Below are positions 1 to 36,537 of a DNA stretch of 36,537 bases, piece after piece. Source of the DNA: Anaerolineales bacterium (GTDB taxonomy: Bacteria; Chloroflexota; Anaerolineae; Anaerolineales; Villigracilaceae); the NCBI GenBank assembly GCA_022865905.1, contig JALHUM010000123.1, positions 1 through 36,537 on the forward strand, written 5' to 3'. Under the pieces are notes generated by a model. It ran no database searches and had not been told where the DNA came from. It saw only the letters and a program-made list of their open reading frames with translations. How positions within the stretch are numbered: position 1 is the stretch's first letter; every line of letters starts with the position of its first letter. The translations under genes were made by a program, and so were the position numbers.

Positions 1-150
1 GACCAGCGCCGCGCCGTTGAAGGTGCGCAGGCGGGTGAGGACGGTATAGCCGAGGTGCGGACCTTCGCCCAGGCCTAACGCCCAGCCGTCGCGCGCCGGT
101 TCGAAAACGGGCGGGGGACCTTCGATGATGGTGATTTTGTTTTCATCCAT
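1..150 (-). CDS. Conserved hypothetical protein, N-terminal part only (runs off window start)
   Basis: Reverse strand reads MDENKITIIEGPPPVFEPARDGWALGLGEGPHLGYTVLTRLRTFNGAALV with no stop to the window edge; ATG at 150..148. Not in the ORF track because it is edge-truncated. Confidence 0.7.
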   Translation of the reverse strand, partial: MDENKITIIEGPPPVFEPARDGWALGLGEGPHLGYTVLTRLRTFNGAALV

Positions 151-201
151 GAAAGAACCCTGTGTCTGGGAATGGGAAAATCATACCACAAAACCTGAAG
201 T

Positions 202-258
202 AACGAACCCGTTTCCTTCGCGAAGCACCCCCGAAGGGGGCAAGGAAACGGGTTCGTT
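202..258. repeat. Large inverted repeat (17-bp perfect arms plus inner CCCCC/GGGGG stem)
   Basis: AACGAACCCGTTTCCTT (202-218) ... AAGGAAACGGGTTCGTT (242-258); the loop contains CACCCCCGAAGGGGG. Confidence 0.9.
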
Positions 259-509
259 GTTACCGCAACGGCTATTGCCTGAGTTTCAGCAATGCGGATG
301 TGGAAAAGTTCACGTTTCGAGTGGCGCGCACCCAACTCGACCTGCCAAGATGGCAGAGTGGTTTCAGGCTCACAGTGCGCTGATGACTAGCAAGGAATGA
401 TTCCTGCTTCATTATCAGACGGATTCTTTACAGGCGAGATCACGATTAGTAAGGAAGGGACAACCACATAGGAGGAGGGCGAGAATTTCCTGCTCGGGGA
501 AAAATGGTC

Positions 510-515
510 TATAAT
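510..515 (+). promoter_or_regulatory. Candidate -10 box (TATAAT) for the cassette starting at 567
   Basis: TATAAT at 510-515 upstream of ATG 567; no clear -35 recognised. Confidence 0.4.
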
Positions 516-566
516 AGTGTTAATCTATTTTCGTAAGCGTAGACTGAGCAGTGGGATAAGGCGAAA

Positions 567-2672
567 ATGAGCGCCTCTGGTTACATAATTGTCGTTCTCG
601 TTCTTGCAGTCGCAATTGCCGGTGCGATTGGTTACTTGTTGCTTGCTAACAAAAAAAGAGGGCGCAGTTTAATGGGTGAAAAGCCGGAGATACAGAAGGG
701 TGAATCTACAAAACCATTGGCAGAAACTGAGAGACAATCAATTGAGGAAGCACACACGCACTAAGCGGTTGGGGAAATAACACAAGAGGCCAAAGAAGCG
801 CCCTCGGTTAGCGAGGTCGAAGGGTTACCGGATACTCCAGAAGAAATTCAGAGGGTAACACCACCCAAGAGAGGAGGAAGAACTCATCGAAACGAAGGGG
901 AAAAATCGCAAACGCGCGAAGGAAGTCCTCACCATCCGAAACCCGAGATTGTTTGTTGGGAAAAGGGGCGAGAATGGTTTTTAGGTATAGAAGTTCCTGA
1001 AGAACTTTGTAAGAGCGGTGAGGTGGGGATAATGCAAGACTCTTTACGATTGGAGCGGGATACATCGCGAACAAATTGCTGGTGCCTCACCCATGCTTTT
1101 GGTAAGTTAACCGTAAGTACGGTAGAAGACCCTATCGTTTTGGGCAAAGAGGGTGAAAGCTATCTCTTGTTCAAACTTAGTGGGGAAAATCGAAGAGAGG
1201 GCCGTCTTGTGACATCACCATCTTCCGGGGAATATCTCGTGGTCGTCCCTGCTAATTGGAAAATTTCACACCAAATCTCTGTTTCCTCTGAACAAATCGA
1301 CATGGAATCGTACCAGGCTTGCTGGCATGTTTTTGACACAACAGATAACAAAAAAATGGTTTTCTCCACTCCCAAAGGTGAGAAGAATATCCATTCCAAA
1401 TCCCCCCGATTTCGGATGATTGGTCCAAGTCTGAATGACGCAAGTTATATAGGGCCTCTCTTCGTCGAGAATCCTCCCCAAATCGGCACCCACGACATTA
1501 CAGATTGGAATGAGGTCGGAACGATCATCATCGGCGAAATTGGAGAAAGCCGATGGAGATCAGAAGTTCCTCTGACATTGGAAATTGCCATCCAAACTTT
1601 ACCTCCAGAAGCATTGGAGAGAGGAAGCGGATGGTATTTTCTAAGGTTCTATGACCAACATGACGATTTGATGGAAAGCCTCGATTTCAGATATGTCCGC
1701 GGCTTGAAAAAGATCAAAATGCCTCGTCCTCAGCCGTTTCCTCTTGAAGCGGGGCATGAGCTGACGTGTGTAGAAATTTTTCACGACCCCGAATGTACTT
1801 TCGAATCCGCTGATACGCTTTCAACTGATATTCGCATTGAACGTACAAACACTGGAACGGCATTATCTATCCCCCCGAATCCTGCATGCGACAAAACACG
1901 CTGGCGAATCAGTTGTGGTTCTGGCGCTAAAGTTAATATAACCATCTTGGTTGAAAGAATCTGGTGGAACATCGGAACCAAAATTGAAATACCATCTGCT
2001 TGGAAAGATCGGTTTGAGCCATTACCGAAAGATAGTTTTTCGGCCACATCCTATATTACATTATGGCTACGATTTCCTGCTCAACGCTGGGTCAAGAAAG
2101 TCGCAGTTGGTTTCCTGAGAGACCAAGCAAGAGAGTATCAAGTGGCCGTTATGGAGCAAACAGTCTGCATTCCCTTGCGCGAATTCGAGGTAAGGGACTT
2201 GCATCGCGACCATTTTCTACGGGTATGGCTTGAGCGTGGCGGAAAACAACATGAAGGTATAGTTGCGGTTGTTGCAGGTTTGCGCCCAGACTGGATAGGA
2301 TATGGGAGAAAGAAATCCGCTATAGCCGTAGCAATGATGCGTAAAGGCACTGGTGCGATGGAGATTAATGGATTCCCACTGACGGAATATTTCCAAAGAG
2401 CTCCATCTGAGGCACAACTCTTTTGGCGGCGTTTGCACGAACTCGAGCCAATACCTGCCATACTTTCGCAATTAGATGTTTCTCTTCGAGTAAGGGGAAG
2501 TAGTCCAAAAACAAAACGCCAATTGATGGCTGTTGCACATGCACTGGCTCATGCGCTCACGAACTACAAACCCGAACTGACTTCAATGCTGAAACGGGAA
2601 GGATTTGGAGGTGCGAGAGTCTCAAAATCAGCCTGTTTAGGCAAGGAGGGGTTGCTGAATGAATCCGATTGA
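567..2672 (+). pseudogene. N-terminally membrane-anchored protein with C-terminal ribosomal protein uS9-like domain; interrupted by one in-frame TAA (762-764)
   Basis: ORFs 567..764 and 1023..2672 are in the same frame. The gap 765-1022 is stop-free and reads AVGEITQEAKEAPSVSEVEGLPDTPEEIQRVTPPKRGGRTHRNEGEKSQTREGSPHHPKPEIVCWEKGREWFLGIEVPEELCKSGE. N-terminal TM segment GYIIVVLVLAVAIAGAIGYLLL. May be a pseudogene, a readthrough gene, or a shorter gene starting at GTG 1023. Confidence 0.65.
2289..2669 (+). other. uS9-like domain (Ribosomal_S9 type) within the preceding CDS
   Basis: DWIGYGRKKSAIAVAMMRKGTGAMEINGFPLTEYFQR...LDVSLRVRGSSPKTKRQLMAVAHALAHALTNYKPELTSMLKREGF follows the uS9 pattern GRRKs.ARV..GxGxxxINxxxLxxYFxR...LDxxxxVxGG...A.xHGIxRAL....LR..LKxxGF; the SKR tail is absent. 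Confidence 0.7.
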
Positions 2673-5600
2673 ACTGGCGCAGAACATTGAAAAAAACTAT
2701 CGCCAATACTTGCAGACCACTTTCTATTTCAAAGATAAAGAACTCCGCGAGTCTTTCGAGAGCGCGTTGATCTCTGGACGCCTAAGCAAAGGCCCGTATC
2801 TCGAAGCAACTCCAATCTTCAAGCGGACGCAAATGACTCGCGAGTTGTTTCCAGAATTGTTGGGGTTTCAACCAGATGAAGGATTCTTGAAAGCGACAGA
2901 CAAGCATCTTTATAAACATCAAGAAGAAGCAATTCGACGCGTAGACCAGGGGCGCAATGTTGTTGTTTCAACTGGAACAGGGAGTGGAAAGACCGAGGCC
3001 TTTCTTTATCCCATCCTTCTGCACCTGTATCGAGAATTTCATGCGAACCAATTATGCCCAGGCGTGAGAGCATTGATCCTTTACCCTATGAACGCGCTGG
3101 CAAACGATCAGCGGGAGAGGCTTGCGGGACAACCCGATAAATACACACAACCAGGAATCTTGTGGACACTTCAACAAGAGCAATCCCTATTCAATTTCAA
3201 GTTTGGACAATACATCGGCGAAACACCAAACGACGAGGGAGATCGAAGACGGCATGGTAATGCTCATGAAGAGCGTCGCTTGCCAGGGGAGTATATTTTC
3301 CGAGAGGAAATGCGAGCAACGCCACCACATGTCCTTCTCACCAATTACTCTATGCTTGAATATCTATTATTGCGACCTGACGATAGTCCCTTGTTTGATA
3401 ATGCGCGTTGGTGGACGTATTTAGTTTTGGATGAGGCACATCAGTATCGCGGCTCACGCGGTATCGAAATGGCAATGCTAATCAGACGCTTAAAACAAAG
3501 ACTTAGAGAAGGTGGTAGAACTGCTCCCTTTCGTTGTATCGCCACGAGCGCAACACTTGGAAACGAGGAAGATAAGAAAACTGTCGCGGAATTTGCGTCA
3601 GACTTGTTTGGTGAGGAATTCCAGGAAGACGATGTGATTCTCGGTGATGTTGAACCAATCCCCCAAACAGGCCCCAACAGTCTTGATATTGCTGACTACA
3701 CTATACTCCAAGGCGCACTTCAGGGAAACGGCGAGTCAAAGGCTCACTTGATCGAGGTGGCAATAAAACTTGGAGCATCTCTCGAAAACGATGTGGATTT
3801 ACCCAAACTCACTGGAGGGCTTCTGAAAAAGGATTATCGGACTTGGTTATTACGAAACAAAGTCGCTGGTAATCCCTGCGCTGTACAGGAAGTTGCCGAC
3901 TACGTTTTTAATAACATTCCAACCGAAGAACGTGTAGGCGCATTGTCGAAACTTGTCGAACTCTTGATGAAAGCAAGAGATCCAGACTCAAGTGCCCCTC
4001 TCTTATCATCACGTTACCACGTTTTCCTCAGGTCACTGGAGGGCGCTTTTGTCTCCTATGATTGGCCTAATAAAAGGGTCGTTCTTGAGCGAAAAAATGA
4101 AGAGGGCAAAGGTATGGCTTTTGAGATTGCCCTGTGCCGCGAGTGTGGACAGCATTATTTTGTGGGAACGAAAAACTTCAAAGGAGGGAAACTATTGGAG
4201 GCAAATCGCGACCCCGGTCATGACAATTTTGGGGTCAGCTTCCTGCGCACTTTGAATGATGATGAAGATATCATTAATGATGAAGATGAAACAGAAGATA
4301 ACCGCGTAATTTTTCAACTGTGCGTGCAATGTGGCGAAGCGAGCACCGATAAGCCAACTTGTGGGCATGAAAACCACATACGCGTAGTGAGGGAATCTTC
4401 GCACGAGGATGATAGGGCAGATCAATTGAAGAGATGTGGGGCTTGTGGATACAACGCGTCAGGTCATGATCCCGTTCGTGAAATAATCTATGGCGCAGAT
4501 GGTCCCCATGCTGTGATCGCAACCACTTTATATCAAAACCTACCCGAAGGCAGAAAGAAAATATTGGCTTTTGCAGACGGACGACAGCAAGCCGCTTTCT
4601 TTGCTTGGTATTTGGGCAACACTTATGCAGACATTCTCAGTCGCAATCGAATTCATAAAATCTTGCACAGTTACGAAAGTTTTCCGGCGGTCGGCATCAA
4701 GCTAACGAGTTTGGCTCGTAAAGCATTTGCTGATTATAGTGATTCTTTCAGACAAAAAGCGTACGATGATCCTGATGAAATCCGAATCAATATCTGGCGT
4801 TCTCTCTATCGAGAATTGCTGACAGAGGAGCAACGTATATCTCTTGAGGGTGTTGGCTTGCTCCGCTGGTCAGTTGAATGGCCTGAATGGATTAAAGCCC
4901 CCGCAGTTTTTCTCGACCATCCTTGGTTCCTTAGTGAGTCAGAAGCATTCGATTTATTGTTTCTTCTCATAGATACCATGAGAGCTGATCGTGCCGTAGA
5001 ACTTCGTACCGAATCGGATGTTTCTCTACGTTGGAATGACCTCGGCGGGCAGTCAGCGCAGAGGCGTGTTACAAAAAGTGAAGAGGGAAGACTCAAGAGT
5101 TGGGAACGAAAATGGTGCGGGAAAACAGGAAGGCGAGCCCGTTTGCTTGCCAAGATACTTGAAAGAAATGGAACTCCAGAGACTGAAGCCGTGGAAAAAG
5201 CAATAAGTGCTTTGAGAAAGGTTTGGGATAGTTTAACGAAATGTGATGAAAACGCTCCATCATCCCAATAGCGTTTGTTAGCGATAATAGAGGGAGACAC
5301 TCGAAGGCTTAACCCTGAATGGCTACGAGTTTTCCCAATTACTGAGGACGATGTGCTATTCCAATGCAATACTTGTCGTCGTTTGCAAACCGTCTCAGTG
5401 AGAGGAATTTGTTCAAGGCATGGCTGTTCTGGCAAGCTTGAAGAAAAGCGATTGAGAGAAATTGAGCCTAACCACTATCGTCGTCTATATCAAGAAGATA
5501 TGCCAGCGTCCCTTATCGTTGAAGAACACACTGCTCAACTTGATCACGAAAAGGCGCGTGAATTTCAGCGGGACTTTCGAGAAGGTAAAATTCATGTTTT

Positions 5601-7350
5601 AAGTTGTTCAACCACTTTCGAATTGGGCGTTGATCTCGGAAATCTTGATACCGCTTTCTTGCGCAATGTACCACCTGAAATCTTTAACTACGCACAACGA
5701 GTAGGACGGGTAGGACGCCGCAGCGGGATTCCTGGGTTCGCCATTACTTATTGCGGACGCAATCCTCATGATCTCTATCATTTTATCGAACCTTTACAGA
5801 TGATCAAAGGAAAAATACAGCCTCCTGTGTTGAGTCTCAAGAATTACAAGATCATTTCCCGTCATGTGACTGCAACCGCTTTGTCAGCCTTTTTTCAAAA
5901 TCACAAAGAAAGATTCAAGACCGTTGAAAACCTTTGCGAAGACCTATCCAATCCAAAGTTTGTTTCCGATTTCGAGATTTTCCTTAATGCGCATCGAACT
6001 GAGTTGGAAAATTCATTGCGAACAATAATTCCGCAGGATATGTTTACCTCTCTAGGTTTGCATGACGGTACATGGATTCAAGCAATCGCGGGTGAAAACA
6101 GCAGAATATCTTATTCCGTAGACGAAGTCTCAAGTGATTATAAGAAAACAATAGCTCTTAAGGAAATGCTTTCAAAGGAAGAGAAATATGATTTAGCCAA
6201 TTGGGCAAAGAAACGCGCTGAAACTATCGCTGGAGATGATGTTCTCTCTTTTTTGTCGCGTAAGGCTGTAATCCCCAAATATGGTTTCCCAGTAGATGTT
6301 GTTGAACTGGACACTCAGAGGGTAAAAAGTAGCCAAGATGCATCCGAAGTTCTCCTCCAAAGAGATCTTACAATAGCGATTTCTGAATTTGCCCCCACGA
6401 GTTCCCTGATTGCCAACAAAAAGGTTTGGACCTCCTATGGCTTGAAAAAAGTCGCCGAACGGGAGTGGGATCGCTGGTGGTATGCAAGATGCCCCACACA
6501 CGCTCGCTTTGAACGGAAACGGTATGAGGGCGAAGAACGTCCGCCTTCTTTTGAGGGGTGCTGCCCCAAAATGAAAATCTACCAATATATTGAACCGAAG
6601 TTTGGCTTTGTAACAAGCCTAGAAAAACCAAAGGAACCAACAGGTCGCCCCATAAAGGTCTTCACGACGCGGCCTTATTTTGCAGGCTTCAAAGACAAAA
6701 AGGGCGAGGAAAAAGATTTCAACGCTGTCATTCTGACCACCGTCTCGCCTGGCTATATGGTTGTAGTTTGCGAGGGCCGCAGAGGTGAAGGCTTTTTCAT
6801 TTGTAAAGATTGTGGGGCAGGATTCCGAAATATTAAGGATTTTCGAAAAGAGCATGACACCCCTCAAGGCTATAAGTGTCCAGCTAGGCCCGAAACACTC
6901 CGACCGAGCGTATCACTCGGCCACGAGTTGGTAACTGATGTATTAAAAATCCAGTTCAGCCATCCCCCTTCAGTACTCATAGAAGAACCAGGGTTTGCCT
7001 TTTCGCTTGCCTATGCAATGGTGGAAGGTGCAGCATACATTTTAGGAGTGCGACCGAATGATCTGAGTGCGACTGTCGCCTATGGCAGCGATGATTATCC
7101 TATACCACCGATAATTCTCTATGATAACGTGCCTGGTGGGGCAGGGCTTGTCGCACGGCTTGAGGATAAAAACACATTTCGAGATTGCCTAGAATCTGCG
7201 AAGAGAAGGTTGGGCGGTGCGTGCGGTTGTGGCGAAACTGATAGTTGTTACGGTTGTTTGAGAAGTTACAGAAACCAGTTCGCGCATCAGTACCTGCAAA
7301 GAGGACCAGTATTGCGCTACCTTGATGATATTCTGGCGAAATGGCTTTGA
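2659..7350 (+). pseudogene. DEAD/DEAH-box helicase with Zn-finger and C-terminal DUF1998-like region, interrupted by one in-frame TAG (5269-5271)
   Basis: ORFs 2659..5271 and 5275..7350 share a frame and are separated only by TAG. Motifs: Walker A STGTGSGKTEAFL, LVLDEAHQYRG, CIATSATL, ILAFADGRQQAAFF, then after the stop STTFELGVDLGNLDTAFLRNVPPEIFNYAQRVGRVGRRSG. CxxC pairs (CREC, CVQC, CGAC). C-terminal GGACGCGETDSCYGCLRSYRNQFAHQYLQRG is DUF1998-like. Start overlaps the upstream gene by 14 bp. Confidence 0.8.
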
Positions 7351-7441
7351 TATGTGTCCTCTCAGAAAGTGCATGCCGCCGCAGTTCCTTAACCAGCACA
7401 TGGTGGTATTTGGGGAGGAGGGGCGAATAAGGAAAAATAAA

Positions 7442-7495
7442 CTTTGTGGCGACAGTTGCCTCTCCTGGCCGGGCCAGGGAACTATCGCCACAAAG
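7442..7495. terminator. Strong inverted repeat between convergent genes, probable bidirectional terminator or palindromic element
   Basis: CTTTGTGGCGA (7442-7452) pairs with TCGCCACAAAG (7485-7495), with inner AGTTGCC..CTGGCC / GGCCAGGGAACT; T-rich flanks. Confidence 0.7.
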
Positions 7496-7502
7496 CTTTT
7501 CT

Positions 7503-8876
7503 TTATGACTTCGCCACAACTTGCGGCAGTTCTTTCATGGCTTCCTTCACTGCTTCGGCAGGATAGGCGTAATCTTCCAACTGCCCGCGCAGGAAGGCCT
7601 GATACGCCCCCATGTCAAAGTGCCCATGACCCGACAGGTTGAACAGGATAACGCGCTTCTCGCCCTTGGCTTTGGCATCCAGAGCCTCGTCAATGGCGGC
7701 GCGAATGGCATGCGCTGATTCCGGTGCGGGAAGGATGCCCTCCGCCCGCGCAAAGGCTACCGCTGCCTCAAAGGTCGCCACCTGCGGCACGGCGATAGCA
7801 TCAATGTATCCGGCGTCGCAAAAGGCACTCAGGCTGGGAGCCATCCCATGGTAACGCAGACCGCCGGCATGGATGGACGGCGGCACGAAGGAGTGTCCAA
7901 GCGTATACATCTTGACGATAGGGGCCATCTTAGCCGTATCGCCAAAATCGAAGGCGTACACGCCTTTCGTCAGAGAGGGCGTGGCGGTCGGCTCGACGGC
8001 CACAAAACGTGTGTGCTTGCCCCCTTTCAGATTCTGACGCAGGAAGGGGTAGGCAAGCCCGGCATAATTCGATCCGCCGCCCACGCAGCCGATGACCACA
8101 TCCGGGTATTCCCCTGCCAGGTCCATCTGCTTGAGGGCTTCCTCGCCGATGACTGTCTGGTGCATCAGCACATGGTTCAGCACCGAGCCGAGGCTGTACT
8201 TCTTGGCTCCGCCGGAAGTCGCGGCGACTTCCACTGCCTCTGAGATGGCAATGCCCAGTGAACCGGGGCTTTCCGGATCTTTAGCTCGCAACGAGCGCCC
8301 GAACTGCGTCCGCTCCGTTGGGCTGGCGTAGACCTGCGCACCGTAGGTTTCCATCATGATGCGGCGGTAGGGTTTTTGGTCGTACGAGACACGCACCATG
8401 TACACTTCCAGGTCAAGGCCAAAGAAATTGCAGGCCAGCGCCAACGCTGAGCCCCATTGCCCCGCGCCGGTTTCGGTGGTCAGGGACTTGGTGCCGGCGG
8501 CTTTGTTGTAGAATGCCTGGGCGATGGCTGTATTCGGTTTGTGACTACCTGCCGGGGAGACGCTCTCGTTCTTGTAGTAAATATGAGCAGGCGTGCCCAG
8601 CGCCTGTTCCAGGCGGCGGGCGCGGTGTAACGGTGTGGGACGGTACAGCTTGTAGATTTCGCGCACCGGCTCAGGGATCTCGATGTAGCGCTCGGCGCTG
8701 ATTTCCTGCAGGATCAGTTCCATGGGGAAAAGCACCGAGAGGAAATCCGGTGTGACCGGCTCGAGGGTGGCCGGATGCAGCACTGGCGTGGGCGGAAGAG
8801 GACTGTCAGCCATCACGTTGTACCAGTATTTCGGCAGGTCGGTTTCGTTCAACAGAAAACGGGTTTGGTCAGACAT
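7503..8876 (-). CDS. trpB: TrpB-like pyridoxal-phosphate enzyme (tryptophan synthase beta, TrpB2 type)
   Basis: MSDQTRFLLNETDLPKYWYNVMADSP...YRPTPLHRARRLEQ...HIYYKNESVSPAGSHKPNTA...TETGAGQWGSALA...GCVGGGSNYAG. ATG at 8876 is preceded by an AAGGAG-type RBS and a Trp T-box. The upstream extension of the ORF track is repeat-derived. Confidence 0.9.
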   Translation of the reverse strand: MSDQTRFLLNETDLPKYWYNVMADSPLPPTPVLHPATLEPVTPDFLSVLFPMELILQEISAERYIEIPEPVREIYKLYRPTPLHRARRLEQALGTPAHIYYKNESVSPAGSHKPNTAIAQAFYNKAAGTKSLTTETGAGQWGSALALACNFFGLDLEVYMVRVSYDQKPYRRIMMETYGAQVYASPTERTQFGRSLRAKDPESPGSLGIAISEAVEVAATSGGAKKYSLGSVLNHVLMHQTVIGEEALKQMDLAGEYPDVVIGCVGGGSNYAGLAYPFLRQNLKGGKHTRFVAVEPTATPSLTKGVYAFDFGDTAKMAPIVKMYTLGHSFVPPSIHAGGLRYHGMAPSLSAFCDAGYIDAIAVPQVATFEAAVAFARAEGILPAPESAHAIRAAIDEALDAKAKGEKRVILFNLSGHGHFDMGAYQAFLRGQLEDYAYPAEAVKEAMKELPQVVAKS

Positions 8877-8893
8877 GGGAGACTCCTTGGGGT

Positions 8894-8930
8894 GGTAGAT
8901 TGGTAGATTAGTAGTTTGGTAAATTGGTAA
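8894..8930. repeat. 8-bp periodic degenerate tandem repeat in the trpB leader
   Basis: GGTAGATT GGTAGATT AGTAGTTT GGTAAATT GGTAA on the + strand. Confidence 0.8.
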
Positions 8931-9030
8931 CGCGCGAACGTATAAACGTTCAAATGCACAAACGCCACTACACCCTTCAAGGCGGATGCAAGGAAATAGC
9001 AAATTCGATTTGCAGATTCATTTAGACCTC

Positions 9031-9472
9031 CTCAAAAAATATAAAGCGTTCATCCCAAAAGGGACGAACGCTTTCGCATCCGTGGTGCCACCCAACTTAG
9101 GCTGCTTCCTTAAAAAAAGGATCCCCGTGTGATGCAACGGGGATAGAAGCCAGCCTCACTCTTCCTTAGTCGGTTGGTCACCTGGCCTTGTGGTCAAATA
9201 ATCCTTAATGGACTATCCGACAACGTGACCAATTGACCAAGTAACTAATAAGCCCAGATAACGGTGGCAACTTCCGGCACAGGCTACTTGATTAGTCAAG
9301 CAATTGTGTGGTCGTGTCGTCTTGACTATCAGACTTAGAGACCATTAGACTAAATCGTTCGCCCTGCAACTCCGAGGTCCATTCAGCGCCATCGTGCGGA
9401 CAGGATCTCACCTTTTCCTGCTCTCTGGGCCGCCGTAACAGGGCTTACTCGTCCTCATCAACGTTTTTCTAT
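9031..9472 (-). promoter_or_regulatory. T-box riboswitch (tRNA-Trp type) upstream of trpB
   Basis: Minus strand: conserved T-box GGGTGGCACCACGG (rc of 9080-9094); terminator hairpin GGGACGAACGCTTT/AAAGCGTTCATCCC (9043-9074) followed by TATTTTTT; specifier candidate GAATGGACC (TGG = rc of 9379-9381); -10 TATAAT = rc of 9479-9484. Confidence 0.88.
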
Positions 9473-9560
9473 ATATCTATTATATGCAAGAAGGCACGCT
9501 TGTCAATAGCAGCTTTCCGGGATTTCATTTTCTCCCCTCCCCTGTTGTATAATAGGCCTG

Positions 9561-10031
9561 ATGATTGAGTTGAACATTCCCGGACGAGGCAATCTACACT
9601 TGCATCACCTCGTCACTGACGTGAACGGCACACTGGCCGTGGACGGGCAATTGCTGGACGGCCTGGTCAAGAAAATCGCCGCCTTGGGTGACCGCTTGGC
9701 CGTCCACCTGCTGACCGCTGACACGCACGGACGCCAGGCCATCATTGACGGGCAGCTCAACCTGAAAGCTGTTCGTATCCCACCAGGGAACGAGGCAGCC
9801 CAAAAAGCCGACTACGTCCGCCGCCTGGGCGCGGAGACGGTCGTCGCCATCGGGCAGGGCGCCAACGACGCCGGAATGCTCGAGGCGGCCGCCCTGGGCA
9901 TCTGCGTGATGTCCCAGGAGGGCGTCGCTGTCGAGACCCTGCTGGCCGCTGACCTGGTCACGCCGGATATCTTTGCGGCCCTCGAATTGCTGGATAAACC
10001 CCTACGGATCGTCGGGAGTTTACGCAAATGA
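9561..10031 (+). CDS. HAD-superfamily hydrolase, soluble P-type-ATPase-like
   Basis: MIELNIPGRGNLHLHHLVTDVNGTLAVDG...LLTADTHG...VVAIGQGANDAGMLEAAALGICVMSQEG: HAD motifs DVNGT and GxGANDAxML. Overlaps the next gene by ATGA. Confidence 0.85.
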   Translation: MIELNIPGRGNLHLHHLVTDVNGTLAVDGQLLDGLVKKIAALGDRLAVHLLTADTHGRQAIIDGQLNLKAVRIPPGNEAAQKADYVRRLGAETVVAIGQGANDAGMLEAAALGICVMSQEGVAVETLLAADLVTPDIFAALELLDKPLRIVGSLRK

Positions 10032-11245
10032 ACCTGACAGAAGAAAACCCCTTCCCGGAAGAACCCATCCGCCTGCCGCCCGCGCGGCTCAAGCGGAGGC
10101 GGTACCTCGTCTCGCCAGGCGATGACGAACGCGCCGCCCTGCTGGAAAACCTGGCGCGGCGTGCCTTCCCCACGTTCGAATTCTTCCTCTTCTCCCTGTT
10201 GTGCGGGGCTGTCTTGGGCGCGGGATACATCCTGGATTCGCAAAGCCTGCTCCTGCTCGGCGTCTTGATCGCGCCCCTGATGACACCCTGGGTTGGCCTG
10301 ACGCTGGCGAGCGTCACCGGCTCGGGGCGCTTCTTCCTGCAAACGCTCGGAGGGCTGCTCATTGGCGGTATCCTGGTCTTCGGCGGCGGATTGCTGGCCG
10401 GGCTGGCGGCGCGCATCTGGCTGCCGCTGCCGCTCTCTCTAGTGGATATCAATTCTCATCTGTGGTGGCCGAACATGGTCGTTTTGGCACTGGGCGCGGT
10501 GCTGCTGGTCGTTTCTTTCGTCCGCTCGGAGGATAAGCCCTTCCTGCCCAGCGTGATGCTGAGTTACGAGTTGTTTCTGCCGTTGAGCGCCGCCGCCTTC
10601 GGGCTGGGGAGCGGCCTGACGGACGCCTGGCCGAACGGCTTGCTGGTCTTTCTCGTCCACCTGACGCTGGCCACCTTCCTGGGTGTGATCGTCCTGGCCT
10701 TCCTGCGTTTCCGCCCGGCCACGTTCGCTGGTTACATCCTGGCGGTCCTTATTCTCTCGTTGACTTTGATCGTCGTCCTCGGTTTGGCCGGCATCGGGAC
10801 ATTCATCCCGGCTCAGTCGGCGACGCCCACTCCGTCGCAGACTCTCGCGCCTGAACCGACTCACTCGGTGACGCCCGCTCCTCTGCGCACATCAACCGTC
10901 ACCCTCACCCCTTCGCCGACCGGCCCGACCGCTACGCCGACGCTGCAAATCCCCGCCTCCGTCACGCCGACGCGCACCATCACGCCCCAACCGACGCCGG
11001 TCTACGCGCGCATCTACTCTGCCGAGGGCGGTGGCGCCAGTGTTCGTTCTGAACCAGGCACCGGCGTGTTCCTGAAATCGCTCATCAACGATTACCTGAT
11101 CGAGGTCCTGCCAGAGGTCAAGACTTATAACGGGGTCGTCTGGGTGCACATCCGCACGCCGGATGGCACCGAGGGATGGGTGAAGCAAATGGTGCTGGTA
11201 TTTGCCACCCCGGCGCCTTATTGGCCGCCATCCGCTACACCCTAA
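10028..11245 (+). CDS. DUF389-like membrane protein with Thr/Pro-rich linker and C-terminal SH3b-like domain
   Basis: Multiple TM segments with LLLLGVLIAPLMTPWVGLTLA (DUF389 style); TPTPSQTLAPEPT... linker; ARIYSAEGGGASVRSEPGTG...WVHIRTPDGTEGWVKQ SH3b pattern. Confidence 0.75.
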   Translation: MNLTEENPFPEEPIRLPPARLKRRRYLVSPGDDERAALLENLARRAFPTFEFFLFSLLCGAVLGAGYILDSQSLLLLGVLIAPLMTPWVGLTLASVTGSGRFFLQTLGGLLIGGILVFGGGLLAGLAARIWLPLPLSLVDINSHLWWPNMVVLALGAVLLVVSFVRSEDKPFLPSVMLSYELFLPLSAAAFGLGSGLTDAWPNGLLVFLVHLTLATFLGVIVLAFLRFRPATFAGYILAVLILSLTLIVVLGLAGIGTFIPAQSATPTPSQTLAPEPTHSVTPAPLRTSTVTLTPSPTGPTATPTLQIPASVTPTRTITPQPTPVYARIYSAEGGGASVRSEPGTGVFLKSLINDYLIEVLPEVKTYNGVVWVHIRTPDGTEGWVKQMVLVFATPAPYWPPSATP

Positions 11246-11259
11246 AATAGAAAAGGATT

Positions 11260-11294
11260 TAGGTGGGGCGCACCTTGAAGGTGCGCCCCACCTA
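11260..11294. repeat. Near-perfect 35-bp palindrome
   Basis: TAGGTGGGGCGCACCTT-G-AAGGTGCGCCCCACCTA; 17-bp perfect arms, 1-nt centre. Confidence 0.9.
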
Positions 11295-11316
11295 ATGAAA
11301 AACAGGAGTTTTTTGC

Positions 11317-12777
11317 ATGCCCATCCACTTTGGCACTGACGGCTGGCGTGCCGTCATCTCGGATACTTTCACGTTCAACAACCTACGTCTGCTGACCCAG
11401 GCCATCGCCGATGCGGTGGCCTCCGAGTATTGGGACAAGAGCGGCAACGGCAAGAATAAGCCCGACCTGCACAAGATGGTGGTCGGCTTCGACACGCGTT
11501 TCCTCTCGGATCGCTACGCCGGGGAAGTGGCGCGCGTCCTGGCCGCCAACGGGTTCACGGTCTACCTGGCCCAGTCCGACGCGCCGACGCCCGCCATCTC
11601 GTACGCGGTGTGTAATCTCAATGCCATCGCGGGCGTGATGATCACCGCTTCGCACAACGCCCCTCGCTATAACGGCGTGAAGCTCAAGTCGGCTTACGGG
11701 GGATCGGCGCTGCCCGAACAGTGCCGCCGGGTGGAGGTCTACATCAACGATAACGAGGAGCGGGCCAGGGGTCCGAATCTGATGGATTTCGACCAGGCGC
11801 GCCAGGCCGGTTTGATCCAGCGTTTCAACCCGCTGACGGCTTACTTCGACCACGTCCGCAAGTTGATCAACTGTGACATCATCGCCGAGAATCCGCAGCG
11901 CTTCGTGGTGGACTCGATGTACGGCTCCGGGCGCGGCGTCATCAAGACCTTTTTACACGGCACTGGCTGCGAGATAAGCGAGATCCGCGGCGAAATGAAC
12001 CCCGGCTTCGGGGGGATGCACCCCGAACCAATTGCCCGTTACCTCAGCCCGCTGGCTGGCGCGGTCAGCACTGGCATGGGCGATTTTGGCCTGGCCACGG
12101 ACGGCGACGCCGACCGCATCGGTGCGATGGACGGGCGCGGGACCTTCGTTGACCCGCACAAGATCATGGCCCTCTCCCTGCGCTACCTGGTCGAAAAGCG
12201 CGGCTGGAGCGGCGCGGTGGTGCGCACCGTCTCGACCACGCGCATGATTGACCGCCTGTGCAAGCGTTACGGTTTGAAACTCTACGAGACGCCAGTCGGC
12301 TTCAACCACATCGACGATTACATGCTGACCGAGGACGTGCTGATCGGCGGCGAGGAATCGGGCGGCATTTCATTCAAGGGACACATTCCCGAAGGCGATG
12401 GACCGATCATGGGACTGCTGCTGGTCGAGATGATCGCCGCCGCGCATAAGCCGCTGCACAGCCTGGTCGAAGAGCTTCTGGCGGAAGTCGGCCCGGCATT
12501 CTACGAGCGCACCGACTTGCGCCTGAGCCACCCGCTCGCCAAGGCCGAGATGACTGAGTACCTGACCAGGCAAGCCCCGGCCGGGATCGGCGGCCAGAAG
12601 GTGGTCGAGGTTGGCAACATTGACGGGGTCAAATACATCCTGGACGACGATTCCTGGCTGCTCATCCGGCCTTCCGGGACGGAACCAGTCTTGCGCGTCT
12701 ACGCCGAAGGCCGCGACATGAAAATGGTCAAAGCTTTGCTGGGTTACGGTGAAAAAGTCGCCGCGAGCGTGACGTAA
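11317..12777 (+). CDS. Phosphoglucomutase/phosphomannomutase family protein
   Basis: MPIHFGTDGWRAVI...GVMITASHNAPRYNGVK...LATDGDADRIGAMD...GGEESGGISFKGHIPEGDG...IRPSGTEPVLRVYAEG: full set of alpha-D-phosphohexomutase motifs. Confidence 0.93.
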   Translation: MPIHFGTDGWRAVISDTFTFNNLRLLTQAIADAVASEYWDKSGNGKNKPDLHKMVVGFDTRFLSDRYAGEVARVLAANGFTVYLAQSDAPTPAISYAVCNLNAIAGVMITASHNAPRYNGVKLKSAYGGSALPEQCRRVEVYINDNEERARGPNLMDFDQARQAGLIQRFNPLTAYFDHVRKLINCDIIAENPQRFVVDSMYGSGRGVIKTFLHGTGCEISEIRGEMNPGFGGMHPEPIARYLSPLAGAVSTGMGDFGLATDGDADRIGAMDGRGTFVDPHKIMALSLRYLVEKRGWSGAVVRTVSTTRMIDRLCKRYGLKLYETPVGFNHIDDYMLTEDVLIGGEESGGISFKGHIPEGDGPIMGLLLVEMIAAAHKPLHSLVEELLAEVGPAFYERTDLRLSHPLAKAEMTEYLTRQAPAGIGGQKVVEVGNIDGVKYILDDDSWLLIRPSGTEPVLRVYAEGRDMKMVKALLGYGEKVAASVT

Positions 12778-12798
12778 TCAACCACAAATGAAAGGGAT

Positions 12799-12830
12799 AA
12801 ACACAGATTGGGATAAACCAATCTGTGTTT
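12799..12830. repeat. Intergenic palindrome of the AAACACAGATTGG/CCAATCTGTGTTT type
   Basis: 13-bp perfect arms at 12799-12811 and 12818-12830, loop GATAAA. Confidence 0.9.
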
Positions 12831-12847
12831 GTCTGTAGCAATAAATC

Positions 12848-13735
12848 ATGATAGCCAAAATCTCCTATCCCCTCGCCATCCTCGAGGCCTTCTTCGTCAA
12901 CATCATCTGAGCCTCCTCGTTCATCTTCGTCAAGCTGTTGCTTAAAGACCTCGGCCCGCTGACCATCGGCGGGCTGCGCTATTTCATCGGCTTCCTGGTG
13001 CTCCTCCCGTTCATGCTGCGCAAAGGCAGACTCGACGCCCTTCCGCGCCGGATGTGGCTGCGTCTCCTCCTGATTGGATTGAGCGCCTACACGATCGGCA
13101 ACGGCGCCATGTTCTGGTCGTTGAAGTATCTGCCCGCCACCACCGTTTCGTTTATGATGAGTATGATCACGCTGCTCGTACTCTTTGGCAGCATTCTCTG
13201 GCTGAAAGAAATCCCCACCCGTCTCCAGACCGTCGGCATCCTGGTCACGCTGGGTGGGACGGCCCTGTTTTTCTTAGTTGGTCTCAAGCCTGGCGAGCCG
13301 CTTGGGATGGCCATTCTCAGCATCGGGCTGATCAGCTTCACCCTCTTCGGCGTATTGGGACGTGAGGCGGCGCGCGGCCAGAAGGTGGATACCCTTTCCC
13401 TGACGGCCATTCCGCTGGCCCTCGGTGGCGGACTCTTGCTCCTGGTCGCCTTACCGCTCGAAGGCCTGCCGCACGCTTCGCCCGGGACCTGGGGCCTGGT
13501 GCTCTGGCTGGCAGCCGTCAACACCGCCCTGGGTTATATCCTGTATAACCACGCCCTGCAGGTGCTGACTGCCTTCGAGATGAACGTGATGCTCAACCTC
13601 TCCCCTCTCTGGACTGCGCTGATGGCCTGGTTCCTGCTGAGTGAACGGTTGTTACTTTGGCAGTGGATTGGCATGGTCATCGTCGTCGTTGGCGTGGCGT
13701 TGGTGCAGCGCAGGCAAGGCATTAAAAGCATGTAG
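12848..13735 (+). pseudogene. EamA/DMT-family transporter with in-frame TGA (12908-12910) in first TM helix
   Basis: ATG 12848 is in frame with ORF 12938..13735: MIAKISYPLAILEAFFVNII*ASSFIFVKLLLKDLGPLTIGGLRYFIGFLVLLPF... EamA proteins typically have W at the stop position (xxxW[GA]SxF). The ORF track start is an internal TTG. Confidence 0.8.
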
Positions 13736-13759
13736 GGCGGGATTCGTGTCCCGCCCTAC
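13732..13759. repeat. Intergenic palindrome GTAGGGCGGGA/TCCCGCCCTAC overlapping the upstream stop codon
   Basis: 11-bp perfect arms, 6-nt loop TTCGTG; contains the TAG stop of the EamA gene. Confidence 0.9.
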
Positions 13760-13781
13760 CCTCTCTACACTCTTTCCTCTC

Positions 13782-14351
13782 CTAATTTGCGGGCTTGGCC
13801 CGTAAACGCCGCGCCAGAAGAATCACCATCACCAGCACCACCGCCAGGACGATCAATCCTGGAAGGCCGAACTCGTCCGCAAAGCCGGTTTTCGCCAGGG
13901 CGGTAGCTGTGACCATGGCGGTCGCCGTCTTATTGGCAATGGCTGTCTGGGTTGCCAGGAGAGCCATAGGATCCAGCGTCGAGGTCGCGGTCGAGGCGGC
14001 AGTCGCCAGGGCTACCACCGGCGTCGGGCTGAGCGTGGGCTTAGGGGTATTGGTGGCCGTGGCCAGTGGACTAGGGAGCGCGGTCGGCGACCAGACTGCT
14101 ACCTCAGCCGTCTGGGTCATCGCTTGAGCGACCTGCGCATTCTGTGCCTGGATGGTCGCCTCTTGTGCAACGGTGGCAGCCTTCTGCCGGGGCAGGATGA
14201 CCAGCGCATACACGGCCATGAAAGCAATGGTTAGGAATACGATTCCTGCCAGGATGCCTGCCGCAATGATGAAAGTGCGATTATTAGATTCCTCCTTCAA
14301 GGGAGGCGTAGAATCGCCACTCAGATTGAGATCGTCGCTTTGGTCTAACAT
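13782..14351 (-). CDS. Membrane protein with Ala/Thr-rich ectodomain and LAKTG-type C-terminal sorting-like signal
   Basis: N-terminal TM (IIAAGILAGIVFLTIAFMAVYALVI), low-complexity ATATNTPKPTLSPTPV region, C-terminal LAKTGFADEFGLPGLIVLAVVLVMVILLARRLRA. Confidence 0.75.
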   Translation of the reverse strand: MLDQSDDLNLSGDSTPPLKEESNNRTFIIAAGILAGIVFLTIAFMAVYALVILPRQKAATVAQEATIQAQNAQVAQAMTQTAEVAVWSPTALPSPLATATNTPKPTLSPTPVVALATAASTATSTLDPMALLATQTAIANKTATAMVTATALAKTGFADEFGLPGLIVLAVVLVMVILLARRLRAKPAN

Positions 14352-14375
14352 CGCTTCCTCCTCGCTTGAATTATA

Positions 14376-15461
14376 TCACCCCAGCACTTCCAAGTTGGCC
14401 AGTGGAACGGTGATTTGTTCGCCGCCTTCCAGGCGCACCTCGCCAGCCGGCAGGCGCAAGCCATTGGGCATGGCCGTCAGGCCTGGCAACAGCGTCACCA
14501 GCGTGCCCACCCGGCCGGCATCAGGCGCCCGAACCAGCCGCACCTGCTGGCCTGAGGCAAAGGACTCCACGTGGCGCGGCTGCGGCGCTTCTTCAGAAAC
14601 GGGCAGGGGAATGATGATTTCAGGCCGCGCGCCAGTGTAGCAATTGTAAGGTTCTCCATTCGCCGTCACTTCGCGCTTGGAATTGGTGGTCAGGAGCCGG
14701 TAAGCAGCTGCGTTCATCGCCCGGCGGTCGAACCCGTCGAGCACCACCACCGGGTAGCTTATCTGCATGGCGAGCGGCAGCAGCGCCGACGAGATACTAC
14801 CCAGGATCAAGCCGCGCACCGGCAACTCGTTTGCCGCTCGCAAGGCCGCCGCGTCGCTACAGGTGCCGCACAACAGCACCGAGCCGCGCAGGCTGACATC
14901 TATCCGGTCGGCGGTTAACGGATCGCCGGGCGAAGAAAGCAAGGGGAGCATCAGCCCAACGTCCACGCGGCCGTTGCCCCATACACCCTCGATGAGGGCG
15001 CCGTTCATCGTGATCTCTGCGCCCCGTTCCGGGATAAGGCGGGTGACGACCCCGGGCAGCCCGGCGCGCAGCTCGTACGTTCCCTCGCCGACCTCCAGCA
15101 GGATCTGCCCGCTTCCCACTGCCACCACGCGCCCGCTGCGCGGCGAGCGTACGTTCTTTCGGAATAACCCGCCGCGCGCCGCAACGATCTGTCCCTCTTC
15201 GACGCGGTCGCCAGTCCGCACCTGCACCAGTGTGTCGGCGATCTCCTCCGAGACCCCCAGCCCGGCGACCACATCCAGCAAGATGTGTTCCTGCCCAAAA
15301 TTGGCTTCCGCGATCACGTCTACCGGCATGACCTTCTGATCCAGGCGGACCACCACCCGCCCCGGGATGGGCAGAAGCCGCTCGCGGCGGAGGGTGGTGA
15401 GGGGCAACACGTGGGCAACGGGTGCGAGCATGGGGCCTAACCTCCAACCGTCCAAAGCCAT
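14376..15461 (-). CDS. Conserved hypothetical protein, lipoyl/barrel-sandwich-like segment and C-terminal KOW-like segment
   Basis: Intact ORF overlapping the start of the upstream MutL-like gene; VRTGDRVEEGQIVAARGGLFRKNVRSPRSGRVVAVGSG resembles a sandwich-hybrid motif. Confidence 0.7.
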   Translation of the reverse strand: MALDGWRLGPMLAPVAHVLPLTTLRRERLLPIPGRVVVRLDQKVMPVDVIAEANFGQEHILLDVVAGLGVSEEIADTLVQVRTGDRVEEGQIVAARGGLFRKNVRSPRSGRVVAVGSGQILLEVGEGTYELRAGLPGVVTRLIPERGAEITMNGALIEGVWGNGRVDVGLMLPLLSSPGDPLTADRIDVSLRGSVLLCGTCSDAAALRAANELPVRGLILGSISSALLPLAMQISYPVVVLDGFDRRAMNAAAYRLLTTNSKREVTANGEPYNCYTGARPEIIIPLPVSEEAPQPRHVESFASGQQVRLVRAPDAGRVGTLVTLLPGLTAMPNGLRLPAGEVRLEGGEQITVPLANLEVLG

Positions 15462-17188
15462 TTCTTGAGCAGCTCGCGCCGGTGGGCCTGGTCGGCGGGG
15501 AAGCGCAGCGGGCGGCCGCGCCCATCCACGATCACGCCCATCGCCGTCCCGTTGACGGTCATGCTGCCGCCGAGGCCGGGGCCAAAGCCGACATCGGCAT
15601 GGTGGAGAGGCTCAAGGTACAGGCGGGCCGATTGGCCGATGGGCAAGGGCAGGATCTCCAGCGCGCCCGGCTTGACTTCCAGCCGGCTCTCGTTGCCGTT
15701 CTCGTAGACCAGTTGGGCGCGCAGAAGGGGCGTTCCAGGCCGGGAGGATGACAACGGCGAGACGACAGTCGCCAATCCGAGGAAGGCGCCCGATTCGAGC
15801 ACCTGGATTGGAAGGATCGCGTTCAGGTTGGCGGCCGCGCCCAGGGCCGGCAGAAGGTTATTCTGATCCAGGATCAAAGTGGTGACCCCGACCGGCTGGA
15901 TGGCATCCAGCAGGATCAGCAGACTCTGGCCCCGCGTGGGCACGTGGGTGATGGCGCTGCCTCCGGCCAGTATAGGTTCGAAATAGGGGGTCATGCCGGG
16001 CGCCAGCCGCCGGGCGCAGGGGGAGAAGTCTTTGCTCGCCGCGTTCATCGCCAGGTAAAGGGTCTGGCGGGCAAGGGCCTGTTCAAGGGCCAGGTCTTCA
16101 GCCGTTGCCGGGATGGAAGTTGGGTAAAGCGATTTCTGGTAGAGGTAATCTTGCACCACGTCGGCCGGGATGTCGAGCGGCAGCCAGCGGAGGATATCCT
16201 CCAGGCTGGTGTACCCCAGCAAACCGGAAAGCCCTTCGCCCAGGCCAAGCTGCGGATAGACGCCCAACGTCAGCTCGCCGCCGAACGAGGCGGCCACCGT
16301 TGCGTCCGTGGCGCCGATGTCAATGCCCAGGACACCCTTGCGGGGATCGTAGATCTGGCTGAGGAAGCGGATGATGCGCCCCTGAGCATAGGCCGTCGGC
16401 ATGAGGTTGCCGCCCGCCCAGGCCCCCAGTTCCTCCACGCCGCCGATCTGGTTCATGCGGATGTGGGCGTAGAGATCGGCCAGGATGCGTTGAGCAGGCA
16501 ACAGATCCTCGGTTTCGAGCGTAGGGCGTAGGTTCGCGCCGATGCTCAAGGAGGCAGTCAGCGACTTGAATGAAGCCTTGACTTCGGGGACGAGCGCCTG
16601 GTTCCCTGCGAACAAGAGCGCCGGGCGTTTATCTGGAGGCAGCAGGTAACAGGCCAGGCCGATGGTTTCGAGGATGCGTTGCATCGATCGCGTGGCGCCG
16701 CCGTCGGTGCCTCCAGCAACCAGGATGAGGTCTGGGCGCAGGCGCAGGATGTTGTCAATCTGTTCCTCCGGCTTGCGCCGGTCGTTCATGCCGATGGCCT
16801 CGACCACCCGTGTGTAAGTGGTACGCGCCAACCGCTGGGCGCTCTCGAAGGAGACATCTGCTAGGAGGCCGACAACAACCGTTTTGATGGCCGGCCCAGC
16901 CGAGATCGTAGCCGCGAATGTATCCACCCCGCTGCCGCCCTGTGAGGGGATGATCAGGCGCAGGTTGGTATCCAACAGCGTCCGGCCAGTGACCGCCTCC
17001 AGATTCCTGATGGCCTGGTGCACGCCCTCGCCGACGTTCTTGAACGGCGCGATGGCAGTGGACGCTGCCTGACCGGAGGCGATGAAGCGATAATAGCCTT
17101 CGACCACGTCGAAGTGCGTGGCACGCGTTGTGGCGGCGCCAACATCTACAACCAGGAGGGAGTCTGCGTCAACCAGCGAGGTAGGCAT
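15437..17188 (-). CDS. MutL/GlmL family protein (glutamate mutase MutL-like, ASKHA fold)
   Basis: LLVVDVGAATTRATHFDVVEGYYRFIASG...GGSGVD...LILVAGGTDGGATRSM...GVLGIDIGATDATVAASFGGE...ILAGGSAITHVP. Confidence 0.85.
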   Translation of the reverse strand: MPTSLVDADSLLVVDVGAATTRATHFDVVEGYYRFIASGQAASTAIAPFKNVGEGVHQAIRNLEAVTGRTLLDTNLRLIIPSQGGSGVDTFAATISAGPAIKTVVVGLLADVSFESAQRLARTTYTRVVEAIGMNDRRKPEEQIDNILRLRPDLILVAGGTDGGATRSMQRILETIGLACYLLPPDKRPALLFAGNQALVPEVKASFKSLTASLSIGANLRPTLETEDLLPAQRILADLYAHIRMNQIGGVEELGAWAGGNLMPTAYAQGRIIRFLSQIYDPRKGVLGIDIGATDATVAASFGGELTLGVYPQLGLGEGLSGLLGYTSLEDILRWLPLDIPADVVQDYLYQKSLYPTSIPATAEDLALEQALARQTLYLAMNAASKDFSPCARRLAPGMTPYFEPILAGGSAITHVPTRGQSLLILLDAIQPVGVTTLILDQNNLLPALGAAANLNAILPIQVLESGAFLGLATVVSPLSSSRPGTPLLRAQLVYENGNESRLEVKPGALEILPLPIGQSARLYLEPLHHADVGFGPGLGGSMTVNGTAMGVIVDGRGRPLRFPADQAHRRELLKKWLWTVGG

Positions 17189-17194
17189 AACCGT

Positions 17195-17869
17195 CTATAA
17201 AAAAGATGCGATGAAACTCCACAAGAAGCTCAAGCGTTCGACCAGGGCGGTCATGGCGGAGGCGTAGATCCCCGCGAACAGGACGCCAAAAGTGATCGCG
17301 ATGAAAACCTTGCCGATCCCGCCCAGGATATCTACCAGACGATTGCCCTGCGGGCCGCTTGGGGTGGCTTTGGCGCTGAAGTGGAAATAGACCAGCGTGG
17401 TCAGCGTGCCGACCAGGATAATGCTGGCCTCGAAGATGCGTTCGGAAACGCTGCCTCCCGTTTTGAGGTCGAAGAGGTTGATCGAGGCGCGGGTCTGCGG
17501 GAGGAGCGTGCCCAACACCGCGCCGCCCACCGCTACCGCCGCGCCTGCGCCGACCATGAAGGCCATAGCCGGGTTGCCCAGGTGGGCTGTGCGCGGCGAG
17601 AGTTTCATGAGTAGCAACATCCCTAAGAGGAGTGGAACAAGGGATAGGGTGCGCTCCAGCATATCCCCGTAGATCAAGGGCATGAAAAGCTTCGGCCACA
17701 GCACCTGGTGCCAGGCCACCGCAGCCGTGTATCCGGCCGAAACGCCAATGAAGATATAGATTGCCAGTCGGAAGAGTGGGTTATCACCCACCAGGTAGCT
17801 CAACACCAACAGCGTGAAGATGAAACTCACAATAGCCGTGACGAAATCCAGATTTATCCCGTCGGGCAT
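17195..17869 (-). CDS. Polytopic membrane protein, function unknown
   Basis: Intact ORF with about six hydrophobic segments; tight operon spacing. Confidence 0.7.
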   Translation of the reverse strand: MPDGINLDFVTAIVSFIFTLLVLSYLVGDNPLFRLAIYIFIGVSAGYTAAVAWHQVLWPKLFMPLIYGDMLERTLSLVPLLLGMLLLMKLSPRTAHLGNPAMAFMVGAGAAVAVGGAVLGTLLPQTRASINLFDLKTGGSVSERIFEASIILVGTLTTLVYFHFSAKATPSGPQGNRLVDILGGIGKVFIAITFGVLFAGIYASAMTALVERLSFLWSFIASFL

Positions 17870-17871
17870 CG

Positions 17872-20490
17872 CTACGCCCCTTCCTCTGTCTTGCTCCGGC
17901 GGGCGCGCCAGGCAGCGATTGCGCTCGACAAGCCACCAACCAGGATCATCACCTCAGCCAGGAACAGTCCGGCGCTGAAGGCGTCCCAGTAGCGCCGCGT
18001 CAGACCCACGCCCTGGAAGACCTGTTCGTTGGCCTGCTCGTAAGCTTTTCCACCCGCCAGGCCGGTCACCAGGCCTTTGATCTGTCCCGAATCATAATAA
18101 GGCCGGATCATGGGTTCCGCCTGTGCAGAGATGACCATGATCATCGGCGCAGTGTTCAGGTAATGCCCGGCCTGTTCGATCCAGGTGCGGCCGGTGTCGG
18201 CGTTATCGGTCAAAACGAGAACGGCAGCAAAATCGCTTAGATCCTGGACACCCTGGAGCGTCGGCGTCTGCCAGGCGGGGGCGCCCTCGAGGGTGTAAGT
18301 TGCAGCCGCTGGCGGATCCTCGGCAAAACCGAGTATGCCAGCCGGGCCTCCGGCCAGATAGCCCAGGTTTACATATTCCGGCGGGGTCGGGAGCCTCTTC
18401 ATGAAAGAGTCAGCCAGGATCGGGCCGGTTGGCGAGGTGGAGAGTATCGCCAGACGAGGGCCTTTAAAGAGCAGGTGTTCGATCACCGGCGCAGCCGCCG
18501 CCTCCAACTCGCCGGAGAGCGCCGGTTCGTAATCGAAGACCATGAGAACTGACGGATTGGCCCTTAAGCCGTTGATCAGGCCCCTGGTCGTGCTCAACTC
18601 GGAAGGATAGACAACCCCAGGGACGGTCTGGATACCGGTCGCGAGCGGCAGGCCTACGGCCAGGATCAACACCAGGGCAATGATCCAGCGCAGGAGGCTG
18701 GTAGAGCGCAGGCGCGTCTGGCCAGACAAAGGACGGGGTTCGCTTTCTGCGGCCACCAGGCGCTCCAGGCTGGCTGCGTGACGCTGCTGGCTCTCCGTCA
18801 TCTGGAGCTTGGCGGAGTAGGCCTGCGGCTTGCGCAGCGCTCCCAGCCCGGGGCTGAGGGGGAGCACACCGCTCAATCCGGCCAGCGGTCCCCCGATGGC
18901 GGCCTCCTCTTTCTCTTCCTCTTGCGGGGCCTTGCTCTCGGCCATCACCGCCTCGACCGGGCGCATGGCCTGCACCCAGGAGGGCAGTTCTGCCGGCGCG
19001 ATCTCTGGCTTCTCGGCCGCCCCGGCGGGAGCTTTCTTCTCGCCCCTTTCCGGCTTCAGCATGGATAACCAATCCGGAGTTTCCATCAGGAGGTTCGCCT
19101 CGCGCTCGCCTGCTGGCAGAGCTGCCTCTTCCAGGGCGGCAGGTGAGGGGACTTCAGCCGGGGCAGCGCCCTCCTCGAACTCCGCCAGCCATTCGGGCAT
19201 GATTTTGCCTGGTTCTTCGACAGGCTTGCTTTCCGTTGGGCTGGCAAAGGCCGGTGCAGCCGGTTCTTCTTGCGCGGGGGGTGCCTCTGTCTCGAATTTC
19301 GCCAACCAATCGGGGTTCTCCTCAGCAGGAGGCTTCGTTTCGGGTGTGAAGGAGGGTTCGGGTGTGAAGATCGAGACGGCCGGTTTTTCTGTTTCCTTGG
19401 GGACAATTGGAGTCAAGTTCGCAGGCCAGTCGGGCGTTTCTGCCGGAGGCGCAGGCTCTGGCGTTGGTTTCTCCTTGGGAGCAGCCGCCTCAAAGACAGC
19501 GCCCGGCGCAGGCGGTTTCGCCTCTTCCGCAAAGGTGCTCGCCTGAAGTCCCGCCAACCAATCTGGCGATTCCTCGAAAGGTACATCAATGTGCGGAAAT
19601 TCACGCGTCGGCGTTTTGGATTCAGCCTGCAGCTTCATCAGCCAATCGGGAAGCTCCTCAGAGGGTGCAGACTTCGGACCGGTTGGCGGTACAGCCGAGC
19701 CTTTCTCAGGCTCGGCTTGGAGGCCAGCCAACCAGGTGGGTAGTTCTTCAGGGGGCTTTGCTTCAGCGGGGGCGGCCTGGATGTGGCCAAGTCTGGCAGG
19801 CGCAGGCTCGCTTTTCTGATCAGGAAACCAATCCGGCAGGCCTTCCAAATTTGCCGAGGCTGTCGGCTTAGATTCTGGCGGGAAGGGCGGCGCTCCACCG
19901 GCCGTTGGCGCGGGCTTTTCTTTCTCCTCCTGGCTCAAGCGTCCCAGCCAGTCCGTGCCTTCCGATGGTGCGATAGGCTCCTCCTCGGCAGGCGTCCCTG
20001 GCTGGATTGGAGATTTGTCGCGGATACTTGCAAGCCAATCCGGTACTTTCTCTTCCTCCTTAGCGCCGGCCTCCAGGCCGGATAACCAATCGGGCAGTTT
20101 TACGTCTACTGGCTGCGGGGCAGATTCCGCTCCGGTTGGGAACGGCCAGCCCTCGTCCGCGAAAGGTTTCGCTGGCTGCGCCAGGGGAGTCTGGCTATCC
20201 TGATCACGCAAGTCGCGCAGCCAGGAGGGCAGGGCGCGTTCCAGTTCGGCGGTATTCTCTCTGGTCGGTACGTCGCCAGCTTGGATGGATTCTGGCTCCG
20301 CAAAAGGCGCGGCGCCTCTTTTCATCTCAGACGTTCTTTGCTCTACCGGCTCCTCACCAGGATAGATCTGGGGGCGGTTATCGGGCGAAGAGGCCAACAG
20401 CGGCTTCAGCCGCGCCCCGCAAAACGCACACTTCTCCAATTCGTCGGAGTTGGGTTTGCCGCACATCGGGCAGCGCAGATCGGCCATCAC
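17872..20490 (-). CDS. Zinc-ribbon protein with multiple PDWL-type motifs, two TM segments and an intervening domain
   Basis: N-terminal CPMCGKPNSDELEKCAFCGARL zinc ribbon; about 13 copies of [LSTVNM]P[DSTE]W[LFPV]; TM WIIALVLILAVGLPLATG and C-terminal TM; 4-bp ATGA overlap with upstream gene. Confidence 0.8.
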   Translation of the reverse strand: MMADLRCPMCGKPNSDELEKCAFCGARLKPLLASSPDNRPQIYPGEEPVEQRTSEMKRGAAPFAEPESIQAGDVPTRENTAELERALPSWLRDLRDQDSQTPLAQPAKPFADEGWPFPTGAESAPQPVDVKLPDWLSGLEAGAKEEEKVPDWLASIRDKSPIQPGTPAEEEPIAPSEGTDWLGRLSQEEKEKPAPTAGGAPPFPPESKPTASANLEGLPDWFPDQKSEPAPARLGHIQAAPAEAKPPEELPTWLAGLQAEPEKGSAVPPTGPKSAPSEELPDWLMKLQAESKTPTREFPHIDVPFEESPDWLAGLQASTFAEEAKPPAPGAVFEAAAPKEKPTPEPAPPAETPDWPANLTPIVPKETEKPAVSIFTPEPSFTPETKPPAEENPDWLAKFETEAPPAQEEPAAPAFASPTESKPVEEPGKIMPEWLAEFEEGAAPAEVPSPAALEEAALPAGEREANLLMETPDWLSMLKPERGEKKAPAGAAEKPEIAPAELPSWVQAMRPVEAVMAESKAPQEEEKEEAAIGGPLAGLSGVLPLSPGLGALRKPQAYSAKLQMTESQQRHAASLERLVAAESEPRPLSGQTRLRSTSLLRWIIALVLILAVGLPLATGIQTVPGVVYPSELSTTRGLINGLRANPSVLMVFDYEPALSGELEAAAAPVIEHLLFKGPRLAILSTSPTGPILADSFMKRLPTPPEYVNLGYLAGGPAGILGFAEDPPAAATYTLEGAPAWQTPTLQGVQDLSDFAAVLVLTDNADTGRTWIEQAGHYLNTAPMIMVISAQAEPMIRPYYDSGQIKGLVTGLAGGKAYEQANEQVFQGVGLTRRYWDAFSAGLFLAEVMILVGGLSSAIAAWRARRSKTEEGA

Positions 20491-21134
20491 TTTCCCCCTC
20501 TCGAGGGATCGCTCCCGTAGGGCCGGTCAGCGCCAAACAGGACGCGCAGGCCGGTGGTCAGCGAACCCAGGGCAACGCCAATCAGGATGCCGCGCGCCCC
20601 GGCCGCCGCCAGTACCTGGGCGATGAACGGCCGGATCAGGTCGCCCAAGATCGGCACGTTGCCAACATATGGAAGCGGCACAGTGCCCAGCAAGATCAAT
20701 AAAGCTGTAACCAGGAAGATAACCGAAATCAGGTTGTTACGGCGGCGCAGCAGGCGGATGCTGGCATACATCAGCGTGACGGCCAGCATTGCCATCAAGC
20801 TGGTTTCGACCGGTAGTTGGATCGCCTTGAAGATCAGGGCCATCAGGGCGTGATCCGGCCGCAACCACAACCCAAGGATCAAAGTGGTGAGCAGGGAAAA
20901 TATCAGGATCAGGCTGTAAATCCCGCCTTTCTCTTTGCTGCGGATCTTATCGGTATGGACAGCCAAAAGGTTGAAGAGGCCAAGGAAAAGGGCAACCGCG
21001 GCCAGGATGATGACCCAATTCAGGATCGTGATACGCAGGTTGACCAGGATGGGAAGCTCGACAAAGTACCCCACCAGCATGATGAGGCCGGTGGCAATGG
21101 CAATGACGGCGGAAAACAGTCCCCTCAGCTTCAC
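20487..21134 (-). CDS. Polytopic membrane protein, function unknown
   Basis: Intact hydrophobic ORF, ATGA overlaps with neighbours on both sides. Confidence 0.7.
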   Translation of the reverse strand: MKLRGLFSAVIAIATGLIMLVGYFVELPILVNLRITILNWVIILAAVALFLGLFNLLAVHTDKIRSKEKGGIYSLILIFSLLTTLILGLWLRPDHALMALIFKAIQLPVETSLMAMLAVTLMYASIRLLRRRNNLISVIFLVTALLILLGTVPLPYVGNVPILGDLIRPFIAQVLAAAGARGILIGVALGSLTTGLRVLFGADRPYGSDPSRGGK

Positions 21135-21874
21135 AGCACACCTGCCAGTTTCAGGAGGGCGCCCACGAGAATGCCGATTACGATCAGCCAGCGCAGGATG
21201 TCCTGGACGGTTAGGCTGGCGGAGTGGAAAGGCCTGGCCTTGAGGTATGCCCCGGCCGCGTACAACTCCTCGCCGATCAGTGGATCCTGCGCGCTGGCGT
21301 AAAGGATGGCCTGGGCCGTCAGATTATCGCTGCCTGCCAGTGTGGAGGTGTTTCCCCGTTCGGCGGTATCGGTCAATAATGCCACTTCGACGCCGAAGTT
21401 CCCCATCAGCACATTGGCTGAGAGGTTCTCATCCTGCATCACCGGCAGAACGCCTGCCGCGTAGGAGAAGGGGGTCAGGCCGGTCAGGCGTGCGGGGGTA
21501 GCGTCATATCCGGTCGAGAGGGCGGCTTGCCCGGAGGCCAGCAGCGCGTCCTGGGAGAGGATGGTTACCGCGCCGTCGCCGGAGGTCGCCACCGGAGGCC
21601 GGTCGCTGGCCGCAGTCAGCTCGGAGAGGCGGCGCAGCATTTCCAGGCCTGCCAGCTCGGCGGCGCTCTGCGGCGTGGTCAACCCGCCGCGTCCCAGCGA
21701 GATGTGCAGCCGGCTGCCTTCTTCTACCGCCAAGCCGATGGCCTTGCGCAGGCGGGCAAACGCCGGGATCTCTCGAAACGCCGGCGTGGACTTTCGGCGC
21801 AGGAACGCCAGTCCTGCCATCAGGATTGCGCTGAGAATGACCAGGCCAAAGCCGGCCAATCCGACCCAGTTCAC
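21131..21874 (-). CDS. DUF6754-like membrane protein
   Basis: N- and C-terminal TM helices; central GSRLHISLGRGGLTTPQSAAELAGLEMLRRL...PPVATSGDGAVTILSQDALL; family call from memory. Confidence 0.65.
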   Translation of the reverse strand: MNWVGLAGFGLVILSAILMAGLAFLRRKSTPAFREIPAFARLRKAIGLAVEEGSRLHISLGRGGLTTPQSAAELAGLEMLRRLSELTAASDRPPVATSGDGAVTILSQDALLASGQAALSTGYDATPARLTGLTPFSYAAGVLPVMQDENLSANVLMGNFGVEVALLTDTAERGNTSTLAGSDNLTAQAILYASAQDPLIGEELYAAGAYLKARPFHSASLTVQDILRWLIVIGILVGALLKLAGVL

Positions 21875-22140
21875 GCTGTGCCTTCCTCTCGCAGAAAAGC
21901 GGCGAACGCCTGCGCCTCTTCGTCATCTTCGAGCAGGTGCGCCAGCGCGCCGACCTGGGTGTCCGAAAAGGCCGGATGCAGGAGCGGCGCTCCCAGGTAC
22001 AATGCCTGCGCGCCGAGCACGGTCAGCGGCCTGGCAGCCTCCAACGCCCAGGCTGCCAGGTTCTCCAGCCCCAGGCGGCGCAGGAAGTCGGCCCAGGCGG
22101 GCCACGATGTACGAAAGTCAGAAGGGCTCATTCTCTGCAT
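21871..22140 (-). CDS. Small hypothetical protein, first gene of the minus-strand operon
   Basis: MQRMSPSDFRTSWPAWADFLRRLGLENLAAWALEAARPLTVLGAQALYLGAPLLHPAF...; start trimmed from the track ORF; ATGA overlap with next gene. Confidence 0.6.
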   Translation of the reverse strand: MQRMSPSDFRTSWPAWADFLRRLGLENLAAWALEAARPLTVLGAQALYLGAPLLHPAFSDTQVGALAHLLEDDEEAQAFAAFLREEGTA

Positions 22141-22307
22141 CGGACGCCTATACGCTCTAGTATAGCACACCCATGACACATTCAGACTTACACCACAGTC
22201 AGTATCACACAGAACAGATGAGCGTAGATTGATTCTATATCCTCACGCGCAACAGGTCAAGTAGCCATAGTATAATGCATTTGAAGATTCTTTCACGTGA
22301 GGGAACC

Positions 22308-22709
22308 ATGACTGAACGAAAAATCCGCGTTTTGGTCGCCAAGCCCGGTTTGGACGGTCACGACCGCGGCGCCAAGGTGGTCGCCCGAGCCCTTCGGGAT
22401 GCCGGCATGGAAGTCATTTACACCGGCCTGCGCCAGACCCCGGAGATGATCGCCGAGGCCGCGCTCCAGGAAGATGTGGACGCGGTTGGGCTTTCCATAC
22501 TCTCCGGCGCGCACATGGCGCTCGTCCCGCGCGTGTTCGAGCTGCTCAGGGCTAACGGTCAGGAGCTCGTCAAAGTTTTCCTGGGCGGCATCATCCCAGA
22601 CGAAGATGTACTCCTCTTGAAAAAGATGGGCGTTGCTGGCATTTACGGTCCCGGCACCTCTACCGACGATATTGTGCGGGATGTGCGCCAGGCTTTATTG
22701 GCGAAGTGA
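22308..22709 (+). CDS. Cobalamin B12-binding domain protein (methylmalonyl-CoA mutase C-terminal/small-subunit type)
   Basis: [72 protein letters not shown] cobalamin-binding motif; ATG 22308; TATAAT at 22271-22276. Confidence 0.92.
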
Positions 22710-22715
22710 TGATTA

Positions 22716-22768
22716 CGTTTTACGTTTTCCGCTCTACGTGTTCGCAGTACGTAAAACGTGAAGTGTAA
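22716..22768. repeat. Intergenic ACGT-rich imperfect inverted repeat
   Basis: TTACGTTTTACGTTTTC ... GTACGTAAAACGTGAAGTG between the B12-binding and meaB genes. Confidence 0.6.
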
Positions 22769-22778
22769 GGATCCAGCG

Positions 22779-23807
22779 ATGAAATTGGTTGATGCCGTCC
22801 TTTCCAGCGACCGTCTGGCGCTCTCCCGCCTGCTGACCCAGGTAGAGAACGACACGCCCGAAGGCCGCGCCGCCCTCGATGCCCTCTTTCCCCACACCGG
22901 AAAGGCGCATCTGATCGGCGTGACCGGCGCACCTGGGACGGGGAAATCCTCGCTTGTCAACCAACTGGCGCTCTACTACCGCAAACAGACGGGAAAACGC
23001 GTCGCCGTCGTCGCCGTGGACCCGACCAGTCCTTTCACCGGCGGCGCGCTGCTCGGCGACCGGGTGCGGATGCGCGACCTGGCTGGCGATGCGGACGTGT
23101 TCATCCGCTCGATGGCCTCGCGCGGCTCGCTCGGAGGCCTGGCCCACGCAACGGCGGCCCTATCGCAGGTCTTCGACGCGGCCGGCTACGAGATCATTTT
23201 CATCGAAACGGTCGGAGCGGGACAGGCGGAGGTGGACATCGCCCGCCTGGCGCACACCACGCTGGTGGTCGAGGCGCCGGGCTTCGGGGATGAGATCCAG
23301 GCCATCAAGGCCGGCATCCTGGAGATCGCCGACATCCTGGTGCTCAATAAAGCTGACCAGCCGGGCGTGGAAATCACCGAGCGCGCCCTGCGCGATATGC
23401 TCGAGATGGCGCATCCGGTGCGACGCATCTTCCAACATCATGGTAGCCTGATTTCGGGCTACCATCATGGCAAGGTTGAAACCCTCGATGCCCCTGTCAG
23501 TTTGCCTGAAAATCTATGGGTACCCCCGATCCTGCGCACCATCGCCATCCAGGAGACAGGCTCCGTCGAACTGGCCGAAGCCATTGCCCATCACAGGGAG
23601 CACCTGCGTCAGAGCGGAGACTGGTCGCGCCGCGAGCATGCCCGCCTGGAACGCGAGGTCGAGGCGTTGATCCAGGAGACTCTGGCGGCGCAATTCCGCG
23701 CCAACATCCAAGCAGCTTACTACGAGAAGGTGCTTGTTCAGGTTTTCGAGCACCAGCTCTCGCCGTGGGAGGCTGTCAAGGCCTTGCTGAATGGGAGGCA
23801 GACATGA
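22779..23807 (+). CDS. meaB: MeaB/ArgK-family G3E GTPase (methylmalonyl-CoA mutase chaperone)
   Basis: IGVTGAPGTGKSSLVNQLALYYRKQTGKRVAVVAVDPTSPFTGGALLGDRVRM...DVFIRSMASRGSLGGLA...FIETVGAGQAEVDIA...LVLNKAD. Confidence 0.95.
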   Translation: MKLVDAVLSSDRLALSRLLTQVENDTPEGRAALDALFPHTGKAHLIGVTGAPGTGKSSLVNQLALYYRKQTGKRVAVVAVDPTSPFTGGALLGDRVRMRDLAGDADVFIRSMASRGSLGGLAHATAALSQVFDAAGYEIIFIETVGAGQAEVDIARLAHTTLVVEAPGFGDEIQAIKAGILEIADILVLNKADQPGVEITERALRDMLEMAHPVRRIFQHHGSLISGYHHGKVETLDAPVSLPENLWVPPILRTIAIQETGSVELAEAIAHHREHLRQSGDWSRREHARLEREVEALIQETLAAQFRANIQAAYYEKVLVQVFEHQLSPWEAVKALLNGRQT

Positions 23808-24352
23808 TCTACGGTGAACGCATCCGTCTGCGCAGTGTGGAACGGGATGATATTCCCCTTTTTGTCGGCTGGTTGAACGACCCCGAAGTGATCGAGAACC
23901 TGATGATGAGATTGCCCATCTCGACCACCGACGAAATCCGCTGGTTCGAGAAATTGGCCGACCTCGCTCCAGAAGAGAAACCGCTGGCGATTGAAATCCA
24001 CGCGGGGGATGGCTGGCGGCTCGTTGGCAACAGCGGTTTCCATAATATCCAGTGGGTGAACCGCTCTGCTGAGATCGGTCTCTTCATTGGCGATAAATCT
24101 ATCTGGAATCACGGCTATGGCACAGAAACGGTTCGCCTGCTGCTCAAGCACGGCTTCGAGACCCTCAACCTGAACCGTATTTACCTGCACGTCTACGAAC
24201 CCAACAAGCGCGCCATCCGCGCTTACGAGAAGGCTGGCTTCGTGCTCGAAGGATGCTTGCGGCAGGCAAGATACAAAAACGGCCAGTATCAGGATGAATT
24301 CATCATGAGCGTTCTGCGTTCAGAATGGGACGCTCAACGTGGAATGGAGTAG
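23804..24352 (+). CDS. GNAT family N-acetyltransferase
   Basis: MIYGERIRLRSVERDDIPLFVGWLNDPEV...GLFIGDKSIWNHGYGTETVRLLLKHGFETLNLNRIYLHVYEPNKRAIRAYEKAGFVLEG; ATGA overlap with meaB stop. Confidence 0.92.
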   Translation: MIYGERIRLRSVERDDIPLFVGWLNDPEVIENLMMRLPISTTDEIRWFEKLADLAPEEKPLAIEIHAGDGWRLVGNSGFHNIQWVNRSAEIGLFIGDKSIWNHGYGTETVRLLLKHGFETLNLNRIYLHVYEPNKRAIRAYEKAGFVLEGCLRQARYKNGQYQDEFIMSVLRSEWDAQRGME

Positions 24353-24354
24353 CC

Positions 24355-25344
24355 ATGCCCCCACGTTCGCATGAAATGCAAGTATACGGCGGCATCAAAT
24401 TGTATGCCGGAACGGCCTCCCCGGAACTGGCTCAAAAGGTCGCTGACCACCTCGGCGAGGAGCTGTGCGGGCGGGACATCGTCCTTTTCCCCAACGACAA
24501 CTTGTTCGTCAAACTGCACGGCAGCGTGCGCGGCCAGGACGTATACGTTATCCAGACCACCTCCGCGCCTGTCCAGCGGAATCTGATGGAGCTTCTCATC
24601 ATGCTCCAGACGCTGCGGATGGATTCGGCGGCGCGGATCACCGCGGTCATCCCTTACTTGTGTTATGGACGCTCGGACAAAAAAGACCAGCCGCGCATCC
24701 CGATCACTTCCCGACTGGTGGCAGACATGATCGAGGTCGCCGGTGCGGATCGCTACATGACCCTCGACCCGCACGCCGGACAAGTCCAGGGCTTTTTCTC
24801 TATCCCCGGCGACGTACTGACCGCCTCACATCTCATTACCGATTATATCAACCAGAACATCCGGGCTGGCTTGAAAGACCCGGTCGTCGTGACCGTGGAC
24901 CTGGGCTATGCTAAAAAAGGCCGCAACATCGCTGCCGACATTAATGTTCCCATTGCTTTCATCGAGAAGCGCCGCGCGGCCAACGACGCCAACGCCGAGG
25001 CGCTCACCATTATCGGCAGCGTCAAAGACCGGGATGTCATCCTGGTAGATGACGAAATTGATACCGGCGGTTCGGCGGCACAGGCCGTCCATCTCGTCAA
25101 AGACAGCGGCGCACGGCGCATGTACGTCGTCTTTATCCATCCGGTCTTCTCGGCGAACGCCGCCGAACGACTGGCCGCCCTGCAGGTGACCGAATTCATC
25201 ACCACCGACTCCGTCCCCATCCCGCCTGAAAAGCGCGCCCTGCTGGGCAATCGGCTGACAGTCCTTTCGGTCGCGTCGCTGCTGGGCGAGGTCATCCGCC
25301 GCGCCCACGAGGGTCGCAGCGTAGGTGAGATGTTCAACGAGTAG
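24355..25344 (+). CDS. prs: Ribose-phosphate pyrophosphokinase
   Basis: IKLYAGTASPELAQKVADHLG...FVKLHGSVRGQDVYVIQTTSAPVQRNLMELLIMLQTLRMDSAARITAVIPYLCYGRSDKKDQPR...DRDVILVDDEIDTGGSAAQAV (PRPP motif). Confidence 0.95.
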   Translation: MPPRSHEMQVYGGIKLYAGTASPELAQKVADHLGEELCGRDIVLFPNDNLFVKLHGSVRGQDVYVIQTTSAPVQRNLMELLIMLQTLRMDSAARITAVIPYLCYGRSDKKDQPRIPITSRLVADMIEVAGADRYMTLDPHAGQVQGFFSIPGDVLTASHLITDYINQNIRAGLKDPVVVTVDLGYAKKGRNIAADINVPIAFIEKRRAANDANAEALTIIGSVKDRDVILVDDEIDTGGSAAQAVHLVKDSGARRMYVVFIHPVFSANAAERLAALQVTEFITTDSVPIPPEKRALLGNRLTVLSVASLLGEVIRRAHEGRSVGEMFNE

Positions 25345-25378
25345 TGTCCACTCAATTAATTTTTTCAAGGAGGAACCC

Positions 25379-25846
25379 ATGAAAGGCAACGACAAGATTA
25401 TCGAAAAACTGAATGCCCTGCTGGCCGACGAACTGACGGCCGTCAACCAGTATATCGTGCACTCGGAGATGTGCGCCAACTGGGGCTATGACAAGCTCCA
25501 CACGGTCTTCGAAAAGCGCGCCATTGATGAGATGAAGCACGCCGAAAAGCACATTGCGCGCATCCTCTTCCTGGAGGGACGGCCAATTGTCAGCAACCTG
25601 AACAAGATCAACATTGGGCCGGATGTCGAGACGCAGCACAAGAGCGATTGGGCTGCCGAGGAAGGCGCGATCAAAGCCTACAACGATTCCGTCCGCCTGG
25701 CCGTCGAACTCGGCGACAACGGGACGCGTGAAATGCTGGAGGCGATCCTCAAGGATGAGGAAGATCACATTGACTGGATCGAAGCCCAACTCGACCAGAT
25801 CAAGCAGATGGGCGTCCAGCCGTATCTGTCCGAGCAGATTTCGTAA
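25379..25846 (+). CDS. bfr: Bacterioferritin
   Basis: MKGNDKIIEKLNALLADELTAVNQYIVHSEMCANWGYDKLHTVFEKRAIDEMKHAEKHIARILFLEGRPIV...EDHIDWIEAQL; AAGGAGGA RBS. Confidence 0.95.
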   Translation: MKGNDKIIEKLNALLADELTAVNQYIVHSEMCANWGYDKLHTVFEKRAIDEMKHAEKHIARILFLEGRPIVSNLNKINIGPDVETQHKSDWAAEEGAIKAYNDSVRLAVELGDNGTREMLEAILKDEEDHIDWIEAQLDQIKQMGVQPYLSEQIS

Positions 25847-25885
25847 TCCTCGCTTGGGCGGGGTTTCAGACCCCGCACAGAACAT

Positions 25886-26746
25886 ATGCCTGAACTCCCC
25901 GAAGTCGAGACCATCGTCCGCGCGTTGCGCCCGGCCCTGGTCGGCAAGACGATTCTCTCTGCTGACCTGCTCTGGAAGCGCACCCTGGCCGCGCCCTCCC
26001 CTGAGGCGTTTAAAAAGCGTATCAAAGGTCAGCAAATCCTATCGGTTTCACGTCGAGCCAAATTTTGCAACTTTCAACTTTCAACCCTTCGAGAACCTCA
26101 CCTGTACCTGCGGCACTGGCGCAGGCAGGGCAAGCCATTCAACCTTCTTGTCCACCTGCGCATGAGCGGCGCTCTCCTGGTCAAAGAAGGTGCTTTTACG
26201 CCTGCAAAGCACGACCGCCTGGTCTTGACCCTTTCGGACGATCTCTCCTTGATCTTCAACGATGCGCGCAAATTCGGGCGCGTCTGGCTGACTGCGGACC
26301 CGGACGAGGTGCTGGGCGACCTCGGGCCGGAGCCGCTCGATCCATCCATCACGCCGCAAGCATTCTACGAACGCCTGCACGGGCGTCGTCGCCAGCTCAA
26401 GCCGCTTCTGCTCGACCAGAGCTTCATAGCCGGCCTGGGCAACATCTATACCGACGAGGCCCTGCACATGGCGCGTCTTCATCCGCTGGCACAATCGGAT
26501 TCAGTTACGCCGGAGCAGGCCGAGGGTCTATGGCGAGCCGTGCGCGCGGTGCTCGAAGAGGGCATTCGCAGCAACGGCGCCAGCATTGACTGGGTCTATC
26601 GCGGCGGTGAATTCCAAGATCACTTTCGCGTCTATGGGCGACATGGGGAACCCTGTCCGGTCTGCGGGGCGAAGATTGAGCGCATGGTGATTGGTCAGCG
26701 CGGGACGCATTTCTGTCCGAACTGTCAGCCGCTCGAGGGAGATTGA
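25886..26746 (+). CDS. mutM: Formamidopyrimidine-DNA glycosylase
   Basis: MPELPEVETIVRALRPALVGK...LLLDQSFIAGLGNIYTDEALHMARLHPLA...PCPVCGAKIERMVIGQRGTHFCPNCQ zinc finger. Confidence 0.95.
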   Translation: MPELPEVETIVRALRPALVGKTILSADLLWKRTLAAPSPEAFKKRIKGQQILSVSRRAKFCNFQLSTLREPHLYLRHWRRQGKPFNLLVHLRMSGALLVKEGAFTPAKHDRLVLTLSDDLSLIFNDARKFGRVWLTADPDEVLGDLGPEPLDPSITPQAFYERLHGRRRQLKPLLLDQSFIAGLGNIYTDEALHMARLHPLAQSDSVTPEQAEGLWRAVRAVLEEGIRSNGASIDWVYRGGEFQDHFRVYGRHGEPCPVCGAKIERMVIGQRGTHFCPNCQPLEGD

Positions 26747-26748
26747 CT

Positions 26749-27372
26749 ATGGTATGGAATCTCGCAACGATTGGCCTACTCCTGGCGGTGCTGATCTTTG
26801 GTTACTTGATCGGCTTGCTGGAGGCCAGACTGAGAATCTCCAAGAAAGAAGGGCGGCCCGCCAAGCCACCTGCAGATGAAGCTCTTCCATCCCTGGAGGG
26901 CGAGATCGAGGTCTTGCGTGCTTGGCGTACCCGCGCCGGGAAACTGGGTCTGGAGATGGGCGGCCAAAGAATTGAGGGCAAGGAAATGTTGCAGCCCGAA
27001 CAGCATCGCAGGTTGGTCAATCTCCTGCTCGAACTGCGTCCCTGGCTGGAGGCCGCGCCAGATTTGCCGCCTGCTCGCTCCGGCCAGGAACAGCCAGCCA
27101 AGCCGCCTATCCCAGCCAAAACCAAAGAGCCAAAGGTAGAACAACCTGCCGTGGCCGCCTTCAGCATCGTGGCGCAAATTGACCAGATCCTGCAGGACAG
27201 GCTGACCGGCACGCCACTGGCAGGCAGAGGCATTCACTTGCAGGAATCGCCTGAAGGGGGCGTGATGGTTTGGGTTGGATTACAGCGTTTCGAGGGGATA
27301 GATGCCGTACTTGACCCGGAGGTCAAAGCCGCCATCCGGCAGGCTGTGGAAGCGTGGGAAAAGAAGCCGTAA
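26749..27372 (+). CDS. Single-TM hypothetical protein
   Basis: MVWNLATIGLLLAVLIFGYLIGLLEARLRI; Pro/Lys linker; C-terminal region MVWVGLQRFEGIDAVLDPEVKAAIRQAVEAWEKK. Confidence 0.7.
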   Translation: MVWNLATIGLLLAVLIFGYLIGLLEARLRISKKEGRPAKPPADEALPSLEGEIEVLRAWRTRAGKLGLEMGGQRIEGKEMLQPEQHRRLVNLLLELRPWLEAAPDLPPARSGQEQPAKPPIPAKTKEPKVEQPAVAAFSIVAQIDQILQDRLTGTPLAGRGIHLQESPEGGVMVWVGLQRFEGIDAVLDPEVKAAIRQAVEAWEKKP

Positions 27373-27380
27373 TAAAATTT

Positions 27381-27411
27381 GCTCGGCCGGGGGATAAGCC
27401 CACGACCGAGC
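27381..27411. terminator. Inverted repeat between convergent genes, probable bidirectional terminator
   Basis: GCTCGGCCG ... CGACCGAGC with A/T-rich flank (AATAAAATTT). Confidence 0.6.
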
Positions 27412-27423
27412 CGGTTTCACCGA

Positions 27424-29058
27424 TTAGGCCTTCGGCAGGCTTTTTACCAAATACAATTTCCCTCTTTCAAACCCGCGTTCGAGATAATACCGGCGCGTCC
27501 CTACCGCAGCAATAACTGCCATGCGGTGGAAGCCGCGCCTTCGGGCGATCTTCTCCGCCACCTCAAGCAGCCGCGTGCCGAGACCCGTGTGCTGCGCGGC
27601 TCCATTCCCTTCTTCTCCCACCGGCAGCGATTGGCCGTAAACGTGTACTTCGCGAACGATGGCCGCGTCATCTAGGTCGCCCAATCCTGTAGAAGGCGAA
27701 TCCACATTCGGCAAGCAGAGTCGCAGGAACCCGGCGATCTTATCCTCCGGCGTTACGAATGATAGAAAATGCTCCTCCGCGCCGTCTGCGGGATAGGCCA
27801 GATCATCCAACTCCAACGCGCTTGTCTCTACAGCTTGCTCGCGCACCTCCCGGCAGCGGATGCAATTACAGCGCGTCCCGCGCCGTCGTAGCTCGGCGTG
27901 AACATCCTGCCGCAAGCTGGTACGTTTATTCCCTGCCACCACGTGTGTCGAAGGTATATCGCGGACCACGCGGTTAACGCGGCAATAACGCGGGATGGCC
28001 GGCTTAAGGTCTGCAATCAGCGCTACCAGTTCTTCCTGCGTGTATGGCTGATATTTGCCGCGTCGCCAGTATTCATACAACGGGGCATTTTCCAGCAATT
28101 GCGTCGGGTAAATCTTGATCTCGTCGGGACACAGTCCCTCCCACAGGCGAGGAAAATCGGCGCGGTCGGTATCGAGCGTCGCGCCCAGCAGGTTGGGCAT
28201 CCAGTGCAGGACGATCTTGAACCCGGCCGCGCGCAGCAATGCGACGGCGCGATGCGTCTCGGCAGCGGTATGTCCGCGCGCATTGATTTCCAGGATGTGA
28301 TCGTCCAGGCTCTGCGCGCCCATCTGCACCTTCGTCACGCCCAGGTGGCGGAACCAGGCCAGCTCATCCGGGGTGATCTCGTCCGGGCGAGTCTCGACGA
28401 CCAGGCCGACGTTGCGGTGCGGGGCGGTTTCGTTGATGAGATGTACCGGACCTATCCCCCCTGTGTCCCCCCTTCCCTGTAGGGAAGGGGGGAGCGGGGG
28501 GTTAGGTCCATTCAACGCCTTAAAGCACTGAATTACAAACCATTCCTGGTAGTCGCGCCGATAGTAAGACCACGTGCCACCCAGGATGAGCAGCTCGACC
28601 TTATCGGTTGGGTGGCCGATCGACTCAAGCGCTTCGAGCCGCGAGCGCACCTGCGCGTACGGGTCGAAGTCGTGTTCGACGGCGCGCATCGCTCCCGGCT
28701 CGTCCGAGAGATAACTCTTGGGCATGTGCGCTTCGTCAGGACAAAAAATGCACTGGCCGGGGCAGGGATAGGGCTTGGTCAGCACGGTGACAGTGGTCAC
28801 GCCGGAGAGCGTCCGCACCGGCTTGAGGCGGATGCGCGCCAGCAGGGACGGGTCGGCTTGCCAGGCGCCGCTCTCGACCAGTTGGTTGTACGCTGCCACC
28901 AACACCGACTTGCTGATGTGTCCCCCTTTTACCGGATGCCGCCGCACCGCCTCGGCCACCGGGCGTCCGCCGCGCACGTCATCGAGCACCAGGCGCGCCA
29001 GAGCCAGCTTTTCGGGCGTGAGAGTGCGGAGTTGTTGGAAGGTGCTTTTCTTGACCAT
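27424..29058 (-). CDS. elp3: Elp3-family radical SAM/acetyltransferase (tRNA uridine-34 modification)
   Basis: KPVRTLSGVTTVTVLTKPYPCPGQCIFCPDEAHMPKSYLSDEPGAMRA...HRNVGLVVETRPDEIT...KVQMGAQSLDDHIL...CNCIRCREV...GLGTRLLEVAEKIARRRGFHRMAVIAAVGTRRYYLERGFE. Confidence 0.93.
   Translation of the reverse strand: MVKKSTFQQLRTLTPEKLALARLVLDDVRGGRPVAEAVRRHPVKGGHISKSVLVAAYNQLVESGAWQADPSLLARIRLKPVRTLSGVTTVTVLTKPYPCPGQCIFCPDEAHMPKSYLSDEPGAMRAVEHDFDPYAQVRSRLEALESIGHPTDKVELLILGGTWSYYRRDYQEWFVIQCFKALNGPNPPLPPSLQGRGDTGGIGPVHLINETAPHRNVGLVVETRPDEITPDELAWFRHLGVTKVQMGAQSLDDHILEINARGHTAAETHRAVALLRAAGFKIVLHWMPNLLGATLDTDRADFPRLWEGLCPDEIKIYPTQLLENAPLYEYWRRGKYQPYTQEELVALIADLKPAIPRYCRVNRVVRDIPSTHVVAGNKRTSLRQDVHAELRRRGTRCNCIRCREVREQAVETSALELDDLAYPADGAEEHFLSFVTPEDKIAGFLRLCLPNVDSPSTGLGDLDDAAIVREVHVYGQSLPVGEEGNGAAQHTGLGTRLLEVAEKIARRRGFHRMAVIAAVGTRRYYLERGFERGKLYLVKSLPKA
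28451..28506. repeat. GC-rich palindromic element located inside the elp3 coding sequence
   Basis: CCTATCCCCCCTGTGTCCCCCCTTCCCT-GT-AGGGAAGGGGGGAGCGGGGGGTTAGG; translated on the minus strand in frame as NPPLPPSLQGRGDTGGIG. Confidence 0.88.
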
Positions 29059-29063
29059 CGCAG

Positions 29064-29069
29064 TATAAT
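29064..29069 (+). promoter_or_regulatory. -10 box (TATAAT) 7 bp from ATG 29076, consistent with a leaderless transcript
   Basis: CAGTATAATCAGAGCATGG within the 17-bp gap between divergent elp3 and methyltransferase genes. Confidence 0.55.
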
Positions 29070-29075
29070 CAGAGC

Positions 29076-29804
29076 ATGGATTCAGCTACAGCCGTTCGGC
29101 TGCTCGATCTGAATAAACAATTCTACCAGACCTTCGGGCGTGAATTTTCTTCCACGCGGCAGCGCCTCCAGCCCGGCGTGTTGCGGGTGTTGGACAGGTT
29201 GACTGGCGATGAATCTATCCTCGACCTGGGCTGCGGCAATGGTGAACTGGGCCGCGAACGGATGCGGCGCGGGCACCGCGGTCCTTATACAGGGCTGGAC
29301 TTCAGCCTGCTGCTACTCGAAGTCGCCCGCCATGGTTGGGAAGACGCTCCGGCGACGTTTATTCGCGCTGATTTAACAACCGCAGATTGGGAAAAGCGGG
29401 TCGTCTCATCAACGAACCAACCTTTTGATCTGGTAACAGCCTTTGCCGTGCTGCATCACATTCCAGGCCAGGATGTGCGGTTGAATATTTTGAACAAGGT
29501 GCGCGGACTGTTGCGCGAAGGCGGACATTTCATCCATTCCGAGTGGCAATTCTTGCACAGTGAAAAGCTCAAATCACGCATTCAGTCGTGGGAAGATGCG
29601 GGGCTTTCGCCGGAAGCTGTGGATTTCGGCGATTACCTGCTCGACTGGCGCAGCGGCGGGCGCGGTCTGCGCTACGTGCACCACTTCGACGAGGCGGAGT
29701 TGAACGCCCTGGCCGCGGCGAGCAGGTTCCGGGTCCAGGAAACGTTCTACGCCGACGGCGAGGGAGGTAGATTAGGGTTGTATCAGGTTTGGGAGGTCGT
29801 ATGA
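29076..29804 (+). CDS. Class I SAM-dependent methyltransferase
   Basis: ESILDLGCGNGELGRERMRRGHRGPYTGLDFSLLLLEVAR...FDLVTAFAVLHHIPGQDVRLNILNKVRGLLREGGHFIHSEW. Confidence 0.92.
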   Translation: MDSATAVRLLDLNKQFYQTFGREFSSTRQRLQPGVLRVLDRLTGDESILDLGCGNGELGRERMRRGHRGPYTGLDFSLLLLEVARHGWEDAPATFIRADLTTADWEKRVVSSTNQPFDLVTAFAVLHHIPGQDVRLNILNKVRGLLREGGHFIHSEWQFLHSEKLKSRIQSWEDAGLSPEAVDFGDYLLDWRSGGRGLRYVHHFDEAELNALAAASRFRVQETFYADGEGGRLGLYQVWEVV

Positions 29805-30571
29805 AAACGAAAGATGAAATCGTCACCAACTGGCTGCCGCGCTACACCGGCATTCCGCTGGAAGAGATCAGTAAATACATCCTGCTGGTCAACTTCGAGA
29901 ATTACCTGCACCTGTTTGCCGACATGCACGGCGTGTCGATTCGCGGGCACGAAAAGCCGATGCCCAACGCCACGGCCAACGGCATCACGATAATCAACTT
30001 TGGCATGGGCAGCGCCAACGCCGCCACCGTCATGGACCTGCTCTCGGCTATCAAGCCAAAGGCCTGCCTGTTCCTGGGCAAGTGCGGCGGGTTGAAGAAG
30101 AAGAACAAGCTGGGCGATTTGATCCTGCCCATCGCAGCCCTGCGCGGCGAGGGGACTTCCAACGACTACTTTCCACCCGAGGTGCCGGCCCTGCCGGCCT
30201 TCAACTTGCAAAAAGCTGTCTCGACCACCATCCGCAACTACCACCGCGACTACTGGACCGGCACGGTCTACTCGACCAACCGCCGCGTCTGGGAGCACGA
30301 CGAGGAGTTCAAGAGCTACCTGCGCCGCATCCGGGCCATGGCCGTGGATATGGAGACGGCCACGATTTTCATCACCGGCTTCTATAACAAGATTCCCAGC
30401 GGCGCGCTGCTGCTGGTCTCCGACCAGCCAATGATCCCGGAGGGCGTCAAGACCGCCGCATCCGACGAGAAGGTGACGCAAGAATACGCCGATCTGCACC
30501 TGCGCATCGGCATCGATTCGCTCAGCGAGATCATCAACGACGGGTTGACTGTCAAGCACTTACGGTTTTAG
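29801..30571 (+). CDS. amn: AMP nucleosidase
   Basis: NFENYLHLFADMHGVSIRG...GITIINFGMGSANAATVMDLLSAIKPKACLFLGKCGGLKKKNKLGDLILPIAALRGEGTSNDYFPPEVPALPAF...AVDMETATIF. Confidence 0.92.
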   Translation: MKTKDEIVTNWLPRYTGIPLEEISKYILLVNFENYLHLFADMHGVSIRGHEKPMPNATANGITIINFGMGSANAATVMDLLSAIKPKACLFLGKCGGLKKKNKLGDLILPIAALRGEGTSNDYFPPEVPALPAFNLQKAVSTTIRNYHRDYWTGTVYSTNRRVWEHDEEFKSYLRRIRAMAVDMETATIFITGFYNKIPSGALLLVSDQPMIPEGVKTAASDEKVTQEYADLHLRIGIDSLSEIINDGLTVKHLRF

Positions 30572-30678
30572 CCACAGACACTTTCACCCCGTTCGGGCCG
30601 GGAGCCCGCCGGGGCGAGACGGCCTGCTGCAAGTGCAGGTGTAAACGCAGATAAACACGGATAAACCAAGAGTCTTTT

Positions 30679-31443
30679 ATGCTTATCGCCATCACCCGCC
30701 ATGTCAGCCCGGCCATCGGCAAGTGTGAACTGACCCATCTGGAGCGCCAGCCAATTGACCTAGCTGTAGCGCGCGCCCAGCATCGTCAGTATGAGGCAGC
30801 TCTCAAGTCCCTGGGCGTAGACGTTCACCCGCTGCCCGCCGAAGTGGACCTCCCAGACTCGGTTTTCGTCGAGGATATTGCAATTGTAGTAGACGAGGCG
30901 GCGATCATTACTCGACCTGGAGCCGATTCGCGCAAACCTGAGACCGAGTCCATCGCCAAAGCCCTGGCCCCCTATCGAAAGCTGTTCTACATCCAGGCTC
31001 CCGGCACGCTGGATGGCGGCGACGTACTGACGGTCCGCAAAGATATTTATGTTGGGCAGAGCAGCCGGAGCAACCAGGCAGCCATCGAGCAGATGGGAGC
31101 TTTCCTCGCCTCGTTTGGTTACACCGTCAAAGGCGTGAAGGTGAGTGGCTGTCTACATCTGAAGTCGGCGGTCACGCAGGTGGCAGCAGATACGTTGCTC
31201 GTCAATCCAGCCTGGGTGGGTAAGGAAAATTTCCCCGGCATGAAATTCATCGATGTAGAACCATCCGAGGCCTACGCTGCAAATGCGGTGCTGGTCGGCA
31301 AGACGGTGCTTTACCCATCCTCCTATCCCAAGACGCGCCTGCGGCTGGAAGAGGCGGGGATTCGTCTAGTCATCGTGGAGGCTTCGGAATTAGCCAAGGC
31401 CGAGGGCGCGGTGACGTGCTGTTCGTTGATATTCAAAGTGTAG
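30679..31443 (+). CDS. Dimethylargininase-like amidinotransferase-superfamily hydrolase (DDAH)
   Basis: ITRHVSPAIGKCELTHLERQPIDLAVARAQHRQYEAALKSLG...DLPDSVFVEDIAIV...TRPGADSRKPE...LDGGDVL...HLKSAVT...GAVTCCSLIF (catalytic Cys). Confidence 0.92.
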   Translation: MLIAITRHVSPAIGKCELTHLERQPIDLAVARAQHRQYEAALKSLGVDVHPLPAEVDLPDSVFVEDIAIVVDEAAIITRPGADSRKPETESIAKALAPYRKLFYIQAPGTLDGGDVLTVRKDIYVGQSSRSNQAAIEQMGAFLASFGYTVKGVKVSGCLHLKSAVTQVAADTLLVNPAWVGKENFPGMKFIDVEPSEAYAANAVLVGKTVLYPSSYPKTRLRLEEAGIRLVIVEASELAKAEGAVTCCSLIFKV

Positions 31444-31552
31444 GGGCAAAGGCAGTGAAAAGTAACCCGTGATCAGTTCCGGTCAGTAGGGGACATTTAG
31501 CACCCTTCAACGTGATATTCTCCACTAATCCAGGCTGCCTTCAGGGAATATA

Positions 31553-31576
31553 ATATATTCGTGGCGACGAATATAT
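31553..31576. promoter_or_regulatory. Probable ArsR operator (perfect 10-4-10 palindrome) overlapping -10 box and GTG start
   Basis: ATATATTCGT-GGCG-ACGAATATAT; TATAAT at 31549-31554; GTG at 31561. Confidence 0.8.
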
Positions 31577-31917
31577 CTTCCGTTGAAGAAGTAGCATTCC
31601 TCCTGCAAACCATCGGCCAACCTGCCCGGATGCAAATCCTGCTGGCTATCGGCCAGGGCGAGACGTGCGTCTGCCACCTGGAAGCCACCTTCGGCTGGCG
31701 GCAGGCGTACCTCTCCCAGCACCTGATGGCCCTGCGCAAGGCGGGCATCCTTTTGGCGCGCCGCCAGGGACGGTATATCCATTACCGGATGGCGAACCCA
31801 GCCTTTCTTGATCTCATCTACCAGGCAGCACAAATCCAGAGCACGACCCTGCCCGAACTGGCCCCTTCGCCGGGGTGCGGCTGTCCGAACTGCCGATGCA
31901 AGCGGGAAAAAACATGA
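31561..31917 (+). CDS. arsR: ArsR/SmtB-family transcriptional regulator with Cys-rich tail
   Basis: FLLQTIGQPARMQILLAIGQGETCVCHLEATFGWRQAYLSQHLMALRKAGILLARRQGRYIHYRM...SPGCGCPNCRCKREKT; GTG start. Confidence 0.92.
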   Translation: MATNISSVEEVAFLLQTIGQPARMQILLAIGQGETCVCHLEATFGWRQAYLSQHLMALRKAGILLARRQGRYIHYRMANPAFLDLIYQAAQIQSTTLPELAPSPGCGCPNCRCKREKT

Positions 31918-32060
31918 AGAAAGCCCTTCAGGTAGCCTTGGAAGATTCCGACGTAATCGAGTTGATGCGCATCCTCTTGGATGAAGACGCCGAGGGCACT
32001 TTGATATTCCTGCAAACGCACTTCAAAGGCAAAGCCCGCGAACTGCTCGAAGGCGGCTGA
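31914..32060 (+). CDS. Small hypothetical protein (48 aa)
   Basis: MKKALQVALEDSDVIELMRILLDEDAEGTLIFLQTHFKGKARELLEGG; ATGA overlap with arsR. Confidence 0.65.
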   Translation: MKKALQVALEDSDVIELMRILLDEDAEGTLIFLQTHFKGKARELLEGG

Positions 32061-32122
32061 AAGGTAATGATTGAAGTGCCCGGGAAAGGCGCTCAACAGA
32101 TCTCTGGAAATCTGTTCAAGAA

Positions 32123-32641
32123 ATGATCTTCCTCGACTCGATTACGCTAACGCGCACGCTCCCCTGCCTGGCCAAACCGGGCAAGATGATCGTCATTGGC
32201 AAACCCGCCCGGACGCTGGAAGAGGTTTTGCCGTACCTGGCGACATTACCCGGCATCATCGCCTACAACCCGGAACAATGCACGCTGACCTTCCGGCGCC
32301 AGCCCGGTTTTCTCACCATCCAGCGCGACCAGGCGTACATCACGCAGGTCAAAGATGTTCAAGAAGGGCTTGAGCTGCTTGCCGCGCTGACCGAGAGCAT
32401 CAATGCGGTCTGGGAACACCGGCAGGAATTGGTCGCGGTCACGGCCTCGAAACGCACGCCTCGCCCGCTCGATGTCTGGTCACTCCTGCCGCAGACCAAT
32501 TGCAAGCAATGCGGCGAGGCCACCTGTATGGCCTTTGCGGTGGGTTTGCTCCAGCAGAATCGGGCGCTGACCGAATGTCCGCTTCTCGCCTCCGACTCTA
32601 ATTTAGCCGACCGCCGCGTCGCACTCGAAGCCATGTTGTGA
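32123..32641 (+). CDS. 4Fe-4S (Fe-S, PF04060-type) domain protein
   Basis: LPQTNCKQCGEATCMAFAVGLLQQNRALTECPLL cluster-binding pattern at the C-terminus; N-terminal domain unrecognised. Confidence 0.8.
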   Translation: MIFLDSITLTRTLPCLAKPGKMIVIGKPARTLEEVLPYLATLPGIIAYNPEQCTLTFRRQPGFLTIQRDQAYITQVKDVQEGLELLAALTESINAVWEHRQELVAVTASKRTPRPLDVWSLLPQTNCKQCGEATCMAFAVGLLQQNRALTECPLLASDSNLADRRVALEAML

Positions 32642-32665
32642 GCATGGCCCAAAAAGGAGTAAGAA

Positions 32666-33115
32666 ATGCCTGAATTCCTTGAAACCATGGTTGACAAATT
32701 CACCTTCAAAGTTGCTACAGATCGTTTGTACAACGCAGAAGGGATCTGGGCGAAACCGGAAGGGAATCTCGTCCGGATTGGCTTATCCGACTTCTTGCAG
32801 CAGCGCAGCGGCGATGTGGCCTTTGCCGAGGTCAAGCCAGTGGGCACACAGGCAGCCTTTGGTAATGAAATCGCCCTCATCGAGACCATCAAGGTCAATA
32901 TCAGTCTGACCAGCCCTGTGACGGGCAAAGTGGTCGAGGCCAATCCGGCCATGGCGACTGCTCCCGAAGCTATCAATCAGGAGCCATATGGGGCCGGTTG
33001 GCTGGCGGTGGTCGAGGCAACGGATTGGCAGACTGACAAAGCAAACCTGTTAGACCCCCAGGCCTACTTTGCCAAAATGAAAATGGAAGCCGAACAGGAG
33101 GTCAAAAAAGCATGA
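32666..33115 (+). CDS. Glycine cleavage H-protein-like (lipoyl-carrier) protein
   Basis: NAEGIWAKPEGNLVRIGLSDFLQQRSGDVAFAEVKPVGTQAAFGNEIALIETIKVNISLTSPVTGKVVEANPA; candidate lipoyl Lys in ETIKVN. Confidence 0.88.
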   Translation: MPEFLETMVDKFTFKVATDRLYNAEGIWAKPEGNLVRIGLSDFLQQRSGDVAFAEVKPVGTQAAFGNEIALIETIKVNISLTSPVTGKVVEANPAMATAPEAINQEPYGAGWLAVVEATDWQTDKANLLDPQAYFAKMKMEAEQEVKKA

Positions 33116-33573
33116 CCGGTCAAAACCGTAAATCCCGCGTGGTCATCGTCCCGTGCAGCGGGATCGGCAAAACGTACGGCACCGTCAGCCGCGAGGCCGC
33201 TTACGATATCATCGAAGATCTGCGTCCTGAAGAAACACAACTGGTCGCGCTCTCCATGCTTGTCCTGGGAGACGAAGCGGCCCGCGCCGCAGTGGCGCAG
33301 AATCCGGCCATCACGATTGACGGCTGCAAACTGGCCTGTGCAACCAAGATGGTGAAAGAGAGCGGCGGAACCGTCGCCCAGGATTTTGCCGTCCTGGATG
33401 TTTACCGCCGTTACAAGCAGTTCAAGCCGCAGGGGATTGCCGAACTCAACGAGGGCGGGGAACAACTAGCGCATGCCCTTGCCGAGGAGATTGCCAGGAT
33501 TGTTGATACCCTCACCTCCAGCCCCTCTCCCACAAGCGGGCGAGGGAAACCTGATGGAGGCTCAAATGGTTGA
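33112..33573 (+). CDS. Putative zinc-binding protein, DGC-domain type (1)
   Basis: VVIVPCSGIGKTYGTVSREAAYDIIEDLRP...ITIDGCKLACATKMVKESG; C-terminal TSSPSPTSGRGKPDGGSNG is repeat-derived. Confidence 0.8.
   Translation: MTGQNRKSRVVIVPCSGIGKTYGTVSREAAYDIIEDLRPEETQLVALSMLVLGDEAARAAVAQNPAITIDGCKLACATKMVKESGGTVAQDFAVLDVYRRYKQFKPQGIAELNEGGEQLAHALAEEIARIVDTLTSSPSPTSGRGKPDGGSNG
33515..33560. repeat. Palindromic element at the junction of the two DGC genes
   Basis: CCTCCAGCCCCTCTCCCACAAGCGGGCGAGGGAAACCTGATGGAGG; outer CCTCCA/TGGAGG and inner CCCTC/GAGGG arms. Confidence 0.65.
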
Positions 33574-34315
33574 CCTGCCGAAGAAGAAAGTGGGCATTGT
33601 ATCCTGCTCTGGCGAGGAATTGGCCGAGGGAACGGTGACACGCCTGGCTGCGCTTAAAGTATTGGAACAACTCCGCCCTGCCGACACCGTGACGATCTGC
33701 CTGCCGCTCTTCCTGGCGGGCGGAGAAGGGGATCGTGCCTTTGCCAAGTTTTACCCGACCATCGCGGTAGATGGCTGTGAACTACGCTGTGCGGCGCGTG
33801 CAACCGAGATGTATTCCAGCAAACCGGCTGCGAGCGTCATGGTCCGGGAACTGGTTGCGGAAAACAACCTCGGCCAACTGGAGGGGAGACGCCGCCTGAA
33901 CCCCGCTGGACTTCGAGCGGTTAATGTGACCGCCGAACGCATGGCAGCATTGGTGGATGAACTGCTCGGAAAACATTGGGACCGGCGAGAAGGTGCTTTC
34001 GTTGAGTCGCAAGCGGACTCTGCCGTCTCCTTGGGGGACGCTGAAGAAACCGAAAAAGTGGCTACCTGCGCCTGTGGGTCTGGAATCCCCATCCAGGAAG
34101 TGGAGATCGAAGGCCAGGTGGTCACCCTGATTGCCCTGCCGCTCATCTTCGAGCAGTTCCGGCAATCCCGTAAGCCGCCTTCCGGTACAACTGCACGCGA
34201 ACTGCTGGATACGGTCAAATTATACAATCCGGTGCCCGAGGGCGCCGATGAGCAATACAAAACCGTTCTCATGCGTGAATATGCCGCGTTTAGTGAAAAG
34301 GAGGCCGCTCAATGA
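33554..34315 (+). CDS. Putative zinc-binding protein, DGC-domain type (2), extended
   Basis: KKKVGIVSCSGEELAEGTVTRLAALKVLEQLRPADTVTICLPLFLAGGEGDRAFAKFYPTIAVDGCELRCAARATEMYSSKP; extra C-terminal domain with CACGSG. Start may be 33554 or 33566. Confidence 0.8.
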   Translation: MEAQMVDLPKKKVGIVSCSGEELAEGTVTRLAALKVLEQLRPADTVTICLPLFLAGGEGDRAFAKFYPTIAVDGCELRCAARATEMYSSKPAASVMVRELVAENNLGQLEGRRRLNPAGLRAVNVTAERMAALVDELLGKHWDRREGAFVESQADSAVSLGDAEETEKVATCACGSGIPIQEVEIEGQVVTLIALPLIFEQFRQSRKPPSGTTARELLDTVKLYNPVPEGADEQYKTVLMREYAAFSEKEAAQ

Positions 34316-34776
34316 GCCAGACTGCGACCTATCACACGACCGTTTCGTGGAAGGGGGAGCATTGGGGTCACATCGTCATGGGCAATGGGCCGGAGATGGA
34401 ATTCTCCGCGCCGCCCGACGCGCAAGGCCATCCTGGCGTTCTTACCCCTGAAGATGCTTTCGTGGCCGCAGCCAACACCTGCATCATGATGATGTTCATC
34501 TGGGCTGCCAAACGCTACAAACTGGAGTTGTTATCCTATGAATGCCGCGCCGAAGGCACGAAGCTGATCGAATTGGATCGCACGGAGATTTTTACGCACC
34601 TGCGCTTCTGGCCGGTCATCCGGATCGCCGCGGGGGACGAAGACCCCAAAGCGGTTGAAGCGCGCGCCAAACGTGCCCTGCAGTCCGCCCAAAAATACAG
34701 CCTGGTGGCGAACTCCGTGAAATCCGAGGTGATCCTTTCACCGCAAATTGAGGTGGTCGCCGGAAAGGGCGGATAA
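34312..34776 (+). CDS. OsmC-family protein
   Basis: TTVSWKGEHWGHIVMGNGPEMEFSAPPDAQGHPGVLTPEDAFVAAANTCIMMMFIWAAKRYKLELLSYECRAEG. Confidence 0.9.
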   Translation: MSQTATYHTTVSWKGEHWGHIVMGNGPEMEFSAPPDAQGHPGVLTPEDAFVAAANTCIMMMFIWAAKRYKLELLSYECRAEGTKLIELDRTEIFTHLRFWPVIRIAAGDEDPKAVEARAKRALQSAQKYSLVANSVKSEVILSPQIEVVAGKGG

Positions 34777-35156
34777 TGAAAACGAATTACGTTGAAATGC
34801 ACAAATCCCTCGAAGAGCGCCTTGCCCAACTTGGGAGCGAGATTCCCGGTCCGATGACCGGTTTCGCCCGTCTGCACAAAAAAGCCATTGAGGAGGGCGC
34901 CCTCAGCAGCAAAATCAAAGAGATGATGGCGCTGGCGATCAGCATTGTCGTCGGCTGCGAGGGTTGTATTGCTTATCATGTTCACGATGCCATCGCGGCT
35001 GGCGCTACCCGCCCGGAATTACTGGAAACGATTGGCGTGGGAATCCTGATGGGCGGAGGCCCGGGATCCATTTATGCCGCACATGCTCTGGATGCCATGG
35101 AACAGTTTTTGCCCAAAGAAGAGAACAACCCTGACATTTCTTCATGCTCGATTTGA
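34776..35156 (+). CDS. Carboxymuconolactone decarboxylase/AhpD-like protein
   Basis: [68 protein letters not shown]: CxxC...HxxxA AhpD motif. Confidence 0.92.
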
Positions 35157-35217
35157 GCGACGGATAGAATCCGAAACCACAATTACACCCAATTCATACA
35201 AGAAAAGGAGTCGATTT

Positions 35218-35463
35218 ATGTTAACCATCAAAGTTCTTGGACCGGGTTGCGCCAACTGCAAGAATGTTGAAGCCGTAGCCCGCAAAGCCATTGCCGACCT
35301 GGCCATTGAGGCTGAGATCGTCAAAGTAACCGACTACGCTGACATCATGAAGTATAAATTACTCTATACCCCTGGACTGGTCATCAATGAGAAGGTTGTC
35401 TGCGCAGGCCGCATCCCATCGCAGGCCGAGGTAACGACCTGGCTGGCGAATGCTCTCGACTAA
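35218..35463 (+). CDS. Thioredoxin-like small redox protein (redox-active disulfide protein 2 type)
   Basis: [28 protein letters not shown]...[23 protein letters not shown]. Confidence 0.92.
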
Positions 35464-35489
35464 TAAACTTGCATATCAAGGAGTCTACA

Positions 35490-36537
35490 ATGTCCAACCA
35501 AACTTCTGCCGATACCGTGGGAGTAACGAAACGCCTTTCGACCCTCGACCGCTTCCTGACGCTGTGGATTTTCCTGGCGATGGCACTTGGCGTCGGCATC
35601 GGCTTCCTTTTCCCTGCTGCCGTGCAAACCTTCAACACCGCCGTTTCTGTCGGTACGACCAATATTCCCATCGCCATCGGCCTGATCCTGATGATGTATC
35701 CCCCACTGGCCAAAGTCCACTATGACGAACTGGGCGACGTTTTCCGGAACTGGAAGGTGCTCGGCCTATCGCTGGTCCAGAACTGGGTCATCGGCCCGGT
35801 CTTGATGTTCGCCCTGGCGATCATTTTCCTGCGCGGCTATCCTGAATACATGACCGGCCTGATCCTGATCGGCCTGGCGCGCTGCATTGCCATGGTCATC
35901 GTCTGGAACGAACTGGCCAAGGGCGATACCGAATATGCCGCCGGATTAGTGGCTTTCAACAGCATCTTCCAGGTGCTGTTCTACAGCGTGTATGCCTACG
36001 TCTTTATCACCGTCCTGCCGACCTGGTTCGGCATGACCGGCAACATCGTGGACATCACCATCGGCGAGATTGCCAAGAGCGTGTTTATTTATCTGGGTAT
36101 CCCGTTCATCGCCGGGTTCCTGACGCGCTTTTTTCTTGTGCGCGCCAAAGGCAAGGAATGGTATGACAAGGTATTTGTTCCCAAAATCAGCCCGCTGACG
36201 TTGATTGCCCTGCTGTTCACCATCGTGGTCATGTTCAGTCTGAAAGGCGAAAGAATCATCACGGTTCCACTGGATGTGGTGCGGATTGCCATCCCGTTGC
36301 TGATCTATTTCGTGGTCATGTTCCTGGTCAGTTTTTTCATGGGCAAAGCCGTCGGCGCGGACTACGAGAAGACGGCCACGCTCTCGTTTACGGCGGCCAG
36401 CAACAACTTCGAACTGGCGATTGCGGTAGCGGTGGCGGTGTTTGGGATTTCATCGGGGCAAGCCTTCGCAGCGGTCATTGGGCCGTTGGTGGAGGTACCG
36501 GTGATGATCGGGCTGGTCAACGTGGCATTCTGGTTGC
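35490..36537 (+). CDS. acr3: ACR3-family arsenite efflux transporter (runs off window end)
   Basis: [25 protein letters not shown]...[48 protein letters not shown]...[39 protein letters not shown]. Confidence 0.95.

Follow-up and report, generated by a model that had tools for sequence, protein, structure and literature searches.

The closest described relatives of the locus analysed here are systems with a YprA-family helicase. Druantia type III consists of DruH, which contains three Ig-like domains and has been proposed to be a sensor of phage proteins, and of DruE, which engages ssDNA-containing replication intermediates (PMC13192584). In a survey of YprA helicases, the Druantia III-like branch was found to be mostly without nucleases (PMC12458937). 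Our locus shares with Druantia type III the arrangement of two overlapping genes, with a large, sensor-like, Ig-like partner 5' of a DruE/YprA helicase. It differs in that the partner is unrelated to DruH in sequence and has a C-terminal module slot, and in that the helicase belongs to a separate clade and lacks a C-terminal nuclease. ARMADA, DISARM, Dpd and TALON likewise contain a YprA-family helicase with a DUF1998/MZB domain, but a conserved adjoining BrxHII-like helicase, PglX methylase or PLD/NERD nuclease is absent from our loci.

The locus lies in the window, that is, the whole stretch of 36,537 nucleotides analysed, which is a contig of an Anaerolineales bacterium from a fragmented assembly of 359 contigs. 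Its parts are as follows.

567..764, + strand: N-terminal anchor ORF of 65 aa, with a single transmembrane (TM) helix IIVVLVLAVAIAGAIGYLL and, after it, a basic stretch; it ends with TAA at 762-764 and is in the frame of the next part
765..929, + strand: linker from anchor to core, with an open frame; ATG, GTG and TTG are absent in frame until 1023
930..2288, + strand: partner core of tandem Ig-like beta-sandwich domains, with the conserved GWYFLRFYD..LVESLDFR (24-row alignment, AlphaFold2 (AF2) model, Foldseek)
2289..2669, + strand: C-terminal uS9-like module (Pfam match 2304-2606; net charge +8, pI 10.0)
2659..5271, + strand: N-terminal half of a DruE/YprA-like helicase, with GTGSGKTE and DEAH (PADLOC DruE1, 288 bits; Pfam DEAD) and an in-frame TAG at 5269-5271
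5275..7350, + strand: C-terminal half of the helicase, in the frame of the N-terminal half, with Helicase_C (PF00271) and the MrfA Zn-binding domain MZB (DUF1998-type, PF09369) (PADLOC DruE1, 291 bits)

The helicase gene starts at 2659 and overlaps the end of the partner gene by 14 nt. DruE1 was the best PADLOC model for the helicase, with about 290 bits for each half in the window and 594-634 bits for the whole proteins of relatives. As in the YprA/DruE family, a DEAD core, Helicase_C and an MZB (DUF1998-type) domain are present in one protein, split by the TAG in the window, and no nuclease domain was found after the MZB domain in 5275..7350. The trees in this study contained 17-32 rows and had open forks. 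In the helicase tree, with references for Druantia I, II and III and ARMADA I identified by their annotated neighbours, 17 helicases of the system formed one clade (100/100) apart from the three type III rows, and also outside the Druantia I, Druantia II and ARMADA I references. We use the term new class with reserve and relative to the references of this tree; a frequent lack of nucleases is common to our system and the Druantia III-B branch (GIH50614.1; PMC12458937). The partner gave no match to DruH (STY4851/ECs_5259) with NCBIfam or PADLOC. An HMM of its core did not match the DruH proteins of three reference loci (L100, L102 and L105, E>=0.67), and there was no match to the other Druantia partner proteins tested. 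That the partner is DruH in disguise was ruled out at the sequence level.

Both genes are interrupted in the window. The partner frame is open back to 765, where the TAA at 762-764 separates it from the 65-aa anchor ORF (hydropathy maximum 2.90). Since the TM helix, linker and core are encoded by one ORF in relatives, the window most likely once had one gene that later acquired a nonsense codon. Initiation at 1023, giving a 549-aa ORF (1023-2672), would leave the core without its first conserved strand. In the helicase, the TAG falls at a variable linker position. Among the relatives, 14 have a single uninterrupted helicase ORF of 1486-1599 aa, one has a stop of its own at another site (L039) and one is cut by a contig end (L035). 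Programmed recoding at TAA 762 and TAG 5269 was considered and rejected; both stops lie in linkers, but relatives have no stop there and no other sign of recoding was seen. The two in-frame stops represent pseudogene decay or assembly error, and a split-gene state is unlikely. With one nonsense codon in each gene, the window copy may be decaying or inactive, unless these are assembly errors. We therefore refer functional statements to the family and not to the window copy. As for the membrane anchor described in the earlier note, it is present in relatives, whereas in the window it is cut off from the protein by the TAA.

The GC content of the cassette (46% versus 60% in the remaining window) marks it as foreign to its genome, and no copy was present among 60 close relatives. 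No convincing RNA element adjoins it; a long hairpin (acgaacccgtttcct...aggaaacgggttcgtt) lies 5' of the cassette at 200-265 and gave no Rfam match above threshold. On the minus strand, a T-box leader at 9057-9470 (92.8 bits versus a gathering score of 93, E 5e-21) lies upstream of a TrpB-like gene at 7503-9002.

A query with the partner sequence N-terminal to the uS9 domain yielded homologues from other families in the same class. A profile scan of one genome from each of 85,462 species identified 27 loci in Chloroflexota, Bacteroidota, Acidobacteriota, Planctomycetota, WOR-3, Thermodesulfobacteriota and others. Further loci were obtained in additional genome searches, and most loci of the whole set come from metagenome assemblies; per genome search, 2-7 of 147-396 genomes were positive. 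The coupling to a helicase with a DUF1998/MZB domain, suggested previously from the window, proved strict, the helicase gene lying directly downstream of the partner in 23 of the 27 loci. Of the remaining four, three lie on contigs that stop at the partner gene, and the last has only a 99-aa remnant. A third conserved gene was not found in the seven loci with longer flanks that were compared, nor were partner copies found in phage, plasmid and viral collections. Neighbours in other genomes include several restriction or defence genes (Eco57I/MmeI methylases, BrxC-like, GmrSD, DUF4365 and NucS/YhcG-type nucleases).

All members share a core of ~440 residues. Its AF2 model displays tandem beta-sandwich domains, and its Foldseek hits with E 4e-9 to 1e-5 include tandem Ig proteins such as nectin and the titin I-band. 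The partner thus has an anchor at its N-terminus (one TM helix in most cases), a tandem Ig-like core and an exchangeable C-terminal module. Several relatives lack the TM helix (L046, L049, L051 and L052), and membrane location is therefore not essential to the family. The N-terminus is likewise modular, with an SMC-like ATPase tail in L049 (2-1688), a long coiled coil in L091 and an Mrr_N winged helix N-terminal to the core in L046 (residues 87-172). One member of the partner set matched LmuB models. Distant cores were also seen, in L079 and L082 following sigma-70 regions 3/4 and carrying an L13e-like tail, and in L080 and L081 following an SNF2 helicase; they form divergent pairs ~11 kb apart in two genomes (G937, G921) of the same phylum as the Acidobacteriota locus L042.

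The C-terminal domain was then examined. The earlier note had proposed that 2289-2669 is uS9-like with the fold kept, and had named low-complexity basic composition as a possible cause of the resemblance. PF00380 (Pfam Ribosomal_S9) matched residues 428-528 of the 549-aa ORF, corresponding to 2304-2606, with 47.4 bits (E 3e-12; curated cut-off 22.5 bits), and the domain by itself with 51.4 bits. The NCBIfam model for 30S S9 (PRK00132) gave 47-51 bits for the domain, compared to the curated 112 for true S9. With an HMM built from 27 genuine uS9 proteins, the domain scored 52.7 bits and the best of 5,000 domain shuffles 11.1 bits, ruling out chance or composition as the cause. A profile of five fused domains matched 119 PDB sequences at E<=0.001 (best 5e-17), and all of the 60 matches listed were uS9/S16. 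The AF2 model of core and domain had a mean pLDDT of 85, with the uS9-like domain mostly at 75-91, and Foldseek aligned it to the uS9 of a 70S ribosome (8rdv_F) with a TM-score of 0.65 (target length), a probability of 1.0 and 29% identity over 107 columns. These results confirmed that the C-terminal domain is a true uS9 homologue.

The window genome encodes a separate uS9 (G000:C214, 138 bits), and the same was observed in all five of the other fusion-carrying genomes checked, where the separate protein scored far better. The fused domain is therefore not the ribosomal protein, and a displaced or second ribosomal S9 was ruled out by the genome having its own uS9. The fusion is present in five distinct loci from four phyla, one of them in a single-contig complete genome (AP024675.1), and is thus neither an assembly artefact nor an artefact of one genome. 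Viral contigs contained no free-standing uS9-like relatives, and those uS9 hits in phage and plasmid records that had annotation were ordinary rpsI.

The module resembles ribosomal uS9 (RpsI) in its fold, in the order of its secondary structures and in most of the core hallmark positions. At least four of the five fused rows retain (E. coli numbering) G10, R11, K13, A17, G24, G26, N31, Y38 and F39, and also G69, Q75, A78, R85, A86 and G102; the hallmarks GRxK, N, YF, Q and RAL are among what is kept. On the other hand, the GGG loop after G69 is gone in all five rows. Nearly everything from position 104 onwards is lost, positions 104-109 being changed in five of five and tail residues 115-130 being absent or unaligned. 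The motif correspondences to uS9 named earlier, the replaced GGG loop and the missing SKR tail were all present as described. In the ribosome, the basic C-terminal tail of uS9 ends in Lys/Arg and reaches the P site, and its last Arg is believed to contact the initiator tRNA (PMC6344880). The module thus differs from RpsI in its fusion to an Ig-like protein and in the loss both of the GGG loop and of the tail from R106 onwards, and from a functional uS9 in lacking the basic Lys/Arg-ending tail and in not being the sole uS9 gene of its genome. The fused modules have gained a signature of their own (GS.P.T.RQ.KA..HA..RAL...LR.AGFGG) and are all basic (net +8 to +17, pI 10.0-11.3). Mean identity among the five proteins was 47.6% in the module and 40.4% in the core; being no less conserved than the core, the module is under selection. 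The retained fold and charge fit a nucleic-acid-binding domain that has left the ribosome, the binding itself being putative, and the charge could also be a mere inheritance from uS9 with no use.

The S9 end, taken earlier as the hallmark of the protein, is a real module, but it is only one of at least four types found in the C-terminal slot of the partner family, and most relatives end in zinc fingers.

C2H2-like zinc-finger array: the commonest form
uS9-like: the window, L033, L034, L040 and L042, with L043 as a near copy; each scores above the Pfam cut-off
ribosomal L13e-like (PF01294): L037 at 11456-11626 (31.5 bits, cut-off 24.9) and L038; weaker in L084, L088 and L089
orphan helical domain: the C-termini of L031, L035, L036, L039, L044, L045, L052 and L093

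The L13e-like module sits in the same slot of relatives, but corresponds to only ~40-70 residues of the 180-position L13e model and is absent from the window protein. The helical domain was modelled with a pLDDT of 78 and gave no Pfam or PDB match (best Foldseek E 2.1). As this type resembles no known fold, a nucleic-acid-binding nature is not evident for every module. The uS9-like modules group together as one clade (100/100), which a long branch separates from the 27 genuine uS9 proteins. The S9-ended cores do not, a constraint to one clade being rejected (p-AU 0.006), and the S9 end needs three changes on the core tree and three on the helicase tree. As the modules are one clade while the cores are not, the module has been exchanged between systems. 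The simplest reading of these sequences is a single capture of uS9, after which the module would have moved like a cassette between systems. The tail of the partner looks like a swappable recognition module.

Taken together, we consider it probable (about 0.62) that the two genes make up a horizontally acquired, defence-like system, in which a sensor-like partner works with a DruE/YprA helicase and a retired uS9 serves as a basic nucleic-acid recognition module. The anti-phage role is one that we infer from context and homology. By analogy with DruH/DruE, the core would be a sensor or scaffold and the module a nucleic-acid head that licenses the helicase. The Ig-like core, comparable to the three Ig-like domains of DruH, would sense an infection cue or scaffold a complex. 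The basic C-terminal module would bind nucleic acid, most likely structured or invading, as presumably do the zinc-finger arrays of relatives. Such binding would then position or license the helicase at phage DNA close to the membrane. RNA or DNA binding and ribosome mimicry by the module, both suggested in the earlier note, are putative; what bears on them is its basic charge and the module swap.

Alternatively, the C-terminal modules might be protein-interaction adaptors that bind either their cognate helicase or a protein of the phage, with the uS9 fold as a mere scaffold. The module lies at the end of the partner nearest the helicase gene, the helical module resembles nothing that binds nucleic acid, and the functional analogue DruH is thought to sense phage proteins (PMC13192584). 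However, helicases are not sorted by module type, as seen in the three changes on their tree, which makes a helicase-specific dock unlikely, and the uS9 modules all remain strongly basic. We regard adaptors as a doubtful explanation, though one to be kept in mind.

We also considered that the module still recognizes the ribosome or rRNA (30S precursors, rRNA), or decoys phage factors that bind uS9, so that the system senses an attack on translation. The presence of two ribosomal-protein families, uS9 and L13e, in one slot and the retention of the N-terminal GRxK loop, N31, YF, Q75 and RAL are in line with this. Nevertheless, the commonest module, the zinc-finger array, has no relation to the ribosome, the GGG loop and the entire C-terminal tail are lost, and a membrane-tethered, Ig-linked uS9 could hardly enter the 30S subunit. 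We find ribosome sensing unlikely, and the same holds for its broader form, in which prokaryotic immunity captured uS9 and L13e as swappable heads that report ribosome or rRNA state, or bait ribosome-targeting phage factors, and signal to a Druantia-like helicase.

A role of the pair in DNA repair or chromosome maintenance, as for MrfA/YprA, instead of defence is suggested by the repair branch of the YprA family (PMC12458937). The match of each helicase half to DruE defence models, the patchy distribution in the genome searches, the odd GC content, the defence-gene neighbours and the exchangeable recognition module all speak against this, and we judge it improbable. Chance, low complexity or accidental rpsI read-in in one metagenome-assembled genome, a suspicion that the stop codons and fragmented assembly of the window copy might raise, is refuted for the family by the shuffle control, the structural match to 8rdv_F and the single clade from five loci and four phyla, complete genome included, and its probability is negligible.

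In accordance with the earlier note, which took the architecture to be undescribed, we found no account of it in the literature searched, and the string 'ribosom' is absent from the YprA survey (PMC12458937). The YprA-helicase systems gain a distinct clade and a new family of partner proteins. Their recognition end proves to be modular, and some of its modules are ribosomal proteins. We know of no earlier report of a defence-type system in which ribosomal proteins act as exchangeable recognition domains. The natural series of swaps on one chassis (zinc finger, uS9, L13e and helical) makes the recognition target of the system directly testable.

What the first reader, a model, noticed from the sequence alone, without database searches (positions are those of the whole stretch)
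567..7350. Candidate undescribed two-gene defence-like cassette: TM/uS9-like protein plus DUF1998-type helicase
Two genes overlap by 14 bp, share an apparent promoter, and form an isolated unit between housekeeping-type genes. The helicase (MNPIELAQNIEKNYRQYLQTTFYFKDKELRESFESALISGRLSKGPYLEATP...; CxxC fingers; C-terminal GCYGCLRSYRNQF-like DUF1998 segment) is of the type used in DISARM, Druantia and Dpd loci, but no methylase, PLD, DruA-D or Dpd partner is present. The only partner is the TM/uS9-like protein. Two-gene systems of this shape (compare Druantia III, DruH+DruE) exist, so this could be a variant or a new type.
Basis: partly seen in the sequence, partly recalled or inferred. Interest (0 to 1): 0.8.

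Follow-up and report, generated by a model that had tools for sequence, protein, structure and literature searches.

The report
Membrane-anchored DruH-like sensor plus DruE helicase
A two-gene, probably antiviral cassette, broken by one stop codon in each gene in this genome, belongs to a family found in at least ten bacterial phyla and in archaea, in which a Druantia-type DNA helicase is paired with a membrane-anchored sensor-like protein whose tail is swapped between zinc fingers and domains borrowed from ribosomal proteins.

Summary
Window 567-2672 and 2659-7350 are two genes overlapping by 14 bp, each broken by one in-frame stop (TAA at 762, TAG at 5269) in a genome that uses the standard code. 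Gene 2 is a DruE-type YprA helicase (PADLOC DruE1, E=3e-173) that ends just after its DUF1998/MZB domain, so it has no C-terminal nuclease. Its closest relatives form one clade (100/100 support) spanning about 11 phyla including archaea, sister to the Druantia III-B-like branch that contains mycobacterial DruH-DruE.

Gene 1 is conserved beside that helicase in every clade locus where the upstream gene can be read (24 of 24). Its core is related to the Ig-like middle of DruH (hhalign E=1.7e-15). DruH's N-terminus is replaced by a membrane-anchor helix and a disordered linker. The C-terminus is swapped: zinc fingers, uS9-like (window, a Bacteroidota, an archaeon), archaeal-eL13-like (five phyla) or helical.

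Best reading: a membrane-tethered short-DruH variant of Druantia III, probably antiphage. It is a new variant of a known kind. I found no description of ribosomal-protein modules in such a system. The window copy is probably inactive and horizontally acquired (GC 45-49% against 54-66%).

The parts
567..2672 (+). Gene 1: membrane-anchored short-DruH partner, 702 codons with the stop, interrupted at codon 66
   Evidence: partner HMM/tblastn conserved upstream of related helicases
573..653 (+). N-terminal TM helix (residues 3-29), followed by K/R-rich residues (C-terminus predicted cytoplasmic)
   Evidence: AF2 model; hydropathy
762..764 (+). In-frame TAA that separates the TM segment from the core
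657..926 (+). Disordered linker (residues about 31-120) with an RGGR motif (residues 102-105) conserved in about half of the relatives
   Evidence: pLDDT<50; motif count
945..2276 (+). Tandem beta-sandwich (Ig-like) core, residues 127-570, related to the middle of DruH
   Evidence: AF2; Foldseek; hhalign; DruH HMM
2295..2624 (+). uS9-like module, residues 577-686, keeps GYGRKK and lacks the basic C-terminal tail of uS9
   Evidence: PF00380 4.5e-12, PRK00132 3.6e-12, PDB uS9 3e-8, alignment, fold
2659..7350 (+). Gene 2: DruE-type YprA-family SF2 helicase, 1564 codons with the stop, interrupted at codon 871
2971..2994 (+). Walker A, TGTGSGKT (residues 105-112)
   Evidence: sequence; invariant in A1
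3430..3441 (+). DEAH box (residues 258-261)
   Evidence: sequence
5269..5271 (+). In-frame TAG that splits the helicase into 870 and 691 aa; all relatives listed carry no stop inside the match
7006..7260 (+). MZB/DUF1998 Zn-binding domain (residues 1450-1534); the protein ends about 30 aa later, no nuclease domain follows
   Evidence: tails of relatives

Best explanation
This is a copy, probably decayed, of a two-component defence system related to Druantia type III. Shown by sequence: gene 2 is a nuclease-less DruE-type helicase; gene 1 is a short DruH relative in which DruH's N-terminal part is replaced by a membrane anchor and long linker, and its C-terminal part by an exchangeable module (here a uS9-like domain). 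Inferred mechanism: the anchor holds the Ig-like sensor on the cytoplasmic face of the membrane, where phage DNA enters and virion proteins gather. The Ig-like array, the part shared with DruH, recognises a phage product. The C-terminal module (uS9-like, eL13-like or zinc fingers) binds nucleic acid, most likely RNA or a ribonucleoprotein for the ribosomal modules, and sets which molecule is watched or captured. The activated sensor then loads or releases the helicase on ssDNA-containing phage DNA intermediates, which it strips or blocks so that circularisation and replication fail, without a nuclease of its own. In this genome both genes carry a stop, so the system as assembled is probably off.
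For: Helicase: PADLOC DruE1 3e-173, DruE3 1e-160; E. coli DruE-sized solved helicases are the best PDB hits. Trees put it in a 25-row clade (100 and 100/100) sister to the branch holding mycobacterial DruH-DruE, which is experimentally antiphage, lacks an annotated nuclease domain in DruE and is triggered by a minor tail protein (PMC13316683). Partner: present in 24 of 24 readable clade loci; in 400 Chloroflexota genomes the five with a full partner match all have the clade helicase next to it. Partner core to DruH: hhalign 98.5%, E=1.7e-15 over 403 columns; DruH HMM hits partners at 5e-15, 2e-10, 1e-9 and the window's own protein at 1e-7, reversed sequences none; L041's partner carries both the DruH N-terminus (7e-51) and the clade core. 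N-terminal anchor, TM or strongly amphipathic, in the partners tested. Ig-like array in two AF2 models, matching the Ig-like sensor region of DruH (PMC13192584). Partner evolves faster than helicase (31-41% against 48-61%), as reported for DruH. Neighbours: Gabija GajA and Cmr4, HmaC/DUF499 and TIR-like, PLD-helicase/HmaA, PDC-S13. Foreign: GC 0.45-0.49 against 0.54-0.66, and absent beside trpB in three same-genus genomes.
Against: No phage experiment exists for this clade. The homology to DruH is remote (about 10% identity in the profile alignment) and covers only DruH's middle third. The DruH regions tied to nuclease activity and ATP binding (C-terminal) are missing, and DruE's PLD nuclease is missing too, so an effector nuclease is not accounted for. 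Nucleic-acid binding by the modules is inferred from family membership, not shown. The window and the uS9-bearing L037 sit among housekeeping genes, not in a defence island. Both genes in the window are interrupted.
Confidence: 0.62

Rival explanations
1. Ribosome or translation guard: the uS9-like and eL13-like tails are decoys or tethers. The partner docks on ribosomal RNA, or mimics a ribosomal protein that phage products attack or displace, and releases the helicase when translation is subverted.
For: Two unrelated ribosomal-protein families appear in the same tail position: uS9-like in 3 phyla (E 1e-10 to 4e-15) and eL13-like in 5 phyla (PRK12277, 6e-8 to 1.5e-17). The residues invariant in the three uS9 modules coincide with the uS9 signature, including the GxGRKK segment. 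CoCoNuT systems, relatives of Druantia I/II, carry translation-interacting domains (PMC11090510).
Against: Most members have zinc fingers or helical tails instead. The uS9 module has lost the uS9 C-terminal tail and is far from every rpsI tested. The shared theme could be plain nucleic-acid binding.
Confidence: 0.15
2. Housekeeping DNA-repair pair of the MrfA/YprA kind, with the partner tethering repair to the membrane.
For: MrfA/YprA is a homologue (6znp, 1.6e-24); the window sits among housekeeping genes.
Against: Patchy presence (19 of 400 genomes for the wider helicase set, partner in 6 of 400), cross-phylum and bacteria-archaea spread, alien GC, no MrfB, much stronger match to DruE, defence neighbours in several loci.
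Confidence: 0.07
3. In the window the split genes still work as separate polypeptides: a soluble Ig/uS9 core (restart GTG 1023) and a helicase in two subunits (870 + 691 aa, restart TTG 5275), as DrmA/DrmB are separate in DISARM.
For: Both downstream frames stay open and keep coding-type composition.
Against: The split lies far upstream of the OB/DUF1998 part that is separate in DISARM. The relatives listed have no stop inside the helicase match. The restart codons are weak (GTG, TTG). Broken partner genes also occur in G316 and G658, which suggests loss.
Confidence: 0.08
4. The stops are assembly or population artefacts of a draft metagenome-type genome and the living cell has an intact system.
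For: 359 contigs, 5% contamination; single stops, no frameshifts.
Against: Two independent stops within 4.5 kb; the other window genes checked are intact.
Confidence: 0.2

Closest known systems
Druantia type III-B-like (mycobacterial DruH-DruE, MSMEG_1253-1254; PMC13316683, and the 'Type III-like' branch of PMC12458937)
   Same: Two genes, DruH-type gene first, overlapping start; DruE-type helicase ending at DUF1998 with no annotated nuclease; sister clade in the helicase tree; partner core homologous to the DruH middle.
   Different: Partner 700-800 aa in many members instead of about 1100-1350; DruH N-terminal region replaced by membrane anchor and linker; C-terminal region replaced by zinc fingers, uS9-like, eL13-like or helical modules.
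Druantia type III-A (E. coli DruH-DruE, PMC13192584)
   Same: DruE-family SF2 helicase with MZB; Ig-like domains in the partner proposed as phage sensor.
   Different: E. coli DruE is about 2110 aa with two PLD domains after MZB; window helicase is 1563 aa with none; DruH's J-like N-terminal and C-terminal parts absent.
CoCoNuTs / Druantia I-II (PMC11090510, PMC12458937)
   Same: Defence systems whose subunits carry domains predicted to touch the translation machinery; related helicase in Druantia I-II.
   Different: No CnuB/CnuC GTPase, HEPN, DruA-D or coiled-coil partner found here; the translation-type domains here are uS9 and eL13.
TALON (Chloroflexota, PMC12458937)
   Same: DruE/ARMADA-like YprA helicase largely in Chloroflexota.
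   Different: No NERD nuclease, TPR-CSD or TBP neighbour among the genes scanned; helicase has no RNase H tail.

Membership tests
Druantia type III | DruE-family YprA helicase | tested here: met
   PADLOC DruE1 3e-173, DruE3 1e-160; tree
Druantia type III | DruH partner gene immediately upstream | tested here: inconclusive
   Position and overlap met; core homologous to DruH middle, but N- and C-terminal DruH regions absent; PADLOC reports no match for gene 1, and none for seven of the eight relatives' partner and DruH-position proteins
Druantia type III-A | Two C-terminal PLD domains in DruE | tested here: not met
   Protein ends about 30 aa after MZB
Druantia type III-B-like branch | Helicase inside the nuclease-less III-like clade | tested here: inconclusive
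   Sister clade with 99-100 support, not inside the branch that holds mycobacterial DruE; whether the published branch includes it cannot be checked (its sequences are not held)
Druantia (any) | Protection against phage | not testable with these tools
   Needs a plaque assay
DISARM | DrmA and DrmB as separate genes plus methylase and PLD | tested here: not met
   Helicase and DUF1998 in one frame in relatives; no methylase or PLD next to it
Dpd / BRIGADE | 7-deazaguanine genes and PLD partner | tested here: not met
   No such neighbour recognised among the scanned window genes; DpdJ match weak (3e-20)
ARMADA | BrxHII-like helicase, PglX-like methylase, Vsr tail on the YprA helicase | tested here: not met
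   No such neighbours recognised in the window and no tail after MZB
TALON | NERD nuclease, TPR-CSD and TBP genes, RNase H tail | tested here: not met
   None in the scanned window genes; no tail
MrfAB/YprAB repair | MrfB exonuclease partner | tested here: not met
   Partner is TM-Ig-uS9; MrfA itself was not put in the tree
Ribosomal protein uS9 | Full uS9 including basic C-terminal tail, part of the ribosome | tested here: not met
   Domain present but below NCBIfam equivalog cut-off (46.7 against 112 bits); tail missing; the genome has its own rpsI

The most novel reading that the evidence does not exclude
A cross-phylum immune family in which a membrane-tethered sensor has captured ribosomal proteins (uS9 and archaeal-type eL13) as exchangeable tails, so that it detects phage attack on ribosomes or rRNA, or catches phage transcripts at the membrane, and answers with a nuclease-less DNA helicase.
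Probability: 0.15. Interest if true: 0.92.

Novelty: new variant of a known kind. Interest (0 to 1): 0.7.

Why it matters
It shows that the sensor half of Druantia III is modular: the same Ig-like core can carry a membrane anchor and at least four kinds of tail, swapped between close relatives. Two of those tails come from ribosomal proteins, which points to RNA or the ribosome as something a DNA-helicase defence system may watch. The comparison makes 'what does DruH sense?' directly testable by swapping tails between natural variants. The absence of any recognisable nuclease also asks how a helicase alone stops a phage.

Tried and rejected
Changed genetic code: rejected, since TAA and TAG end other genes in the window. 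uS9 similarity as a chance hit or a local fusion with this genome's rpsI: rejected, because the same module occurs in a Bacteroidota and an archaeon, forms one clade (100/99.6) and is distant from Chloroflexota and E. coli rpsI; Bacteroidota and archaeal rpsI were not in that tree. Phage- or plasmid-borne origin: the partner had no relative in viral contigs or plasmids; helicases in viral contigs are only 24-30% identical. tRNA integration site: no tRNA in the window. Sigma-70 promoter: none found. Foldseek with the full partner model returned tandem Ig-like proteins at low global TM-score, so it supports the fold class only.

Full report
WHAT IS THERE. Two genes on the + strand, 567-2672 and 2659-7350, overlap by 14 bp. 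Each frame has exactly one in-frame stop: TAA at 762-764 (codon 66) and TAG at 5269-5271 (codon 871). Read through for searching only, they give 701 and 1563 residues. Other genes of the window end in TAA, TAG and TGA and have no internal stops, so this is the standard code and the copy is probably broken. Composition changes sharply: 0.445-0.49 GC over 1-7500 against 0.54-0.66 for the rest of the window. Three same-genus genomes keep the adjacent trpB-like region but not the cassette next to it, while G367 carries a related cassette elsewhere (helicase on contig C135, partner start on C175). The unit therefore looks horizontally acquired. The window is contig C45 of a 359-contig draft genome (94.7% complete, 5.2% contamination).

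THE HELICASE. DEAD, Helicase_C and MZB/DUF1998 domains; the best defence models are DruE1 3e-173, DruE3 1e-160 and DruE2 3e-138, far above DpdJ, DrmA or BrxH. It stops about 30 residues after MZB, as most of its close relatives do, so the two PLD domains of E. coli DruE (PMC13192584) are absent. A tree of 82 helicases puts it in a 25-row clade with full support, confirmed by IQ-TREE (100/100). The clade holds Chloroflexota/Thermomicrobiota, Bacteroidota, Thermodesulfobacteriota, Bacillota, Acidobacteriota, Planctomycetota, Gemmatimonadota, Pseudomonadota, Latescibacterota, Spirochaetota and a Methanophagales archaeon. Its sister is a branch with mycobacterial, Chloroflexota, clostridial and archaeal DruE whose neighbours are mostly long DruH-type proteins. 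That branch matches the published nuclease-less 'Type III-like' group (PMC12458937) and includes relatives of the experimentally antiphage M. smegmatis DruH-DruE (PMC13316683). E. coli DruE and Meiothermus DruA-associated DruE fall outside.

THE PARTNER. In all 24 clade loci where the upstream gene can be read, it encodes a relative of gene 1 (tblastn, HMM). None of the long DruH-type neighbours of the sister branch scores better than 2e-4 with that HMM. In a 400-genome Chloroflexota sample the partner HMM finds 6 genomes; the five full matches sit immediately upstream of the clade helicase. A class-level search added four more genomes, one with two copies and one with a broken partner gene. 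AF2 on a 20-row alignment (mean pLDDT 79) gives TM helix 3-29, disorder 31-120, a beta-sandwich array 127-570 and a uS9 fold at about 585-680. Foldseek returns tandem Ig-like proteins. A second model, of an eL13-bearing partner (mean pLDDT 62), shows the same plan with an amphipathic N-terminal helix, a 420-residue linker, the same kind of array and a small C-terminal domain. N-termini are TM or strongly amphipathic in the partners tested.

LINK TO DruH. Profile-profile comparison of 20 partners with 25 DruH-type proteins aligns 403 columns at E=1.7e-15, probability 98.5. A DruH HMM hits L037 at 5e-15, L038 at 4e-12, L060 at 2e-10, L043 at 1e-9 and the window protein at 1e-7, always in the DruH middle; reversed sequences give nothing. 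The L041 partner has the DruH N-terminus (7e-51) and the clade core in one protein, a natural intermediate. The published DruH has three Ig-like domains at 257-748 that are proposed to recognise phage proteins (PMC13192584), which is the part retained here. The partner diverges faster than the helicase (31-41% against 48-61% identity), as reported for DruH and DruE.

SWAPPED TAILS. After the core the sequences part company. Three cysteine/histidine finger units are seen in L024/L053, L026/L042, L027/L048, L030, L031, L038, L040, L043, L049, L092 and in three further Chloroflexota genomes (Pfam support weak). A uS9-like domain is present in the window, L037 (Bacteroidota) and L039 (Methanophagales) at 4.5e-12, 2.7e-14 and 1.9e-10. 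An eL13-like domain (archaeal L13e model PRK12277) is present in L057, L060, L063 and L105, and outside the clade in L050, at 6e-8 to 1.5e-17. Helical tails occur in L044, L045, L046 and L047, and others in L041, L056, L071 and L087 (these labels are by eye). Sister helicases carry different tails at fully supported nodes (window/L040, L037/L038), and at least 8 changes of tail are needed for 20 labelled rows, so tails are exchanged repeatedly. The uS9 modules are one clade (100/99.6) far from 27 rpsI sequences, so one capture followed by transfer is the simplest history. They keep GYGRKK, the YF, HA(I/L)A and YxPxL signature positions and lose the basic C-terminal tail. Nearly half of the partners also have an RGGR motif in the linker (12 of 27, against 1 of 54 DruH-type and 2 of 80 helicases).

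CONTEXT. Relatives lie beside GajA and Cmr4 (L024), HmaC/DUF499 and a TIR/NDT protein (L040), a PLD-helicase/HmaA-like protein (L043) and PDC-S13 (L045). These loci were picked for suggestive neighbours, so this is not an enrichment test. The window and L037 are among ordinary genes. The cassette was not found on plasmids, and viral contigs hold only distant helicases.

MECHANISM. Shown by sequence: helicase motifs, absence of a nuclease tail, conserved pairing, DruH-related Ig-like core, N-terminal anchor helix, exchanged tails. Inferred: a membrane-tethered sensor that recognises a phage product through the Ig-like array and a nucleic acid or ribonucleoprotein through the tail, and then engages the helicase on ssDNA-containing phage intermediates, blocking circularisation or replication as reported for M. 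smegmatis (PMC13316683). Unknown: trigger, nature of the tail ligand, and whether any nuclease is involved.

NOVELTY. The helicase branch type is known, and the two-component logic is Druantia III. What I did not find described in the papers searched is a short, membrane-anchored DruH with exchangeable tails, two of them from ribosomal proteins. The supplementary tables of PMC12458937 could not be read, so the helicases themselves may be listed there. Verdict: new variant of a known kind, interest 0.7.

Noticed in passing
window 185-280: A palindrome (about 20-bp stem) about 300 bp upstream of the cassette, part of a dispersed repeat: 19 matches in this genome and 6-8 in each same-genus genome. 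Possible insertion landmark.
   Followed up: partly
L041:4706-8299: Partner protein with a full DruH-type N-terminus fused to the short-DruH core: an apparent intermediate between Druantia III DruH and this family.
   Followed up: partly
L050:6711-9014 and L051:3839-6706: Aquificaceae and Archaeoglobus helicases outside the clade with partners starting in an amphipathic helix; L050 also carries the eL13-like tail although its core is not recognised by the partner HMM.
   Followed up: partly
L034:11360-15433: DruH-type protein of a Chloroflexota genome (G279) whose C-terminus matches the MzaA model at 5e-55, suggesting that DruH tails are exchanged with other defence systems too.
   Followed up: no
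L027:7596-10221 (G316) and L166/L168 (G658): Partner genes interrupted in two further Chloroflexota genomes, so three of the Chloroflexota copies seen are broken in gene 1; possible cost of carriage or phase variation.
   Followed up: no
L162 and L167 (G555): One Chloroflexota genome carries two partner loci on different contigs.
   Followed up: no
window 15437-17188 and 22758-23807: A MutL/GlmL-type protein and a MeaB-type GTPase of B12-dependent mutase pathways; ordinary metabolism.
   Followed up: no
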